Part shown: positions 1-64,000 of the stretch, one piece after another
Numbering within the stretch: position 1 is the stretch's first letter
Layout of the letters: the number at the start of each line of letters is the position of its first letter
Origin: Pseudomonadota bacterium
Lineage (GTDB): Bacteria; Pseudomonadota; Gammaproteobacteria; Burkholderiales; Burkholderiaceae_C
Direction of reading: 5' to 3'
Assembly: GCA_021819435.1 (NCBI GenBank)
Contig: JAKARB010000011.1
Span: 62,001-126,000 of the forward strand
Length of the DNA: 64,000 nt
Made by a program: the position numbers and the translations under genes
Notes under the pieces: model-generated
The model's database searches: none
The model's input: only the letters and a program-made list of their open reading frames with translations
What the model was told of the DNA's origin: nothing

Positions 1-227
1 CCGATGTGCGCGGATTGGGCGAATGCTGCGGGAGGGGGGTAGAGGCTTGGTGTTGTGGTGGTGGTCTTTTGATTGCCAGTCATGGCAGGGCTCCTGAGAG
101 ACGGTGCTTGTGGCACGCGTTTGTCGAACAGGCCAAGGCGGGTACGCTTGCGGCGTTCACCTTGCCAACCCAAGACCATGCTCCCAACTTTAGAATTTGG
201 TACTTCGGAATTACCCCCAAGGCCCGC

Positions 228-821
228 ATGAATTCGAATCAGACCTCGAAAAAAGCCAACGCGCTGTCTTCTTTCATTTTCGCGAGCCGTTGGCTGCAGT
301 TGCCGCTTTATCTGGGCCTGATCCTGGCTCAAGCTGTTTACGTCTTCCACTTCTGGGTGGAACTGGTTCACTTGATCCAGGCCGCTTTCGGCAACCAGGA
401 TGCCCTGCAAGCCATCTTCCAGGCCACCGGCCAGCCCACGGACCGCGCGCCCCAGCACCTGACCGAGACCACCATCATGCTGGTGGTGCTGGGCCTGATC
501 GACGTGGTGATGATCTCGAACCTGCTGATCATGGTGATCATCGGGGGCTACGAGACTTTCGTCTCGCGCATGAACCTCGAAGGCCACCCAGATCAGCCCG
601 AATGGCTGGACCACGTCAATGCCTCGGTGCTCAAGGTGAAGTTGGCCACCGCCATCATTGGCATCTCGTCGATTCACCTGCTGAAAACCTTCATCAACGC
701 GCAGAACTACACCGACAAGGTGCTGATCGCGCAGACGGTGATCCACATTGCTTTCCTGTTCTCGGCCATGGCCATTGCCTACACCGACAGGTTGCTGCAC
801 CACCCACAGCAAGAGCATTGA
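228..821 (+). CDS. YqhA/UPF0114 family inner-membrane protein
   Basis: A 197-residue protein of the YqhA (UPF0114) family, function unknown. It has an N-terminal hydrophobic helix (around residues 15-40), a second around residues 85-110, and two more near the C-terminus, so three to four membrane spans. The family-typical stretches VLGLIDVVMISNLLIMVIIG and the motif GGYETFVSR are present. The reading frame is open further upstream to base 6, but the ATG at 228 has an AAGG ribosome-binding site 6 bases before it and matches the usual family N-terminus, so I take it as the start. It stands alone, 160 bases before the fumarase gene. Family membership is confident; no biochemical role can be read from the sequence. 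Confidence 0.88.
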   Translation: MNSNQTSKKANALSSFIFASRWLQLPLYLGLILAQAVYVFHFWVELVHLIQAAFGNQDALQAIFQATGQPTDRAPQHLTETTIMLVVLGLIDVVMISNLLIMVIIGGYETFVSRMNLEGHPDQPEWLDHVNASVLKVKLATAIIGISSIHLLKTFINAQNYTDKVLIAQTVIHIAFLFSAMAIAYTDRLLHHPQQEH

Positions 822-980
822 AAGCCAGCCGACGTGCCCCCTGATGCCTGAGATGCGCCGTCCCAGAGGCCTTGGGTTCTTGGCCCCTCCTGCCCTCTCG
901 GCGTTCAGTTGGAGCACATCCTTGGCACAATGTCGGCTGCTGTTTTGCCCCCACCACCCTGCCTCAAAAAGGCCCCTGCC

Positions 981-2507
981 ATGACGACCATTCGCCACGA
1001 CGACCTCGTTGAAAGCGTCGCAGCCGCGCTGCAATACATCTCCTACTACCACCCGACCGACTACATCGCCCACTTGGCGCGCGCCTACGAGCGCGAAGAG
1101 TCGCCCGCGGCCAAGGACGCCATCGCGCAGATCCTGACCAACTCGCGCATGTGCGCGGAAGGGCACCGCCCCATCTGCCAGGACACCGGCATCGTCAATG
1201 TGTTCCTGAAGATCGGCATGGGCGTGAAGTGGGAAGGCTTCGGCAACCGCAGCATCCAGGACGCCGTCGACGAAGGCGTGCGCCGTGGCTACAACAACCC
1301 GGACAACAAGCTGCGCGCCTCGGTGCTGTCCGACCCCATCTTCGAGCGCAAGAACACCAAGGACAACACGCCCGCCGTCGTGTTCATGGAGCTGGTGCCT
1401 GGCGACAAGGTCGACGTGACCGTGGCCGCCAAGGGCGGTGGCTCGGAGAACAAGTCCAAGGTCTACATGCTCAACCCGTCTGACAACATCGTCGACTGGG
1501 TGCTCAAGACCGTGCCGACCATGGGCGCCGGCTGGTGCCCGCCCGGCATGCTGGGCATCGGCGTGGGCGGCACGGCCGAGAAGGCGGCCCTGCTGGCCAA
1601 GGAATCGTTGATGGACGACATCGACATGTACGAGCTGCTGGCACGCGGCCCACAGAACAAGCTGGAAGAGCTGCGCATCGAGCTGTATGAGAAGGTCAAC
1701 GCCCTGGGTATCGGCGCGCAGGGCCTGGGTGGACTGACGACCGTGCTCGACGTGAAGATCAAGACCTACCCCACCCACGCGGCCTCCAAGCCCATCGCCA
1801 TGATCCCGAACTGCGCGGCCACCCGCCACGCCCACTTCGTTATGGATGGCTCGGGCCCTGTCTACCTCGACCCGCCCAGCCTGGACCTGTGGCCCGATGT
1901 GCACTGGGCACCGGACTACAACAAGTCCAAGCGCGTCGACCTGAACACGCTGACGAAGGAAGAGGTCGCCAGCTGGAAGCCGGGCCAGACCCTGCTGCTC
2001 AACGGCAAGATGCTGACCGGTCGCGACGCCGCGCACAAGCGCATCCAGGACATGCTGGCCAAGGGAGAGAAGCTGCCGGTGGACTTCACCAACCGCGTCA
2101 TCTACTACGTGGGCCCGGTCGACCCGGTGCGCGACGAGGTGGTCGGCCCCGCCGGCCCCACCACCGCCACCCGCATGGACAAGTTCACCGACATGATGCT
2201 GGAGAAGACGGGGCTCATCAGCATGGTGGGCAAGGCTGAGCGGGGCTCCGCCGCCATCGAGGCTATCAAGAAGCACAAGTCGGCCTACCTGATGGCCGTG
2301 GGCGGCTCGGCCTACCTGGTCTCCAAGGCCATCAAGGCCGCCAAGGTGGTGGGCTTCGAAGACCTGGGCATGGAAGCCATCTACGAGTTCGACGTGGTCG
2401 ACATGCCGGTGACCGTGGCGGTGGACGCTGGCGGCACCAGCGCGCACATCGAAGGGCCCAAGACCTGGCAGGCCAAAATCGGCAAGATCCCCGTGGCGGT
2501 GGCCTGA
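981..2507 (+). CDS. fumA: Class I (iron-sulfur) fumarate hydratase
   Basis: A 508-residue class I fumarase catalysing the reversible hydration of fumarate to malate in the TCA cycle, cytosolic and oxygen-sensitive. The three cysteines expected to hold the [4Fe-4S] cluster are visible: C66 in GHRPICQDTG, C186 in GAGWCPPGMLGIGVGG and C278 in PNCAATRHAHF, with the family's usual spacing of about 120 and 92 residues. The N-terminal alpha domain (residues 1 to about 300) and C-terminal beta domain (with GPAGPTTATRMDKF and DAGGTSAHIEGP) are both complete. The ATG at 981 begins MTTIRHDDLVES, a usual start for beta-proteobacterial homologues; the frame is open to 909 but that extension looks unconserved. 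It is followed by a clear terminator at 2567, so it is monocistronic. Confidence 0.95.
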   Translation: MTTIRHDDLVESVAAALQYISYYHPTDYIAHLARAYEREESPAAKDAIAQILTNSRMCAEGHRPICQDTGIVNVFLKIGMGVKWEGFGNRSIQDAVDEGVRRGYNNPDNKLRASVLSDPIFERKNTKDNTPAVVFMELVPGDKVDVTVAAKGGGSENKSKVYMLNPSDNIVDWVLKTVPTMGAGWCPPGMLGIGVGGTAEKAALLAKESLMDDIDMYELLARGPQNKLEELRIELYEKVNALGIGAQGLGGLTTVLDVKIKTYPTHAASKPIAMIPNCAATRHAHFVMDGSGPVYLDPPSLDLWPDVHWAPDYNKSKRVDLNTLTKEEVASWKPGQTLLLNGKMLTGRDAAHKRIQDMLAKGEKLPVDFTNRVIYYVGPVDPVRDEVVGPAGPTTATRMDKFTDMMLEKTGLISMVGKAERGSAAIEAIKKHKSAYLMAVGGSAYLVSKAIKAAKVVGFEDLGMEAIYEFDVVDMPVTVAVDAGGTSAHIEGPKTWQAKIGKIPVAVA

Positions 2508-2566
2508 TCAGGCCGCTCCGAGCCCGGACATGCAGGACCCGGACGCTCGTTCGGGACTCGGCAAAC

Positions 2567-2591
2567 AGGACCCCGCTCAGGGTCCTTTTTT
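2567..2591 (+). terminator. Rho-independent terminator of the fumarase gene
   Basis: A perfect 7-base-pair stem (AGGACCC at 2567-2573 with GGGTCCT at 2580-2586), a 6-base loop and a run of six T (2586-2591), 60 bases after the fumarase stop codon. Confidence 0.85.
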
Positions 2592-2694
2592 CTTTTGGCG
2601 CCAAGATGAACTCCCACTGACAGCCTAGGGATGGATGTGCCTTGCCAGCTCGCCTAGCGTTGACCCCTCATCCACGAAAAATGGGGAGCCGAGC

Positions 2695-4032
2695 ATGCCG
2701 AACGCCGTCACCGCCAAGGACTTCCTCGCTCACATCCAAGACCTCGCACCCGCCATCGAAGGCCTGCGCCTGGGCGAGTACAGCGACCTGATCGACGACT
2801 CGGGCCACCAGTACATCGACATCGTCATGGAGGGCGGCGGCACGCTGGGGCTCGCGTTGCTCGGCTATCTCCATGTGCTGGAGCAGGTCGGCCTGCGCTT
2901 CATCGGCATCGGGGGCACCTCGGCCGGCGCCATCTCCGCCATCGCGCTCGCGGCCGCCAACCGCCCGAGCGAACCGCGTGTGGACCGGCTGATCGAAGCG
3001 CTCGCCAACATGCCCATGGCCGACTTCGTCGATGGCCGCAAGGAAGGCGACCGCGACGCCATGTCGGCGCTGCAAACCTGGCTGGATGACGACAGCCACA
3101 CCCTCGGCAAGATCTGGAAGGCGGCCCGCGTTCTAGACAACTTCAACCAAATCCACGCCCTCAACCGCGGCGAGGTGTTTCACCGCTGGATGGACCAGTT
3201 GCTGCGCGACATGAACGGCGGCCAGCCCTTGACCGCGCAGCAACTGCGCGTGCGCATGAACGACCTGCCCACGCTGCTGGTGCGCGACAGCGCCGATGCC
3301 AGCGACTTCCACCACCAGCCCGATGCGCCGCTGTGGGAGGTCATCAACGGCACACGCGTGCTGCTGCCCCGGCCCAAGCCCGACCAGCTCTGCGTGGTGG
3401 CCGCCGACATCTCGACCGAAACCAAGGTGTGCCTGCCACGCATGGCCCCGATGTACTGGCACCAGCCAGATCAGGTCAACGTGGCGGACTTCGCGCGCGC
3501 GTCGATGTCGATCCCCGGCTTCTTCGCGCCGTTCAAGATCAAGTCCTTGCCCGCCGACGAGGCCCGCCCGCTGTGGCGATGCCAGGAATGGCCCGATCGC
3601 TGCTACGAAGGTGACTTCCTGCCCGAGGTCCACCAGCTCGTCGACGGCGGCGTGCTGTCGAACTTCCCCATCGACGCCTTCCACGTCAAGACGCGCGTGC
3701 CCCTGCGGCCCACCCTGGGCGTCAAGCTGCAGTGGGGCGACCACAAGCACGACATCCCTGGCGTGCTGAAGGTGTTCAGCCAGTCCTTCAACACCGCCCG
3801 CCACGCCATGGACGCCGAGTTCCTGATGCAGAACCCGGACTACAGCAAGCTGGTCGCCTACATCGACACCGAAGACATCAGCTGGCTGGACTTCGCCATG
3901 AACAGGGAGACCAAGCTGCGCCTGTTCCGCATGGGCGCGGTGACCGCAGTGGGCTTCTTGCGCGGCTTCAACTGGCGCGACTACAAGCGCATCCGGCGCT
4001 CGCTGGCCGAGGCTTACACCGCACGCGCCTGA
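2695..4032 (+). CDS. Patatin-like phospholipase
   Basis: A 445-residue lipid acyl hydrolase of the patatin family. The oxyanion-hole motif appears as MEGGGTLG (around residue 46), the nucleophile elbow as GIGGTSAG with Ser76, and the catalytic Asp317 in VDGGVLSNFP, giving the Ser-Asp dyad of the family. The distance between Ser and Asp (about 240 residues) is longer than in small patatins, so there is an inserted region, rich in charged and aromatic residues, between them. There is no signal peptide, so it is predicted to be cytoplasmic or peripheral. The ATG at 2695 is preceded by GGGGAGCC; in-frame sequence upstream to 2635 is unlikely to be translated. The next gene follows after 40 bases on the same strand, and co-transcription is possible. 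Substrate unknown. Confidence 0.9.
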   Translation: MPNAVTAKDFLAHIQDLAPAIEGLRLGEYSDLIDDSGHQYIDIVMEGGGTLGLALLGYLHVLEQVGLRFIGIGGTSAGAISAIALAAANRPSEPRVDRLIEALANMPMADFVDGRKEGDRDAMSALQTWLDDDSHTLGKIWKAARVLDNFNQIHALNRGEVFHRWMDQLLRDMNGGQPLTAQQLRVRMNDLPTLLVRDSADASDFHHQPDAPLWEVINGTRVLLPRPKPDQLCVVAADISTETKVCLPRMAPMYWHQPDQVNVADFARASMSIPGFFAPFKIKSLPADEARPLWRCQEWPDRCYEGDFLPEVHQLVDGGVLSNFPIDAFHVKTRVPLRPTLGVKLQWGDHKHDIPGVLKVFSQSFNTARHAMDAEFLMQNPDYSKLVAYIDTEDISWLDFAMNRETKLRLFRMGAVTAVGFLRGFNWRDYKRIRRSLAEAYTARA

Positions 4033-4072
4033 GCCCCGCGTGCCACGCCCGGCGCGTCTTAAGATGCGCCGC

Positions 4073-5134
4073 ATGAAGAACCCGCACTTCAACCCGGCGA
4101 AGAAGCACCACCGCCCCGACGGTTTCCAGAACAATTACCAGTCTTTTCAAGGCAAGCGCTGGCATGAACTGCTGCGATGGCGCTGGGAGGCCTGGCGCGC
4201 GGGCCACCCCAAGCCGCTGCAACAGCCCATCCCGGTTGTCAAACCTGATCTGGCGTTCATCCAGGCCAACGCCCAGGCCGGCCTCGCCATGCAGCCCGCG
4301 GCGACCTGGATCGGGCACATCACCGTGCTGTTGCAAGTGGGCGGGCTCAACATCCTCACCGACCCGGTTTTTTCGGAGCGCTGCTTCCCGGTGCAGTGGA
4401 TGGGCCCGAAGCGGCACACGCCGCCAGGCCTCGCGCTGTCGGAGCTGCCGCACATCGACGTGGTGCTGCTCTCGCACAACCACTACGACCACCTCGACGA
4501 AGGCTCGATGCTGGCCTTGAAGCGGCAACCGGGTGGCGCGCCGCTGGTGATCTGCCCGCTGGGGCACAAGCTCTGGTTCGCGCGGCGCGGCATGCACCGC
4601 GTGATCGAGCTGGACTGGTGGGACACCCACGTGCTCGACGCCACCGAGCGCAGCGCTCGCATCCCGGTGACGCTGGTGCCTGCTCAGCACTGGTCGGCCC
4701 GCACGGCCACCGACGCGCTGCGCAGCCTGTGGGGAGGCTTCGTGGTGCGCTCACCCGACTGTCATGTCTACTTCGCAGGTGACACCGGTTATTCGAAGGA
4801 CTTCGTCGACATCCGCCAGCACTTCGCGCTGGAGCACACGCCGGAGAAAGGCGGTGGGTTCGACCTGGCCTTGCTGCCGATCGGGGCCTATGAGCCGCGC
4901 TGGTTCATGAAAGACCAGCATGTGAACCCCGAGGAGTCGGTGCAGATCTTTCATGACATCGGCTGCAAGCGTGCGATGGCGGTGCATTGGGGCACGTTTC
5001 AACTGACGGACGAGGCCTTGGATGAGCCGATGAGGGCGTTGGCGATGGCGCTTCGATCGGCAAACATCCCGGCGGATCGTTTCCAGGTAGCGGCCATCGG
5101 GGAGACGATTCGGTTGCCAATTCGACGAGCCTGA
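4073..5134 (+). CDS. MBL-fold metallo-hydrolase, NAPE-PLD/UlaG-like
   Basis: A 353-residue metallo-beta-lactamase-fold hydrolase. The metal-binding motif is SHNHYDHLD (HxHxDH form), followed by the family's second-shell features: PAQHWS, FAGDTGYS and a late histidine in AVHWGTFQLT. The N-terminal KKHHRPDGFQNNY and the overall layout are typical of the NAPE-PLD-like or outer-membrane-lipid group of MBL proteins, some of which hydrolyse N-acyl-phosphatidylethanolamine. Together with the patatin gene just upstream this suggests phospholipid turnover, but that is inference. Start candidates are ATG 4064 and ATG 4073; I prefer 4073 because homologues usually begin shortly before the PDGF motif. 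Confidence 0.82.
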   Translation: MKNPHFNPAKKHHRPDGFQNNYQSFQGKRWHELLRWRWEAWRAGHPKPLQQPIPVVKPDLAFIQANAQAGLAMQPAATWIGHITVLLQVGGLNILTDPVFSERCFPVQWMGPKRHTPPGLALSELPHIDVVLLSHNHYDHLDEGSMLALKRQPGGAPLVICPLGHKLWFARRGMHRVIELDWWDTHVLDATERSARIPVTLVPAQHWSARTATDALRSLWGGFVVRSPDCHVYFAGDTGYSKDFVDIRQHFALEHTPEKGGGFDLALLPIGAYEPRWFMKDQHVNPEESVQIFHDIGCKRAMAVHWGTFQLTDEALDEPMRALAMALRSANIPADRFQVAAIGETIRLPIRRA

Positions 5135-5182
5135 TCCATCGCGCAATTTGAGGAATGCGCGGGAAGACGCCTCGCTGAAACG

Positions 5183-5208
5183 AAAAAGGCCGCTCCGATG
5201 GAGCGGCC
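5183..5208 (-). terminator. Rho-independent terminator of the PEP-CTERM gene
   Basis: Read on the minus strand: a 9-base-pair perfect stem (GGCCGCTCC, 3-base loop, GGAGCGGCC; plus-strand 5188-5208) followed by five T (plus-strand A run 5183-5187). It lies 28 bases after the stop of the PEP-CTERM protein gene. Confidence 0.85.
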
Positions 5209-5235
5209 CGACTGAGGCAAGCGGAGCAAACCGGC

Positions 5236-6162
5236 TCAGGCCAGGCTGCGGCGACGCATGCGAGTCAAAGAGAACAAGCCGCCCAGCCCGACGATGGCCA
5301 ACGCAGCAGTGTCAGCTTCGGGCACAGGCGTGAGCGTCGTCAACGACATTGGCAACGACGAGGTACCCTGACCATTGATCGACGTAGACAAGGCGAAGTA
5401 AGCGGATTGATCAGTCGTGCTGGTGTTCATGAACACCGCCGTCAGCAGGCGTTCGCTGGACTTGATCTCTTCCAGCTTGGGGTACTGCTGATAGACGTAA
5501 CCGTAGTACGGATAGTAGTAGCTGTACGAGTATCCGGTGTATTCCCCACGCCCAGCCGCCGAGACATTGAGCGAGTCATTGAAACTCACCGACACCGAAG
5601 AGTTGTTGGCGTAGTAGTTGTAGTTCAGGCTCATGCCCGCCGAAGCGCTTGCCGTTTCGGATGCCGAGCAACCGTAGTAGTAGTAATAGCTACCCGGGCA
5701 AGCCTGTGGGTTCACCGCGCGCGCAGTCACCGATGCTTTCGCAGTGATGATCAGCATCGACTGAGCAGAAAGCGTCAATTGCTGAGCAAAGGTGGACGCC
5801 TGCGCGCTGTAGCTCGTGGAAGGACCATGCGCAGCGCCATACACGGCCAGTGTTTGGTTGTCGATGGACGCAAAGCCCTCGACGTTATCGAGGCTCACGT
5901 CATACACGCGGGCAAACGCCTGGTAGCCGTTGCGGGTGCGAGACGCGCTATCAGCATCGCCAGTGGTGGCATCGGCGATCGACAAGCTCAAGCTGGTCTT
6001 GCCGCCGTTGTAAGTCACAGTCGGGGCAATTCCGTCGAGCGGATTGAGGTCAATCAGTTGGAACTTCAGGTTGGAAAGGCTGGCCGCCGCATCGGACGCG
6101 GCCATGGACGAAGTTGCAAGCGTGCACAGCAGGCACGCCAAAGCGACCTTGGACTTGGTCAT
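5236..6162 (-). CDS. PEP-CTERM sorting-domain surface protein, tyrosine-rich
   Basis: A 308-residue exported protein. Residues 1 to about 22 (MTKSKVALACLLCTLATSSMA) form a signal peptide. The last 30 residues are a PEP-CTERM-type sorting signal: a VPEADT motif in place of the commoner VPEPST, a hydrophobic segment (AALAIVGLGGLFSL) and a basic tail (RMRRR). Such proteins are cleaved by an exosortase and exported with exopolysaccharide in biofilm or floc matrix. The middle is rich in Ser, Thr, Ala, Asn and Tyr, with tyrosine clusters (GSYYYYYG and YSYSYYYPYYGYVYQQYP). The ATG at 6162 has GGGAG upstream. GC content is visibly lower than in the neighbours. No exosortase gene lies in the window. 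The specific function is unknown. Confidence 0.85.
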   Translation of the reverse strand: MTKSKVALACLLCTLATSSMAASDAAASLSNLKFQLIDLNPLDGIAPTVTYNGGKTSLSLSIADATTGDADSASRTRNGYQAFARVYDVSLDNVEGFASIDNQTLAVYGAAHGPSTSYSAQASTFAQQLTLSAQSMLIITAKASVTARAVNPQACPGSYYYYYGCSASETASASAGMSLNYNYYANNSSVSVSFNDSLNVSAAGRGEYTGYSYSYYYPYYGYVYQQYPKLEEIKSSERLLTAVFMNTSTTDQSAYFALSTSINGQGTSSLPMSLTTLTPVPEADTAALAIVGLGGLFSLTRMRRRSLA

Positions 6163-6313
6163 TTGGATCACTCCCTGGAAAAATGAGAGGCGGCCCTGCC
6201 TCTCAAGGCCGCGCGCGATCAATGTAACGGAGAGTGAAGCATGTGAACTCAGACTCACCCCCTTGAACAGAGGCCCTCCCAAACCCCATCAACCAAAGGG
6301 ATGAGCAACATCA

Positions 6314-8911
<2,598 letters not shown>

Positions 8912-8967
8912 GGGCTCTCCTGGTGTGCTGGGGGCCGCCCGTGGTGTCTGGCGGCCGATTGCTGACC

Positions 8968-8997
8968 AGATGGTGGGCCGGCGGCGGTTTTCAAGGG
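8968..8997 (-). promoter_or_regulatory. Candidate sigma-32 (RpoH) promoter of clpB
   Basis: On the minus strand CCCTTGAA (plus 8990-8997) is followed after 14 bases by CACCATCT (plus 8968-8975), close to the RpoH consensus CTTGAAA-N(13-17)-CCCCATNT. The element ends 57 bases before the clpB ATG. ClpB is an RpoH target in studied proteobacteria; use here is inferred from the match and position. Confidence 0.65.
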
Positions 8998-9061
8998 CTC
9001 GCAGGAGCTGTTGAGGGCCGGCCTCACGCCGGTTTGAGCCAGATCAGCCTTTCACAGTCGC

Positions 9062-10240
9062 TCAGGCCGGCAAACGCTCACAACTCACCCGATTGCGCCC
9101 CGACTGCTTGGCCTCGTACAGGCGGGCATCGGCGCGCGAAAGCGCCTCTTCCAGCGGGCGGGTGGGATGGTGGAAGGCCACGCCCACGCTGATGGTCACG
9201 CTGATCATGCCGGTGCCGGTCTGGCAAGGGTGCGCTTCCACGACCTGGCGCAAGCGCTCGGCCACAACCTGGGCATCCTCTGCCGCCTGCAAAGGCAGCA
9301 TCACCGTGAACTCTTCTCCACCGTACCGGGCCAGCAAGGCACCGTCGCGCAGGTGGTCGGACAGCACCTGGGTGACGTGGCGCAACACCTCGTCGCCAAT
9401 CATGTGACCATGGCGGTCGTTGATGGACTTGAAGTGGTCGATGTCGATCATCAACAGGGCCACGCCCAGGCTCTCGGCCGGCTGACTGGAGAGCAGCCGC
9501 TGCCCATGCTCCCGCAAACCGCGCCGCGAGAGGATGCCAGTGAGGTCATCAGACAGCGAGCGCTGGTGCAGTTGCTGATAGAGGCGCTCGTTGATGATGG
9601 CGAAAACAATGGACGCCACCGACAGCGGCAGCAGGGCGATGCCCATGGCCGAGGGGCCCGTCAACCATTCGGGGGCGAGCAGCAACAGCGGCGGATACGG
9701 CCCGGGGTGATCCCAGGAATGCACGACGATGACCAACCAGTCAAGCGAAAACAGCAGCGCGGTGAACAGCAAGGCCCACTCGCCGCTCAGGCGGGATTCA
9801 GGCGAGCGCAGCAGCACCCGCCCCTGGTCCAGCAGCGTGCCCACGGCAATGCCTGCGAGAACCGCTGCCACCAGGATCTGATAGTTGGCCGGGCTCAACA
9901 CGCCGCCGCCAAACCAGAGCAGGCAACCCGAGCCAATGGAGATGAGCAGCCCCACGCTCAGCGGCGTGCGCTCGCCATTGAGTTCGCGGAAGCCCCAGGC
10001 CAGCAGGGTGACGCCGGTGGCGCAGACACCCACCCCGTGGCGCCAGACCTCGCGCATGTGTTCAGGCGGGGTGACCAGCACCACCAGGAAGGCCGACAAA
10101 CAGAGGAATGCCGCCCGGTACAGCAACAGCGCGCGGCGAATGCGGGGGTGCTCGGTGCGCACCAGCAGGATCAGCCCCAGGCCGATCAACGAGCCGGCCC
10201 CCGCCAGGGCGTAACAGGTGTAGACGTCGATGACGGACAT
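9062..10240 (-). CDS. Membrane-bound diguanylate cyclase (GGDEF)
   Basis: A 392-residue protein with six to seven hydrophobic segments in residues 1 to about 215 and a C-terminal GGDEF domain (about 230-390) that makes cyclic di-GMP from two GTP. The active-site signature is YGGEEF, preceded by DIDHFKSINDRHGH. The residues that would form the RxxD product-inhibition site just before GGEEF read RDGA, so the inhibitory site appears absent and the enzyme may escape feedback control. The N-terminal membrane region has no sensor domain I can name. It is followed on the same strand by clpB 150 bases on, but that gene has its own promoter. Confidence 0.88.
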   Translation of the reverse strand: MSVIDVYTCYALAGAGSLIGLGLILLVRTEHPRIRRALLLYRAAFLCLSAFLVVLVTPPEHMREVWRHGVGVCATGVTLLAWGFRELNGERTPLSVGLLISIGSGCLLWFGGGVLSPANYQILVAAVLAGIAVGTLLDQGRVLLRSPESRLSGEWALLFTALLFSLDWLVIVVHSWDHPGPYPPLLLLAPEWLTGPSAMGIALLPLSVASIVFAIINERLYQQLHQRSLSDDLTGILSRRGLREHGQRLLSSQPAESLGVALLMIDIDHFKSINDRHGHMIGDEVLRHVTQVLSDHLRDGALLARYGGEEFTVMLPLQAAEDAQVVAERLRQVVEAHPCQTGTGMISVTISVGVAFHHPTRPLEEALSRADARLYEAKQSGRNRVSCERLPA

Positions 10241-10310
10241 GCGGATGACATGCCGCCTGCGGATTCGGCGGCTTCAGGCCATCATCCCATTTCCCGAGGC
10301 AAAGGGGAAC

Positions 10311-10703
10311 TCAGATCAGCCATGCCCGCATGAGCCTGGCGCCCAATGCTGCACACACCAGGGCTCCAATCACATGCGCGAGGGTGTGAAACAAGGCGCC
10401 GCCGAAGTCGCCTTTTTCGAGCAAGGCCAGGGATTCGGCCGAAAACGAGGAAAACGTCGTGAAGCCACCCAGCACGCCCGTCACCAGCAAGAGGCGCAAC
10501 CCTTCGTCAGGGTGACGACCCAGCCAGGCCAGGGCCAGGCCGATGCCCAGCCCGCCCACCAAGTTGACCAACAAGGTGCCCAGGGGGAAACCGCCCCACA
10601 AAGGATTGAACCAGACGCCTGCCTGCCAGCGCAGGAGGGCACCACCGGCGGCGCCCAATGCAACGGCGATGGCCGGTGGCCAACTCGAAATCCAACTGCT
10701 CAT
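10311..10703 (-). CDS. crcB: Fluoride exporter CrcB/Fluc
   Basis: A 130-residue, four-helix protein of the CrcB/Fluc family, which forms dual-topology fluoride channels in the inner membrane. Diagnostic motifs are GGALLRW near the N-terminus, GTLLVNLVG and GGFTTFSSFS, the last carrying the pore phenylalanines and the sodium-site region. The length is normal. Its ATG overlaps the moaE stop codon in an ATGA arrangement, so it is translationally coupled to a molybdopterin-synthase gene, an odd partner for a fluoride channel. I saw no fluoride riboswitch before it, which agrees with expression from the upstream operon. Confidence 0.93.
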   Translation of the reverse strand: MSSWISSWPPAIAVALGAAGGALLRWQAGVWFNPLWGGFPLGTLLVNLVGGLGIGLALAWLGRHPDEGLRLLLVTGVLGGFTTFSSFSAESLALLEKGDFGGALFHTLAHVIGALVCAALGARLMRAWLI

Positions 10704-11263
10704 GCTTTGCGCTCCTCGGTTTGCCAGCGGCGTGCGGCGGCTTCGTCACTTTCGCGGGCGTCCACCCAGCGGGCATCGGCTCCGGCGATTTCCTTCTTCC
10801 AGAATGGCGCGCGGGTCTTGAGCCAATCCATCAGGAAGGCGGCGCCATCGAACGCCTGTTGGCGGTGAGCGGCGGTGACGGCCACCAGCACGATCTGCTC
10901 GCCCACCGACAGCGGGCCGACCCGGTGGATGACCCGCACGCCACGCACGTCGAAGCGCTGGCGGGCCTGCACCACGAGCTCGGCGATGCTGCGCTCGGTC
11001 ATGCCCGGGTAGTGCTCGAGTTCCATGGTGGCAGGTTGATCGGGTTGGTCAGGTCGATCGGACGGATCCTCGGGGATGGCCCTTGCAGCCTCCCGCCATT
11101 CGCGCACGGTGCCCACGAAGCTGACCACCGCCCCCACACCCGTGTCGGCGGCACGCAGGGCGGCCACCTCGGCGCCCAGGTCGAAGTCATCGGGGCCCAC
11201 GCGCACGCAAGCCAAGGCCTGCTCAAGCGTGATGACCGATGGTGCATGGCTTGAATGGCCCAT
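10700..11263 (-). CDS. moaE: Molybdopterin synthase catalytic subunit MoaE
   Basis: A 187-residue large subunit of molybdopterin synthase, which with thiocarboxylated MoaD converts cyclic pyranopterin monophosphate to molybdopterin. The C-terminal block TRAPFWKKE...DARWVDARESD carries the catalytic lysines, and MELEHYPGMTE and HRVGPLSVGE are also family blocks. An insertion of about 20 residues (PEDPSDRPDQPDQPA) sits after VREWR, where the E. coli protein has a short loop; the encoding DNA contains imperfect repeats of GGTCAGGTCGATCGG type. I start at ATG 11263 (MGHSSHAPSVITLEQ), 2 bases after the moaD stop. Confidence 0.93.
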   Translation of the reverse strand: MGHSSHAPSVITLEQALACVRVGPDDFDLGAEVAALRAADTGVGAVVSFVGTVREWREAARAIPEDPSDRPDQPDQPATMELEHYPGMTERSIAELVVQARQRFDVRGVRVIHRVGPLSVGEQIVLVAVTAAHRQQAFDGAAFLMDWLKTRAPFWKKEIAGADARWVDARESDEAAARRWQTEERKA

Positions 11264-11265
11264 CG

Positions 11266-11523
11266 TCAGCCCCCTGTCACCGGAGGGAAAAAAGCCACCT
11301 CGTCGCCATCGGCAAGGGACTGGTCGGCTTCGCACAGGGCCTGGTTGCAGGCCATGCGCAGGCCACGATCGGGGTCCAGCGCGCGGGCGTGCTCGGGCGA
11401 ACGGGCTTGCAAACCCGCCAGCAGCGCGCCCATGGTGGGCTCCGCCAGCGAGGCCAGCTCGACCGACTCTTCTGCCCCCAGGCGCTCGCGCACAGATGCG
11501 AAGTAGCGAACGGTGATGCTCAT
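11266..11523 (-). CDS. moaD: Molybdopterin synthase sulfur carrier subunit MoaD
   Basis: An 85-residue ubiquitin-like sulfur carrier. It begins MSITVRYFASVRERLG and ends PPVTGG; the terminal Gly-Gly is adenylated and thiocarboxylated by MoeB-type enzymes before sulfur transfer to the pterin. An in-frame ATG exists at 11565, but the one at 11523 gives the standard MoaD N-terminus. It lies between moeA and moaE in the same operon, with a 48-base gap to moeA and 2 bases to moaE. Confidence 0.93.
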   Translation of the reverse strand: MSITVRYFASVRERLGAEESVELASLAEPTMGALLAGLQARSPEHARALDPDRGLRMACNQALCEADQSLADGDEVAFFPPVTGG

Positions 11524-11571
11524 GGGTTGTTCATGTGGTGGAAAGCGCGGATGCCATGCGGCCATGCGTCT

Positions 11572-12837
11572 TCATGGCTGACGCATCCCCAGCGAGGGCT
11601 GCAGAAGCTCCGACCAGGGCAGCCAGCGCAGCCGGTCGCCCGGGTTCACCGGGGTCTGGGGCGGCAGGTCGACCAGGCCATCGGACCAGGCCGCCGAGCT
11701 CAGCACGCCCGAGCCCTGGTGCGGGTGCAGTTCGAGTTCGCCGGCCTCGTTGAGGCGGGCGCGCAGGAACTCGCGGCGTTTGTCGGGCTTGGGCCAGTGG
11801 AAGGACGCCGGCAGCGTGATGGCACGAGGAAGTTGCCAGCCCTCGCCCGCCAGCCAGCCGATGGCCGGTCGGGCCAGCAGCAAGAAGGTGACGAGGCTGG
11901 CCACCGGGTTGCCGGGCAGGCCCATGTAGAGCGCGCGGCCGCCATCGGCGCGCCGCAGCCAGCCGAACACGAAGGGCTTGCCTGGCTTGATGGCCAGCGC
12001 CCAGAAGTCGAGGCCGCCTTCGGCCACGACGGCCTGGCGCAGGTGGTCTTCCTCGCCGACCGAAACGCCTCCGCTGGTGATGACCAGATCGCAGGACTCG
12101 GCGGCGGCGCGCAGGGCGGCGCGGGTGGTGTCGAGCCGGTCGGGCACGGTGCCGAGGTCGATCGGCTCGGCACCGCAGGCGCGCGCCAGGCCCAGCAGCG
12201 TGTGGCGGTTGCTGTTGTAGATGCCGCCCGGAGGCAACGGCTGGCCGGGCATGACCAGCTCGTCGCCCGTGGTCAAAATGCCAACGCGGGGCGGCGCGAG
12301 CACGGCCAGTTCTGCGCACCCCACGGACGCGGCCACGCCCAGTGCCGCCGCGCCAAGCCGCCGGCCAGCGCGCAGCACGACCTGCCCGCTGGCGATGTCT
12401 TCGCCACGGCGGCGGATGTTCTGGCCCGGCTGCACAGGCTGGGTGAAGGTGACGAGGTCTTCGCCAACTTGGCCTGGCGGCAGGCGCTGGGTGTGCTCCT
12501 GCATGACCACAGCATCAGCGCCTTCGGGGATGGGCGCGCCGGTGAAGATGCGCGCGCACGCGCCCGGCGGGAGCGCTGCCCCCACCTGCCCGGCGGCGAT
12601 GCGTTGGGCCTGAGGCAGCGCTGCACCCACGCCACCGGCTTGCCGCCAGTCGCTCAGGCGCAGGGCGTAGCCGTCCATGGCGCTGTTGTCATGCGGGGGC
12701 ACGTCCACAGCCGAAACCACGTCTTCGGCCAGCACGCGCATCAGGGCTTTCTCGGTGGGCACGGTCTGGCGGCCGGGCGCCGCCGGCCAGGTGTTCAAGG
12801 CGTCGGCCAGGCGAGACCAAGCCTCGTCCAGCGACAT
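11572..12837 (-). CDS. moeA: Molybdopterin molybdotransferase MoeA
   Basis: A 421-residue enzyme that inserts molybdate into adenylated molybdopterin. Visible motifs are VPPHDNSAMDGYAL (catalytic Asp region), IFTGAPIPEGADAVVMQE, RRRGEDI, GILTTGDEL, and the MoCF-like domain VITSGGVSVGEEDHL with GLPGNPVAS. The ATG at 12837 begins MSLDEAWSRLADAL, a usual MoeA start; the frame is open for another 72 codons upstream, but that part lacks conserved features and lies in the divergent intergenic region. It is the first gene of moeA-moaD-moaE-crcB. Confidence 0.95.
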   Translation of the reverse strand: MSLDEAWSRLADALNTWPAAPGRQTVPTEKALMRVLAEDVVSAVDVPPHDNSAMDGYALRLSDWRQAGGVGAALPQAQRIAAGQVGAALPPGACARIFTGAPIPEGADAVVMQEHTQRLPPGQVGEDLVTFTQPVQPGQNIRRRGEDIASGQVVLRAGRRLGAAALGVAASVGCAELAVLAPPRVGILTTGDELVMPGQPLPPGGIYNSNRHTLLGLARACGAEPIDLGTVPDRLDTTRAALRAAAESCDLVITSGGVSVGEEDHLRQAVVAEGGLDFWALAIKPGKPFVFGWLRRADGGRALYMGLPGNPVASLVTFLLLARPAIGWLAGEGWQLPRAITLPASFHWPKPDKRREFLRARLNEAGELELHPHQGSGVLSSAAWSDGLVDLPPQTPVNPGDRLRWLPWSELLQPSLGMRQP

Positions 12838-13010
12838 CAGGGGTTGGGGGCCTGGGGCCACGTTCTTGTCCTCGTTCAGGTTTTCGCAGGGTGAGGGTGA
12901 ACCTCGTTGGTCTAACGGCGTCAACACCCGCCCCTCGATTGCACCATCACTTTGAGGTCTGCTCACACCCCACTCATGTGAAACCGCGCCTGAAGGCAGA
13001 GAATGTGGGC

Positions 13011-13586
13011 ATGCCCCGAGATACGAAGGCCTCCGGTCATTTCCCACCTTCACCTGGCGAGGCGGGCCGCCCCCTGCCCGTCTCGCCCCGGATCGACGAC
13101 CCCATGGCCCTGCTGCGCGCCTGCCACGAAAAGGTCGTGCGTTTCACCACGCTGACGCAACGGCTGCAGGCGCATGTGCGTGAGCGGGGGGCCGACGAAC
13201 AGGCACGTGAAGCGGCGCAGGCCGTGCTGCGCTACTTCACGCTGGCCGCGCCGCTGCACCACGCCGACGAAGACGAAAACCTGTTCCCAGCCCTGCGCTC
13301 GCTGAGGCATCCGCCGCTGACCGCGCGCATCGATGCCTTGCAGGCTGAGCACGATGTGCTGGTCGAAAGATGGGCCGAGGTGAGGCCCTGGCTGGAGGCC
13401 ATCGCCGCAGGCGAGCTGCCAACTGGGGCAGAGCCCGATGTAGACGGCTTCGCGACCCACTATCGCGCGCATGCCCAGGCCGAGGAGACCGACGTGTACC
13501 CCCACGCCGCCGAGCTGACACCCGCCGCCGTGCTCGCCTTGGCTGATGCCATGGTCGCCAGGCGCCAGACCCCGGCGGCCAATTGA
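13011..13586 (+). CDS. Hemerythrin-domain protein
   Basis: A 191-residue hemerythrin-like four-helix protein. Candidate di-iron ligands are HEKVVRF near residue 34, LHHADEDENLFPAL (the HxxDE core), AEHDVLVERW and a final HAQAEETDVYPHA. These follow the order expected of hemerythrin HHE domains. Residues 1-20 are a Pro/Gly-rich leader without a signal peptide. It diverges from moeA. Proteins of this type bind oxygen, NO or iron, or sense redox; nothing in the context decides which. Confidence 0.8.
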   Translation: MPRDTKASGHFPPSPGEAGRPLPVSPRIDDPMALLRACHEKVVRFTTLTQRLQAHVRERGADEQAREAAQAVLRYFTLAAPLHHADEDENLFPALRSLRHPPLTARIDALQAEHDVLVERWAEVRPWLEAIAAGELPTGAEPDVDGFATHYRAHAQAEETDVYPHAAELTPAAVLALADAMVARRQTPAAN

Positions 13587-13628
13587 GCAGGCGCTGGTCA
13601 GCCCGTTCAGTCATCCATCAGCGTTTGA

Positions 13629-14870
13629 TCAAACGCCTGCCAACGCTGCGCCAGGTGCCGCCTGGGCACAACGGGCAGGCACGGGCTCCTCGGTCATCAA
13701 CCTCTCCAGCAGCTCACGCACGCTGCGGATCTGATCACCGAAGGGCAATGCCCCCGCGCCCCGGAAAAACAGCCCCTTCTTCACATCGCCCCGCAAGGCC
13801 GCAGCCAACTGGTTGTCGATGCAGAACTGTCCCCAGGTGGCCAGCCCGTCTCGCAGTCCGCATTGCGCCAGGCAGTCAAAGGCCTTGGTGCAGCGCGACT
13901 TGACGTGCGCCACGGCCTGCAGCTTGTGCTCGATCTTCAGGTAGGCGTTGAGCCAGGGGGTGCGCACGGCACGCGCCGGCAGCCCCGCAACGCTGACGAA
14001 CTCGGCGAGGTCTTCGTCGCGTGCTTCGGCCAGCACGCGTTTGAACTCGGGGTGAGCGTCGCCTTCCTCAGTCACAGCGAAGGGCGTGCCCAGTTGCACG
14101 CCGGCCGCGCCGAGGTTCTGCACGCGGCGGATGTCGTCCAGGCTGCGGATGCCGCCGGCAGCGATGATGGGGATGTCCTTTTCGATGCCCGCCGAACGGA
14201 AGAAGGCCAGGCAATCGGGGATGACTCGATCAAAGTCGAAACGCGTGTCGCCAAGATCGCCCACCTTCGCGGCGCCCAGGTGGCCGCCGGCCAACCGCGG
14301 GTGCTCGATGACGATGGCATCCGGCAGGCGCTGCTTGCGCTCCCATTTGCGCACGATGAGTTGCACGCCACGGGCGTCGGACAGGATGGGGATGAGCAGG
14401 GTCTTGGGGTGCTCCTTGGCCAGGTCGGGCAGGTCCAGCGGCAGGCCGGCGCCCACCACGATGGCGTCGATGCCCGAGGCCAGCGCCTGCGTCACCGACG
14501 CGGCGTACTCCGACACCGCCCGCATGATGTTGAGCGCGAGCAGCCCCTTGCCTCCGCTGAGCTCGCGGGCAGCGCGGATGTCGCGGTCGATGGCCTCGAG
14601 GTTGGCGGCGTTGATGGCCTGTTTGGCGCGCTCGTCTTGTGGCAGGCCGGTGGTGCGAGCCATCAGGTCTGGGTGATGGCGGCGCAGGTCCACCGACGAC
14701 AGCGTGCCCACCCCACCCCATTTCGCCACCGTGCCGGCCAACCTGTGCCCTGACACGCCCACGCCCATGCCGCCCTGGAAGATGGGCAGCAGGGTGCGTC
14801 CGCCAAGTTTCAGCGGCTTCAAGGGGCTGCGGGCAAGCAAGTCGGCGAGTTCATCGTGGATGGCGTTCAT
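13629..14870 (-). CDS. Nitronate monooxygenase family flavoprotein
   Basis: A 413-residue TIM-barrel FMN protein of the nitronate monooxygenase/2-nitropropane dioxygenase family. The N-terminal PIFQGGMGVGVSGHRLAG and the phosphate-binding AAGGIRSLDDIRR...GAAGVQLGTPF are clear. It is longer than the classic 320-350-residue enzymes, with a Cys-containing C-terminal extension (SRCTKAFDCLAQCGLRDG) that recalls the larger group often annotated only as nitronate monooxygenase. True substrate unknown: nitronates, or an acyl-CoA/enoyl reduction as in FabK relatives. It is followed by a convergent hemerythrin gene. Confidence 0.85.
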   Translation of the reverse strand: MNAIHDELADLLARSPLKPLKLGGRTLLPIFQGGMGVGVSGHRLAGTVAKWGGVGTLSSVDLRRHHPDLMARTTGLPQDERAKQAINAANLEAIDRDIRAARELSGGKGLLALNIMRAVSEYAASVTQALASGIDAIVVGAGLPLDLPDLAKEHPKTLLIPILSDARGVQLIVRKWERKQRLPDAIVIEHPRLAGGHLGAAKVGDLGDTRFDFDRVIPDCLAFFRSAGIEKDIPIIAAGGIRSLDDIRRVQNLGAAGVQLGTPFAVTEEGDAHPEFKRVLAEARDEDLAEFVSVAGLPARAVRTPWLNAYLKIEHKLQAVAHVKSRCTKAFDCLAQCGLRDGLATWGQFCIDNQLAAALRGDVKKGLFFRGAGALPFGDQIRSVRELLERLMTEEPVPARCAQAAPGAALAGV

Positions 14871-15014
14871 GTCTCAGCGGTCCGGTCGTTCATCGGGTTG
14901 CGCGCAGCGTAAGGGCGCGGCCCTCGGCTGGGATTTGCCCTGCATCAAACGACACGCAGACTCCGCCTGCTCATCGGCATGGGCGACGCGCCCGGGCCGC
15001 AGGTGGTCCGTCGA

Positions 15015-16052
15015 TCAAGCAGCCTTGACCCGAGCCTCGACTCGGCCAACGCTCGGTGCAACGCCGAACCACCTTTTGTAGGCTTGGGAAAAGCTGGACA
15101 GATCGCTGAAGCCCATGCGCTCAGCGATTTCGGTGAGCGTCAGCGTTTCGTCCATCAGCAAGCGATGGGCCTGACGGCTGCGAACCTCGGCCAGCAGCAT
15201 CCTGTAGGAGATGCCTTCATCTTGAAGCCGCCGTTTCAGTGTTCGGTCACTGAGGCCCAGTGCGCGTGCGGCCTGAGGCAAATCCGGCGCTGCGTGCAGA
15301 GGCGCCGCAGCCAGGTACTGGCGCAGGCATTCGCCGGTGCCCAGGCGGGCGCGGCGACGCTCCAACAACTCCTCGCAGGCCCGCTCGCACATGGCCACCG
15401 TGACAGGGTTGGCCTGGGGCAGCCGCAGCGTCAGCAGCTTGGGATCAAACGAGAGGCTGTTGCGGCTGGCGCCAAACTCAGGACGGATGCCAGCCATGCG
15501 CACGATTTCATCGAGGCCGCCAGCGCCGCGTTCGGACGGGTGCCGGAACGTGAAGCGAGACAAGGCGAATGCCGGCCCCAGCGTTTCCTTCATCAAGCGC
15601 GAGGCAGCTGTCACATCACGCTCCACCAGAAAGCGCTGAATGGCGGGCTCGACGTCGGGGGCTTCGAAATTCACGGTGTACATCCCGCCGTCCAGATCAC
15701 CCGTTATGCGGCAGAACGCAAACGTCAGGGGGATGAACCGCAAGGCCAACGCCAAGGCATCGCCAGCGGTCGCGCTGCTGATCAAGCCAAGGCCCCACAG
15801 CCCGTACGAGGCGAAGTTGTAGCGCATGCCCACTTCCAGACCCAGGCCAGGCTGCTGCCTGCATGCGCGGATGAGGTTGGCGACCACACTTAGCTCCTGG
15901 CTGGCCTCGAGTTCGATGGCCGGGTCCTCCAGATCGGCTTCTTTCAGGCGGGAGCGGGCCAGCATCCTGACGGCGTCCAGCCCACGCTCCTGGCCGAACT
16001 CGACCAGCAGCCGCACGCTCGCCGAACTGCGCTTGAAATCCCAAAAGTTCAT
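15015..16052 (-). CDS. AraC-family regulator with arabinose-binding-like N-terminal domain (VirS-like)
   Basis: A 345-residue transcription factor. Residues 1 to about 190 resemble the effector domain found in OruR/VirS-type AraC proteins; residues about 250-340 form the double helix-turn-helix: LPQAARALGLSDRTLKRRLQ and LTEIAERMGFSDLSSFSQAYKRWFG. It is transcribed divergently from the BVMO-esterase gene with 144 bases between the starts, the arrangement seen for virS and mymA in mycobacteria, so it very likely controls that gene. ATG 16052 is my choice; a GTG at 16076 would add eight residues and neither has a good ribosome-binding site. The effector is unknown, perhaps the ketone or alcohol substrate. 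Confidence 0.87.
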   Translation of the reverse strand: MNFWDFKRSSASVRLLVEFGQERGLDAVRMLARSRLKEADLEDPAIELEASQELSVVANLIRACRQQPGLGLEVGMRYNFASYGLWGLGLISSATAGDALALALRFIPLTFAFCRITGDLDGGMYTVNFEAPDVEPAIQRFLVERDVTAASRLMKETLGPAFALSRFTFRHPSERGAGGLDEIVRMAGIRPEFGASRNSLSFDPKLLTLRLPQANPVTVAMCERACEELLERRRARLGTGECLRQYLAAAPLHAAPDLPQAARALGLSDRTLKRRLQDEGISYRMLLAEVRSRQAHRLLMDETLTLTEIAERMGFSDLSSFSQAYKRWFGVAPSVGRVEARVKAA

Positions 16053-16090
16053 GGAGGGCTCATGAAGGGTGAACACCGATGTGTTTGGCC

Positions 16091-16103
16091 TAAAGCATAA
16101 AGC
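16091..16103. promoter_or_regulatory. Tandem TAAAGC repeat in the araC/BVMO intergenic region
   Basis: TAAAGC occurs twice with 7-base period (16091-16096 and 16098-16103) in the only AT-rich part of the divergent intergenic region. AraC-type regulators often bind direct repeats. The short length makes chance occurrence possible. Confidence 0.25.
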
Positions 16104-16196
16104 CTTTGACCTCCGTCAACATTCTCCGCGCTGGTGGATTTGCGCATGATTCGCGCTCGACGAGCGGACATTCGTCCCAAGCTGAGGCTTCAACAC

Positions 16197-18674
16197 ATGC
16201 ACCGCACAGGCACAGAGGGCAACGCCCCTTTCCACACCATCATCATCGGAACCGGCTTTGCTGGGGTGGGGATGGCCATCGCGCTCAAGAAGGCGGGCCT
16301 GGGCGATTTCCTCATCCTGGAAAAACAGAACGATGTCGGTGGCGTTTGGCGAGACAACACCTATCCAGGTGCTGCGTGCGACGTGCCCTCTCACCTGTAT
16401 TCGTTCTCGTTCGAGCCCAACCCGAACTGGTCCAGGGTGTTTGCTCGCCAGACCGAAATCCATCAATACCTCAAACACTGCGCCGAGAAATACGGCCTGT
16501 TGCCATCGATCCGCTTTGGCTGCGAGGTGGCGCAAGCCCGCTACCAAGAAGACCTCGCGCTGTGGAGCGTGACCCTGACCAGTGGTCAGGTCTTGCAAGC
16601 ACGCCATGTGGTCACGGCCACGGGGCAGCTCAGCCGCCCTGTCTATCCCAAGCTGGAGGGCATGGACAGCTTCCAGGGGCACGTCTGCCACTCCGCCCAC
16701 TGGGACCACAACCATGACATGACAGGCAAGCGCGTCGCGGTGATTGGCACGGGCGCATCGGCCATCCAGTTCGTGCCTGCCATCGCAGATCAGGTGAGCC
16801 AGTTGACGGTGTTTCAACGCTCTGCCGCCTACATCCTGCCGCGCCCGGATGGGCCATACGCTGGCTGGCGCAAGGCCTTGTTCAGGACGGTGCCCTGGAG
16901 CATGAAACTGCACCGGGCTCGCATCTATGCCCAATACGAAAGCCGTGCCATCGGCTTCACCCGCATCAAGGCCTTGATGGACCTGGCGGTGGGCATGCCC
17001 TTCAAGGCACTGCTTCACAAGCAGGTGCAAGACCCCGCGCTCCGTGCGCAACTGACGCCCGACTACCCCATCGGGTGCAAGCGCATCTTGCTGTCCAACG
17101 AGTACCTGGCCACCATGGCCAAGCCCAACGTGAAGCTGGTCACCCAGGGCATCCGCCGCATCACGGCCGATGGCATCGAGACGGTGGATGGGCAGCGCCA
17201 TCCTGCTGACGCGATCGTCTATGGCACGGGTTTCGCTGCCACGGAGTTCCTGGCGCCCATGACGATCACCGGCCGAGATGGCCTCGATCTCAATGAAGCA
17301 TGGCGCAAGGGCGCGCAAGCCTACCTGGGCATGACCGTGCCCGGCTTCCCCAACTTCTTCATGCTCTATGGCCCCAACACCAACCTGGGCCACAGCTCCA
17401 TCATCTACATGCTGGAGAGCCAGATCGCCCACGTGCTGCGATGCATGAAGGCCGCCGACCAAGCAGGCGCCAGCACCGTGGAGGTCGATGCGCAGCGCTA
17501 CACCAGCTTCAACCATGTCGTGCAAGAGCGCCTGCGGGCCACGGTGTGGCAGGGCTGCAAGAGCTGGTATGTGGACGCCAATGGGCACAACAGCACGAAC
17601 TGGCCTGGCTTCACCTTCGGCTACCGTTGGCTCACACGTTACTCATCGCTCAACGCCTACAACTTCAGCAAGCCAGATCGCCGCGGTGGGCAGGTGGTGC
17701 GGCACGCCGAGCCAAAGGGCATGGTGGAGTCGGCCAGCGCTGGCGTGCTGAGGGCTTTTCTGCGCGTGACGTTCAAGGCCTTGGTCAGGCCGCCTGTCGG
17801 GGTCGGTGTGCAGCGCTTCATCGTGAGCGCCCTGGCTCGGCTCATGCCCGCCGTAGGCGGCGTGCGCATCGAACACAGAGAGTTCGAGGGTTTGGCCACC
17901 GAAGTGATCTCACCTCGACAAAATCCAGGCAAGGGGCCTGTGGTGCTTTACTTGCACGGTGGCGGTTTTTGCGTCGGCAGCGCCCGGACCCACCGCAGCG
18001 TGACAACCCGCCTGGCTGCCTCTGGGATGGCGGTCTGTGTGCCGCAATACCGCCTGGCCCCGGAGCACCCTCAGCCCGCTGCCCTCGAAGACGCGCTGAC
18101 CTGCTACCGTCATTTGCTTGGCAGCGGTGTGGCCCCCCACCAAATCGTGGTCTGCGGTGACTCCGCTGGCGGCGGCCTGGCATTGAGCCTGGCGTTGAAG
18201 CTGCGTGAGGCGGGTGAACCTCTGCCAGCAGGGCTGATGCTGCTGTCGCCCTTCCTCGACACGAGCTTGTCGGGCGACACCATCCGAACGGCTTCGGCGC
18301 GCGACCCCATGCTCAATGTGGCCTGGCTGAAGCAAGCCGTGCGCTGGTATGCACCTCAGAACAGCCAACACCTTTTGGCGGCCGATCTGACAGGCTTGCC
18401 CCCCATGCTGATCCAGGTGGGTGACCAGGAGGTGCTGCAGTCTGACTCGACCCGATTGAGTGAGCTGGCAACGCGTTGCGGCGTGCCTTGCCGGCTGGAG
18501 GTGTACGCGGGCCGTTGGCATGTGTTCCAGCTTCAGGCGGCATTCCTCGACTCAGCAGTCAACGCCATAAACGGCTTGGCCTCCTTCGCCTTGCAAAGAA
18601 CGCATTGGCAACCTGCTGAGCACCTCAGGCATGAGGAAGAAGGCCATCCCAGCGGCAAGGCCGTGGTGCTCTGA
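16197..18674 (+). CDS. Fusion of Baeyer-Villiger-type flavin monooxygenase and HSL-family esterase
   Basis: An 825-residue two-enzyme chain. Residues 1 to about 500 are a class B flavoprotein monooxygenase: FAD-binding IIGTGFAGVG near residue 15, the BVMO fingerprint FxGxxxHxxxW as FQGHVCHSAHW starting at F159, and the NADPH-binding GTGASA at residue 184. Residues about 560-820 are a hormone-sensitive-lipase-type hydrolase: HGGGF at 587-591 (oxyanion hole), nucleophile Ser656 in GDSAGGG, acid region D743-Q-E745, and His775 in GRWHVF. All motifs needed for both activities are intact, so one polypeptide could turn a ketone into an ester and hydrolyse it. The ATG at 16197 has GAGG 9 bases upstream. 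There is no stop or frameshift between the halves. Substrate unknown. Confidence 0.9.
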   Translation: MHRTGTEGNAPFHTIIIGTGFAGVGMAIALKKAGLGDFLILEKQNDVGGVWRDNTYPGAACDVPSHLYSFSFEPNPNWSRVFARQTEIHQYLKHCAEKYGLLPSIRFGCEVAQARYQEDLALWSVTLTSGQVLQARHVVTATGQLSRPVYPKLEGMDSFQGHVCHSAHWDHNHDMTGKRVAVIGTGASAIQFVPAIADQVSQLTVFQRSAAYILPRPDGPYAGWRKALFRTVPWSMKLHRARIYAQYESRAIGFTRIKALMDLAVGMPFKALLHKQVQDPALRAQLTPDYPIGCKRILLSNEYLATMAKPNVKLVTQGIRRITADGIETVDGQRHPADAIVYGTGFAATEFLAPMTITGRDGLDLNEAWRKGAQAYLGMTVPGFPNFFMLYGPNTNLGHSSIIYMLESQIAHVLRCMKAADQAGASTVEVDAQRYTSFNHVVQERLRATVWQGCKSWYVDANGHNSTNWPGFTFGYRWLTRYSSLNAYNFSKPDRRGGQVVRHAEPKGMVESASAGVLRAFLRVTFKALVRPPVGVGVQRFIVSALARLMPAVGGVRIEHREFEGLATEVISPRQNPGKGPVVLYLHGGGFCVGSARTHRSVTTRLAASGMAVCVPQYRLAPEHPQPAALEDALTCYRHLLGSGVAPHQIVVCGDSAGGGLALSLALKLREAGEPLPAGLMLLSPFLDTSLSGDTIRTASARDPMLNVAWLKQAVRWYAPQNSQHLLAADLTGLPPMLIQVGDQEVLQSDSTRLSELATRCGVPCRLEVYAGRWHVFQLQAAFLDSAVNAINGLASFALQRTHWQPAEHLRHEEEGHPSGKAVVL

Positions 18675-18719
18675 TTCCCCATTCCTTCGCTTGCATTCAA
18701 TGATTTCTGGAAGTACCAC

Positions 18720-19637
18720 GTGAACTCTCGCCGCTACCCTAACATCTCGCTCGAGCGCGCGCGCGCCATCAAGTCCACCTTCATGGCTGAGGGCGCGCTG
18801 TGCGCTGCCACGCTCTATGTGCCAAAGGACACGCCCCCTGACGCGCAACTGCCTGCCATCCTCGTGGTGGGCGGCTGGGGCAGCATCCAGATGGCCTTGA
18901 CCTCGTCGTTCACCTTGAGCTTCGTCGATGCCGGCTTCGCGGTGATGGAGTTCGACTACCCGGGCTGGGGCGACAGCGGCGGCTTCCCACGGCAAGGCAT
19001 CAACCCCTGGCGCAGAACGCGCGTGGCCGACACGGCACTGGCGCACCTGAAGTCGCAACAGCAAGTGCTGGCGCACGACATCACGCTGTGGGGCACTTCG
19101 TTCGGCGGCGGGCACGTGGTTGACTTGGCGACACAGCACCCCGAGCTCAAGGGCGCCATCGTTCAGGTGCCGATGCTCGACGGGCTGGCCGCGATGTTCG
19201 CCACACCGATCGGGCGGCTCGTGAAGATGATCGGCCTGGGCGTGCTGGATCTGATCAAGCCCGGCGCACCGATCTGCATTCCAACCTTGTCGCACGAGGG
19301 TGGGTTCGCCACCATGGACCGCGACGGTGGCTTGGAAGCCCTGGAGGCCGCACTGGCGGCGCACCCTGATCACAAGTACGACAACCGCGTGGCCGCCAGG
19401 TCGGTGCTGCCCTTGCCGCTGTATCGCCCTTGGGTGCGCCTGAAGGACGTGAAGATCCCGATGCTGATGATCGGCGCCACAGGCGACACGGTCGCGCCTT
19501 TCGTCTCGGACAAGGTCAAGCGCGTAGGCAACCCGAACGTGCAGGTGATCGAGGTCAACGCCAATCACTTCGACCCCTACTTTGACCCGCTGTTCCCAGA
19601 GATGTTGGCGCAGCAGCTGAAGTTCCTGCGCCGATGA
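18720..19637 (+). CDS. Alpha/beta hydrolase
   Basis: A 305-residue alpha/beta-hydrolase. The nucleophile elbow is GTSFGGG, the acid is in MIGATGDTVAP and the histidine in NANHFDPYF. The oxyanion region reads VVGGWGS, and YPGWGDSGG is a typical strand-5 segment. The fold resembles the dienelactone hydrolase/FrsA-like group rather than HSL. The start is GTG 18720 with GGAAG 7 bases upstream; ATG 18783 is the alternative. It lies 45 bases after the BVMO-esterase stop on the same strand, so the two are probably one operon. Likely an ester or lactone hydrolase; substrate unknown. Confidence 0.82.
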   Translation: MNSRRYPNISLERARAIKSTFMAEGALCAATLYVPKDTPPDAQLPAILVVGGWGSIQMALTSSFTLSFVDAGFAVMEFDYPGWGDSGGFPRQGINPWRRTRVADTALAHLKSQQQVLAHDITLWGTSFGGGHVVDLATQHPELKGAIVQVPMLDGLAAMFATPIGRLVKMIGLGVLDLIKPGAPICIPTLSHEGGFATMDRDGGLEALEAALAAHPDHKYDNRVAARSVLPLPLYRPWVRLKDVKIPMLMIGATGDTVAPFVSDKVKRVGNPNVQVIEVNANHFDPYFDPLFPEMLAQQLKFLRR

Positions 19638-19789
19638 CACGGTGATGGGGCCTGGTCGGCCCCGGTTCATCCGCTCGCATGGGGTGTCCCAGTGAGGGGA
19701 AATGCGTGGTACAACGCAGTACCAGCGCACCCTCTGCTGTGACACGGACCAAGCCCACGTGCGGGCCTGTTTGGGCTGCCGGCCGTTAC

Positions 19790-20710
19790 ATGAAGTTTGA
19801 ACCCACGCGCATTGCCGTCCCTGTGGACGATGCCAGTCTGTGTCTGCACCGATTCAAGCGAGCCGATGCGCATGGGCCAGCGGTGTTGATGCTGCACGGC
19901 ATGATGTCCAACGGCCGGGTCTTCTACAGCCATTCAGGCAAGGGCCTGGCGCCCTGGCTGGCTGAGCGTGGCTACGATGTGTTCGTGGCAGATCTGCGCG
20001 GCAAAGGCGGCAGCCAGCCGCTCATTGACCGGCATGCACGGCATGGTCAGAGCGAGATGATCGGCGTCGATCTGCCGGCCCTGCACGCCGCCGTCTTGCA
20101 CCATGCCCAGAGCAGTCAAGTGCACTGGGTGTCTCACTCTTGGGGCGGCGTGGTGATGAACAGCTGCCTGTTGCGCCATCCAGAACTCATTGCCCAGGTG
20201 GTCAGCGTGGTGCACTTCGCCGCCAAACGCAGTGTGAAGGTCCGCAACATGCGCAAGCGGATAGAAATCGACCTGATGTGGAATGGGGTACTCAAGCGCG
20301 TGACGCGTTGGATGGGCTACTTGCCCGCACGGCAACTGCGCATCGGTGCAGACAACGAGACCCGCAAAACGCATCGGCAGATTCAGTCATGGGTCCAGGC
20401 GGACCGCTGGGTGGACGATGACGACGGCTTCGACTATGGCCGCGCTGCGCAGCACACCAAGTTGCCGCCCACCCTGTACCTGGCTGCCGTCGACGATCCG
20501 TGCCGGGGGCATCCGGACGATGTGAAGCGCTTTCGTGCCGAGTCCGGCCCGCACCTGTCCCGTGTCCATGTGCTGTCAAAGCGGGGTGGCGCCATGCATG
20601 ACTATGACCACGTCAGCATCGTGACCCACCCGGATGCTGGCAATGACCAATTCAAGCTGGTGGAAGCCTGGCTGCAAGACCGCCACGACGCCGTGTCAGA
20701 GAAGGGCTGA
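19790..20710 (+). CDS. Alpha/beta hydrolase
   Basis: A 306-residue alpha/beta-hydrolase. LHGMMSNGRVF carries the oxyanion segment (GMM in place of GGG), DLRGKGGS follows, and the nucleophile is in SHSWGG, where the usual first Gly of GxSxG is replaced by Ser. AAVDDPC and the late MHDYDHVSI hold plausible acid and histidine residues. It is third in the plus-strand set after the BVMO fusion, with a 150-base gap that could hold its own promoter. ATG 19790 is the first start that gives a conserved-looking N-terminus. It ends 4 bases before the convergent SMP-30-like gene. Family clear, substrate unknown. Confidence 0.78.
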   Translation: MKFEPTRIAVPVDDASLCLHRFKRADAHGPAVLMLHGMMSNGRVFYSHSGKGLAPWLAERGYDVFVADLRGKGGSQPLIDRHARHGQSEMIGVDLPALHAAVLHHAQSSQVHWVSHSWGGVVMNSCLLRHPELIAQVVSVVHFAAKRSVKVRNMRKRIEIDLMWNGVLKRVTRWMGYLPARQLRIGADNETRKTHRQIQSWVQADRWVDDDDGFDYGRAAQHTKLPPTLYLAAVDDPCRGHPDDVKRFRAESGPHLSRVHVLSKRGGAMHDYDHVSIVTHPDAGNDQFKLVEAWLQDRHDAVSEKG

Positions 20711-20714
20711 CCTC

Positions 20715-21842
20715 TCACCGAGGCAGCTCAGCCTGTGCCGCCTTGAGTACGCCTAACGCTGGTGCGAGCAGGCTGTGGACGTACAAGGTGCCTTTCACCT
20801 CGGTGATGCCGGTCACTTCCGGGTAACGACCACTGGGGTCTTGCAGGTCTGCGAGGACCTGGCCCTGCTCGTTGAACGCCAGTGCATGGCCATAGGGCTT
20901 GGGCACGGGCAACAGGAAGTGGGGCAGACGGAAAGAAGCGGCACGCAAGAAGGGCCAGGGGGCCAGGGCGTCGGCCAGCACGCTGCGGGCTTTGGGCAGG
21001 CCGACCCAATACCGGCCCGAATCCCCCTTGGTCAGGTTATCGGGAAATGCCGGCAGGTTGTCCAGGACCACACGGGCCGTGCTGCCCGGCTCACGGATGT
21101 CGAGCTGCCTGGCTGACATGGGGATGCGCCAGATGCGGTAGCGTCCGGTCTCTGCCACCAACAGCGATCGGCCATCCGCTGCCAGCACGATGCCGTTGGC
21201 GAACACCAGACCCGTGGCGATGACCTCTGTGGTGTGCGTGGCGGGGTCATGCACCAGCACCCGGCCATTGCCCAGCTGCTCCAAGATCTCGGCCAGGCTC
21301 ACCGCCATCGGGTCGCCCCAGGGACCAGGTTTAAACCGGTGGCTGGCTTCGGTGAAGTAGATGCGGCCATCTGGTGCGACGGCCACGGCGTCGGCGAAGA
21401 CGATGGCATCGGTGTCCGACACCTTGTCGGTGATCAGGCTAACCTTGCCCTCGAGCGTCACACGCAGCAGGCCCTTGTAGGCATCGGCGGCGATGATGTT
21501 GCCATCGCGGTCGAAGTCGAAGCCCAACACGCGACCACCGGTGTCAGCCACTTGCTCCAGGCGCTGTCCATCGCCCTGCAGGCGCACGATGTGGCCGTTG
21601 TTCAGCGCGGTGTACATCAGCCCATCCGGGCCTTGTGCCACGTGTTCAGGGCCGGCCCCGGAGGGCAGCGGCAACAGGCGCACATCAACCAGGCGCTCGT
21701 TGCGCGCATAGGGGCCGCTGTAGCCCGGCGAAGGCTGCGGCTGCCAGGCCACCGGATGCACGCCAGTGGGCCAGAACAGCAGGTAGCCCATCAGGGCAGC
21801 GATGCCCAGGGTGACCATGGCCAAGAAGGGCTTGCTCATCAT
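20715..21842 (-). CDS. SMP-30/strictosidine-synthase-like beta-propeller protein
   Basis: A 375-residue protein with one N-terminal membrane segment or uncleaved signal (residues about 4-25, VTLGIAALMGYLLFWP) and a six-bladed beta-propeller. GPDGLMYTALNNG and APDGRIYFTEAS mark the SMP-30/gluconolactonase blades, and LPAFPDNLTKGDSGRYWVGL is typical of the strictosidine-synthase-like C-terminal region. Such proteins hydrolyse lactones or esters in many bacterial pathways. It is the last gene of the minus-strand BVMO operon, 28 bases after an SDR gene. A role as periplasmic-facing lactonase for the BVMO product is plausible but inferred. Two adjacent ATG codons (21842, 21839) are possible starts. 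Confidence 0.82.
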   Translation of the reverse strand: MMSKPFLAMVTLGIAALMGYLLFWPTGVHPVAWQPQPSPGYSGPYARNERLVDVRLLPLPSGAGPEHVAQGPDGLMYTALNNGHIVRLQGDGQRLEQVADTGGRVLGFDFDRDGNIIAADAYKGLLRVTLEGKVSLITDKVSDTDAIVFADAVAVAPDGRIYFTEASHRFKPGPWGDPMAVSLAEILEQLGNGRVLVHDPATHTTEVIATGLVFANGIVLAADGRSLLVAETGRYRIWRIPMSARQLDIREPGSTARVVLDNLPAFPDNLTKGDSGRYWVGLPKARSVLADALAPWPFLRAASFRLPHFLLPVPKPYGHALAFNEQGQVLADLQDPSGRYPEVTGITEVKGTLYVHSLLAPALGVLKAAQAELPR

Positions 21843-21870
21843 GTCGACGCAACGTTAAAACAAGGGAAGC

Positions 21871-22686
21871 TCAGGTGGTGGCGACGCGCCTAACGATGCG
21901 AGTAACGAGGCTGGGGGCCAAGCGCTGAAGGTGGACGAGCCAGCCTTCCTTGCCAGCGATCACCAAACGAGAACGACGTTGGGCCAGCCCATGGACGATC
22001 GCCTCGGCCACCCGCTGTGGCGGCATCGCATTGGACTGCCCCGGGTCCTGCTTGCCATGGGTACCTCCCTGTGCTGTGAGGGCATGCACCGATATGTCCG
22101 TGTTCACGAAGCCGGGGTAGGCCAGCATGATGTGCAGGCCCTGGTCCATGGTCTCTGTGCGCAGGGCCTCGAAGAAGCCGTGCAAGGCATGTTTCGCGGC
22201 GATGTAGGCCGAGCGATGCGGCGTGGCGATCAGGCCCAGCACACTCGCCACCGCCACGATGCTACCGTGCCCACGACGGATCATCTCCGGCGCCACCAGC
22301 TTGGTGAGCTGCAGCGGCCCGAAGTAGTTCACCGCCATGACCTTGCGATCGACCTCCAGGTTGGTCTCCAGCGCCATGGATCGGTGGGTGATGCCGGCGT
22401 TGTGCACCAGCACATCCACCGGCCACCCGCTTGACGTGATCCGCGCGCAGGCCTGCGCGACCTCCTCGCCATCGGTGAGATCGAATGTCTCGATGCGGCA
22501 TTGGACGTCGCTGCGCAAACGCTGGCACGCGGCGACCGTCTTGCCCAGGCCGAAGCGCTCGGATGCGGGTGCGGACAGGATGAGCCTGGCACCTCGTGCC
22601 GCAAAGGCCTTGGCCAACTCGGCACCAATGCCACGCGAGGCACCGGTGATCCAGACGACCTGCTTGTCAAATGAATCGTCGGCCAT
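21871..22686 (-). CDS. Short-chain dehydrogenase/reductase
   Basis: A 271-residue classical SDR. TGASRGIG is the nucleotide-binding glycine motif, NAG (HNAGITH) and the catalytic Ser (VASVLG) with YIAAK are present, so the enzyme should be active. The Rossmann-fold acidic/basic selectivity position is not decisive, though no Asp directly follows strand 2. The C-terminal 40 residues are basic and hydrophobic and may associate with the membrane, as in DHRS7-like SDRs. Its start is 1 base after the stop of the preceding SDR. Probable role: oxidation of a secondary alcohol or reduction of a ketone in the BVMO pathway. Confidence 0.88.
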   Translation of the reverse strand: MADDSFDKQVVWITGASRGIGAELAKAFAARGARLILSAPASERFGLGKTVAACQRLRSDVQCRIETFDLTDGEEVAQACARITSSGWPVDVLVHNAGITHRSMALETNLEVDRKVMAVNYFGPLQLTKLVAPEMIRRGHGSIVAVASVLGLIATPHRSAYIAAKHALHGFFEALRTETMDQGLHIMLAYPGFVNTDISVHALTAQGGTHGKQDPGQSNAMPPQRVAEAIVHGLAQRRSRLVIAGKEGWLVHLQRLAPSLVTRIVRRVATT

Positions 22687-22687
22687 G

Positions 22688-23578
22688 TCAGTCTTCCTTG
22701 TGCCGGGCGGTCAAGGCGTGGCCCATGCTGCTGACGCCAAAAGACCGACCAATCGCCTGTACTTCTGCTTCGACCTTGGGCACGGCCACGCGGGCCTTGC
22801 GCTTGACGAAGAACTCCCACACCGGGCTCATGAAGAGCTGACGCACCGCCCCGATGGGAGCCAGCGCTGCGGGCACATAGGTCTTGCGTTGTCGGCAGTT
22901 CACGGCCTTGACCATGCACTTCGCGCAGTCCTCCACCGACGTGATGACGTTGAAGGGCCAAGGCAGTTGCTTGAGTGCGTCGTTGAACGAGGCCAGTTCG
23001 CGTCGCTGGTCACGCACCAGGTCGGTGTCGATCCAAGCTGGGTAAACCACACCGACGTCCACGCCCTTGTGGGCCACCTCCAGGCGCAAGGCGTTGGCGA
23101 AGTGCTCCACACCGATCTTTGATGCGGCATAGGCAGAGGTTCCCGGCATGGACTTGAGGGCAGCGGCAGAGGAGACCAGCAGGAAATAGCCTTGGCTGCT
23201 GGTGATGGCGGGCAAGGTAGCGCTCACCGTCCGGATGACGCCGATCAGGTTCACCTCCACCGTCTTGACAAGGGCTTCCACCGGGCTGATTGCCACGGTG
23301 CCATTGCTGGCGATGCCTGCATTGGCGATGACCACATCGAGCCCACCAAGATGGGCCAGCGCAGCCGTCACGGCGCGCTGCACCGAGTTCTCATCGGTCA
23401 CGTCACATTCAGCCCAGAAATGGCGGGGACCCAGCTCTTGCACGAGGGCAGCCAGCCGCTCGCGCTCCAGGCCCACCAGGGCCAACGTGGCCCCCTGAGC
23501 CGCAAGTTGTCTGGCGGTCTCGGCGCCAATGCCTCTGGCGGCGCCAGTGATCAGCACGCGCTGTCCCTGTGACTTCAT
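22688..23578 (-). CDS. Short-chain dehydrogenase/reductase
   Basis: A 296-residue SDR with TGAARGIG, IANAGIASN, a serine in LVSSAAAL and YAASK (SAYAASKIGVEHF). Its ATG at 23578 overlaps the TGA of the esterase gene (ATGA), so it is translationally coupled. The C-terminal extension of about 50 residues after the substrate loop (SPVWEFFVKRKARVAVPKVE) is longer than in minimal SDRs and resembles the SadH-type SDR of mymA operons. It differs clearly from the next SDR, so the two are not a recent duplication. Confidence 0.88.
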   Translation of the reverse strand: MKSQGQRVLITGAARGIGAETARQLAAQGATLALVGLERERLAALVQELGPRHFWAECDVTDENSVQRAVTAALAHLGGLDVVIANAGIASNGTVAISPVEALVKTVEVNLIGVIRTVSATLPAITSSQGYFLLVSSAAALKSMPGTSAYAASKIGVEHFANALRLEVAHKGVDVGVVYPAWIDTDLVRDQRRELASFNDALKQLPWPFNVITSVEDCAKCMVKAVNCRQRKTYVPAALAPIGAVRQLFMSPVWEFFVKRKARVAVPKVEAEVQAIGRSFGVSSMGHALTARHKED

Positions 23579-24606
23579 GGTCGATTCCCTGATGATCGAA
23601 CGGCCAGCGCTCGCCATGTGTGAGCGACTTGCGAGACCGCTGCGCGTGACTCACGGTGAACGCTGGCCAGGTTGATGAATGCATGGCCCAGGCGAGAGAA
23701 GTGCAGATGCTGAACCGGGATGCCCGCGCGGCGGAGGTGGTCCACGTAGGCCTGACCTTCGTCCTTCAGCATGTCGTAGCCGGCCGTGGCAACCAGTGCC
23801 GGGGCCATCCCCGGCGGCACACTGGCCAGCAAGGGCGAAACCCGCGCATCTGCGGCATGCGCTTGAACATCCCGCAGGTAAGCACCGTAGAACGTTGCTC
23901 TTTCAGTGCGATCAAGGAAGTAGCCTGCGCCGTACCGCGTGTGCGATGGCCTCGTTTGCGTCAGGTCCGTCCCTGGGTAGATCAGCAGTTGTGCTGCGAC
24001 ATGCAGGCCTTCCTGAGCGAGGCAAGCCGCTGTGACAGCAGCCAAGTTGGCGCCTGCACTGTCTCCGCCCAGCGCCAGGCCTGTCGCCCCCCAAGCATCA
24101 AGCTGCTTACACGCCCAGTGTGCGCTGGCCAGCGCGTCATCCACTGCGGCAGGAAATGGCGCTTGCGGTGCCAACCGATAGGCGACCGCTAGCAGGGGCA
24201 TGCCGCTGCCTTCGCACAGCAGGCGGCATGCATCGTCATGGGTGTCCAGGTCACCCATGATGAACCCACCGCCGTGGAAGAACACCGTCAGCGGTGCCCT
24301 GCTCTCGGGCGACTTGGGGCGATAAAGCCGCGCAGCCAACGTGCCGTTTTCGGTGGGAATGGACAGGTCTTGCGTGGAGCCAATGTCAAAGCCGACCCGA
24401 AAGCTGGCCATGTCTGCACAAAACCGCTCGCGCGCGGCCACGGCCGAACCGCCGCGAGTCCCCAGGCCCCTCAGCCTGCGCAGCACCTGCAGGAAAGGCG
24501 AGAGTTCATCGGCAACCTGAGCATGTGGCGTTGCCAAGTGGGGGCCCGCATCCAGCAATCGGTCCAGACCACGAAGAAATCGCCCTTTGAAGGAAGACGC
24601 GCTCAT
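23575..24606 (-). CDS. HSL-family alpha/beta hydrolase (esterase)
   Basis: A 343-residue carboxylesterase of the hormone-sensitive-lipase family. FFHGGGFIMGD is the oxyanion motif, LGGDSAGANLA holds the nucleophile, AGYDMLKDEG the catalytic Asp and RLGHAFINL the His, so the triad is complete. It overlaps both neighbours by ATGA: its ATG at 24606 with the BVMO stop, its stop with the SDR start. This strict coupling to a BVMO argues that it hydrolyses the ester made by that enzyme, as LipR does beside MymA in mycobacteria. It is a stand-alone counterpart of the C-terminal half of the fusion at 16197. Confidence 0.92.
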   Translation of the reverse strand: MSASSFKGRFLRGLDRLLDAGPHLATPHAQVADELSPFLQVLRRLRGLGTRGGSAVAARERFCADMASFRVGFDIGSTQDLSIPTENGTLAARLYRPKSPESRAPLTVFFHGGGFIMGDLDTHDDACRLLCEGSGMPLLAVAYRLAPQAPFPAAVDDALASAHWACKQLDAWGATGLALGGDSAGANLAAVTAACLAQEGLHVAAQLLIYPGTDLTQTRPSHTRYGAGYFLDRTERATFYGAYLRDVQAHAADARVSPLLASVPPGMAPALVATAGYDMLKDEGQAYVDHLRRAGIPVQHLHFSRLGHAFINLASVHRESRAAVSQVAHTWRALAVRSSGNRP

Positions 24607-26135
24607 GGGGAAGCCTCTGCAACGCGGGATGCCGACGTGCTTGGCGAGAGACGCCGCCACGCATAGTCTGACTCCACGACCTTGCCAGCTACGCGCGCAT
24701 AGCTGAAGGTGAAACCCGGCCAGATGCTGGAGTTCCGCCCCGTTTCATCCAAGTACCAACTCTCGCAGCCGCCCGCCACCCACACCGTGCCATGCATCAT
24801 TTTCTCGATCCGGGCGAGGAAGCGCTGTTGCGCCGAAGCCGTGGGCTCAACCGCGTCATAGCCCTTGGCCTGCGCCAGCTTGATCACACCAACGATGTGC
24901 TTGGCCTGTGCCTCCAGCATGTACACCACGGACGTGTGTCCCAACCCGATGTTGGGGCCGTGCAGCAGATACAGGTTGGGAAAACCATGAACCGTGGTGC
25001 CCATGTAGGCCTGGGGACTGCCTTGCCAGGCCGACGCCAGGGAGCGGCCCTTGCCGTCATGGATCAGGTGCGTGAAAGGCAGGTCCTTGGTCTGGAAGCC
25101 GGTGCCGTGGATGATCGTGTCCACAGCCCTGAAGACACCATCCTGCCCGATGACGCCGTCCGCTGTGACCTGCTTGACGCCCTCGGTGACCACTTCGACA
25201 TTCGCCTGCGCGAGCGCCGGGTAATAGGTGTTCGAGATCAAGATCCGCTTGCACCCCAAGGTGTAGTCGGGCGTCAGCTTCTGGCGCAAGACCGGGTCTT
25301 TCACCGCAGCATGCATGTGCCTGAGCGCTTTGGCTTGTGCGCGCGCCATCAGCCATGGGTGCAAGAAACCCAGCGCCAAGGCTTCACGGTGGACATAGAC
25401 CCGGGCCCGCGCCAGCTTTTGCAGCCAAGGCAGCTTGCGAAACACCGTTCGGGCCGTTGCCGAAATGGGGCCGTCGTGGCGAGGCAAGACCCACGGGGGC
25501 GTGCGCTGGAACACGTGCATTCGCGCCACGTCCGGTTGGATGGCCGGAATGAACTGCAAAGCGGAGGCACCCGTGCCCACGACAGCGATGCGTCTGCCTT
25601 TGGGATTGAAGCCTTGGGGCCAGTTGGCTGAATGGAAGACCTCGCCCTTGAATGCCTGGGCACCCGGAAGCGTCGGAATGAGCGGGTCGCTCAGTGAGCC
25701 GAAAGCGCCCACCAAGTGCTGCGCGCGCACTTCACCTCGATTGGTCTGAATGCGCCAAGTGGCGCTGGCCTCGTCCCACCAGGCTTTTTGAACCTCATGG
25801 CGCAGCCTCACGTGAGACATCAACCCCAATTCCAGCGCGCAGCGCTTCAGGTAGCTGAGGATCTCGGCCTGGGGCGAAAAGGTTCGGCTCCAGTCAGGAT
25901 TGGGAGCAAAGGAAAACGAATACAGATGCGACTGCACATCGCAAGCGCACCCGGGGTAACTGTTGTCGCGCCACACGCCACCCACACCGACTGCTCGCTC
26001 AAGGATGATGAAGTCACGCACACCCGCCTGCTTCAGGTAGTGGGCTGTGGCCAGTCCGCCAAAACCAGATCCGACGATGGCGACCTGGACGGACACAGGC
26101 CCGGTTGAGGTGGGGCAAACGTTGTTCAAGGCCAT
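24603..26135 (-). CDS. Baeyer-Villiger-type flavin monooxygenase
   Basis: A 510-residue class B flavoprotein monooxygenase. IVGSGFGGLA binds FAD, the BVMO fingerprint is present as FKGEVFHSANW, and VVGTGASALQF binds NADPH. GVGGVWRDNSYPGCACDV and SHLYSFSFAPNPDWS are very close to the matching segments of the fusion protein at 16197, so the two are paralogues. ATG 26135 is the first start close to the FAD motif; the frame stays open upstream across the intergenic region. First gene of a five-gene operon, transcribed away from a TetR gene with an operator-like palindrome between them. Confidence 0.92.
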   Translation of the reverse strand: MALNNVCPTSTGPVSVQVAIVGSGFGGLATAHYLKQAGVRDFIILERAVGVGGVWRDNSYPGCACDVQSHLYSFSFAPNPDWSRTFSPQAEILSYLKRCALELGLMSHVRLRHEVQKAWWDEASATWRIQTNRGEVRAQHLVGAFGSLSDPLIPTLPGAQAFKGEVFHSANWPQGFNPKGRRIAVVGTGASALQFIPAIQPDVARMHVFQRTPPWVLPRHDGPISATARTVFRKLPWLQKLARARVYVHREALALGFLHPWLMARAQAKALRHMHAAVKDPVLRQKLTPDYTLGCKRILISNTYYPALAQANVEVVTEGVKQVTADGVIGQDGVFRAVDTIIHGTGFQTKDLPFTHLIHDGKGRSLASAWQGSPQAYMGTTVHGFPNLYLLHGPNIGLGHTSVVYMLEAQAKHIVGVIKLAQAKGYDAVEPTASAQQRFLARIEKMMHGTVWVAGGCESWYLDETGRNSSIWPGFTFSYARVAGKVVESDYAWRRLSPSTSASRVAEASP

Positions 26136-26155
26136 GGCGCGACGGCAGTGGAAGT

Positions 26156-26171
26156 GGTACAAAATTGTACC
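26156..26171. promoter_or_regulatory. Candidate TetR operator between BVMO operon and tetR
   Basis: GGTACAA and TTGTACC form perfect 7-base arms around a 2-base centre in the 79-base gap between the divergent starts of the BVMO (26135) and the TetR gene (26215). The position, length and AT-rich surroundings fit an autoregulated TetR operator controlling both directions. Confidence 0.6.
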
Positions 26172-26214
26172 CAAATAATTCAAAGACCGCTTCACTGCTC
26201 TTCCCCTCGAATCA

Positions 26215-26817
26215 ATGGCCTTGACGAAAGATGGCATGTCGCCGCGCAGTCGCCTCATCGCTGGCATGGCCAAGGTGTTGGAGCAACGTGCGTTGTCCGA
26301 GCTGTACGCCGACGATGTGGTGAAAGAGGCTGGGGTGTCCAAGCGGACCTTCTATCAGCACTTCGCCAACAAGGAAGACTGCTTTCTGGCGCTGTACCGC
26401 GAAAACAGTGCGCGGGTGCTGAACGTTCTTCAGGAAGCCTCGGGGGCCGCAGGCCTCTCAGCCCTGGAACGCATCCAGCTAGGCGCCAAGGCTTACCTGC
26501 TGTTCATGCAGAGCCAGTCTGCGCTGATGAAGCGGCTCTACATCGACATCCTGTATCTGGGCACGGAGGGCATGAAGGCCAAGCGCGAGGTGCTGCAGCA
26601 ATTCGCGGATGTGCTGCTCGCTGCGTATGAAGCGGAACGCGTGCTGGTGCCATCGCTGCCGCCCCTGGACCCCGAACTGGTGCTGGCGATCGTGGCCGGC
26701 ATCAACGAAATGATCCTGTTCAAGATCGAAGACGGGCATGCAGACCGCTTGAGTGACCTGGAGAGCGTGAGCCAACGGCTGATCATGGGTCAACTGCTCC
26801 TGAATCAGACCGGCTAG
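26215..26817 (+). CDS. TetR-family regulator
   Basis: A 200-residue TetR-type repressor. The helix-turn-helix lies at about residues 15-60 (SELYADDVVKEAGVSKRTFYQHFANKEDCFLALY). The C-terminal ligand domain is helical with no recognised signature. It diverges from the BVMO-esterase-SDR operon with a perfect inverted repeat in the shared intergenic region, so local autoregulation and control of that operon are likely. The ligand is unknown, probably a pathway substrate or product. Confidence 0.88.
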   Translation: MALTKDGMSPRSRLIAGMAKVLEQRALSELYADDVVKEAGVSKRTFYQHFANKEDCFLALYRENSARVLNVLQEASGAAGLSALERIQLGAKAYLLFMQSQSALMKRLYIDILYLGTEGMKAKREVLQQFADVLLAAYEAERVLVPSLPPLDPELVLAIVAGINEMILFKIEDGHADRLSDLESVSQRLIMGQLLLNQTG

Positions 26818-26870
26818 AGCCCAAACATGACGGCTCATGCATGCTGTGCATCGCACACCGATGCAAAAAG

Positions 26871-27587
26871 TCAGGCCTTTGGCTTGCGGGATGCCGACTT
26901 GGGCGCTGCAACCGCTTCAGCGGGCTGATACGCAGCAGCCATGCTTTTGTAGATGGCCAGGTTGTGCTGAACGACTTGGTCGAGTGTCTGCTTGAAGCCC
27001 GCTCGAACCCAGTGCTTGGCAATGTAGATGGCCGTTCCAGTCAGCCCCGCGATGACCAAGTCCATGTCGTAGCCACTCTTCTCGAGGTCGGGATACAGCA
27101 TCGAGACAAAAGTTCGATACATCCCGGCGATCTCGTTGATGGCTGCCTCGGCCCCTCGCATCCCGTTTTCGCTGACGCTCACCGCATCGATCAGCATGAT
27201 GCGTGCAGCCCTGGGGTCGTCCTGCAAAAACATGTACCAGGCCCGCAAGGCACCTTCACCCAGATTCATCGCATTGCTGGCACGGATACCCTGATGCAGC
27301 ACCGCAGACATGATGCGCTGCTGCAGCTGACTGCGCAGGTCAGCGTAGACCGCGTCAAACAACTCACCCACCGTCTTGAAAGACTCATAGAAGTAGCGCT
27401 CGGTGAGTCCAGCCTCAGCACAGATGTCCCGAACAGACGCGAGGTGATAGCCACGGGTTCCGAAAACTTCAAGACCTGCATCAACGAGCTTGCGCTGACG
27501 CTCACGCCGACGCTCAGCCGCATCCAACCCGCCATAACGACGGGTCACCGTCGGAGATCGCTTTCGAGTCGATGGCTTGCTTGTCAT
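26871..27587 (-). CDS. TetR-family regulator
   Basis: A 238-residue TetR-type regulator with a basic, Ser/Thr-rich leader (TSKPSTRKRSPTVTRRYG) before the helix-turn-helix (GYHLASVRDICAEAGLTERYFYESF). The C-terminal tail is Ala/Lys-rich. ATG 27587 is chosen because the upstream in-frame extension looks unconserved. It diverges from the secreted IPT protein gene and converges with the other TetR gene. An inverted repeat near that secreted-protein gene (27762-27787) may be its operator. Confidence 0.85.
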   Translation of the reverse strand: MTSKPSTRKRSPTVTRRYGGLDAAERRRERQRKLVDAGLEVFGTRGYHLASVRDICAEAGLTERYFYESFKTVGELFDAVYADLRSQLQQRIMSAVLHQGIRASNAMNLGEGALRAWYMFLQDDPRAARIMLIDAVSVSENGMRGAEAAINEIAGMYRTFVSMLYPDLEKSGYDMDLVIAGLTGTAIYIAKHWVRAGFKQTLDQVVQHNLAIYKSMAAAYQPAEAVAAPKSASRKPKA

Positions 27588-27761
27588 GGGTTGAGTTCGG
27601 CTTGCTCTGTGAGGTGAGCCGGATTTTGCCGGAACCCTGTCCCACCTCTGATCACAGGTGCCCTCATCGCCCCGCAACCAAGCGTTAACCCATCCCGTGA
27701 AACGGGTGGCATTGGTGGATCCACTGATCAATTGAGGCGGGTCAATTTCCTATTCTGATCA

Positions 27762-27787
27762 AATTGGACATACAAGATAGTCCAATT
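27762..27787. promoter_or_regulatory. Inverted repeat upstream of the secreted IPT protein
   Basis: AATTGGAC (27762-27769) and GTCCAATT (27780-27787) are perfect 8-base arms around a 10-base spacer, 55 bases upstream of the ATG at 27842, in a locally AT-rich stretch of the 254-base gap between the divergent tetR and secreted-protein genes. Likely regulator-binding site; the divergent TetR protein is the first candidate. Confidence 0.5.
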
Positions 27788-27841
27788 AGTTCCAAATCAA
27801 TCCATTCACTGCATCTGTGCGACGCCCAACAGGAGAGAACA

Positions 27842-29353
27842 ATGTCCCACCGCTTCACCATGGCCGCTGTTGTGGCAGCCAGTCTGGCAAGTCACTTGCC
27901 TACCGCCGCTCTCGCAGCGGGCGTTGACCCCACCATCATTCCAGTCAACAGCCAGATCGGCAGCGTTCGGGTACCGTTGAAATGCAGCTTTCCAGTCATC
28001 GGGAATCAGACGCTCAACATCAAGCTCACCGGCTCCATGGCAACGTCGGTCACCCCGGGCCAGTCGTTCTACATGACCGATGGCAGTGGCGTTCTCGAAC
28101 TTCCCCAAGGGCTTGTGGATGCGGCATACACCCTGCTCGGTGCACGCCAGGGATCCGGGTCCATTTCTGAGTTGAACTTCAATCTGGTGAATGCAACGCC
28201 CTCCACCATCAACGGATTGAACGCTCCCATCATCGTGCCCCCGACGCCGATCAAGGCTGGTGTTCCGCTCAACCTGCTGCTCCCTTCGGCGGGGTTCCTG
28301 CAGGTGGGCCCCATGGTCGCAACAGACAAACCTGGACAGGTGCTGGTGAAGCTCGGATCGGCAAAGGGCGTCCTGAAACTGCTAACCAGCACGGGCAAGA
28401 ACATCCTCTGGGATTTGGGGGTCGCATGCGCAGCGCCAGATCCTTCGATCATCGTCTTGGGCATGACCGTGTCCGGAACCCCATCCAGCGAGGTCTCGGC
28501 TCCTCACACGAACATCCGAACGGAAGATCTTGAAGCCCCGTTCATGACCCAGGCAGGCAGTTTGCGTTTCCCTTTGTCCTGCAATTTGGAACGCATTGGG
28601 CGACGTGAAATCGACGGGACGTTCACCGGCATCGCCCCCGTTCGGTATGCACCTGGCGAGGTGTTCAACGCCGCGACAAATGGCTATGGCAATCTGGTGT
28701 TGCCCGATTCGGTGGTCAATGAAATGCTGGCCCAAGTGCCAACTGCTCGCACCATCTCCGCATCGGTTGACAAGCTGACGTTCAACTCCACGAACACCAC
28801 GCCATCTACCATTGACCTGGCAGCAGGAGGTGCGTTGAAGAGTGCTCAATCCTCTTTGGTTGCCGGTCAACGCAGCGCGATGCGCATCCCAGCGGAAGGC
28901 TTCCTCACCGTTGGCAAATTCAAAGCGACCACGCTGACGAGCGGCAAAGAGTCCGACACTGCGCTGTACATCGGAGAAACAGGGGCCACCGTGGCAATCA
29001 AGAATGCCGACGGGCAGGTGGTCGACACACGCCGCGTGGACTGCGATGCACCCAATCCGCCCACCACGATGGTGTCGGTCACCATCGGGGGCAAGGCCGT
29101 TTACCCCGCCGCCGTGACAGGCGTGCTCCCTGCTTCTGGCTCGTCGAATGGCGGCACGACGGTGTACCTCACTGGCACCAATTTCACCGATGCCCGTGCC
29201 GTCACATTCGGTGGGATGCCCGCCGCGAAGTTCTCGGTGATCAGCAGCAACCTGATTGCCGTGACCACGCCAGCTCATCAAGCCGGGGCGGTCAGCGTGG
29301 TCGTGCAAGGCGTTGGCGGTAGCGCCAAGGAGGCGAGCTTCACTTACAAATGA
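27842..29353 (+). CDS. Secreted protein with duplicated Cys-containing domain and C-terminal IPT/TIG domain
   Basis: A 503-residue exported protein. Residues 1 to about 26 are a signal peptide ending in ALAAG. Two homologous domains follow: about 35-220 (starts GSVRVPLKCSFPVIGNQ, ends VACAAPDP) and about 235-415 (starts GSLRFPLSCNLERIGRR, ends VDCDAPNPP). Each has one Cys near its start and one near its end, consistent with one disulfide per copy, and an internal TPSTI motif. The last 80 residues form an IPT/TIG domain (GVLPASGSSNGGTTVYLTGTNF...). ATG 27842 has AGGAGA 6 bases upstream. GC is lower than average. I cannot name the repeated domain; it recalls DUF6801-type secreted domains of actinomycetes. 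Function unknown. Confidence 0.72.
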   Translation: MSHRFTMAAVVAASLASHLPTAALAAGVDPTIIPVNSQIGSVRVPLKCSFPVIGNQTLNIKLTGSMATSVTPGQSFYMTDGSGVLELPQGLVDAAYTLLGARQGSGSISELNFNLVNATPSTINGLNAPIIVPPTPIKAGVPLNLLLPSAGFLQVGPMVATDKPGQVLVKLGSAKGVLKLLTSTGKNILWDLGVACAAPDPSIIVLGMTVSGTPSSEVSAPHTNIRTEDLEAPFMTQAGSLRFPLSCNLERIGRREIDGTFTGIAPVRYAPGEVFNAATNGYGNLVLPDSVVNEMLAQVPTARTISASVDKLTFNSTNTTPSTIDLAAGGALKSAQSSLVAGQRSAMRIPAEGFLTVGKFKATTLTSGKESDTALYIGETGATVAIKNADGQVVDTRRVDCDAPNPPTTMVSVTIGGKAVYPAAVTGVLPASGSSNGGTTVYLTGTNFTDARAVTFGGMPAAKFSVISSNLIAVTTPAHQAGAVSVVVQGVGGSAKEASFTYK

Positions 29354-29370
29354 GCCCACCTGAAACGCTG

Positions 29371-29410
29371 GCGGCCTGAGTCGGAAGGCTCAGCGGTGGC
29401 CGCATTTTTG
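29371..29410 (+). terminator. Possible terminator after the IPT protein gene
   Basis: GCGGCC-TGAG pairs with CTCA-GGCCGC (five-base bulge), then ATTTTTG. It starts 18 bases after the stop codon. The bulge makes it weaker than the other terminators here. Confidence 0.4.
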
Positions 29411-29561
29411 CGGCGCCGCTGGGCCGCCTCATGGCCCCCGCCAAGATCGGCAAGGTGATCGGCTCAGAGGCGCGCTGTGGGCACTTCCAATGCCGCGTTC
29501 GCCAAAGGGGGTCAGGCGAGGGGCAACAATGCACGCCAGACCATCCACCATGGAGCGCGCC

Positions 29562-30041
29562 ATGCCCAGCAAGAACACCATCTGCCTCTGGTACGACGGA
29601 GGCGCCCTCGAAGCCGCACGGTTCTACGCCGCAACCTTCCCCGACAGCTCGGTCGGCGCTGTCCACCATGCCCCTGGCGACTACCCTGCGGGCAAGCAGG
29701 GCGACGTCATCACCGTCGAGTTCACGGTCATGGGACTCCCGTGCATCGGCCTCAACGGCGGCCCGTACTTCACGCCCAACGAGGCCTTCTCCTTCCAGGT
29801 CATGACCGAAGACCAGGCCGAGACCGATCGCTTGTGGAACGCGATCGTCGACAACGGCGGCCAGGAAAGCGAGTGCGGCTGGTGCAAGGACAGGTGGGGA
29901 CTGTCATGGCAGATCACGCCGCGTGTCCTGATCGAAGCCGTGACCAACACCGACCGGGCGGCCGCCAAACGCGCCTTCGACGCCATGATGGGGATGAAGA
30001 AGATCGACGTGGCCGCCATCGAAGCGGCGCTGCACGGCTGA
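29562..30041 (+). CDS. VOC-family protein (PhnB / 3-demethylubiquinone methyltransferase-like)
   Basis: A 159-residue vicinal-oxygen-chelate protein of the PhnB/YjdN type, often misnamed 3-demethylubiquinone-9 3-methyltransferase. NTICLWYDGGALEAARFYAA and FSFQVMTEDQAETDRLW...CGWCKDRWGLSWQITP are characteristic. The ATG at 29562 has GGAG 6 bases upstream. No methyltransferase motif is present. The natural role is unknown. It stands alone and converges with norR, 4 bases between stop codons. Confidence 0.87.
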   Translation: MPSKNTICLWYDGGALEAARFYAATFPDSSVGAVHHAPGDYPAGKQGDVITVEFTVMGLPCIGLNGGPYFTPNEAFSFQVMTEDQAETDRLWNAIVDNGGQESECGWCKDRWGLSWQITPRVLIEAVTNTDRAAAKRAFDAMMGMKKIDVAAIEAALHG

Positions 30042-30045
30042 GCCT

Positions 30046-31671
30046 TCACTTCACACCCAGCCGCTTCGCGAGCTTGTGCAGGTTGCTCGCGTCGATGCCG
30101 AGCCAGCGGGCCGCCTCGGCCCAGTTGCCGCCGGCCGCGTGCAAGGCCTGGCTCACCAGAGCGCGCTCGAACTGCGCCACCTGCGCGCGCAGGCCCGCCA
30201 TGCCGGGGCCGACGCCTTGCGCAAAAGACCGCCCCGCTGATGATGTGGTCGACGACGACGCATCCGGGCGCACCGCGCCGTCAGTCAAGCCGAAGCCGCC
30301 CAGCCCAGGACCCGCGCGCGGCGTCTCCACCAGGTCCAGCAGGTCTTCCGTCAAGGTCACGATGTCGCGCCGGTTCACACCCCGGCTCAGCAGCTTGAGC
30401 GCCGCCCGGCCCATCACGTGCTCCAGCTCGCGCACGTTGCCGGGCCAGCCGTAACGCAACAGCGCCGCTTCGGCGGCCGCGTCCAGCCGCAGGCTGCGCA
30501 GGCCCAGCCGTGCCCGGTTCACCTCCAGGAAGTGCCCCGCCAGCAGCAGCACGTCGTCGCCACGTTCGCGCAGCGGTGGCACGTGCACGGGGTAGACCGA
30601 GAGCCGGTGGTACAGGTCCGCGCGGAAGCTGCCCTGGCTCACGGCCTCCTTCAGAGCTCGGTTGGTCGCGGCCACCACGCGCACGTCCACCTTCACGGGC
30701 TTGTCGGCGCCCAGGCGCTGCACCTCGCCGTTCTGCAGGGTGCGCAACAGCTTGGCTTGGATGCTCAGCGGCAACTCGCCTACCTCATCAAGGAAGATGG
30801 TGCCGCCACGCGCCGCCTCGAAACGCCCGGCCCGATCGGTGGTGGCGCCCGAGAACGCGCCCCTGACGTGGCCGAAGAGCTCGCTTTCGGCCAGTGACTC
30901 GGGCAGCGCAGCGCAGTTGACGTGCACCATCGGCCCCTTGGCCCGCGCCGAGCTCGTGTGCACCCGCTGCGCGAACAGCTCTTTGCCCGTGCCCGTTTCC
31001 CCCATCAGCAGCACCGGCAGATCGGACTGCGCCACCACGTCGACTTCGTGCAGCACCTGCTGCAGGGCCGCGCTGTGGCCGATGATGCCGGTGCGCACGC
31101 CAGCGGGCATGGGCGCATCCGACGCGCCCAAGGCGGCCACCCTCGCCTGCCGCAGCACCTGCACCTCCTGCTCCAACAAGCTCATGCGCACGGCCGCCGA
31201 GACCCATGGCAGGCAAGCGCGCAAGGCTTCGCGGGCCGCGTCGTCGAAGGTGCCAGGCCGCAGGGCGTCGAGCGTGAGCGCACCCCAGCGCCGGCCGTCG
31301 ACGTGCACGCTCGCGCCCATGCAGTCGTGCACAGGCAGCGGGTGGCCGGCCATGCCGTCGACCAGGCCGTCATAAGGGTCGGGCAAGGTGCTGGCGTGCT
31401 CGAAGTGCACCACCTCGCGGCTGAGCAGGATGGTCGACAGACGCGGGTGCTGCGCCACCTCGAAGGCCCGGCCCAGGGCCTCGCGGCTGAGCCCTTCAGC
31501 GGCGACCGGGCGCAAGGCTTCGTCCTCTTCCTGCAGCAGCACCACGGCCTCGCAGCCGAAGCGCGCCTTGAGCTGCCCGACCAGCCTTTGCAGCCGCACG
31601 GCGCGCGGCAGACCCACCGCCAAGTCGGCCAGCACCATGTGATCGATCAGGGTTTTTTCGACCTTTCTCAT
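30046..31671 (-). CDS. norR: NO-responsive sigma-54 activator NorR
   Basis: A 541-residue enhancer-binding protein. Residues 1 to about 180 are a GAF domain that in NorR holds a non-heme iron sensing nitric oxide. Residues about 200-440 are the AAA+ domain with Walker A GETGTGKE and the sigma-54 contact loop GAFSGAT. The C-terminal Fis-type helix-turn-helix reads NWAEAARWLGIDASNLHKLAKRLG. It diverges from the di-iron NorA/YtfE gene, and two NorR boxes plus a sigma-54 promoter lie between them, which supports the NorR assignment over other GAF-AAA regulators. One box abuts its own start codon, suggesting autoregulation. Confidence 0.93.
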   Translation of the reverse strand: MRKVEKTLIDHMVLADLAVGLPRAVRLQRLVGQLKARFGCEAVVLLQEEDEALRPVAAEGLSREALGRAFEVAQHPRLSTILLSREVVHFEHASTLPDPYDGLVDGMAGHPLPVHDCMGASVHVDGRRWGALTLDALRPGTFDDAAREALRACLPWVSAAVRMSLLEQEVQVLRQARVAALGASDAPMPAGVRTGIIGHSAALQQVLHEVDVVAQSDLPVLLMGETGTGKELFAQRVHTSSARAKGPMVHVNCAALPESLAESELFGHVRGAFSGATTDRAGRFEAARGGTIFLDEVGELPLSIQAKLLRTLQNGEVQRLGADKPVKVDVRVVAATNRALKEAVSQGSFRADLYHRLSVYPVHVPPLRERGDDVLLLAGHFLEVNRARLGLRSLRLDAAAEAALLRYGWPGNVRELEHVMGRAALKLLSRGVNRRDIVTLTEDLLDLVETPRAGPGLGGFGLTDGAVRPDASSSTTSSAGRSFAQGVGPGMAGLRAQVAQFERALVSQALHAAGGNWAEAARWLGIDASNLHKLAKRLGVK

Positions 31672-31684
31672 GGTTATTTTTACC
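31672..31684. promoter_or_regulatory. NorR-binding site 1
   Basis: GGTTATTTTTACC fits the NorR consensus GGT-N7-ACC exactly and directly precedes the norR start codon (ATG at 31671 on the minus strand). NorR bound here could also block its own gene. Confidence 0.75.
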
Positions 31685-31695
31685 CAATTAAAAAC

Positions 31696-31708
31696 GGTTT
31701 ATTTTACC
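31696..31708. promoter_or_regulatory. NorR-binding site 2
   Basis: GGTTTATTTTACC fits GGT-N7-ACC exactly, 24 bases from site 1, so about two helical turns apart on the same face. NorR usually uses three such sites; a third full match at the same spacing is not present, only GT-N9-AC at 31723-31735. Confidence 0.75.
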
Positions 31709-31748
31709 CTCACGTGCGCCAAGTAATTGATTTACAGGGGGATTCAGG

Positions 31749-31764
31749 CTGGTCCACGGATTGC
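31749..31764 (+). promoter_or_regulatory. Sigma-54 promoter of norA/ytfE
   Basis: CTGG at 31749-31752 and TTGC at 31761-31764 give the invariant GG-N10-GC spacing of -24/-12 promoters. It lies 60 bases before the norA ATG and 40 bases downstream of NorR site 2, as needed for activation by a sigma-54 enhancer-binding protein. Confidence 0.75.
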
Positions 31765-31824
31765 GCTGTGAGAGGCAAGCCGTGCCAGCCACGTTTGCCA
31801 TCCCACCTGAAAAGGAGCCCCTCA

Positions 31825-32478
31825 ATGAGCCACGTCGAACAATCCCTGGGCCTGCTGGCCCGCACCATCCCCGGAGCCACCCGCGTCTTCCACGCCCACC
31901 ACCTCGACTTTTGCTGCGGTGGCAAGCAGACGCTGCAGGCTGCCGCAGACAAGGCCGGGCTCGACGCCACGCAGATCGCCGCCCAACTCGATGCCTTGCA
32001 GGACGGCGCCGACGAGGTGGTCGATTGGACCGAAGCCGGGACGCCAGCGTTGATCGAGCACATCCTCGCGCGCTACCACGCCCGCCATCGCGAGCAGTTG
32101 CCCGAGCTGATCCGCCTGGCTCGCCGCGTGGAGCACGTGCACGGCGACCGCCCCGAGTGCCCGCTGGGCCTTGCCGATCACCTCGAAAACATGCAACAGG
32201 AACTGGAGAGCCACATGCAGAAGGAAGAGGTGGTGCTCTTTCCCCTCTACAAGCGCGGCATGGGCCACCCAGGCCTGCCGCCCGTGCACGTGATGCGCAT
32301 GGAGCACGACCACCACGGCGAAGAGCTCGCCAAGCTCGAAGCGCTCACCAACGGCATCACCCTGCCCCGCGGCGCCTGCAACACCTGGCGCGCGCTCTAC
32401 CTGGGCCTGCGAACCCTGCGCGAAGACCTGATGGCGCACATCCACCTCGAAAACAACGTCCTGTTCGAGCGCACCTGA
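31825..32478 (+). CDS. ytfE: Di-iron NO-response / iron-sulfur cluster repair protein (NorA/YtfE/RIC)
   Basis: A 217-residue RIC-family protein. The N-terminal ScdA-type segment has FHAHHLDFCCGG with the paired cysteines. The hemerythrin-like part supplies di-iron ligands: HILARYHARH, HMQKEEVVLFP, MEHDHHGEEL and HIHLENNVLFER. Family members bind NO and help restore damaged iron-sulfur centres. In Ralstonia eutropha the orthologue NorA is the NorR target cotranscribed with the NO reductase NorB; here no norB follows. ATG 31825 follows AAAAGGAG by 8 bases. The sigma-54 promoter and NorR boxes are upstream. Confidence 0.93.
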   Translation: MSHVEQSLGLLARTIPGATRVFHAHHLDFCCGGKQTLQAAADKAGLDATQIAAQLDALQDGADEVVDWTEAGTPALIEHILARYHARHREQLPELIRLARRVEHVHGDRPECPLGLADHLENMQQELESHMQKEEVVLFPLYKRGMGHPGLPPVHVMRMEHDHHGEELAKLEALTNGITLPRGACNTWRALYLGLRTLREDLMAHIHLENNVLFERT

Positions 32479-32505
32479 GGCACCCAAGCGCGCCGAGCCG
32501 TGTGG

Positions 32506-33663
32506 TCAATCGGCGGGCCGCGTGGCCTGGTACAAAGCCTTGACCAAGTCCGACTGGGTGATGATGCCCACCAGTTGCTTGTCAGCGTCGATCACCGGGA
32601 TGTGATGGTGACCAGCCTCCGAAAACAAGGGCACCAACTCTGCCACCCGCCTGTCACCGCTGATCACGCGCACGCCTCGCGTCATGATGCGGCCGACCGT
32701 GTCGGGCATGCCGAGCGCCGCCTTGGCGTCACGTTTGACCAGGGCCAGCAGCCTCTCGGCCACGCCCTCGTGCTGATCCAGCCCCGCGTGCCGCATGAAG
32801 TCGGCCACGGTCAGGATGCCGACCACCCGTTGTGATTGGTCGACCACTGGCAGCGCCTTGATGCGGCGCTCGCGCATCAGGCGCCAAGCCTCTTCCAGCG
32901 GGGTGCTGACGCGCGCCGTCACCGGCGACCGGGTCATGATGTCCACGCACAGCAGGTGCCCGAAGTTGCGCTCGTAGGCGGCCGCCTCGGCGAACTCGAG
33001 GATCTCTTCCAGGTCGTCGCGGCTCACGTCGAGCACCTGGTTGTAGTGGGCCAGCGCGGCATCCAGGTCAGCGCTGGAGAAGCGGCTCGCAGGCTTGGCG
33101 ACAGGCTGCGCCGCGCCCCGATGAGGGTACCGGCGCCCCGTGAATTCGTTGTAGAGCATGCCCGCCATGACCAGCAGCAGCGAGTCCGTCAGCATGGGAA
33201 ACAAGGCGAACTCGGGCTTTGCGCCCGTGAGGGCCGTCAGCAAGGCTGCCGCGCCACCCGGCGGGTGAAGGCAACGCGCGCGGAACATCACGGCGATCGC
33301 CAGCGCCACGGCCACCGCGCCGGCCACGGCCGGATCCGGGATGAGCAGCGCGCACACGCTGCCCACCAGGGCCGACAGGGCGTTGCCCCCGACCACCGAC
33401 CAAGGCTGAGCCAGCGGACTGGCGGGCACGGCGAAAACCAGCACGGCGCTGGCACCCAGCGGCGCCGCGATCCAGGCCGCGCCGCCCGCCAACATGGCGG
33501 TGTCCAGCCAGCGGGCCAGCAGCGCCGTCACCAAGATGCCCCCCCCGGCGCCGAAGAAGGCCCGCCACTGCTCGCGCGCGTTCACCGCAGGCGATGCCGG
33601 CGGCCACAGACCGAGCCACCAGGCCTCGGCCGAGATCCTCAGACGGGAAAGCAAGCGCCGCAT
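32506..33663 (-). CDS. HPP-family membrane protein with two CBS domains
   Basis: A 385-residue protein. Residues about 35-175 contain four hydrophobic segments and the HPP signature in CLHPPGGAAALL. The C-terminal half (about 240-380) carries a CBS pair: DIMTRSPVTARVSTPLEEAWRLM and RIMTRGVRVISGDRRVAELVPLF. CBS domains usually sense adenine nucleotides. HPP proteins of cyanobacteria and chloroplasts transport nitrite. Its place beside norR-norA suggests nitrite or nitrogen-oxide handling, but that is inference from context. It converges with norA. Confidence 0.85.
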   Translation of the reverse strand: MRRLLSRLRISAEAWWLGLWPPASPAVNAREQWRAFFGAGGGILVTALLARWLDTAMLAGGAAWIAAPLGASAVLVFAVPASPLAQPWSVVGGNALSALVGSVCALLIPDPAVAGAVAVALAIAVMFRARCLHPPGGAAALLTALTGAKPEFALFPMLTDSLLLVMAGMLYNEFTGRRYPHRGAAQPVAKPASRFSSADLDAALAHYNQVLDVSRDDLEEILEFAEAAAYERNFGHLLCVDIMTRSPVTARVSTPLEEAWRLMRERRIKALPVVDQSQRVVGILTVADFMRHAGLDQHEGVAERLLALVKRDAKAALGMPDTVGRIMTRGVRVISGDRRVAELVPLFSEAGHHHIPVIDADKQLVGIITQSDLVKALYQATRPAD

Positions 33664-33730
33664 GCCGTGCCGCCGAGATCAGTCCATGCCAGGCAGCGCG
33701 GCCAAGATCGTGTGTCTCGCGTGGCCGCGA

Positions 33731-35152
33731 TCAGTCCTGGCAGTGCTGGACGATGTAGTCCTTGACCCACTGCGTCTCGTTCGGGCTCACCACGAAGCGC
33801 TTGGGCAGCGCCTCCAGGCCTTCCAGGCCCTTGATCCAGAACGGGCGGGCCGGACGCTGGCCAGTGGCTTCGACGATGGTCTCTTCGAACTTGGCCGGCA
33901 AGGCGGTTTCGAGCACGATCATGGTCACGCCCGGCTTCATGTGCTCCTTGGCCACCTTCAGGCCGTCGGCCGTGTGGGTGTCAATCAGCGTGCCGTCTTT
34001 CTCAAACGTCTCACGGATGGTGATCAGGCGGTCGGCATGCGTGCTGGTGCCCGAGACGAAACCGTAGCCAGCCACCTTGGCGAAAGTCTCGGCAGGCAGT
34101 TTGAAGCCACCTTCCTGCTCGACCGCGTCCTTGAACAGGGCCTTGCAGGCAGCGCCATCACGGCCCAGCAGGTCGAACACGAAGCGCTCGAAGTTCGAAG
34201 CCTTGGAGATGTCCATCGATGGCGAGGAGGTCTCGTACGTTTCGGCCGAGCCCCGCACGCGGTAAGCGCCGGTGCGGAAGAACTCGTCGAGCACGTTGTT
34301 CTCGTTGGTGGCCACCACGAGCTGGTCAACAGGCAGGCCCATCATGCGCGCCACGTGGCCCGCGCAGACATTGCCGAAGTTGCCCGATGGCACCGTGAAG
34401 GACACCTTCTCGGCGTTCGACTTGGTGGCGTAGAAGTAGCCGGCGAAGTAGTACACCACCTGGGCCAGCAGGCGCGCCCAGTTGATGGAATTGACCGTGC
34501 CGATCTTGTACTTGCGCTTGAATTCGAGGTCGTTCGAGCAGGCCTTGACGATGTCCTGGCAGTCATCGAACACGCCATCCACGGCGATGTTGTGGATGTT
34601 CGGATCCTGCAGGCTGAACATCTGGGCCTGCTGGAAGGGGCTCATGCGGCCATGCGGGCTGAGCATGAACACGCGCACGCCCTGCTTGCCGCGCATGGCG
34701 TACTCGGCCGCGCTGCCGGTGTCGCCCGAGGTGGCGCCCAGGATGTTGAGCTGTTCGCCACGGCGGCCCAGTTCGTACTCGAACAGGTTGCCGAGCAGTT
34801 GCATGGCCATGTCCTTGAAGGCCAGCGTCGGGCCGTTGGACAGGGCCTCCAGGCACAGGCCCGGCTCCAGGTGCTTGAGCGGCGTGATCTCGGGGAAGCC
34901 GTAGACCTGCTGCGTGTAGGTCTTGGCCGTCAGCGCCTTCAGGTCGGCCGCCGGGATGTCGTCGATGTACAGCGACAGCACCTCAAAAGCCAGCTCGGCA
35001 TACGACAGGCCGCGCCACTTCGTGAGCGTGGCGTCGTCCACCTTCGGGTAGGACACGGGCAGGTACAGCCCACCATCTGGCGCCAAGCCTTCGAGCAGGA
35101 TCTCGGAGAAGCCGCGTTCGGTCTTGTCACCGCGCGTGGAGATGTATTTCAT
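33731..35152 (-). CDS. thrC: Threonine synthase
   Basis: A 473-residue PLP enzyme converting O-phosphohomoserine to threonine, cytosolic. It has the N-terminal MKYISTRGDK...FSEILLEGLAPDGGLY block, the PLP lysine in GPTLAFKDMAMQ, GATSGDTGSAAEYAMRGK, and PSGNFGNVCAGH. The length fits the long bacterial/yeast form. Its ATG overlaps the hom stop codon (ATGA), so it is coupled to homoserine dehydrogenase in an alaA-hom-thrC operon. Confidence 0.97.
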   Translation of the reverse strand: MKYISTRGDKTERGFSEILLEGLAPDGGLYLPVSYPKVDDATLTKWRGLSYAELAFEVLSLYIDDIPAADLKALTAKTYTQQVYGFPEITPLKHLEPGLCLEALSNGPTLAFKDMAMQLLGNLFEYELGRRGEQLNILGATSGDTGSAAEYAMRGKQGVRVFMLSPHGRMSPFQQAQMFSLQDPNIHNIAVDGVFDDCQDIVKACSNDLEFKRKYKIGTVNSINWARLLAQVVYYFAGYFYATKSNAEKVSFTVPSGNFGNVCAGHVARMMGLPVDQLVVATNENNVLDEFFRTGAYRVRGSAETYETSSPSMDISKASNFERFVFDLLGRDGAACKALFKDAVEQEGGFKLPAETFAKVAGYGFVSGTSTHADRLITIRETFEKDGTLIDTHTADGLKVAKEHMKPGVTMIVLETALPAKFEETIVEATGQRPARPFWIKGLEGLEALPKRFVVSPNETQWVKDYIVQHCQD

Positions 35153-36504
35153 GCCAGCTCTTCCTTGCGCAGCTTGACGATCGGGGCCAGCACCGTGGGC
35201 AGCGCCTGCATCGCGGCGATGGCCTGGTTCATGCCGCCCTCGGTCGTCTCGTGGGTCAGGATGATCAGGTCGGTCTGGTTGCCTTCGCTCACCTCATCGG
35301 CCTCGCGCTGGATCACGGCGTCGATGCTGATGCCCTGATCGGCCAGGATGCCGGTGAGCTTGGCCAGCACGCCGGCCTTGTCGGCCACGCGCAGGCGCAG
35401 GTAGAACGAGGTGACGACCTGGTCCAGCGGCAGCACGGGCAGCGCCGACATCGAATCCGGCTGGAAGGCCAGGTAAGGCACGCGAGCTGCGGGGGCGGCG
35501 TCCAGCAGGCGGGCGATGTCGACCAGATCGGCCACCACGGCCGAAGCGGTGGGCTCAGAACCAGCGCCCTTGCCGTAGTACATGGTCGTGCCCACGGCAT
35601 CGCCCTGCACCAGCACGGCGTTCATCGCGCCTTCAACATTGGCGATCAGGCGCTTCATCGGCACCAGGGTCGGGTGCGTGCGCAGCTCGACACCACCGAT
35701 GCCTGCTGGCGTCTTGACATCATCGCGGCGGCGGGCGATGCCCAGCAGCTTGATGCGGTAGCCCAGTTGCTCGGCGTACTTGATGTCCGTGGCCGACAGC
35801 TTGGTGATGCCTTCCACGTGCGCCTTGTCGAACTGCACCGGGATGCCAAAGGCGATGGCGCTGAGCAACGTGGCCTTGTGCGCGGCGTCCACGCCCTCGA
35901 TGTCGAAGGTGGGGTCGGCCTCGGCGTAACCCAGGCGTTGCGCCTCTTTCAGGACCACGTCGAAGTCCAGGCCCTTGTCGCGCATCTCGGACAAGATGAA
36001 ATTGGTGGTGCCATTGATGATGCCGGCCACCCACTGCACCTGGTTGGCCGTCAGGCCTTCGCGCAGCGCCTTGATGATGGGGATGCCACCGGCCACGGCG
36101 GCTTCGAAAGCCACGATCACGCCCTTCTCGCGGGCGGCGGCGAAGATCTCGGTGCCATGCACGGCCAGCAGGGCCTTGTTGGCCGTGACCACGTGCTTGC
36201 CGGCGGCGATGGCTTCCAGCACCAGGGCCTTGGCGACGCCGTAGCCACCGATCAACTCCACCACCACGTCGATGTCCGGGTTGGCGATCACCGCGCGGGC
36301 ATCGGCCACGACTTGGGCCGCATCGCCCACGACCTTCTTGGCCAGCTCGGTGTTGAGGTCGGCCACCATGGTGATCTCGATGCCACGGCCGGCGCGGCGG
36401 CGGATCTCTTCCTGGTTGCGCTTGAGGACAGTGAAGGTGCCGCCGCCGACGGTGCCGATGCCCAGCAGGCCGACGCGCACGGGGCGCAGTTGTTCTTGGC
36501 TCAT
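35149..36504 (-). CDS. hom: Homoserine dehydrogenase
   Basis: A 451-residue NAD(P)-dependent homoserine dehydrogenase, third step from aspartate to threonine and methionine. The N-terminal GLLGIGTVGGGTF binds nucleotide, NKALLA and the GIINGTTNFIL...AEADPTFDIEG blocks are catalytic. The C-terminal about 85 residues (VTSFYLRLRVADKAGVLAKL onward) form an ACT domain for threonine feedback inhibition. ATG 36504 starts MSQEQLRPVRVGLLG. It lies 75 bases after alaA. Confidence 0.97.
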   Translation of the reverse strand: MSQEQLRPVRVGLLGIGTVGGGTFTVLKRNQEEIRRRAGRGIEITMVADLNTELAKKVVGDAAQVVADARAVIANPDIDVVVELIGGYGVAKALVLEAIAAGKHVVTANKALLAVHGTEIFAAAREKGVIVAFEAAVAGGIPIIKALREGLTANQVQWVAGIINGTTNFILSEMRDKGLDFDVVLKEAQRLGYAEADPTFDIEGVDAAHKATLLSAIAFGIPVQFDKAHVEGITKLSATDIKYAEQLGYRIKLLGIARRRDDVKTPAGIGGVELRTHPTLVPMKRLIANVEGAMNAVLVQGDAVGTTMYYGKGAGSEPTASAVVADLVDIARLLDAAPAARVPYLAFQPDSMSALPVLPLDQVVTSFYLRLRVADKAGVLAKLTGILADQGISIDAVIQREADEVSEGNQTDLIILTHETTEGGMNQAIAAMQALPTVLAPIVKLRKEELA

Positions 36505-36579
36505 GGTGTTTTCTTGGGTTCGCTGCGGGTGGCCTCGTGGGCCGCCCGCGTGTTTCAAATCAGGAGAGGCAGGCCCGGC

Positions 36580-37803
36580 TCAGGCGTGGCGCTTGCGATA
36601 GCCGTCCAGGAAGCGGGCGATGCGACCGATGGCGTCCGTCAAGTCGTCGCTGTTGGGCAGGAAGACCAGGCGGAAGTGGTCCGGTTGAGGCCAGTTGAAG
36701 CCGGTGCCCTGCACGATCAGCACCTTCTCTTCTGCCAGCAGCTCGTAGGCGAACTGCTGGTCGTCGGCGATGGGGTACATCTTCGGATCCAGGCGCGGGA
36801 ACATGTACAGCGCGCCCTTCGGCTTCACCACGCTCACCCCGGGGATCTGATTCAAGAGCTCATACGCCAGGTCGCGCTGCTTGCACAGGCGCCCGCCCGG
36901 CTGCACCAGGTCCTTGATGCTTTGGTAGCCGCCCAAAGCGGTCTGGATGGCGAGCTGGCCCGGCGTGTTGGCGCACAGGCGCATCGAGGCCAGCATGTTC
37001 AGGCCCTCGATGTAGTCACGCGCGTGGCGCTTCTCGCCGGACACCACCATCCAGCCAGCGCGATAACCGCACGAGCGGTAGTTCTTGGAAAGGCCGTTGA
37101 AGGTCAGGCACAGCACGTCTTCGGCCAGCGAGGCGATCGAGGTGTGCGTGTGACCATCGAACAGCGTCTTGTCGTAGATCTCGTCGGCCAGGATGATGAG
37201 CTGGTGCTCACGCGCGACCTCGACGATTTCCTTGAGCAGGCTCTCAGGATAAAGCGCACCCGTCGGGTTGTTCGGGTTGATGACCACGATGGCGCGGGTG
37301 CGCGGCGTGATCTTGGCGCGGATGTCGGCGATGTCGGGGTACCACTCCTGCTGCTCGTCGCAGATGTAGTGCACCGGGCGGCCGCCCGAGAGCGACACGG
37401 CGGCGGTGTAGAGCGGATAGTCGGGCGCCGGCAGCAGCACCTCGTCGTCCTCGTTGCACAGCGCGTTGATCGCCATGACGATGAGCTCGGAGGCGCCATT
37501 GCCCAGGTAGACATCGTCCACCGTCACGCCCTTGATGCCCTTTTCCTGGCAGTAGTGCACCACCGACTTGCGTGGCGCGAACAGGCCCTTGCTGTCGGTG
37601 TAGCCCGCAGCGCCCGAGAGGTTGCGGATCATGTCCTGCACGATCTCGTCGGGCGGCTCCAGCCCGAACACGGCCAGGTTGCCGATGTTGAGCTTGATGA
37701 TCTTGTGCCCGTCTTCCTCCATCTGGCGCGCCTTTTCCAGCACGGGCCCACGGATGTCGTAACAGACATTGGCGAGTTTGCTGGACTTGGCGATGGGCTT
37801 CAA
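36580..37803 (-). CDS. alaA: AlaA-type alanine/PLP-dependent aminotransferase, TTG start
   Basis: A 407-residue class I/II aminotransferase close to E. coli AlaA (glutamate-pyruvate aminotransferase). SSKLANVCYDIRGPV, LNIGNLAVFG, NPNNPTGALY, the Schiff-base lysine in FNGLSKNYRSCGYR and MLASMRLCANTPGQLAIQTA are all near-identical to that family. No ATG fits the family N-terminus; a TTG at 37803 has GGAG exactly 6 bases upstream and yields KPIAKSSKLANV, aligning with AlaA. An ATG at 37851 would add 16 unconserved residues. First gene of the operon with hom and thrC. Confidence 0.88.
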   Translation of the reverse strand: MKPIAKSSKLANVCYDIRGPVLEKARQMEEDGHKIIKLNIGNLAVFGLEPPDEIVQDMIRNLSGAAGYTDSKGLFAPRKSVVHYCQEKGIKGVTVDDVYLGNGASELIVMAINALCNEDDEVLLPAPDYPLYTAAVSLSGGRPVHYICDEQQEWYPDIADIRAKITPRTRAIVVINPNNPTGALYPESLLKEIVEVAREHQLIILADEIYDKTLFDGHTHTSIASLAEDVLCLTFNGLSKNYRSCGYRAGWMVVSGEKRHARDYIEGLNMLASMRLCANTPGQLAIQTALGGYQSIKDLVQPGGRLCKQRDLAYELLNQIPGVSVVKPKGALYMFPRLDPKMYPIADDQQFAYELLAEEKVLIVQGTGFNWPQPDHFRLVFLPNSDDLTDAIGRIARFLDGYRKRHA

Positions 37804-37914
37804 AACGTTCTCCGGGCCGCTGCAGGCAGGGTAAAGGTGGAATTTAACCACACCGCCCTGACAACTGCGCCTCGCCAGGCCACCCCCTTCATTCAGGGAG
37901 CGCTTGGCGGCCCA

Positions 37915-37964
37915 TTGACAGGTCGCGACCCGTCGCCCACAATCTGACCAGTCTGACTAGTCAG
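37915..37964 (+). promoter_or_regulatory. Promoter and operator of the toxin-antitoxin operon
   Basis: A perfect -35 TTGACA (37915-37920), a 17-base spacer and CACAAT (37938-37943, 4 of 6 matches) form a sigma-70 promoter. At the expected transcription start lie CTGACCAGT (37944-37952) and a perfect 12-base palindrome CTGACTAGTCAG (37953-37964), near-direct repeats of the same half-site. This is the classic place for antitoxin autorepression. Confidence 0.65.
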
Positions 37965-37974
37965 CAACCAACCC

Positions 37975-38220
37975 ATGCACACTTGGCAATTGCAGGAAGC
38001 CAAAAGCCGCTTCAGCGAGGTCGTCGACCTCACCCTCAAGGAGGGCCCCCAACTGGTCACCCGGCGGGGCCAGGAAGCCGTCATCATCGTGGCCGCTCAC
38101 GAATTCCGCCGTCTCACCGGCAACCCTGCGCCGCTGTTGAGCACACTGCTGAACGCGCCGCGCGGCGAACCCCTGAGCATCGAGCGCTCCGACGAGCCCA
38201 TCCGCGACCTGCCCCTGTAA
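37975..38220 (+). CDS. Phd/YefM-family antitoxin
   Basis: An 81-residue antitoxin. The N-terminal MHTWQLQEAKSRFSEVVDLT and RRGQEAVIIVAAHEFRRL are the Phd/YefM DNA-binding fold. The C-terminal tail (residues about 55-81) is short, acidic and likely disordered, the part that wraps the toxin. It precedes a PIN-domain toxin by 6 bases and has a palindromic operator upstream, so it likely represses its own operon with the toxin as corepressor. Confidence 0.9.
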   Translation: MHTWQLQEAKSRFSEVVDLTLKEGPQLVTRRGQEAVIIVAAHEFRRLTGNPAPLLSTLLNAPRGEPLSIERSDEPIRDLPL

Positions 38221-38226
38221 AAGCCC

Positions 38227-38667
38227 GTGAACGATCTGCTGGACACCTGCGTGCTGTCCGAACTGGTCAAGCCCCAACCCGAGCCGGCTGTGCTGGCCTG
38301 GATGGGCACGCGCATCGAATCGACGCTTTTCGTGAGCGCCATGACGCTGGCGGAACTGCACCGTGGCGTGTGCAAACTGCCCGCTTCTCAACGCCGCGCC
38401 GACCTGAGCGCATGGCTGCGCCAGCTCGAACTCGGGTTCGAAGACCGGGTGCTGCCCTTCAACCAAGACACCGCCCGCGTTTGGGCCCAAATGACCACCC
38501 AGGCCGAGCAACAGAGCCGCCCGATGGCCGCGTTCGACTCCATCATCGCCGCCACCGCCATCGCACGAGGCCTGCGCCTGGTGACGCGCAATGTCCGTGA
38601 TTTCACGTCAGCCGGGGTTCAGGTGTTCAATCCCTGGCCTGACCCACCTTCGACGTTCTCCTCATGA
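38227..38667 (+). CDS. VapC/FitB-type PIN-domain toxin
   Basis: A 146-residue PIN-domain ribonuclease toxin. The acidic active-site residues are present: Asp in LLDTCVLSE, Glu in TLAELHRG and Asp in AAFDSIIAATA, with VTRNVRDF near the end. The start is GTG 38227, 6 bases after the antitoxin stop. It pairs with a Phd-type antitoxin, the combination seen in FitAB-like modules. Its stop overlaps the start of the next gene (ATGA), tying that unrelated gene to the toxin operon. Target RNA unknown. Confidence 0.9.
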   Translation: MNDLLDTCVLSELVKPQPEPAVLAWMGTRIESTLFVSAMTLAELHRGVCKLPASQRRADLSAWLRQLELGFEDRVLPFNQDTARVWAQMTTQAEQQSRPMAAFDSIIAATAIARGLRLVTRNVRDFTSAGVQVFNPWPDPPSTFSS

Positions 38668-39038
38668 AATTCCAGCCCGACCGCGCCGAAGGCGTCAACG
38701 TGATCCACGCCTACACCCGCTCCAGCGTTTCGGTGAACGGGCAGGAGCACACCCGCAGCGTCCTGGTGCCGCCAACCGGCGAACTGATCGACTGGCCCGT
38801 GGGCTCGCTCGAAGCCCTCACCGAGGCCGACTTCCAGCCCATCCTCGACGCCCGGCCCGAGGTGCTGATCCTGGGCACCGGCCCCACCCTGCGCTTTGTC
38901 AAACCAGCGCTGATGCGTCACCTGATGGCCGCGCGCATTGGCGTCGAAACCATGGACACCGCAGCGGCCTGCCGCACCTACAACATCCTGGTGAGTGAAG
39001 GCCGTCAGGTGATGGCGGCGCTGCTGATCGGCGGCTGA
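38664..39038 (+). CDS. Mth938-like (DUF498) domain protein
   Basis: A 124-residue single-domain protein of the Mth938/NDUFAF3-like family. VPPTGELIDWP, EVLILGTGPTLRF and the C-terminal TAAACRTYNILVSEGRQVMAALLIGG are characteristic. Its mitochondrial relative is a complex I assembly factor; the bacterial role is unknown. It overlaps the toxin stop codon in an ATGA arrangement, probably an accident of where the toxin-antitoxin pair inserted. Confidence 0.88.
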   Translation: MKFQPDRAEGVNVIHAYTRSSVSVNGQEHTRSVLVPPTGELIDWPVGSLEALTEADFQPILDARPEVLILGTGPTLRFVKPALMRHLMAARIGVETMDTAAACRTYNILVSEGRQVMAALLIGG

Positions 39039-39116
39039 TCAACCGCTTGTTCGCACCATTTCCGCGCGCTTCACAGTGCTTCACACCCCCTGATCGGGCG
39101 GTCGGCGCGAAGCATT

Positions 39117-39122
39117 TATAAT
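39117..39122 (+). promoter_or_regulatory. -10 box upstream of bcp
   Basis: A perfect TATAAT 36 bases before the bcp ATG. No good -35 is found 16-18 bases upstream, so activity may need an activator. Confidence 0.4.
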
Positions 39123-39158
39123 CAACGGCTATTCACGCAGGCTGCTGATTTCCATCAC

Positions 39159-39638
39159 ATGACTCCCGCTCTCAACAAACCGTTGCCGGACTTTGAAGCG
39201 ATCGCCACGAGTGGCGTGAAGTTCACTCCCCAGGGCTTCACTGGCCAGACCGTCGTGCTGTACTTCTACCCGAAGGACCACACCCCTGGCTGCACCACCG
39301 AAGCGATGCAGTTCCGTGACATGCACAAGGAGTTCGCAAAAGCGGGCGCCGTGGTGTTCGGCGTCTCGCGCGACAACCTGGCTTCGCACGACAAGTTCAA
39401 GCAGAACCTCGATTTGCCTTTTGAACTCATCGCCGACACCGAAGAAAAGCTCTGCCACATGTTCGGTGTGGTCAAGAACAAGATCATGTACGGCAAGAAG
39501 GTCAAGGGCATCGAGCGCTCCACCTTCCTGATCGGTCCCGATGGCGTGCTGCGCGAAGAATGGCGTGGCATCAAGGTCGCAGGCCACGTCGAAGACGTTC
39601 TCAAGGCCGTGCAAGGCCTGAAACAGGAAGCCGCCTGA
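39159..39638 (+). CDS. bcp: Thioredoxin-dependent peroxiredoxin, Bcp/PrxQ family
   Basis: A 159-residue peroxiredoxin reducing peroxides in the cytoplasm. The peroxidatic Cys is in HTPGCTTEAM. PrxQ enzymes often have a resolving Cys five residues later; here that position is Met, so the enzyme is either 1-Cys or resolves with the other cysteine (EEKLCHMFGV). FYPKDHTPGC and GPDGVLREEWRG are family blocks. ATG 39159 gives MTPALNKPLPDF. Single gene. Confidence 0.94.
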   Translation: MTPALNKPLPDFEAIATSGVKFTPQGFTGQTVVLYFYPKDHTPGCTTEAMQFRDMHKEFAKAGAVVFGVSRDNLASHDKFKQNLDLPFELIADTEEKLCHMFGVVKNKIMYGKKVKGIERSTFLIGPDGVLREEWRGIKVAGHVEDVLKAVQGLKQEAA

Positions 39639-39783
39639 GCCGGACAGCGGGGCCAGCGCTGATGCGCCTGATACCCCGCGCCGTTTTTCGCCTGAGGGCA
39701 GCGCCATTTCACCCTGTGCGTCCTTGCGGCGTGGCGCTGCGCACACACAGCCAATCCCCCACTTGCGATCCGGCCGGAGTGTG

Positions 39784-39920
39784 CATAATGGACTCATGCT
39801 TCCGAGCCTGACTTGTTTCAGTCCCGACATGCCTCAGCGCAAGAGCCCGTGCCGACACGGTGCCTCGCACGCTGATTCGCCGCAAGGCCGCACACGACCC
39901 TGTGCGGCCTTTTTGTTTTT
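39784..39920 (+). ncRNA. Candidate small RNA with promoter-like -10 and strong terminator
   Basis: The 301-base gap between bcp and phoH has no convincing gene. It holds TTGCGA (39763-39768), then CATAAT (39784-39789) after 15 bases, an internal hairpin CCGTG/CACGG (39847-39860) and a strong terminator (39884-39920). A transcript of about 120 bases starting near 39796 would have the hairpin-plus-U-tail shape of Hfq-dependent small RNAs. The alternative is a phoH leader with attenuator. No Rfam family is recognised. Confidence 0.4.
39884..39920 (+). terminator. Strong Rho-independent terminator before phoH
   Basis: An 11-base-pair stem (AAGGCCGCACA 39884-39894 with TGTGCGGCCTT 39901-39911), 6-base loop and TTTTTG-TTTTT tail. 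It ends only 20 bases before the phoH ATG, so it terminates something upstream, not phoH. Confidence 0.85.
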
Positions 39921-39939
39921 CGTCACCCCAGCCTGAACC

Positions 39940-41709
39940 ATGCCCCTGCCCAAGCCGCCGACCAAACGCGCCGACATGCTGAGCGCTGACGACTACAACG
40001 CCCTGCCCAAGGCGTCCCGCACCCCCACCGCACGCGCCGCCAAGGCAGTGACTGAACGCGCCGACGCGGCGAACCAGCCCACGCTGACGCCCATCACGGA
40101 AGCGCCCGCGCTCCAGGCCGTGCCTAAAACCAAGGCACGCACCACCAAAAAGGCCAGCCCTGCCAACCCGGCACCTGTCGCGATCGCGCAGCCCGTGGTG
40201 GCCGAGAAAATCCCTTCAGAAGCGCCAACCGCGACCCGCTCGGCACCGCCCACCATCAGCCGCACGGCAAGCAGCCACACCCCACGCAAACGGCGTCCCG
40301 TGGGCGACGGCCCGACCAAGCTCTTCGTGCTCGACACCAATGTGCTGCTGCACGACCCGATGTCGCTGTTCCGCTTCGATGAGCACGATGTCTACCTGCC
40401 GATGATCACGCTCGAAGAGCTCGACGGCCACAAGAAGGGCATGACCGAGGTGGCGCGCAACGCCCGCCAAGTCAGCCGTGACCTTGACTCGCTGGCCGCC
40501 GACATGAGCAACCGCCAGCAGATGGACCCGGCCTCGGGCATCCCGCTCAACAAGACCGGCCACGCCGGTGCCGGCGGCAAGCTCTACTTCCAGACCACGG
40601 GCATCGCCATCGAGCTGCCCATGGGGCTGCCGCAAGGCAAGGCCGACAACCAGATCCTTGGCGTGGTGCAAGCCCTGCGCAAGGAGCAACCCGAGCGCGA
40701 AGTCGTGCTGGTGTCCAAGGACATCAACATGCGCATCAAGGCCCGCGCCATGGGCCTGCCCGCCGAGGACTACTTCAACGACAAGACCCTCGAAGACGGC
40801 GACCTGCTCTACACCGGCGTGCTCTCGCTGCCCGCCGACTTCTGGGAGCGCCACGCCAAGGGCATGGAAAGCTGGCAGCAAGGCGGCACCACCTGCTACC
40901 GCATCAGCGGCCCGATGGTTCCCGTGCTGATGGTCAACCAATTCGTCTACCTGGAGACCCCGGGCGCCGCCCCCTGGTACGGCAAGGTCGCCGAGATCAC
41001 CGGCAAGACGGCCGTGCTGCGCACCGTCAAGGACTACACCCACCAGAAGAACGCCGTGTGGGGCGTGGCCGCGCGCAACCGCGAGCAGAACTTCGCCCTC
41101 AACCTGCTGATGGACCCGGAATGCGACTTCGTGACGCTGACGGGCTCGGCCGGCACCGGCAAGACGCTGATGACGCTGGCCGCCGCGCTGTCGCAGGTGC
41201 TCGATGAGCGCCGCTACACCGAGATCATCGTCACCCGCGTGACGGTGCCAGTGGGCGAGGACATCGGCTTCCTGCCGGGCACCGAAGAGGAAAAGATGTC
41301 GCCCTGGATGGGCGCCCTCGACGACAACCTCGAGGTGCTGGCCCGTGGCGACACCTCGGCCGGCGAGTGGGGGCGCGCGGCCACCAACGAGCTGGTGCGC
41401 AGCAAGATCAAGATCAAGAGCATGAACTTCATGCGTGGGCGCACCTTCCTCAACAAGTTCCTCATCATCGACGAGGCGCAGAACCTCACGCCCAAGCAGA
41501 TGAAGACGCTGATCACCCGTGCGGGCCCGGGCACCAAGATCATCTGCCTGGGCAACCTGGCGCAGATCGACACGCCCTACCTGACGGAGGGGTCTTCGGG
41601 CCTGACCTTCGCGGTGGACAAGTTCAAAGGCTGGCCCCACAGCGGGCACGTCACGCTGGCGCGCGGTGAGCGCTCGCGCCTGGCCGACTTCGCCTCCGAA
41701 GTGCTCTGA
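39940..41709 (+). CDS. PhoH-family ATPase with N-terminal PIN domain
   Basis: A 589-residue PIN-PhoH2-type protein. Residues 1 to about 120 are a disordered Ala/Pro/Thr/Lys-rich leader. The PIN domain (about 125-280) has VLDTNVLLHDP, ITLEELDG and VLVSKDINMRIKA with the acidic nuclease residues. The PhoH domain (about 370-589) has Walker A GSAGTGKT and Walker B FLIIDEAQN. PIN-PhoH proteins act as RNA helicase/ribonucleases in other bacteria. ATG 39940 is used; ATG 39976 would shorten the leader. It directly follows a terminator, so its own promoter must lie in the short region or inside the hairpin. Confidence 0.92.
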   Translation: MPLPKPPTKRADMLSADDYNALPKASRTPTARAAKAVTERADAANQPTLTPITEAPALQAVPKTKARTTKKASPANPAPVAIAQPVVAEKIPSEAPTATRSAPPTISRTASSHTPRKRRPVGDGPTKLFVLDTNVLLHDPMSLFRFDEHDVYLPMITLEELDGHKKGMTEVARNARQVSRDLDSLAADMSNRQQMDPASGIPLNKTGHAGAGGKLYFQTTGIAIELPMGLPQGKADNQILGVVQALRKEQPEREVVLVSKDINMRIKARAMGLPAEDYFNDKTLEDGDLLYTGVLSLPADFWERHAKGMESWQQGGTTCYRISGPMVPVLMVNQFVYLETPGAAPWYGKVAEITGKTAVLRTVKDYTHQKNAVWGVAARNREQNFALNLLMDPECDFVTLTGSAGTGKTLMTLAAALSQVLDERRYTEIIVTRVTVPVGEDIGFLPGTEEEKMSPWMGALDDNLEVLARGDTSAGEWGRAATNELVRSKIKIKSMNFMRGRTFLNKFLIIDEAQNLTPKQMKTLITRAGPGTKIICLGNLAQIDTPYLTEGSSGLTFAVDKFKGWPHSGHVTLARGERSRLADFASEVL

Positions 41710-41730
41710 GCGGCGCCTGATTCGCCCCAC

Positions 41731-41756
41731 ACAGCCGGGCCTCCCGGCTGTTTTTC
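41731..41756 (+). terminator. Rho-independent terminator of phoH
   Basis: Stem ACAGCCGGG/CCCGGCTGT, 3-base loop, TTTTTC tail, 22 bases after the stop codon. Confidence 0.88.
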
Positions 41757-41885
41757 TTTCTGACCTGCTTGACGTGCCCTACCCCACAGAAAGGGGGGCC
41801 GGCACAGGGAAGAATTGGCACCAGACGACGTGGTCTCCCTCCTGTGGGCGACCTGGGCGGTCGAAGCCCATCGGACAATCGGGCC

Positions 41886-43157
41886 ATGTCCTCGGACGCC
41901 ATCTCACCCACCCTGCAAGCCACTTTGCTGCTGACGCTGGTCGCGCTGGCGCTGACCGCCTCGGCCGTCGCGGCGGCGAAGCTGTTGAACCTGCGTTTGC
42001 GCTGGCTGCCGCAGTGGATGCGCCTGAACTGGCTGTCCGACCTGGTGCTCTCGACCGACGCAGACCAGAAACACATCGGCCGGCGCTTCTTGGTGGGTGT
42101 GGCGAACTGCGCCGCCGGCGTGCTGGCGCTGAACGTCGGCGCTTCCTTCGGCCTCATCGACGCGCACGCTTGCCTCTGGCTGACGCTGACCGCCATGGCC
42201 ACGACGGGGATGTTCTACGCCCTCATGCGCTCGGGACTGAACCAGCGTTTCAGCGATCCGGCCCTCACCGAGTGGCAAGGTTCGGCCGTCATCCTCTTCC
42301 TGGCCTGGGGTTACCTGATCGGCGGCCCGGGCCGGCCGCTGGCTTTGCTGCTGCTGATGGTGATCCTGCTGTTCAGCATGTTCACCAACACGCCGAAGCA
42401 ACTGTTCCGTGCCTGCGTGCTCGCGGCGATCTCATTCGGTGTCGCCATGACCGCCGTGGCGTGGGAGGTGCGCACCGAGCCCAACGCGGCGGCCTTCCAA
42501 CTGGTCTACGCCTGCGTGCTGCTGCTGGCGCTGTCCACCGTCAGCCTGCTGGTGCATCAGTTGCATCAATTGCGCCGACAAGCTCAGTTGCGGCAGATGG
42601 AGCTGTCCGAGGCCCTGAACCGCATCCGCGAGCTGGCCACGCACGACGAGCTCACCGGCCTCATCAACCGCAGGCGCATGCTCGAACTCATGCATACCGA
42701 GAAGCACCGTTGCGTGCGTTCAGGCCGTGGCTTCTGCCTGGCCATGATCGACATCGATCATTTCAAGCGCATCAACGACCGCCTGGGGCACGGTGCTGGC
42801 GACGAGGTGCTCGCGCACGTGGCCAACACCATCGCGGCCGGCCTGCGCGAGACCGACATCGTCGCCCGCTGGGGCGGAGAGGAGTTCCTCGTGATGTTCA
42901 CCGACACCGAGGAGGACGCCGCCGAGCGGGTGCTGCTGCGCATCCAGGCCACGCTGGCCCAGACCGAGGTGACCGAGACCGATCCTTCATTGCGGGTGAC
43001 CTTCTCTGCCGGCGTGGGCAACCACCTGCGCGACGAAACCCTCACCCGCACCATCGACCGGGCCGACCGGGCGCTTTACGCGGCCAAGGCTGCGGGTCGC
43101 AACCGCGTCGTCCACGCTCAGCCACCGGGAGACGGCGCGGCGCTGCCCACCGGCTGA
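41886..43157 (+). CDS. Membrane-bound diguanylate cyclase (GGDEF)
   Basis: A 423-residue diguanylate cyclase. Six hydrophobic segments occupy residues about 10-215, a coiled coil (LRRQAQLRQMELSEALNRI) links to the GGDEF domain (about 250-415). The active site is WGGEEF and the product-inhibition site RETD precedes it by five residues, so unlike the GGDEF protein at 9062 this enzyme should be feedback-inhibited. ATG 41886 begins MSSDAISPTLQ. The upstream in-frame extension overlaps the phoH terminator. Single gene, convergent with rlmD. Confidence 0.87.
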   Translation: MSSDAISPTLQATLLLTLVALALTASAVAAAKLLNLRLRWLPQWMRLNWLSDLVLSTDADQKHIGRRFLVGVANCAAGVLALNVGASFGLIDAHACLWLTLTAMATTGMFYALMRSGLNQRFSDPALTEWQGSAVILFLAWGYLIGGPGRPLALLLLMVILLFSMFTNTPKQLFRACVLAAISFGVAMTAVAWEVRTEPNAAAFQLVYACVLLLALSTVSLLVHQLHQLRRQAQLRQMELSEALNRIRELATHDELTGLINRRRMLELMHTEKHRCVRSGRGFCLAMIDIDHFKRINDRLGHGAGDEVLAHVANTIAAGLRETDIVARWGGEEFLVMFTDTEEDAAERVLLRIQATLAQTEVTETDPSLRVTFSAGVGNHLRDETLTRTIDRADRALYAAKAAGRNRVVHAQPPGDGAALPTG

Positions 43158-43190
43158 CTGGGCACAGGCCTTGGGCGCTGAGGCGCATGC

Positions 43191-44720
43191 TCAAACCGCT
43201 TGTTCGGCCAGCTCAAACACCGCCATGCTTTCGACGTGGGCGGTGTGCGGGAACATGTTGACAGCCCCTGCGGCCACGCAGCGGTACCCGGCCTGGTGCA
43301 CCAGCAAGCCTGCGTCGCGGGCGAGCGTTGCGGGGTTGCAGCTCACGTAGACGATGCGACGCGGCGGCACCCAACCCGGCACCAGGCTCGGCTCTTGGTG
43401 CAGGTCGGCGAGAGCCTTGGCGAGCGCGAAGGCGCCTTCGCGCGGCGGGTCGACCAGCCATTTGTCGGCCTGGCCGTAGCTGGCCAGCTCCTGCGGCGTG
43501 ATCTCGAACAGGTTGCGGGCCACGAACGAGGTGCGAGCGGCCACGCCGTTGTGGGCGGCGTTCTCGCGCGAGCGGGCCACCAGGGCCTCGCTGCCCTCGA
43601 TGCCCAGCACCTCGCGGGCCTGGGTGGCCAGCGGCAGCGTGAAATTGCCCAGGCCGCAGAACCAGTCGATGACGCGCTCTTCGGGCTTCACGGCCAGCAG
43701 GCGCAGCGCACGACCCACCAGCACCTGGTTGATGGCGTGGTTGACCTGGGTGAAGTCGGTCGGCCTGAAGGGCATGACGATGCCGAACTCGGGCAGGGTG
43801 TAGTCGAGCTTGGGCAGCGATTCATCGAGTGGGTGCACCGTGTCCGGTCCCTTGGGCTGCAGCCACCACGACAAGGTCTGTTGGCCGCTGCCCACCGGGC
43901 CGTGCTGAGCCGCGAAGGCACGCAGGCGGGCTACATCGGCATCGCTCAGGGCTTCGAGGTGGCGCAGCACGAGCACGGTGACCTCGGTGCCCACGGCCAC
44001 TTCGATCTGGGGCAAGCGGTCGCGCTGATCCATGCCGCCGACGAGTTCACGCAGCGGCACCAGCAGGCGGCTGACGTGCGGAGGCAGCACCTCGCAGCTT
44101 GTCATGTCGGCCACGTAGCGCGATTTGCGTTCGTGGAAGCCCACCAGCACCGTGCCCTTCTTGACCACGTGGCGCACCGACAGGCGGGCGCGGTAGCGGT
44201 AGCCCCAGGTCGGGCCTTCGATCGGGCGCAGCAGGGTTTCAGCGCGCACCTTGCCCAGGTGCCAGAGGTTGTCTTCGAGCACGCGCTGCTTGACGGCCAC
44301 CTGGGCCGCAGGCTGAAAGTGCTGCATCTTGCAGCCGCCACACAGCCCGAAGTGAACGCAACGCGGCGTGGTGCGCTGGGAACTCTCGCGGCGACGCTCG
44401 GAGGGCGTGGCCTGCTCCCAGTTGTTCTTGCGCCGGCTGACGCTGACGCGCACCTCTTCACCGGGCAGCGCGTCTTCGATGAAAACCACCTTGCCATTGG
44501 CGCGGTGGGCCACGCCCTGGGCTTCGAGGTCGAGGGACTCGACGTTCAGCCACTCGAGGTGGGGGGGCACATCGGTCGGCGCATCGGTCGGCACCTGGGG
44601 GATCACTTGGGTCAGGGCTGCGGCGGGTGCTTCGGCCTGCCCTCCGAGCGGCCTTCCAATCGGCATGCCGGAGGGCGCCACGTCGGCGCCAGAAAGCGAA
44701 ACGGGGGATGCATCAGTCAT
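43191..44720 (-). CDS. rlmD: 23S rRNA (uracil-1939-C5)-methyltransferase RlmD
   Basis: A 509-residue iron-sulfur methyltransferase. An N-terminal TRAM domain follows a 55-residue leader. The [4Fe-4S] cysteines are [10 protein letters not shown] (CX5CX2C) and the later MTSCEVLPP. The SAM-binding [14 protein letters not shown] and the catalytic Cys in [13 protein letters not shown] complete the set. The Pro/Ala-rich N-terminal leader is longer than in E. coli RumA, and the start could be the internal ATG about 17 codons on. It lies just after nlpD, where rpoS might be expected. Confidence 0.93.
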
Positions 44721-44810
44721 CCCCCGATTGTCTCATTGGTGGCAACGGTCGCCACTGGCGTGCAGGGCCCGAGACCAGGCCTCCGGGGTGCCGACTCGAG
44801 CCGGATCGAA

Positions 44811-45749
44811 TCAGCGCGACGGCAGTTGACGCGTCGGATCGAGCGGCTTGCCCTTCTTGCGGATCTCGAAGTGCAGTTGCACGCGATCAGCATCGGTGGA
44901 GCCCATTTCGGCGATCTTCTGGCCGCGTTTGACGACCTGATCCTCCTTCACCAGCAGGGTCTGGTTGTGGGCATAGGCAGTGAGGAAGTCACCGCTGTGC
45001 TTGATGATGACCAGGTTGCCATAACCGCGCAGGCCAGAACCAGCGTAGACCACGCGGCCATCGGCAGCAGCCACAACCGGGTCACCGGCCTTGCCACCGA
45101 TGGTCAGGCCCTTGTTGCGGCCTTCTTCGAAATTGGCCAGAACGGGGCCTGTGGCAGGCCAGCCCCAGGCGGGCTCGTCGCCGTCGCGGGCGTCGGTTGA
45201 AGTCGCGTTGGACGGAGGCGTCGCCACCGGCGCGGCGCTGGCGGCACTGCCGGATGCACCGCTCGATGCGGCACCCGACGCGCCCGACGCGCCTGACGCG
45301 CCGGCTGCCCCGCTCGCCGGGCGAGTCGGTGCAGGACGGGGGTCGGTCGGGGCGGTGGTCGTGCGCGGTTCAACGCGAGGCGCGCCCAGCGGTTTGACGA
45401 CCACGCCCGGCGTGGCCTCGCTGCCTGGCGGCACGACGCGCACCACCTGCCCCACCTCGATCAGGTTGGGGTTCTCAAGGTTGTTCCAGTTGGCGATGTC
45501 ACGCCAGTTCTGGCCCGACTCCAGCGCAATGCGAATGAGCGTGTCACCCGGCTTGACGGTGTAGTACCCGGGCTTGCCAGCGTTTTCGGCCCCCGGCAGC
45601 ACCTTGGGCGCACTGGCTTGCGAGGACGCGGACGAGCCGCCGGCTGAGCGGCCCTGGTCTTCGACCGGCGCGCGACGGGTCGAGGAGGCACAGCCTGCAA
45701 GGATGATCAGGGTGGCCGCCGCGGCGACCAGGCGAATGGAAGGTCTCAT
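44811..45749 (-). CDS. nlpD: LysM and degenerate M23-domain lipoprotein NlpD
   Basis: A 312-residue outer-membrane lipoprotein. The lipobox is LAGC with Cys20. A LysM domain (YYTVKPGDTLIRIALESGQ) binds peptidoglycan. A Gly/Ala/Ser-rich linker with GAS repeats leads to the M23 domain, whose zinc ligands are missing (GGKAG where HxxxD is expected, LHFEIR in place of HxH). It should therefore activate an amidase rather than cut peptidoglycan. Third in the surE-pcm-nlpD order. Confidence 0.92.
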   Translation of the reverse strand: MRPSIRLVAAAATLIILAGCASSTRRAPVEDQGRSAGGSSASSQASAPKVLPGAENAGKPGYYTVKPGDTLIRIALESGQNWRDIANWNNLENPNLIEVGQVVRVVPPGSEATPGVVVKPLGAPRVEPRTTTAPTDPRPAPTRPASGAAGASGASGASGAASSGASGSAASAAPVATPPSNATSTDARDGDEPAWGWPATGPVLANFEEGRNKGLTIGGKAGDPVVAAADGRVVYAGSGLRGYGNLVIIKHSGDFLTAYAHNQTLLVKEDQVVKRGQKIAEMGSTDADRVQLHFEIRKKGKPLDPTRQLPSR

Positions 45750-45793
45750 GGGCATGTGTTCGTGGCCGCCGGGCGAAAAACCCAGCGGCGCCA

Positions 45794-46654
45794 TCAGGTC
45801 ATGCCGGATTTTAGGGGGACGAACAGGACGGCCCCGGCCCGGCTGTGTTTCAGGCTGCCATCAGGCAGGCGGTCGACGATGGTGAGGACCTGGCCTCGAC
45901 CCGCATCCTCCATTGGGGCGACGAGGCGCCCACCCGGAGCCAGTTGGTCAAGCCAGGCTTGCGGCAGGCTCGCGCCCCCCGCTGCGGCAATGATGGTGTC
46001 ATAAGGTGCCTGCGGGGCGTGGCCCAGCATGCCGTCTCCGTAGATCAGGCGGATGTCGGGCATGCCGGGCACCGCCGTGCGGAGCTGATCGAGGTGCTGG
46101 CGCGCCTTGAGGTGCAAATCGCGCAGGCGCTCGATGGACACGACACGCCGCGCCAGCAGCGCCAGCAGCGCTGCCTGGTAGCCGCAGCCCGTGCCCACTT
46201 CGAGGCAGGCGCCCAGCGGCCTGGCCGCCTGTTCGGCCAGCAAGCCAGGGCGCGTGCACAGCGCCTGGATCATGGTGGCCACGACGGAGGGCTTGGAGAT
46301 GGTCTGGCCCAGCCCGATCGGCAGGCTGGTGTCTTCGTAGGCCTGGTTCACCAGGGCCGTGTCGACGAACTGGTGGCGTGGCACACGCGCGAAGGCGTCA
46401 AGCACGCCAGTGTGGGAGATGCCTTCGGCGGCCAGGCGGGCCACCATGCGCTGGCGCACCGACAGCGAATCGAGGCCCACGCCTTGGGGCCGGCTCTGGC
46501 GCTGAAGGTTCTCGACGGCATGCTGCAGCGGAGCCTGTGGACGCAGCAGCTCCCGACTGGCGCGCGCCGATGCGGCGGTTGAAGCCCCGGCCGGCAACTG
46601 TTCGAGCTGTAAGGGGAAGCGGCGCGGTTTGCGCTCGGCCTGACCCTCGCTCAT
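45794..46654 (-). CDS. pcm: Protein-L-isoaspartate O-methyltransferase
   Basis: A 286-residue enzyme repairing isoaspartyl residues using SAM. The core has [26 protein letters not shown] and the SAM loop [17 protein letters not shown]. An N-terminal extension of about 75 residues (Arg, Ala, Ser, Gln-rich) precedes the catalytic domain, longer than in E. coli Pcm (208). Its ATG overlaps the surE stop (ATGA). Confidence 0.95.
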
Positions 46655-47400
46655 GCCTGCCCCGCCCACTGCCGCCACTGAGGCAGGCGCTGGTGATCGG
46701 TCATGTCGACTTGCAGAGGGGTGATGGACACGCGCCCCTGGCGGATGGCGTGGAAATCGGTGCCCTCGCCGTCTTCACGGGCCTCGCCAGCGGGCCCGAT
46801 CCAGTAGAACAGGTCGCCACGTGGGTTTTGCTGTGCAACCGCCGGGAAACTGGCATGGCGCCGCCCCAGGCGGGTGATCTCCCAAGGGACCTGGTCGGCA
46901 TCGGCACGCGAGGGGATGTTGACGTTGAGCAGCCACGGGCGAGCCGACGGCGGCCGCTCCAGCACCTGCTCGATGACACGGCGGGCAACCCGCGTGGCCA
47001 CATCCAGGTGGGCCCAGCCCTTTTCAACCAGGGAAAACGCAATGGCGGGCACACCGAAGAGGTGACCTTCGGTTGCGGCGGCGACGGTGCCGGAGTACAA
47101 AGTGTCGTCGCCCATGTTGGCGCCATTGTTGATGCCAGAGAGCACCAGGTCGGGCTGCGGGATGAGACCGGCAGTGAGGGCCAGGTGCACGCTGTCGGAT
47201 GGGGTGCCGGTGACATAGCGGAAACCATTGGTCGCCGTGTGCAGGCTCAGGGGCTGGTGCAGGGTCAGGGCGTTGGAGGTGCCGGAGGCATTGCGCTCAG
47301 GCGCGAAGACGTCCACCACCCCGAGGCCTTCGCAGGCCTTGACCAGCGCTTCGATGCCGGGAGCAAGGTAACCGTCATCGTTGGCAATCAGGATTCGCAT
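46651..47400 (-). CDS. surE: 5'-nucleotidase SurE
   Basis: A 249-residue nucleoside monophosphate phosphatase of stationary phase. The metal-binding [13 protein letters not shown] starts the protein, and [11 protein letters not shown] with [12 protein letters not shown] forms the active site. It starts at ATG 47400. The same frame stays open far upstream, but that sequence is antisense to two genuine genes. First gene of surE-pcm-nlpD. Confidence 0.96.
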
Positions 47401-47592
47401 GTGTCCATTGTAGGAGCGCAACGACAGCGGGCGCAAAACATGAAAGGGTGACGTAACGATGGTGACGCGACACGCGGACAGACCGATAATCCACACAATG
47501 GAATCATCCGAATGGCTGATCCATTCCAGGGCCCGCATGCCGGGCACATCATCAACCCAGGCCAATGCACCCAGCAGCCTCGGGAGGAGTCC

Positions 47593-48318
47593 ATGGCTGT
47601 CAAGGTACTGATTCTTGAAGACAACCCGGTTGCCCGGGGCTTCCTGTGCCGCGTGGTGCGGGAGAGCTTCAGCGATGTAGGCGACATCACCGAAGCCAGC
47701 GACCTGGAGACGGCGCGCCGCATCCTCGGCCACGTGGCGGGTGGGCGGGCCAGCCCGCAGGCCGACCCTTTCCAATTGATCCTGGTCGATCTCGAGTTGC
47801 CCGATGGCAGCGGCCTGGAGTTGCTCACCGAGCTGTCGCAATACCCGGCCACGCGCATCGTGACCACGCTTTATTCCGACGACGAGCACCTCTTCCCAGC
47901 CCTGCAATGCGGTGCCGACGGCTACCTGCTCAAGGAAGACCGTTTCGAGGTGCTGGTCGAGGAGTTGCAGAAGATCGTGCGTGGCCAGCCCCCGCTGTCT
48001 CCCGCGATCGCCCGCCGCCTGCTGACTCACTTCCGCACCGGCGAACCCCTGCCCGGCGCCCAGCCGACCACGCTCATGGGCACGGGCTCGGCATCGCAAG
48101 CCACGGTGCTGGTTGCCAGCGACCACGAGCGGCTCACCCCGCGTGAGAGCGAGGTGCTCACCTACCTGAGCAAGGGCTTCACGATCAAGGAGATCGCGGC
48201 GCTGATGGGCATCAAGTGGTTCACGGTCAACGACCACATCAAGTCCATCTACAAGAAGCTCAACGTGTCGAGCCGGGCCGAAGCGGCCGTCCTTGCCAGC
48301 AAGCAAGGGCTGGTCTGA
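47593..48318 (+). CDS. NarL/FixJ-type response regulator
   Basis: A 241-residue response regulator. The receiver domain (about 1-125) has LEDN acidic pocket, phospho-acceptor Asp66 in LVDLELPDG and the conserved Lys in LLKED. The LuxR-type helix-turn-helix is [29 protein letters not shown] 47593 has GGAGGA just upstream. The cognate kinase follows 12 bases on. Regulated genes unknown. Confidence 0.93.
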
Positions 48319-48330
48319 GCCTGACCGACC

Positions 48331-50754
48331 ATGCCGGGCCAGCTGAGCGCGAACGAGGCCGACACCCCGGATTGCGCCCCAGGCGCTGACCCGAGATACG
48401 CCTGGCCAAGCCTCGAAGCCGTCCTGCAAAAGCCGTTGAGCCGGCCTCGTTGGGTGGGCTGGCGCCTCAAGGCCATGGTGGCCTTCGTGGTGATGGCACT
48501 GGCCGGCATCCTGGCGATGGCCTTCTGGCTGGCGGGGCAGCCACGGTTTCCATTTTCTCTGTCGGTGACGCCGGCGGGCGAGGTGCGGCTGGACACCGCC
48601 GACTACCCTCCCCTGCGGCCGCTCGAAGGCAAGGTGCTCCAAAGCATTGCCATCGAACATGAGCAGTTGCCGTCCATCGAAGCCCCCATCCCCGTGCTGG
48701 CCCTGTTCCCGAGCGGGCGCTGGTTGCTCGACGAGGAGGAGCTGAGGCGTTTCATCGCCGGGCATGTGGGCCTGTCGAATGCGCTGGAGACCTGGAACCC
48801 AAGCGGCGTGACGGTCCGACTCAGGCTGAAGGACCATCCGGACGAACCCATTTTGATCGCCCCACGGGGGTGGACCGGCATCACCCCGTTTTACTGGGTG
48901 CTGGCAGGCTTGGCTCTGATGGTGGCGGCCATGGGCGTGATGATGCTGCTGTCCAACGCCGATTGGCGCTACGGCGGATTCGCGCTGCTGTCTCTCACGC
49001 AGGCCGGCAACCTGATGCTGATGGCCTTGGAGAGCAACCTGGGGCTGTTCACGCCCATCTCGCTGCTGTCGCTCGACACAACCTTGCGCGCGCTGTTCGA
49101 CTTGTTGGGTGCAGCCGGCCTCGTCCACATTGCCTTGCTGAATTCCACCCCGGGGCCACATTGGGGTTTCAAGGCCGCCGTGGCGTGGGTGGGCGCGCTG
49201 GCGCTTTGGGCGCTGCATGGCAGCCTGCCGACCCTGCAGGCTTGGTGGTTGCTTCAGCTCGGCTGCGCAGGGTTGGCGCTGTGCGCCATCGCGGTCACCC
49301 GGGCGGAACAACGCCGGCAGCCGCACCCGCTGAACCTGTTGATGTGCCGAGTGCTGCTGATTGGGGTGCTGACCTGGGGCTTGCTGACGCTGGCGGTCTG
49401 GCTCACGCGCGAACGGCCGGACCTCAACCTTGAGATCTGCACCTGGGGCGTTGCGGGCTGGCAAGCCTTCGTGACCTCGATGGTGCTGATCGCGCCCTCC
49501 TTCTCGCGCACGCGCCAGGTGCAGCGGGAGTTCATGCTGCTCGCGGCCTCGGGCACGGTCGCGGCCTCGCTGGACCTGCTGTTCATCGCCGTGTTCTCGA
49601 TGGGCCAACTGGCGTCGATGGCGATCTCACTGATGCTGTCGATGGGGCTGTACCTCAGCTTTCGGCGCTGGTTGCTCGCGCGACTGCCCCGCCCGGACTC
49701 GCTCTCGATGGAACAGGTGTTCCAGCAGATCTACCGCATCGCTCGGCAGATGGAGTTGCAGCCAGAAAGCGCCAGCCCAGCGATGGCGCGGCTCATGCGC
49801 GACCTGTTCGACCCGTTGGATGTGATGGTGGCCGAAGGACCGCTGAATCATGTGGCGCTCAAGCAGGACGGCGGGCTGATGCTGGTGCCCGTGCCGAGCC
49901 TGAAAACATCGGGGCTCAGCCGCCGGGCGGTGCTGGTGATCAAGCACGCGCGTCGCGGCCAGCATCTCTTCACGCGTGATGACTGTGCCCTGGCCCAACG
50001 CATCGTCGAGCAATTGCAGCGGGCATTGAGCTTCGATCAGGCCGTCGAGCAAGGGCGCAGCGAAGAGCGTCTGCGCATCGCTCAAGACCTGCACGATGAC
50101 ATCGGCGCGCGCCTGCTGACGCTGATGTACCAGGCGCCGACACCAGAGATCGAGGAATACATCCGCCACACCATCCAGGATCTGAAGACGCTGACACGGG
50201 GCCTGGCTGCGCACACGCATTGCCTGACCCAGGCCGCTGGCGAATGGAAGCGCGACATCAGCCACCGGCTGAGCGTGGCGCGCTGCGAGCTGGATTGGCA
50301 GATGAAGCTGGATCGCGAAATCGGCCTGAACGTGGTGCAGTGGTCGGCGCTGACGCGCATCTTGCGCGAACTGGTCAGCAACACCATCAGCCACGCGCAG
50401 GCGCGGCGGGTGCAGGTCAGCCTGAGCCTTCAGGAAGGCACGCTGCGGCTGACCGTGTGCGACGACGGCATCGGCACGGCGCCCGAGTCCTGGTCGCACG
50501 GGCTGGGGCTTGGCGGTGTGCGCAAGCGGGTCAAGCAATTGGGTGGCGGGGTGCGTTGGTGGGTGCGTGAGCCCCATGGGGTCTGCTGCGAGGTGGAGAT
50601 CCCGAACTTCTCAGGGGCATGCCCAGAGGACGCCTTGACGATGCCTGTGCTGCCTGCGGCGCCCGCCTCGCAACCCCAGGGGGCGACGCCGCACGCCGCT
50701 CAGCAGGCCTCTCAGCCACCCGCCCGGCAATCCCCGAATCACGCCTCCCATTGA
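48331..50754 (+). CDS. Membrane sensor histidine kinase, NarX/DesK-like
   Basis: An 807-residue kinase. One membrane helix (about 48-70), a periplasmic domain of about 110 residues, then seven hydrophobic segments (about 180-460) in a 7TM-like block. The phospho-acceptor His588 sits in [11 protein letters not shown], the HisKA_3 form that pairs with LuxR-type regulators. The ATPase has [19 protein letters not shown] and [10 protein letters not shown] Pro/Gln/Ala-rich tail ends the protein. It lies 12 bases after its regulator and its 3' end overlaps the convergent gspE gene by 16 bases. The ligand is unknown. Confidence 0.88.
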
Positions 50755-52565
50755 GGCGTGTTGCGCAGGACCTCGTCAAGCGTGGTCAAGCCCTCGGCGA
50801 CTTTCATGACGCCTGAGAGTCGCAGCGGACGCAGGCCTTCCTTGGCGGCGGTGCGGCGCAGGGTGGCCATATCGACCTGCGGGTGCATGGCGCCACGGAT
50901 GGCCTCCGACACCGGCAGCAGCTCGTACAGGCCCACGCGGCCCTTGAAGCCGGTCATGCGGCACTCCAGGCAGCCCACGGGCTTGTGGGCGTTGACCTTG
51001 CCGTTCATGCGCCACGGGCGGATGGCCTCGGCCAGGGTCTTCTCGTCGAGTTCGGTGTCGGGCTGCTTGCAGTGCGGGCACAGGGTGCGCACCAGGCGCT
51101 GCGCCAGCACGCCGATCACGGTGGCGCTGATGAGGTAGCTGGGCACGCCCAGGTCGGTCAGGCGCGTGATGGCCGAGGCCGCGTCGTTGGTGTGCAGGGT
51201 CGAGAACACGAGGTGGCCGGTCAGCGAGGACTGGATCGCCATCTCGGCGGTTTCGAGGTCGCGGATTTCGCCCACCATGATGATGTCCGGGTCCTGGCGC
51301 ATGAGGGCGCGCACGCCTTCGGCGAAGCCCAGGTCGATGGCAGGCTGCACCTGCGTCTGGTTGAAGGAGGCCTCGATCATTTCGATCGGGTCTTCGATGG
51401 TGCAGACGTTGACCTCGTCGGTGGCCACGCGCTTGAGCGTGGAGTACAGCGTGGTGGTCTTGCCCGAGCCGGTGGGGCCGGTGACCAGGATGATGCCGTG
51501 CGGGCGGCCCACCAGGCCTTCCCAGGTCTTGGTTTCGGACGGGGCGAAGCCCAGCGCCTCGAAGGACTTGACGGTGTTGTCCGGGTCGAAGATGCGCATG
51601 ACCAGCTTTTCGCCGAAGGCGGTGGGCATGGTGGAGAGGCGCATTTCGACTTCGTCGCCACCGGGGTTGCGCGTCTTGATGCGGCCGTCGAGCGGGCGGC
51701 GCTTTTCGACCACGTCCATGCGGCCGAGCAGCTTGATGCGCGCGGTCATGGCCTGCATCACAGCCAGCGGCACCTGGTAGACGGTGTGCAGCACGCCATC
51801 GATGCGGAAGCGGATGGCGCCCATCTCGCGACGGGGCTCGAGGTGGATGTCGGAGGCGCGCTGGTCAAATGCGTACTGCCACAGCCAGTCGACCACCTGG
51901 ATGATGCCCTGGTCGTTGGCGTCGAGCTGGCGGTTGCTCTTGCCGAGCTCCACCAATTGCTCAAAGTTGTGGGCAACGCTGTCGCCCGTCTTTTTGTTGG
52001 CGTCCTTGACGGACTTGGCCAGCGTGTAGAACTCGGTGCGGAAGCGCTGCAGGTCGAGCGGGCTCGACACCACCAGGCGGATCTTCTTCTTGGTGTGGGC
52101 GAGGATCTCGTCCACCCAGGCCACGTCGAGCGGCTCGCAGGTGGCAATCGTGATCTCGGTGAGGCTGACCTGCACCGGCAAGGCTTTGCGGCGCTCGGCG
52201 TAGTTGATGGACATGACCTCGGCAACGCGGCCCACGTCCACCTTGAGCGGGTCGATGCGCAGGTAGGGCAGGCCGATGCGCAGGGCCAGCCACTCGGTCA
52301 GGGGTTCGAGTTCGAGGGCTGCGCCCGTGTCGGCCCGTTTGAGCGCCATGCCCGAGAGACGGACCAGCGGATGCTGGGCGCTGTCGCCTGCGGCGAAGCG
52401 TTGGGTCACGCGCTCGGCATCGGCGGGAGTGAGGAGGCCGTCTTCCTGCAGCCAGCTCAGGAGCTGGCGCCAGGCCAGGGGGCCTTTGGGCAGGTCCTTG
52501 GGCGAGTCCTTGGTCTGGCCAGCGGCGGCGCGCTGAGGAGAGCGGGAGGCGGAGGTCTGGCTCAT
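50739..52565 (-). CDS. GspE/PilB-family secretion or pilus ATPase
   Basis: A 608-residue hexameric ATPase powering type II secretion or type IV pilus assembly. The N-terminal GspE/MshEN-like domain (about 60-160) precedes the ATPase with Walker A GPTGSGKT, Asp box TIEDPIE, Walker B IIMVGEIRD, and a His box (STLHTNDA). A zinc-binding CPHC...CLEC pair is present. The first about 35 residues are Ser/Gln/Lys-rich. Its ATG overlaps the stop of the spermidine-synthase-like gene. No other pilus or secretion gene is nearby, so it is an orphan ATPase. Confidence 0.93.
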   Translation of the reverse strand: MSQTSASRSPQRAAAGQTKDSPKDLPKGPLAWRQLLSWLQEDGLLTPADAERVTQRFAAGDSAQHPLVRLSGMALKRADTGAALELEPLTEWLALRIGLPYLRIDPLKVDVGRVAEVMSINYAERRKALPVQVSLTEITIATCEPLDVAWVDEILAHTKKKIRLVVSSPLDLQRFRTEFYTLAKSVKDANKKTGDSVAHNFEQLVELGKSNRQLDANDQGIIQVVDWLWQYAFDQRASDIHLEPRREMGAIRFRIDGVLHTVYQVPLAVMQAMTARIKLLGRMDVVEKRRPLDGRIKTRNPGGDEVEMRLSTMPTAFGEKLVMRIFDPDNTVKSFEALGFAPSETKTWEGLVGRPHGIILVTGPTGSGKTTTLYSTLKRVATDEVNVCTIEDPIEMIEASFNQTQVQPAIDLGFAEGVRALMRQDPDIIMVGEIRDLETAEMAIQSSLTGHLVFSTLHTNDAASAITRLTDLGVPSYLISATVIGVLAQRLVRTLCPHCKQPDTELDEKTLAEAIRPWRMNGKVNAHKPVGCLECRMTGFKGRVGLYELLPVSEAIRGAMHPQVDMATLRRTAAKEGLRPLRLSGVMKVAEGLTTLDEVLRNTPQWEA

Positions 52566-53416
52566 GCGGCGGGGGCCTTCTTGCTGGATGGCTTGGATGC
52601 TGCGGGCGCGGAGGCTGTTCGGGAGGACGCCTTGGATGCCGATTTGGACACGGCTGCGGCCGGCTTCCACGCGGACAGCAACTTGACCCATTTTCGCGCC
52701 GGCAGCGCAAAACGAGCCTCCAGATTTTCGGCACGTTGCAGCAGCACTTCCCTTGTCGGCAGATCGAAGCCTTTCCAGGCCAGCACGATGGTGTTGCCGT
52801 CGGAAGTGGGTTTGAAGACGGCGATGCGGTCTTCACCAAAGGCCGCAGCGATGCGGCGAGCGCTGCGCTCGAAGCTGGCCTCGCGGCCGAAGAGGTTGAC
52901 GGTCATGGCGCCGCCGTCGTCGAGCACGCGCCAGCAGGCCTGGTAGAAGGCTTCGTCGTCGAGCGCAGGGCTGGCGGCTTCGTGGTCGTACAGGTCGACG
53001 CAGAGGGCGTCGGCGCTGGCGATGTGGGCGTCGTCGCGCACGTGGCGTTCGGCGTCGCCCTGGATCACCAGCAGGCGTTCGTCGTCCTCGGGGAGCTGGA
53101 ACCAGCTGCGGCAAACCTGGATGACCTGGGGGTTGAGCTCGACGGCGGTGGTCGGCAGGCGCAGCTCGCCATGGCAGAACTTGGTGATGGCGGCGGCGCC
53201 CAGGCCCAGTTGCAGGCAGCGCGTCTCGGGCAGGCTTTCGGGCTCGCGCAGCAGCAGCCAGGCCATCATGCGCTGGACGTATTCAAGCTCCAGTTTGCGG
53301 GGCTTGCGAATGCGCATGGCCCCTTGAATCCAGGGCGTGTCGAGGTGGAGGTAGCGCACCCCTCCTTGTTCGGAGATGGTGGCTTCTGGCAGGGCGGGTT
53401 GGCGGGCTCGTTTCAC
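52562..53416 (-). CDS. Spermidine-synthase-like methyltransferase-fold protein, GTG start
   Basis: A 284-residue protein of the spermidine synthase/spermine synthase fold. TPWIQGAMRIRKPRKLELEYVQRMMAWLL and LQLGLGAAAITKFCH are characteristic of the beta-proteobacterial paralogue. The start is GTG 53416, giving a family-like N-terminus (KRARQPALPE). The C-terminal about 35 residues are a Lys/Ala/Ser tail (SKSASKASSRTASAPAAS). The aminopropyl-donor residues cannot be confirmed by eye, so true polyamine synthesis is uncertain. It is coupled to gspE by ATGA. Confidence 0.8.
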   Translation of the reverse strand: MKRARQPALPEATISEQGGVRYLHLDTPWIQGAMRIRKPRKLELEYVQRMMAWLLLREPESLPETRCLQLGLGAAAITKFCHGELRLPTTAVELNPQVIQVCRSWFQLPEDDERLLVIQGDAERHVRDDAHIASADALCVDLYDHEAASPALDDEAFYQACWRVLDDGGAMTVNLFGREASFERSARRIAAAFGEDRIAVFKPTSDGNTIVLAWKGFDLPTREVLLQRAENLEARFALPARKWVKLLSAWKPAAAVSKSASKASSRTASAPAASKPSSKKAPAA

Positions 53417-53443
53417 CTCGGCGAGTGTGGCACAGTCGATGGC

Positions 53444-54004
53444 ATGCCTTCCGCGCCCCGACACGCCATGCAACTGACAGGCCTGGCCCCGGTGGCCGGC
53501 CCTGGCGCCCGGCTGCTCGTGCTGGGCAGCTTCCCTGGCGTGGCCTCGCTGAAGGCTCAGCAGTACTACGCCCACCCGCGCAACCACTTCTGGCCCATCC
53601 TGTCGGCGATTTGGGGGCTGGAGGGCGAACAGGCGTTGAACGCCCGGCCCTACAAAGAACGGCTGCCGATCGCCATCGCCCACGGCCTGGCCATCTGGGA
53701 CGTGTACGCAGGCTGTGAGCGCGAAGGCAGCCTGGACAGCGACATCCGCGCCGCGCAGCTCAATGACCTCGCCGGCTTGCAACGCAGCTTGCCAACGCTG
53801 CGCGCCATCACGCACAACGGAGGCGAGTCGGCCCGGCACATGAAGGTCACGCAGGCGCTCGGCCTGCCGGTGTGCCGGCTGCCGTCCACCAGCCCGGCCA
53901 ATGCATCGTGGTCTTTCGAACGCAAGCTGGCGGCCTGGCGCGAGGTGTTCGAGCGCTTCGGGGTGGCTGGACGCTTGCCGCCGGATGAGGGCCGGCAGCC
54001 GTGA
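53444..54004 (+). CDS. DNA-deoxyinosine glycosylase-like (MUG/hypoxanthine-DNA glycosylase family)
   Basis: A 186-residue uracil-DNA-glycosylase-fold protein. LLVLGSFPGVASLKAQQYYAHPRNHFWPI is the family active-site block, with the later THNGGESARH and LPSTSPANAS. Such enzymes excise hypoxanthine or mismatched uracil. Starts at ATG 53444 or 53468 are both possible. It diverges from the spermidine-synthase-like gene and its stop is at the start of the dgkA remnant. Confidence 0.85.
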   Translation: MPSAPRHAMQLTGLAPVAGPGARLLVLGSFPGVASLKAQQYYAHPRNHFWPILSAIWGLEGEQALNARPYKERLPIAIAHGLAIWDVYAGCEREGSLDSDIRAAQLNDLAGLQRSLPTLRAITHNGGESARHMKVTQALGLPVCRLPSTSPANASWSFERKLAAWREVFERFGVAGRLPPDEGRQP

Positions 54005-54377
54005 AAGGCCACCGTTTCGCCGACCGGTTGGGCTTCGCGTGGGCAGGCTTGTGCACCGCCTGGCGCATGGAAAAGAGCCTGCGCACGCATGCGCTGGCCA
54101 CGGTGGCGGGTTGATCGCGCTGCTGATCACCCAGGCGCACGCCGTCTGGTGGGGTGTGATGGCCTTGACGATCGCACTGGTGGTCAGCGCGGAGCTGCTC
54201 AACACGGCGATCGAGTCGCTGGCCGATCACCTGCATCCCGGGCGGCACGAAGCCATCAAGCGGACCAAGGACGTGGCCGCTGCTGCGGTGTTGGTCGCCA
54301 GCGCGGGGGCGGTCGCCGTGGGCCTGGCCTTCATCGTTGACCAGGTCTTGCCGATGTTGCGGCGCTGGTTGCTGTAG
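54001..54377 (+). pseudogene. dgkA: dgkA, diacylglycerol/undecaprenol kinase, broken by a one-base frameshift
   Basis: The GTG at 54001 (overlapping the glycosylase stop) starts KGHRFADRLGFAWAGLCTAW, a standard DgkA N-terminus, but the frame stops at TGA 54112 after 37 codons. The rest continues without loss in the next frame: LIALLITQAHAVWWG, then the catalytic AELLNTAIESLADH with HPGRHEAIKRTKD, to the stop at 54377. Together they total about 125 residues, a normal DgkA length. Restoring one G in the GCGGGTTG run at 54106-54113 mends it. It is either a recent mutation, a sequencing error in a G run, or a -1 slippage site. Confidence 0.85.
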
Positions 54378-54393
54378 CCGATCTGGATCAGGA

Positions 54394-55347
54394 TCAGCGC
54401 CCACCCAGGCGTGGCAGACGTGCCAAGCGCGGCAAGGCCGCAAGCGCGTTGGCGGTGGTGATGCGTCGGGTCTCGTCCAAGCTCCAGCCGCGCAGGTCTG
54501 CCAGGGTCTCGGCGATGCGCGGCAGCTCGGACGGCTCGTTGCGGCTGCGCAGGCCTTGCGCACGCTCCTCGGCGGTGAGGTAAAGCCAGTGCGGCGGGAT
54601 GTCGGGCGCGTCGGTTTCCAGCACGATGGCTTCGGCGGGCAATTCGGCCGCGAGGTGGCGAATGCGCAAAGCCCGATCGAAAGTCATCGCGCCGCCAAAA
54701 CCCAGCTTGAAGCCCATGTCGACGAAGGCCCGCGCCTGCTGATCACTGCCATTGAAGGCGTGGGCGATGCCGCCGGGCACCGGACGGCCCGCATCGCGCA
54801 GGCGGCGCAGGTGCTTGAGCAGGCTGTCGGCACTGCGGCGCACGTGCAGGATCACGGGGAGTTGAAAGCGAACGGCCAGCTCCAGCTGCGCCGCGTAAAT
54901 GCGTTCTTGCAAGGCGCGGCTGGCATCGTCCTGCAAGTTGGGCACGAAATGATCGAGGCCGATTTCGCCGACTGCGACGAGGCGGGGGTCCTCATGCCAA
55001 CGCTGCAAGGTCTGATCGAGCAGCTCGATGGCGTCGTTGGGCACCTGATGAACGTAGAGCGGATGGATGCCCAGGGCGTAGGCGCCCTCACAGCGGTGCG
55101 CCGCCTCGCGCGCCAGGCCGAAGGTGCTGGGCATCACGGCGGGGACCACCTGCTTCAAGACCCCCGCAGCCCGGGCCCGGGCGATCACTTCGTCGCGGTC
55201 GGCATCGAACTCGGGCGCATCGAGGTGGCAGTGGGTGTCGACCCAGGTTTCGCCCCACTCGGCCCACTCATCTGGCCGCGTGCCCGGCGGTGCTTCCGCC
55301 GAAGTGGCGCCGCCGGGCTGGCCTGTTTGGAGCGCTGGTGCATCCAT
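54394..55347 (-). CDS. TatD-family metal-dependent hydrolase
   Basis: A 317-residue TatD/YcfH-type DNase-like hydrolase. The metal ligands are in VDTHCHLDAPEF, GEIGLDHF, VILHVRRS and the late LETDAPDIPP. An N-terminal leader of about 33 residues (Gly, Pro, Ala-rich) precedes the domain. It is the last gene of the lolC-DUF2189-DUF2788-lolD set on the minus strand, 18 bases after lolD. Substrate unknown. Confidence 0.92.
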   Translation of the reverse strand: MDAPALQTGQPGGATSAEAPPGTRPDEWAEWGETWVDTHCHLDAPEFDADRDEVIARARAAGVLKQVVPAVMPSTFGLAREAAHRCEGAYALGIHPLYVHQVPNDAIELLDQTLQRWHEDPRLVAVGEIGLDHFVPNLQDDASRALQERIYAAQLELAVRFQLPVILHVRRSADSLLKHLRRLRDAGRPVPGGIAHAFNGSDQQARAFVDMGFKLGFGGAMTFDRALRIRHLAAELPAEAIVLETDAPDIPPHWLYLTAEERAQGLRSRNEPSELPRIAETLADLRGWSLDETRRITTANALAALPRLARLPRLGGR

Positions 55348-55365
55348 CGGGCCGGCCTTGGGTCT

Positions 55366-56052
55366 TCAATCTTGGAAGCGGCCGCCCACCAGGCGGCGCA
55401 TGCGGCTGCACCGCGCGGCCAGTTCGGTGTCGTGGGTGACCATCACCAGCGCCGTGCCCTGCAAGGCCGCCAAGTCCAGCATCAACTGGAAAACGGTGCC
55501 GGCGGTGTGGCGGTCGAGGTTACCGGTGGGCTCGTCGGCGAGCACACAGGCGGGCTGGGTCACCAGGGCGCGGGCCACGGCCACGCGTTGGCGCTCGCCA
55601 CCCGAGAGTTCGGCCGGGCGGTGGCCCACGCGGTTGAGCAGGCCCACGCGGTCCAGCCAGCCGCGCGCCTGTTCACGCGCCTGCTCGATCGGCATGCGGC
55701 GGATCAAGAGCGGCATGGCCACGTTGTCGAGCGCGGTGAATTCGGGCAGCAGGTGATGGAACTGGTAGATGAAGCCGAGGTGCTGGTTGCGCCAGGCACC
55801 CTGCTCGGCCGCGTTGAGTTGCGCCAGGTCACGGCCCATGAGGTGCACGCGGCCCCGCGTGGGCGCGTCGAGCCCACCCAACATGTGCAGCAGCGTGCTC
55901 TTGCCCGAGCCCGATGCACCGACGATGGCGAGGGTTTCGCCACGCGCCACTTCGAGGTCGACGCCGTCGAGCACGGTCAGGTCGAGCGAGCCCTCCTTGA
56001 ACCGGCGCACCAGGCCCGTGGCTTGCAAGATGAAATCGTTGGCTGAGGTCAT
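55366..56052 (-). CDS. lolD: Lipoprotein-releasing ABC transporter ATPase LolD
   Basis: A 228-residue ABC ATPase. Walker A is GASGSGKST, the signature [10 protein letters not shown], Walker [13 protein letters not shown] and H-loop VTHDTELA. LolD with LolC/E extracts lipoproteins from the inner membrane for LolA. The associated permease is the lolC/E gene at 57036. Two small genes lie between them. Confidence 0.95.
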
Positions 56053-56058
56053 GCGCGC

Positions 56059-56268
56059 TCAGATGTTGAGGAACCAGGCGATGAGGTTCTTGGCCAGGAA
56101 GCCCAGCAAGCCGAAACCCAGCACCAGGAACAGGACGAAGGTGCCGAACTTGCCGGCCTTGGACTCGCGCGCGAGCTGCACGATGATGAAGGCCATGTAC
56201 AGCATGAAGCCGCCCACGCCGATGGTGAGCCCGAACTGAGCGATCTGCTCTTCAGTGAATCCGCCCAT
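56059..56268 (-). CDS. DUF2788 small membrane protein
   Basis: A 69-residue protein with two hydrophobic helices (FGLTIGVGGFMLYMAFIIVQ and LFLVLGFGLLGFLAKNLIAW) separated by ARESKAGKFG, the DUF2788 signature. It starts at ATG 56268, 1 base after the DUF2189 stop, and ends 6 bases before lolD. Role unknown. Confidence 0.88.
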   Translation of the reverse strand: MGGFTEEQIAQFGLTIGVGGFMLYMAFIIVQLARESKAGKFGTFVLFLVLGFGLLGFLAKNLIAWFLNI

Positions 56269-56269
56269 C

Positions 56270-57043
56270 TCAAACCGTTTCCCGGACCACCAGATCGCGA
56301 TAGGCATGCCAGGTGGCATGACCCAGGATCGGCATCACCAAAATCAATCCAAACATCAGGGTGCCCAGCCCCAGCAGGCACAGCGACATCACGATCGCGC
56401 CCCACAGGCTCATGCAGATGGGGTTGGCCATCACGGCGCGCCAGCTGGTGAGCACGGCCTGGCCGACGCCAACCTGGCGGTCGAGCAACAGGGGCAGTGC
56501 CACCACGCTGGAAGCGAAGACCGGCGCGGCCATCAGCCCGCCCATCACCAGCCAGAGCTCGAAGAAGCCCGGATCGGGCGCCAGCACGACGCGCAGCAGG
56601 AAGTCTTGCGGCGTGGTGACCGGCGGTTTCACACCCAGGGTGATGAGCGCTGCCGAGGTGATGACCCAACCCGTGCCCAGGGCCGTGAGCAGCACGCCGA
56701 AACGCACCAGCCGCCCATCGAGCGAAGACCACACCTGCCAGACCGTGTGCAGGCCCACGTCTTCGCCTTTGAGCAAGCCACGGCTGACCGCATACAGGCC
56801 GGTCGACAAGATCGGCGCCACCAGCAGGAAGCCCGAGAGCGCGCCGGCCAGCACCCAGAAGCGGTCCCACGCGAGGTAGAGCATCAGCCCGCCGAACACG
56901 CCCATGGCCAAGCCGTGCAGCAGCCCCACCAGCGGCGCATTGAGGAAGTCGCTGAAGCCCCGGCTCAGCCACAAGAAGGTGCGCCATGAATGCACCTTGC
57001 GCACGCGCAGCGGGCGGTGGAAGGACACGCGCTTGTCATTCAT
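56270..57043 (-). CDS. DUF2189 membrane protein
   Basis: A 257-residue inner-membrane protein with six hydrophobic segments. It resembles DUF2189 proteins: AMGVFGGLMLYLAWDRFW, PILSTGLYAVSRGLL and MPILGHATWHAYRDLV. Its start overlaps the lolC/E stop by 8 bases, so it is coupled to the lipoprotein transporter permease. Function unknown. Confidence 0.88.
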   Translation of the reverse strand: MNDKRVSFHRPLRVRKVHSWRTFLWLSRGFSDFLNAPLVGLLHGLAMGVFGGLMLYLAWDRFWVLAGALSGFLLVAPILSTGLYAVSRGLLKGEDVGLHTVWQVWSSLDGRLVRFGVLLTALGTGWVITSAALITLGVKPPVTTPQDFLLRVVLAPDPGFFELWLVMGGLMAAPVFASSVVALPLLLDRQVGVGQAVLTSWRAVMANPICMSLWGAIVMSLCLLGLGTLMFGLILVMPILGHATWHAYRDLVVRETV

Positions 57044-58289
57044 ATCGGAGGGCCTCGGCGGGTTGCACGCGGCTGGCGCGCCAGCTCGGGTAGAGCGTGG
57101 CGAGCAGGGACAAGACCAAGGAGATGGCGCCGATGGGCACGATGTCTGCGGCCTGCGGGTCGGACGGCATCTTGCTGATGAGGTAGATGCTGCCCGGCAA
57201 GAAGCTCACGCCGAGCATGTGCTCGATGGCCGGCACGATCACGTCGATGTTGAAGGCCACCAGCAGCCCCAGCCCCAGGCCGCCGATCGTGCCCAGCACG
57301 CCGGACATGGCGCCCTGCACCATGAAGATGCCCATGATGGAGCTCGGGCTCGCGCCCAGCGTGCGCAAGATGGCGATGTCGGCCTGCTTGTCGGTCACCG
57401 TCATCACCAGGGTGGAGACGAGGTTGAACGCCGCCACGGCCACGATGAGCGTCAGGATGATGAACATCATGCGCTTTTCAACCTGCACAGCGTCAAACCA
57501 GTTGCGGTTGGTGCGCGTCCAGTCGCGCACGGCGATGCCAGGGCCCAACTTGTCGGCCAGTTCGGCGGCCACGGCACGGGCCTGCTGTGCATCCTTGAGC
57601 TTGAGCTGCACGCCCACCGGCCCGCCGGTGCGAAACAGCTTGGCCGCATCGTCGATGTGCATCAGCACCAGGCCGTTGTCGTACTCATAGTGGCCGGCGC
57701 TGAAGATGCCCTCGACCGTGACCTGCTTGACCCGAGGCGTGATGCCGGCTGGCGTCACCTGCCCGCTGGGCGCCACCAGCGTGAGCGCATCGCCCTCGCG
57801 CACGCCCAGTTGAAGGGCCATCTCGCGGCCAATGATCACGCCCCACTCGCCCGGCTTCAGGCGCGCGAAGGTGGACTTCATGCTCGCGGCCAGCGGCGTG
57901 ACCGCGACCTCGGCCTGCGGGTCGATGCCGCGCACCATGGCGCCACGCATGTCCTCGCCTCGGGCGATCAGGGCCTGGGCTGGCACGAAGGGCGCCGCGC
58001 CCACCACCGCCGGGTGTTGCTCGGCCTGCCGGGCCAGCGCCTGCCAGTCAGGCAAACCGATGCCGGAGGTGTCGAGCAGCTCGACGTGCGCGATGACCGA
58101 GAGCATGCGGTCGCGCACCTCTTTCTGAAAGCCATTCATCACCGACAGCACGATGATGAGCGCCGCCACACCCAGCGCGATGCCCAGCACCGACACCCCG
58201 GAGATGAAGGAAATGAAACCGTTGCGGCGCGTGGAGCGGCTGGCGCGCGTGTAGCGCCAACCCACCCGCCATTCATAAGGCAAGTTCAT
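57036..58289 (-). CDS. lolC: Lipoprotein-releasing permease LolC/LolE
   Basis: A 417-residue permease. Membrane helices lie at about 20-50, 275-300, 320-345 and 380-400, and a large periplasmic domain spans 50-270, the LolC/E layout. VGWRYTRASRSTRRNGFISFISGVS is a family start. Only one permease gene is seen, so the complex may be a homodimer (the LolF-type arrangement) or the partner lies elsewhere. ATG 58289 is used; the open frame upstream enters the antisense of the rpfE-like gene. Confidence 0.93.
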   Translation of the reverse strand: MNLPYEWRVGWRYTRASRSTRRNGFISFISGVSVLGIALGVAALIIVLSVMNGFQKEVRDRMLSVIAHVELLDTSGIGLPDWQALARQAEQHPAVVGAAPFVPAQALIARGEDMRGAMVRGIDPQAEVAVTPLAASMKSTFARLKPGEWGVIIGREMALQLGVREGDALTLVAPSGQVTPAGITPRVKQVTVEGIFSAGHYEYDNGLVLMHIDDAAKLFRTGGPVGVQLKLKDAQQARAVAAELADKLGPGIAVRDWTRTNRNWFDAVQVEKRMMFIILTLIVAVAAFNLVSTLVMTVTDKQADIAILRTLGASPSSIMGIFMVQGAMSGVLGTIGGLGLGLLVAFNIDVIVPAIEHMLGVSFLPGSIYLISKMPSDPQAADIVPIGAISLVLSLLATLYPSWRASRVQPAEALRYE

Positions 58290-58324
58290 GGTGGGGGGAG
58301 TGTACTCATTCGATAATCGCGGCC

Positions 58325-59371
58325 ATGCTCCCTGCTTCCGGTCTCCCCTCCGACCCCGTTGCCGCCAAGGCCACCTCGCACTGGGTGATCCCCTTCGCAT
58401 CCAGCCTGTCCGAACCCTGCCAGCACGCCCTGACCAAGCTGAAAGCCCCCGCCACCCTGCCCTGCCTGAGCACCTTGCTCGACCGGATGCAAGCCGTCGC
58501 CCGCCTGGCGGGTGACGAATACGCGCTGGCGATGCCCCATGAGCGCCTGCTGGCCGGCGAACTCCGCTGGACCGAGCCCGACGGCCTGCAACCCTGGGGC
58601 GCCTGGTGGGCGGCACGCGACGGCCTCGCCCTGCCCGCTGATCGCTGCTGGGCACTGCTCAGCCCTGGCCACTGGCTGATGGGCCGCGATCACCTGACCT
58701 TGCTCGATCCGACCGGGCTGGGCCTTTCTGATGACGAATCCTGCGCCCTGCTGGAGGCCCTGCGCCCTTTCTTCGAAGAAGACGGCTGGACGCTGCGATG
58801 GGGCGCCGCCACCCGCTGGTACGCCAGCCACCCCGAGCTCGACGGCCTGAGCACCGCCTCGCTGGAGCGCGTGATCGGCCGCAACCCCGACCTCTGGCTG
58901 GCCGAAGACCCCGATGGCCATCCGCTGGCGCGCAAGCTGCGCCGCCTGCAGGCCGAGGCACAGATGCTGCTCTACAACCACCCCCTCAACGAGCGCCGCA
59001 GCGAAGCCGGGCTGGCCACGGTCAACTCCTTCTGGGTGAGCGGCTGCGGTCGCCCGCCTGCCTCGCCCGCCTCGCTGACCCTGCCCGCTCACCTGCGCGT
59101 GATCGACGAACTGCGCACGCCGCTGCTGGCCGACGACATGCCCCTGTGGCTCGAAGCCTGGCAACACATCGACACCCACGTGCTGCCCGAGGTGCTCTCG
59201 GCGCTCGACGCCGGCCAAGCTGTCAAACTCACGCTCTGCGGCGAACGCCACGCCGTGACCTTCGGCCCGAGCCCGAAACCCGGTTTGGCGACGCGATTGA
59301 TGACTCGCCTGCGTCACATGGGCGGCCCAGTGCACCGCCACTCTCCCGCCGTCTGCCTGGGCGAACTCTGA
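58325..59371 (+). CDS. RpfE-like / phosphoglycerate-mutase-annotated protein
   Basis: A 348-residue protein, usually annotated as cofactor-independent phosphoglycerate mutase or RpfE-type regulatory protein in Burkholderiales. It has PCLSTLLDRM, LLSPGHWLMGRDHL and LYNHPLNERRSEAGLATVNSFWVSGCG, the last a typical block. None of the phosphoglycerate mutase metal motifs is visible, so catalytic activity is doubtful. It is upstream of recJ on the same strand, 77 bases apart, an order also seen for rpfE and recJ in Xanthomonas. Function unknown. Confidence 0.78.
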   Translation: MLPASGLPSDPVAAKATSHWVIPFASSLSEPCQHALTKLKAPATLPCLSTLLDRMQAVARLAGDEYALAMPHERLLAGELRWTEPDGLQPWGAWWAARDGLALPADRCWALLSPGHWLMGRDHLTLLDPTGLGLSDDESCALLEALRPFFEEDGWTLRWGAATRWYASHPELDGLSTASLERVIGRNPDLWLAEDPDGHPLARKLRRLQAEAQMLLYNHPLNERRSEAGLATVNSFWVSGCGRPPASPASLTLPAHLRVIDELRTPLLADDMPLWLEAWQHIDTHVLPEVLSALDAGQAVKLTLCGERHAVTFGPSPKPGLATRLMTRLRHMGGPVHRHSPAVCLGEL

Positions 59372-59448
59372 TCACCTGCCAAACCAGCCCCGTCGGCGAA
59401 GCCCCCACCCATTCAGCGCCCCAACCGCCGACCGCCACGTCCATCCCC

Positions 59449-61167
59449 ATGAAGTTCACCCCCCGAGACGTGCCCCCGCGCACCACCTGGGCCCTGGAGC
59501 AGGCAGGCGTGCCACCCCTGCTGGCCCGCCTGTACGCCGCGCGCGGCATCCGCCAGCCAGAAGACCTCGACGACAGCCCGGCCCGCCTGCTGCCCCCATC
59601 GCAGTTGCAGGGCACGCAAGAAGCGGCCCACCTGCTCGCCGACGCCATCGAGCAGGGCCGGCGCATCTGCATCGTGGCCGACTACGACTGCGACGGCGCC
59701 ACCGCCTGCGCCACGGGCCTGCGCGGCCTGATGATGCTGGGCGCCCAGCCTGATCAGGTCGGCTACGTGGTGCCCGACCGCGCCGTGCATGGCTACGGCC
59801 TCACGCCCCCGATCGTCGAGATGGTCAGGCAACGGGGTGCGGACGTGCTCGTCACCGTGGACAACGGCATGGCCAGCCATGAAGCCGTGACGCTGGCCCG
59901 CGCCCAAGGCATGCAGGTGCTCATCACCGACCACCACTTGCCGGTGGTGCTGGACGACGGCACAGTGAGCCTGCCCGACGCAGACGTGATCGTGAACCCC
60001 AACCAGCCCGGTTGCCCCTTTCCCAGCAAGGCCATGGTGGGCGTGGGCGTGATGTTCTACGTGCTGCTGGCCCTGCGTGCCGAGCTGCGCCAGCGCGGCC
60101 GCTTCGACGCCGCCAGCCAGCCGCGCATCGACGCCCTGCTCGACCTGGTGGCGCTGGGCACCATCGCCGACGTGGGCCGGCTCGACGAGAACAACCGACG
60201 CCTGGTCAGCCAGGGCCTCAAGCGCATCCGAGCGGGCCGCATGCAGCCGGGCATCGCCGCGCTGTTCGCCGCTGCTGGCCGGGACGCCTCGCGCGCCACC
60301 AGCCAGGACTTCGGCTTCGCGCTGGGCCCGCGCGTGAACGCTGCCGGCCGCCTGGCCGAGATGGGCCTGGGCATCGAATGCCTGTTGACCGATGACCGCC
60401 GCCGCGCCACGGAACTGGCCCGCCAGCTCGACGCCATCAACCGCGAGCGCCGCGAGCTCGAATCCGGCATGCGCGAGCAGGCCGAGCTGCGGCTCGATTC
60501 GCTGATGCCCGAGGGCGAGCCGCCCGCCGCCATTGCCCTGTTCGACCCCGAGTTCCACGAAGGCGTGGTGGGCATCGTGGCCTCGCGCCTGAAGGACCGC
60601 CTGCACCGACCCACCTTCGTCTTCGCGATGGGCCAGGACGGGCTGCTCAAGGGCTCGGGCCGCTCCATCCCTGGCTTTCACCTGCGCGACGCACTCGACC
60701 TCATCGGCAAGCGCCACCCCGGCTTGCTGCGCCGCTTCGGCGGCCACGCCATGGCGGCGGGTTGCACCATCGGCGAGGATGATTTCGACGTGTTCGAGCA
60801 GGCCCTGGCTCGGGTGGCCACCGAAGGCCTGGACCCCAGCTTGCTGGCGCGCCAACTGCCCACCGACGGCCCCCTGCCCCCCGAGTGCTTCACACCCGAG
60901 GCCGTGTCGCAACTGGACGAGGCGGTGTGGGGACCGGGCTTCGAAGCACCCGTCTTCAGCGACGAGGTGGAGGTCATCACCCAGCGCCTGGTGGGCGAGC
61001 GCCACCTCAAGCTCAGCCTGCGCATGCAAGGCACGGTGCGCGACGGGATCTGGTTCGGGCGCAGCGAGCCGCTGCCGGCGCGCGCGCAACTGGCCTACCG
61101 CCTCAGCCTGGACGAATTCCAGGGGCGGCAGCGTGTGCAGATGGTGGTGGAAGGCATGGCCGACTGA
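59449..61167 (+). CDS. recJ: Single-stranded-DNA-specific exonuclease RecJ
   Basis: A 572-residue 5'-3' exonuclease in recombination and mismatch repair. DHH-domain motifs are ADYDCDG, TDHHLP and VALGTIADVG; the DHHA1 domain has GSGRSIPGF and GGHAMAAG. The C-terminal OB-like region is complete. ATG 59449 starts MKFTPRDVPPRTTW. Complete and of normal length. Confidence 0.96.
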   Translation: MKFTPRDVPPRTTWALEQAGVPPLLARLYAARGIRQPEDLDDSPARLLPPSQLQGTQEAAHLLADAIEQGRRICIVADYDCDGATACATGLRGLMMLGAQPDQVGYVVPDRAVHGYGLTPPIVEMVRQRGADVLVTVDNGMASHEAVTLARAQGMQVLITDHHLPVVLDDGTVSLPDADVIVNPNQPGCPFPSKAMVGVGVMFYVLLALRAELRQRGRFDAASQPRIDALLDLVALGTIADVGRLDENNRRLVSQGLKRIRAGRMQPGIAALFAAAGRDASRATSQDFGFALGPRVNAAGRLAEMGLGIECLLTDDRRRATELARQLDAINRERRELESGMREQAELRLDSLMPEGEPPAAIALFDPEFHEGVVGIVASRLKDRLHRPTFVFAMGQDGLLKGSGRSIPGFHLRDALDLIGKRHPGLLRRFGGHAMAAGCTIGEDDFDVFEQALARVATEGLDPSLLARQLPTDGPLPPECFTPEAVSQLDEAVWGPGFEAPVFSDEVEVITQRLVGERHLKLSLRMQGTVRDGIWFGRSEPLPARAQLAYRLSLDEFQGRQRVQMVVEGMAD

Positions 61168-61227
61168 AATCGGCGGCGACGCAGTGCCAGGCGCCTACAC
61201 AAAGGCGCGTCGGCGATGCCCGAGGCC

Positions 61228-61599
61228 TCAGCGGTAGGCCTGCAGGGCTCGGGCCGTGGCCGTGGTGGCCGGCGGCGCGAACGAGGTGCTTTCACCCGGG
61301 AACAGCATCCCCAAGGTGCGGCCGAACGAGGCCGTGGCGCGGTGAACCGCCTGCTGTTGCTGCATGCAACGGGTGCGCGCCAGCATCAGGCGCTGCACCA
61401 GCTCAGGCGACAGGGCAGAGCCCTCGCCATGGCGCAAGGCCGCCAACGAGCCAGCCAGACATTGCTGCAACCGCTGGGCCTGCCCGTCGATGCGGTCTGC
61501 ATCGCCCGATGCCAGCGCCTCGTCCAGGGCGGACAGGTGGGCATCGACCTCGGCCAGGCAGGCCGAGGTGTCGAAAGCGGGCACAGCGGATCCAGCCAT
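61228..61599 (-). CDS. flgN: FlgN-like flagellar export chaperone
   Basis: A 123-residue helical protein, Ala/Leu/Gln-rich and with no membrane segment. It lies 5 bases after flgM in a flgA-flgM-flgN order, which is the basis for calling it FlgN, the chaperone of hook-associated proteins FlgK and FlgL. Sequence signal alone is weak, as usual for FlgN. Confidence 0.7.
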   Translation of the reverse strand: MAGSAVPAFDTSACLAEVDAHLSALDEALASGDADRIDGQAQRLQQCLAGSLAALRHGEGSALSPELVQRLMLARTRCMQQQQAVHRATASFGRTLGMLFPGESTSFAPPATTATARALQAYR

Positions 61600-61604
61600 C
61601 GTCG

Positions 61605-61910
61605 TCAGGCCTGGCCGCGTTGCAGCAGTTCCTTGGCGTTGCTGATCAGCTTGTCAGCGATCACCTCGGCGTCAACCTGGTAGCTGCCGTCGTCGATGGC
61701 TTGCTTGACCTTGGAAACCTTCTCCATGTCGATGACGCCATCGCCGCCGGCCATCAGACCCGTGGCAGAGGTCGACAGCGTGACTTTTGCACTCTGATTG
61801 ACGGGCCCATCGGTGGATGATGCTCGTCCGGAGGCATTCGTCGACGCAGCGCCTTCCGTGCGGCCGGTGACAGCACCGAGCGCCTTGTCAAGGGGGTTGC
61901 CGATTTTCAT
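61605..61910 (-). CDS. flgM: Anti-sigma-28 factor FlgM
   Basis: A 101-residue FlgM. The N-terminal MKIGNPLDK and the C-terminal helical binding region (DMEKVSKVKQAIDDGSYQVDAEVIADKLI) are typical. It holds FliA inactive until hook completion. A FliA-type promoter is readable 46 bases upstream. Confidence 0.93.
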   Translation of the reverse strand: MKIGNPLDKALGAVTGRTEGAASTNASGRASSTDGPVNQSAKVTLSTSATGLMAGGDGVIDMEKVSKVKQAIDDGSYQVDAEVIADKLISNAKELLQRGQA

Positions 61911-61955
61911 GATGTTCTCCTAAGACCCGGCGCATGCCGAGTGGTCACATCCGCG

Positions 61956-61983
61956 ATATCGACGCGGCCTTGGCAAGACTTTA
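61956..61983 (-). promoter_or_regulatory. Candidate FliA (sigma-28) promoter of flgM
   Basis: On the minus strand TAAAGTC (plus 61977-61983) and GTCGATAT (plus 61956-61963) match the TAAA and GCCGATAA boxes with a 16-base spacer after TAAA. It ends 46 bases before the flgM ATG, as expected for the autogenous FliA/FlgM loop. Confidence 0.5.
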
Positions 61984-62049
61984 GCCTCGAATAGCTGGGA
62001 ACCCCGCCGATAGGGGGGTATTTTGAAAGTTTTTGTCTCAAGCCGTGAC

Positions 62050-62895
62050 TCACAGTGTCACCTCCACCAGGCGCTCACCCACGGGTTGACCGCAGACGAC
62101 ACGGCCCTGTTCGGTGCGAACGCGGGCGCAGGTGCCTTCGTCACCAGGACTCAGGGCGACGCCCTCGGCGGCCACCATGAACCCCTGGCCCTTCACGTTC
62201 AAGCGGACCGGCTCGCCAGCGGCGAACCACCGGCGGGCCTTCACGTCATCTTGGCGCAGGCTCTGACCGGCCGAGATCGATCGCATCACAGAGCGCCCGA
62301 CGATGTCCGATGCGTGCACCAGCGCGGGTGAGACCGAGGCGGCCAGATCGACTTCGGCCTCGGCCACGTCGGACGCCGACACGATGCTGCCCGGGCGCAA
62401 GGGCACGGTCGCGACCAGCGCCGGCCCCCAGACCTTGACCTGCACCGGCCAGTAAACATTCCAGCGCACCGGGCCCTGCTCGCAGCGCAAGCCCACCCGG
62501 GTGCGGCCCAGCAGCGGCGCGCCATCGGGCACGTAGGCCTTCACGCGGTCGCACGGCGCCAGGCGGATGCGCGGATCCAACTGCCCCAGGCTGACTTCGA
62601 TGCGCGGGGGCTGCTTCTTCGCGGCCTTGCCACCTTGGCCCTGCCCTGGAGCCTGGCCTTCGGCACCGAGCGACTCGGCGATTTTCGGCAGCGGCTGTTG
62701 CTTGAGCAGGTTCTCGACCTGCGCCTGCAAGCCCTGGTTGGCGGCGCTGCCGTCGTCGGCCAGCGCTGCGGGCACCCCCACCGTCCAGCCCGCCAGACAG
62801 GCGCTCAGCCAGGCCGCCGCCCACGCCATGGCGGCGCCCAGCCCACGGGGGCGGCGCGCGTGATGTGCTTGGGTGAGGCGGATGAGGTGGTCCAT
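62050..62895 (-). CDS. flgA: Flagellar P-ring assembly chaperone FlgA
   Basis: A 281-residue periplasmic chaperone for P-ring assembly. A basic N-terminus and hydrophobic segment (AAAWLSACLAGWTVGVPAALA) form the signal peptide. The C-terminal SAF/ChapFlgA domain has VPLRPGSIVSASDV, SISAGQSLRQDDV and VKGQGFMVAAEG. A Gln/Gly/Lys-rich insert sits around residues 75-95. ATG 62895 gives a usual signal; later ATG codons are possible. It diverges from flgB. Confidence 0.9.
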   Translation of the reverse strand: MDHLIRLTQAHHARRPRGLGAAMAWAAAWLSACLAGWTVGVPAALADDGSAANQGLQAQVENLLKQQPLPKIAESLGAEGQAPGQGQGGKAAKKQPPRIEVSLGQLDPRIRLAPCDRVKAYVPDGAPLLGRTRVGLRCEQGPVRWNVYWPVQVKVWGPALVATVPLRPGSIVSASDVAEAEVDLAASVSPALVHASDIVGRSVMRSISAGQSLRQDDVKARRWFAAGEPVRLNVKGQGFMVAAEGVALSPGDEGTCARVRTEQGRVVCGQPVGERLVEVTL

Positions 62896-63058
62896 GCCGC
62901 CAATGTAGGCAGCCTCCGCATCGCGCAAGGGCGGGAAATAGGGGCCGTTTGGTGCGCTATTCCGGCTCATGTTCCGGCGGACAAGGATCAACATCCCCAT
63001 CACGCTGCGTCGACCTGCATCCCGCCCTTCGGGAAGCAGTCCGCCGGAGGATGCCCAC

Positions 63059-63499
63059 ATGCTGAACCGATTGACCGACTCGCTGAACTTCCAGGCCACC
63101 GCGCTCAACCTGCGGTCGGAGCGCCAGCGCCTGATCGCCAGCAACATCGCCAACGCCGACACCCCCGGCTACGTAGCGCGCGACTTCGATTTCTCGCAGG
63201 CCCTGAGCCAGGCCACCGGCCAGCGCTCGGCAGGCACCAGCAGCCTGGCGCCGGCCACCGTCCGACCGAGCAGCAGCCACGCCGGCCACCTGGGCCTGGA
63301 CGGCCGCCCCGCCGACGCCAGCAACGCCGAGCCCTCGCTGAATTACGCCACCAACGCCCAGACCAACCTGGACAACAACACGGTGGACATGAACCGCGAA
63401 CGCGCCAGCTTCGTGGACAACACCGTGCGCTACGAGGCCACCCTGCGCTTCATCAACGGCACGGTGCGCACGCTCAACACGGCCATCACCGGCCAATGA
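63059..63499 (+). CDS. flgB: Flagellar basal-body rod protein FlgB
   Basis: A 146-residue proximal rod subunit. LRSERQRLIASNIANADTPGYVARDFDF is the conserved rod N-terminus, and the C-terminal helix RYEATLRFINGTVRTLNTAI matches FlgB. ATG 63059 has GGAGG 8 bases upstream. First gene of flgB-flgC-flgD. Confidence 0.95.
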   Translation: MLNRLTDSLNFQATALNLRSERQRLIASNIANADTPGYVARDFDFSQALSQATGQRSAGTSSLAPATVRPSSSHAGHLGLDGRPADASNAEPSLNYATNAQTNLDNNTVDMNRERASFVDNTVRYEATLRFINGTVRTLNTAITGQ

Positions 63500-63519
63500 G
63501 GCCTTGAGAGGAGATCCAG

Positions 63520-63930
63520 ATGTCGATGTTCAAGATCTTCAACGTGTCGGGCAGCGCGGTCAGCGCGCAAAGCCAACGCCTCAACGTGGTGGCCTCGAAC
63601 CTGGCCAACGCCGACACCGTGGCCGGCCCCGATCGCCAGGCCTACAAGGCACGTCAGGTGGTTTTCAGCACCACGCCCATGGGCGACGTGGGCACCGCTG
63701 GCGTGCAGGTCTCGCAGATCACGGAAGACAACACCCCGGGCCGCCGCCAGTTCGACCCCAAGCACCCGCAGGCCGATGCCGAGGGCTACGTCACCTACAG
63801 CAACGTCAACGCCGTGGAAGAGATGGTCAACATGATCTCGGCCTCGCGTTCGTACCAGAACAACATTGAGGTCATGAACACGGCGAAGACGCTGCTGAGC
63901 AAGACGCTGCAGATGGGACAAGGTAACTGA
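63520..63930 (+). CDS. flgC: Flagellar basal-body rod protein FlgC
   Basis: A 136-residue rod subunit. SAQSQRLNVVASNLANADTV and the C-terminal NAVEEMVNMISASRSYQNNIEVMNTAK are diagnostic of FlgC. AGAGGAGA precedes ATG 63520. It lies 20 bases after flgB. Confidence 0.96.
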   Translation: MSMFKIFNVSGSAVSAQSQRLNVVASNLANADTVAGPDRQAYKARQVVFSTTPMGDVGTAGVQVSQITEDNTPGRRQFDPKHPQADAEGYVTYSNVNAVEEMVNMISASRSYQNNIEVMNTAKTLLSKTLQMGQGN

Positions 63931-63932
63931 TC

Positions 63933-64000
63933 ATGAGCACCGCCGTCACCAACAACACCGCCACGAGCAACACCAGCTCGGCCGCGACCGGCAACAAGTC
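63933..64000 (+). CDS. flgD: Flagellar hook assembly scaffold FlgD, 5' end only
   Basis: The ATG at 63933, 2 bases after the flgC stop, opens a frame of 22 codons (Ser/Thr/Asn/Ala-rich) that runs off the window. Low-complexity starts of this kind and the position after flgC fit FlgD. Confidence 0.7.
   Translation, partial: MSTAVTNNTATSNTSSAATGNK

Follow-up and report, generated by a model that had tools for sequence, protein, structure and literature searches.

Baeyer-Villiger monooxygenases (BVMOs) and esterases form the core of the proposed subterminal routes of alkane and ketone breakdown, as far as the available text of two reports sets these routes out (PMC6304351, PMC12753306). In the sad cluster of NyZ410, according to the accessible part of the report, the conversion of ketone to ester to alcohol is the work of separate proteins encoded in one cluster, with the BVMO SadD making an ester from an aliphatic ketone and the esterases SadA and SadB hydrolyzing it, and cascades of alcohol dehydrogenase, BVMO, and esterase have been built by hand (PMC12753306); the same chemistry is proposed, in the text available, for Thalassolituus oleivorans (PMC6304351). 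The mymA locus, in the accessible portions of its descriptions, places the VirS regulator beside the BVMO gene MymA, followed by the esterase gene LipR, all unfused, and is ascribed a role in envelope lipids (PMC10272862, PMC9044951). The BVMO of Pseudomonas fluorescens DSM 50106, which acts on aliphatic open-chain ketones in the available text (PMC5407406), likely belongs to the same type of pathway. All three systems are likened to the locus analyzed here by description. VirS is a regulator of the AraC type and LipR an esterase of the HSL type, and the P. fluorescens BVMO gene has an esterase gene for a neighbor, the two being separate.

In contrast to the separate sad proteins and the unfused mymA genes, the gene at 16197..18674 on the forward strand of the window (the whole stretch of 64,000 nucleotides that was analyzed) encodes a BVMO and an esterase in one chain of 825 residues. 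In the open-license literature, outside of which most subscription journals lie, we found no natural fusion of BVMO and esterase described, and the gene names PA2097 and PA2098 were not found among the matches listed from that literature. Where the word fusion does occur, it denotes, in the accessible text, engineered constructs, the natural styrene monooxygenase-reductase, or fusion in general (PMC9141793, PMC6058054, PMC6165268, PMC13101518). We consider it probable, on the grounds of the sequence comparisons detailed below, that the fused protein is a bifunctional catabolic enzyme in which the BVMO would make an ester that the tethered esterase would hydrolyze, and that the fusion arose once, with several later losses.

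Anatomy of the fused protein

One uninterrupted reading frame, 825 codons long and closed by one terminal stop, encodes, in this order, a type I BVMO (about residues 11-490), a joint of 55 residues, and an HSL-family esterase (about 546-800). The longer alternative frame of 846 aa, from the GTG at 16134, is less likely to mark the true start than 16197, because the relatives L021-L026 align from residue 1. The original prediction, that a complete class B flavin monooxygenase and a complete HSL-type esterase are joined in one chain, is borne out both by the motifs and by the domain search that it had proposed, in which Pfam places Pyr_redox_3 (15-210) and FMO-like (16-216), both above their cut-offs, in the same chain as Abhydrolase_3 (583-778, E 1.1e-49, above cut-off). 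Every motif it listed can be read directly from the translation: GTGFAG (18-23), FQGHVCHSAHWD (159-170), and GTGASA (184-189) in the BVMO half, and HGGGF (587-591), GDSAG (654-658), and His775 in the esterase half. The frame runs unbroken between the halves, as had been stated, and with the joint open in 66 of the best 80 relatives (of at least 563), there is little reason to suspect that codons 500-560 hide a stop or a frameshift.

The BVMO half (residues 1-490; 16197..17666, forward strand) holds the FAD and NADPH Rossmann folds and is best matched by steroid, cyclohexanone, and phenylacetone monooxygenases. Type I BVMOs are defined by two Rossmann motifs that flank the fingerprint FxGxxxHxxxW(P/D), and this arrangement is found here, the fingerprint FxGxxxHxxxWD occupying residues 159-170 (16671..16706, forward strand). 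In an alignment of 70 fused proteins, His165 and Trp169 are present in all 70, Gly161 in 67, Phe159 in 66, and Asp170 in 65. Two Rossmann motifs and the fingerprint are also named as marks of BVMOs in the available text of one report (PMC6304351). The invariant residues of this half (70/70) are G18, G20, W51, D62, H165, W169, G184, G186, K295, and R296, with G23 of the first Rossmann motif present in 69 of 70. Arg296 (17082..17084, forward strand) is a likely candidate for the active-site arginine, and R296 and D62, matched by pattern, may correspond to Arg337 and Asp66 of PAMO.

An AlphaFold2 model built from the alignment of 70 fused relatives has a mean pLDDT of 82.3 and a pTM of 0.81, the loops of the BVMO half with pLDDT below 50 including 392-398 and 456-467. 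With the whole fused model as query, the 50 PDB matches listed, out of 1943, all belong to BVMOs, at TM-scores of 0.73-0.81 by target length. Steroid and cyclohexanone monooxygenases (PDB 4ap3, 5m0z) resemble the N-terminal half in fold and in fingerprints but have no esterase domain, and identity among the structural matches listed is about 25-31%. The NCBIfam equivalog model for neopentalenolactone/pentalenolactone D synthase (PtlE) gives 215.6 bits against a cut-off of 1100. Fold and motifs place the BVMO half in the type I class, and it is predicted to convert a ketone to an ester with NADPH.

The esterase half (residues 546-800; 17832..18596, forward strand) matches EstD11, Est8, and others, and combines the features of the HSL (family IV), or Abhydrolase_3, group: HGG(G/A), GDSAG, and a catalytic histidine are all present. 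The oxyanion-hole motif HGGG lies at residues 587-590 (17955..17966, forward strand), residue 590 being alanine in 59 of the 70 fused proteins; the nucleophile motif GDSAG, with Ser656, at 654-658 (18156..18170, forward strand); and the catalytic base His775 at 18519..18521 on the same strand. The catalytic acid, for which the original prediction gave no candidate, is most likely Glu745 (18429..18431, forward strand), because it aligns with the glutamate of EstD11. That enzyme (PDB 7at0) aligns over 267 residues of the esterase half, with HGGG, GDSAG, Glu, and His in register, but is a stand-alone esterase without a BVMO. The NCBIfam model for the HSL esterase subfamily with the GESAG motif is missed, at 222.5 bits against a curated cut-off of 430. 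H587, G588, G589, G654-G658, E745, D750, and H775 are invariant in 70/70 fused proteins; the key residues of both halves are intact in all 70, as had been claimed for this one protein.

Both halves are under purifying selection. In 10 fused genes of the Aquabacterium clade (45 pairs for each segment), dN/dS has a median of 0.121 in the BVMO half, 0.301 in the joint, and 0.185 in the esterase half. Identity to the window protein averages 69% in the BVMO half and 57% in the esterase half, the lower value of the latter being a point against the bifunctional reading. We strongly disfavor the view that Aquabacterium is in the course of discarding the esterase half as a relic: its repeated loss and a dN/dS above that of the BVMO half are what one would expect of a relic, but its Ser, Glu, and His are invariant in 70/70 fused proteins and its dN/dS of 0.185 is far below 1.

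The joint (residues 491-545; 17667..17831, forward strand) begins with a variable stretch, 491-510, with a mean identity of 27%, and continues into a better conserved one, 511-545, at 49%; a helix predicted at 509-529 leads into the esterase. Its length varies between 37 and 49 residues over positions 490-530, and E511, L522, F526, and P532 are invariant. These features bear on a version of the bifunctional reading to which we give a slightly better than even chance, namely, that nothing is transferred between the sites: the halves would share a chain and a promoter and act independently, with the fusion serving to fix their ratio at 1:1 or to secure their co-expression while the ester diffuses freely. 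The variability of the joint in length and sequence agrees with such independence, as do the loss of the esterase half with retention of the BVMO and the existence of unfused neighboring pairs, both described below; the maintenance of the fusion across several families does not, and the helix with its four invariant residues perhaps goes beyond the needs of a mere tether.

Distribution and genomic context

A scan of named genomes yielded at least 590 pattern matches, at least 563 of them relatives, of which the best 80 were kept; because rank depended on how well a candidate matched the whole fusion, the sample is short of unfused genes from other genera. The gene is fused in one frame in 66 of these 80 loci (L080 and L091 being cut by a contig end) and ends after the BVMO half in 14. 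L101 (65%) and L015 (56%) are examples of unfused genes from elsewhere. By record title, the fused members among the best 80 belong to Burkholderia, Paraburkholderia, Ralstonia, Cupriavidus, Massilia, Paracidovorax, Curvibacter, Pseudomonas, Solimonas, Hydrocarboniphaga, Rhizobium, and the group of the window itself, and include records titled complete, those of Cupriavidus necator (CP074390) and Pseudomonas protegens FD6. An artefact of assembly or annotation, a practically negligible prospect, was rejected, with 66 of the best 80 relatives fused in the same frame, complete-titled records included.

In even draws of genomes, the fusion is found in 1 of 398 from the phylum, namely, its own genome (E <= 1e-180), in 2 of 399 from the order, its own and G628 (two candidates having been scored per genome in both draws), and in 6 of 200 from the family, its own included, which fits the earlier statement that the pair is usually separate. 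Within the genus, the fusion is present in 10 of 42 genomes. The genus is most likely Aquabacterium, because several of its genomes have BVMO halves that do not differ from those of loci named as Aquabacterium.

Among plasmid records, 54 of the 112 that matched cover 80% or more of the query at a single site, and 19 of the 20 listed are from Burkholderia glumae. The 19 listed plasmid records that are annotated name the fusion only 'alpha/beta hydrolase fold domain-containing protein', a hydrolase name that renders the BVMO half invisible to name searches there. On bglu_2p, a plasmid of B. glumae, the operon with the fusion is bounded by IS66 genes on one side and a phage-type integrase gene on the other, and mercury-resistance genes follow farther out; being plasmid-borne and so flanked, this operon may be mobile.

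Upstream of the fusion in the window, on the reverse strand (15015..16076), lies a divergent gene for an AraC-family regulator with an Arabinose_bd N-terminal domain, which likely controls the fusion and probably switches it on. Of the 66 fused loci among the best 80, 45 have an AraC gene within the flanking sequence retrieved, upstream and divergent in 43 of the 45. Directly downstream, at 18720..19637 on the forward strand, is a third hydrolase, of the alpha/beta type, weakly like the UilS lactonase, which is its nearest NCBIfam model (91 bits against a cut-off of 400). This gene occurs in 9/9 fused loci of the Aquabacterium clade examined; at E 1e-30, six of the 66 fused loci have it, all six in that clade, and weaker matches, 29-31% identical, are seen in L032 and L097. 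Another alpha/beta hydrolase gene on the same strand (19679..20710, start uncertain) is possibly part of the same transcription unit. With a further hydrolase for the BVMO product perhaps present in the operon (18720-19637), and HSL esterases being broad in specificity, the esterase half might instead work on another ester, for example, one of the growth substrate; we regard this as improbable, given that the pairing of BVMO with esterase recurs in unfused neighbors and, in the accessible text, in the sad and mymA loci (PMC12753306, PMC10272862).

Of the 66 fused loci (best 80), 36 are flanked by a gene for a GMC alcohol oxidoreductase, directly upstream of the fusion in 32, directly downstream in 3, and apart in 1, with none at E 1e-30 in the flanks of the other 30, and coniferyl-aldehyde-type dehydrogenase genes are found in the flanks of 11. 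The B. glumae operon consists of a divergent AraC gene, a coniferyl aldehyde dehydrogenase, a GMC oxidoreductase, and, last, the fusion, the latter two genes overlapping by 14 bases. The adjacency of the GMC gene suggests a route from alcohol to ketone to ester to acid plus alcohol, and the context of the fused loci as a whole fits a chain in which the GMC enzyme makes the ketone, the BVMO the ester, and the esterase an acid and an alcohol, the latter passing via the aldehyde to a second acid. Neither a GMC nor an aldehyde dehydrogenase gene is present beside the fusion in the window, so this pathway context is borrowed from other loci; measured against clusters of the sad or mymA type, the B. 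glumae locus has both genes and the window has neither beside the fusion. The fusion is probably part of a secondary-alcohol or ketone route, that is, of subterminal oxidation.

Origin of the fusion and loss of the esterase half

Adjacent but unfused BVMO and esterase genes recur around the fusion family. A second pair lies in the window itself (23575-26342, reverse strand), its esterase 27-28% identical to that of the fusion, and a third in the same genome (contig C8:287502-289867, reverse strand; L002/L007), at 49% identity for the BVMO and 37-38% for the esterase. The second pair belongs to a stretch on the reverse strand, 20715-26342, within 8 kb of the fusion. After the unfused BVMO gene come those for the HSL esterase, for two dehydrogenases of the short-chain type, and for a protein resembling strictosidine synthase; the stretch may be a ketone/alcohol cluster.

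When 105 BVMO halves are placed in one tree, those of fused proteins form a group within which unfused ones are nested, at 11 state changes, 5 of them forced by starred branches. Outside this clade (fork support 99) branch the BVMOs L102-L104, from the same class as the window but another family, each with a separate esterase ORF beside the BVMO gene; this ORF, 41-43% identical to the esterase half of the window protein, starts between 17 bases before and 5 bases after the BVMO stop, depending on the start chosen. In the genus of these three, the BVMO match ends with the BVMO half in 21 of 25 genomes, the esterase having been inspected in three. The branch of L015, an unfused BVMO that stands alone, falls between the fused clade and L102-L104. 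In the esterase tree, the L102-L104 esterases group with stand-alone ones (support 94), and the fused row L086 adjoins them (support 78); in the free tree of 107 rows, L086 is separated from the remaining fused rows and 2 changes are required, and a single clade of fused esterases (73 of 107 rows) is not rejected (AU p 0.573). Fusion of neighboring BVMO and esterase genes, probably just once, would be the simplest history, although it is not proven; the pre-fusion pair itself is not pinned down, because L015 intervenes and the L102-L104 esterases sit with the stand-alone ones.

The Aquabacterium clade has 10 fused rows, intermixed with 11 unfused ones. A careful clade tree has 9 state changes over all 35 rows (8-9 in bootstrap trees), 5 of them forced by starred branches, and 38 of 500 label shuffles reached as few. 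A single common loss of the esterase half was rejected for the 11 unfused clade rows (AU p 1.1e-8) and for a 9-row core of them (AU p 5e-6), in tests whose groups follow the fused or unfused state and which were both run after the tree had been seen, the core being chosen after it as well. The esterase half was removed in place more than once in the clade of the window.

Nine unfused clade rows have a BVMO half 82.7-89% identical to that of the window protein and no esterase half. A stretch resembling AY(H/R/N)F is common to the unfused proteins, which stop 3-26 residues past it (in L122, about 45), and their C-terminal tails differ between lineages, that of L083 being hidden by an earlier stop. 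This pattern could in part reflect the transfer of a gene that was unfused beforehand, but separate losses are favored because the tails differ. An in-frame TAG interrupts the unfused Aquabacterium BVMO gene after 68 codons in L083 (8001-9482) and L114, perhaps the sign of a dying gene or an assembly error. Besides metagenome assemblies, unfused genes are also found in strain-titled records, those of A. parvum B6, A. lacunae KMB7, and A. commune DSM 11901. A relocated esterase half was not found in 10 genomes with an unfused close relative (two of them 75% and 86% complete): the best esterase match by score in these is 40-45% identical (a shorter match in G590 reaches 48%), much as in genomes with the fusion, the search having also covered 8 genomes that carry the fusion and 2 others with an unfused gene at 67-68%.

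The AraC gene is kept in 13 of the 14 unfused loci among the best 80 and the downstream hydrolase gene in 11, where, with the BVMO frame intact, it lies between a 4-base overlap and 85 bases past the stop; of the other three, L093 ends 93 bases past the stop, and L059 and L092 have none nearby. This hydrolase may take over from the lost esterase half. Because the esterase half has been lost repeatedly, the fusion is not essential in this clade, and the nine unfused BVMO rows count against a strict coupling of the two sites.

Two proposed pathway steps in one chain

The idea that the chain runs two successive pathway steps, put forward in the original prediction, has become the natural reading, because both halves are complete and under selection and BVMO and esterase genes adjoin one another, unfused, elsewhere. 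Under the proposed mechanism, the N-terminal BVMO, with FAD, NADPH, and O2, would insert an oxygen beside the carbonyl, turning a ketone into an ester or lactone, and the C-terminal esterase, held on a joint of about 55 residues, would split this product into an acid and an alcohol; in Aquabacterium, where the esterase half appears to have been lost several times, the downstream hydrolase may assume the second step.

A more ambitious version of the two-step reading, conceivable but rather doubtful, is a family of enzymes in which the BVMO hands its ester directly to the tethered esterase, the tether being undone repeatedly after a lactonase-like hydrolase joined the operon. If this were true, the ester (or lactone) would hardly leave the protein, in a family so far undescribed, and a single genus would offer a natural experiment in which a second hydrolase made the tether dispensable and different C-terminal tails were left behind. 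A natural one-chain BVMO-esterase is, moreover, a ready-made scaffold, and the fused genes of Aquabacterium, together with unfused ones whose BVMO halves are 82.7-89% identical to that of the window protein, allow a direct test of what is gained by fusing consecutive enzymes.
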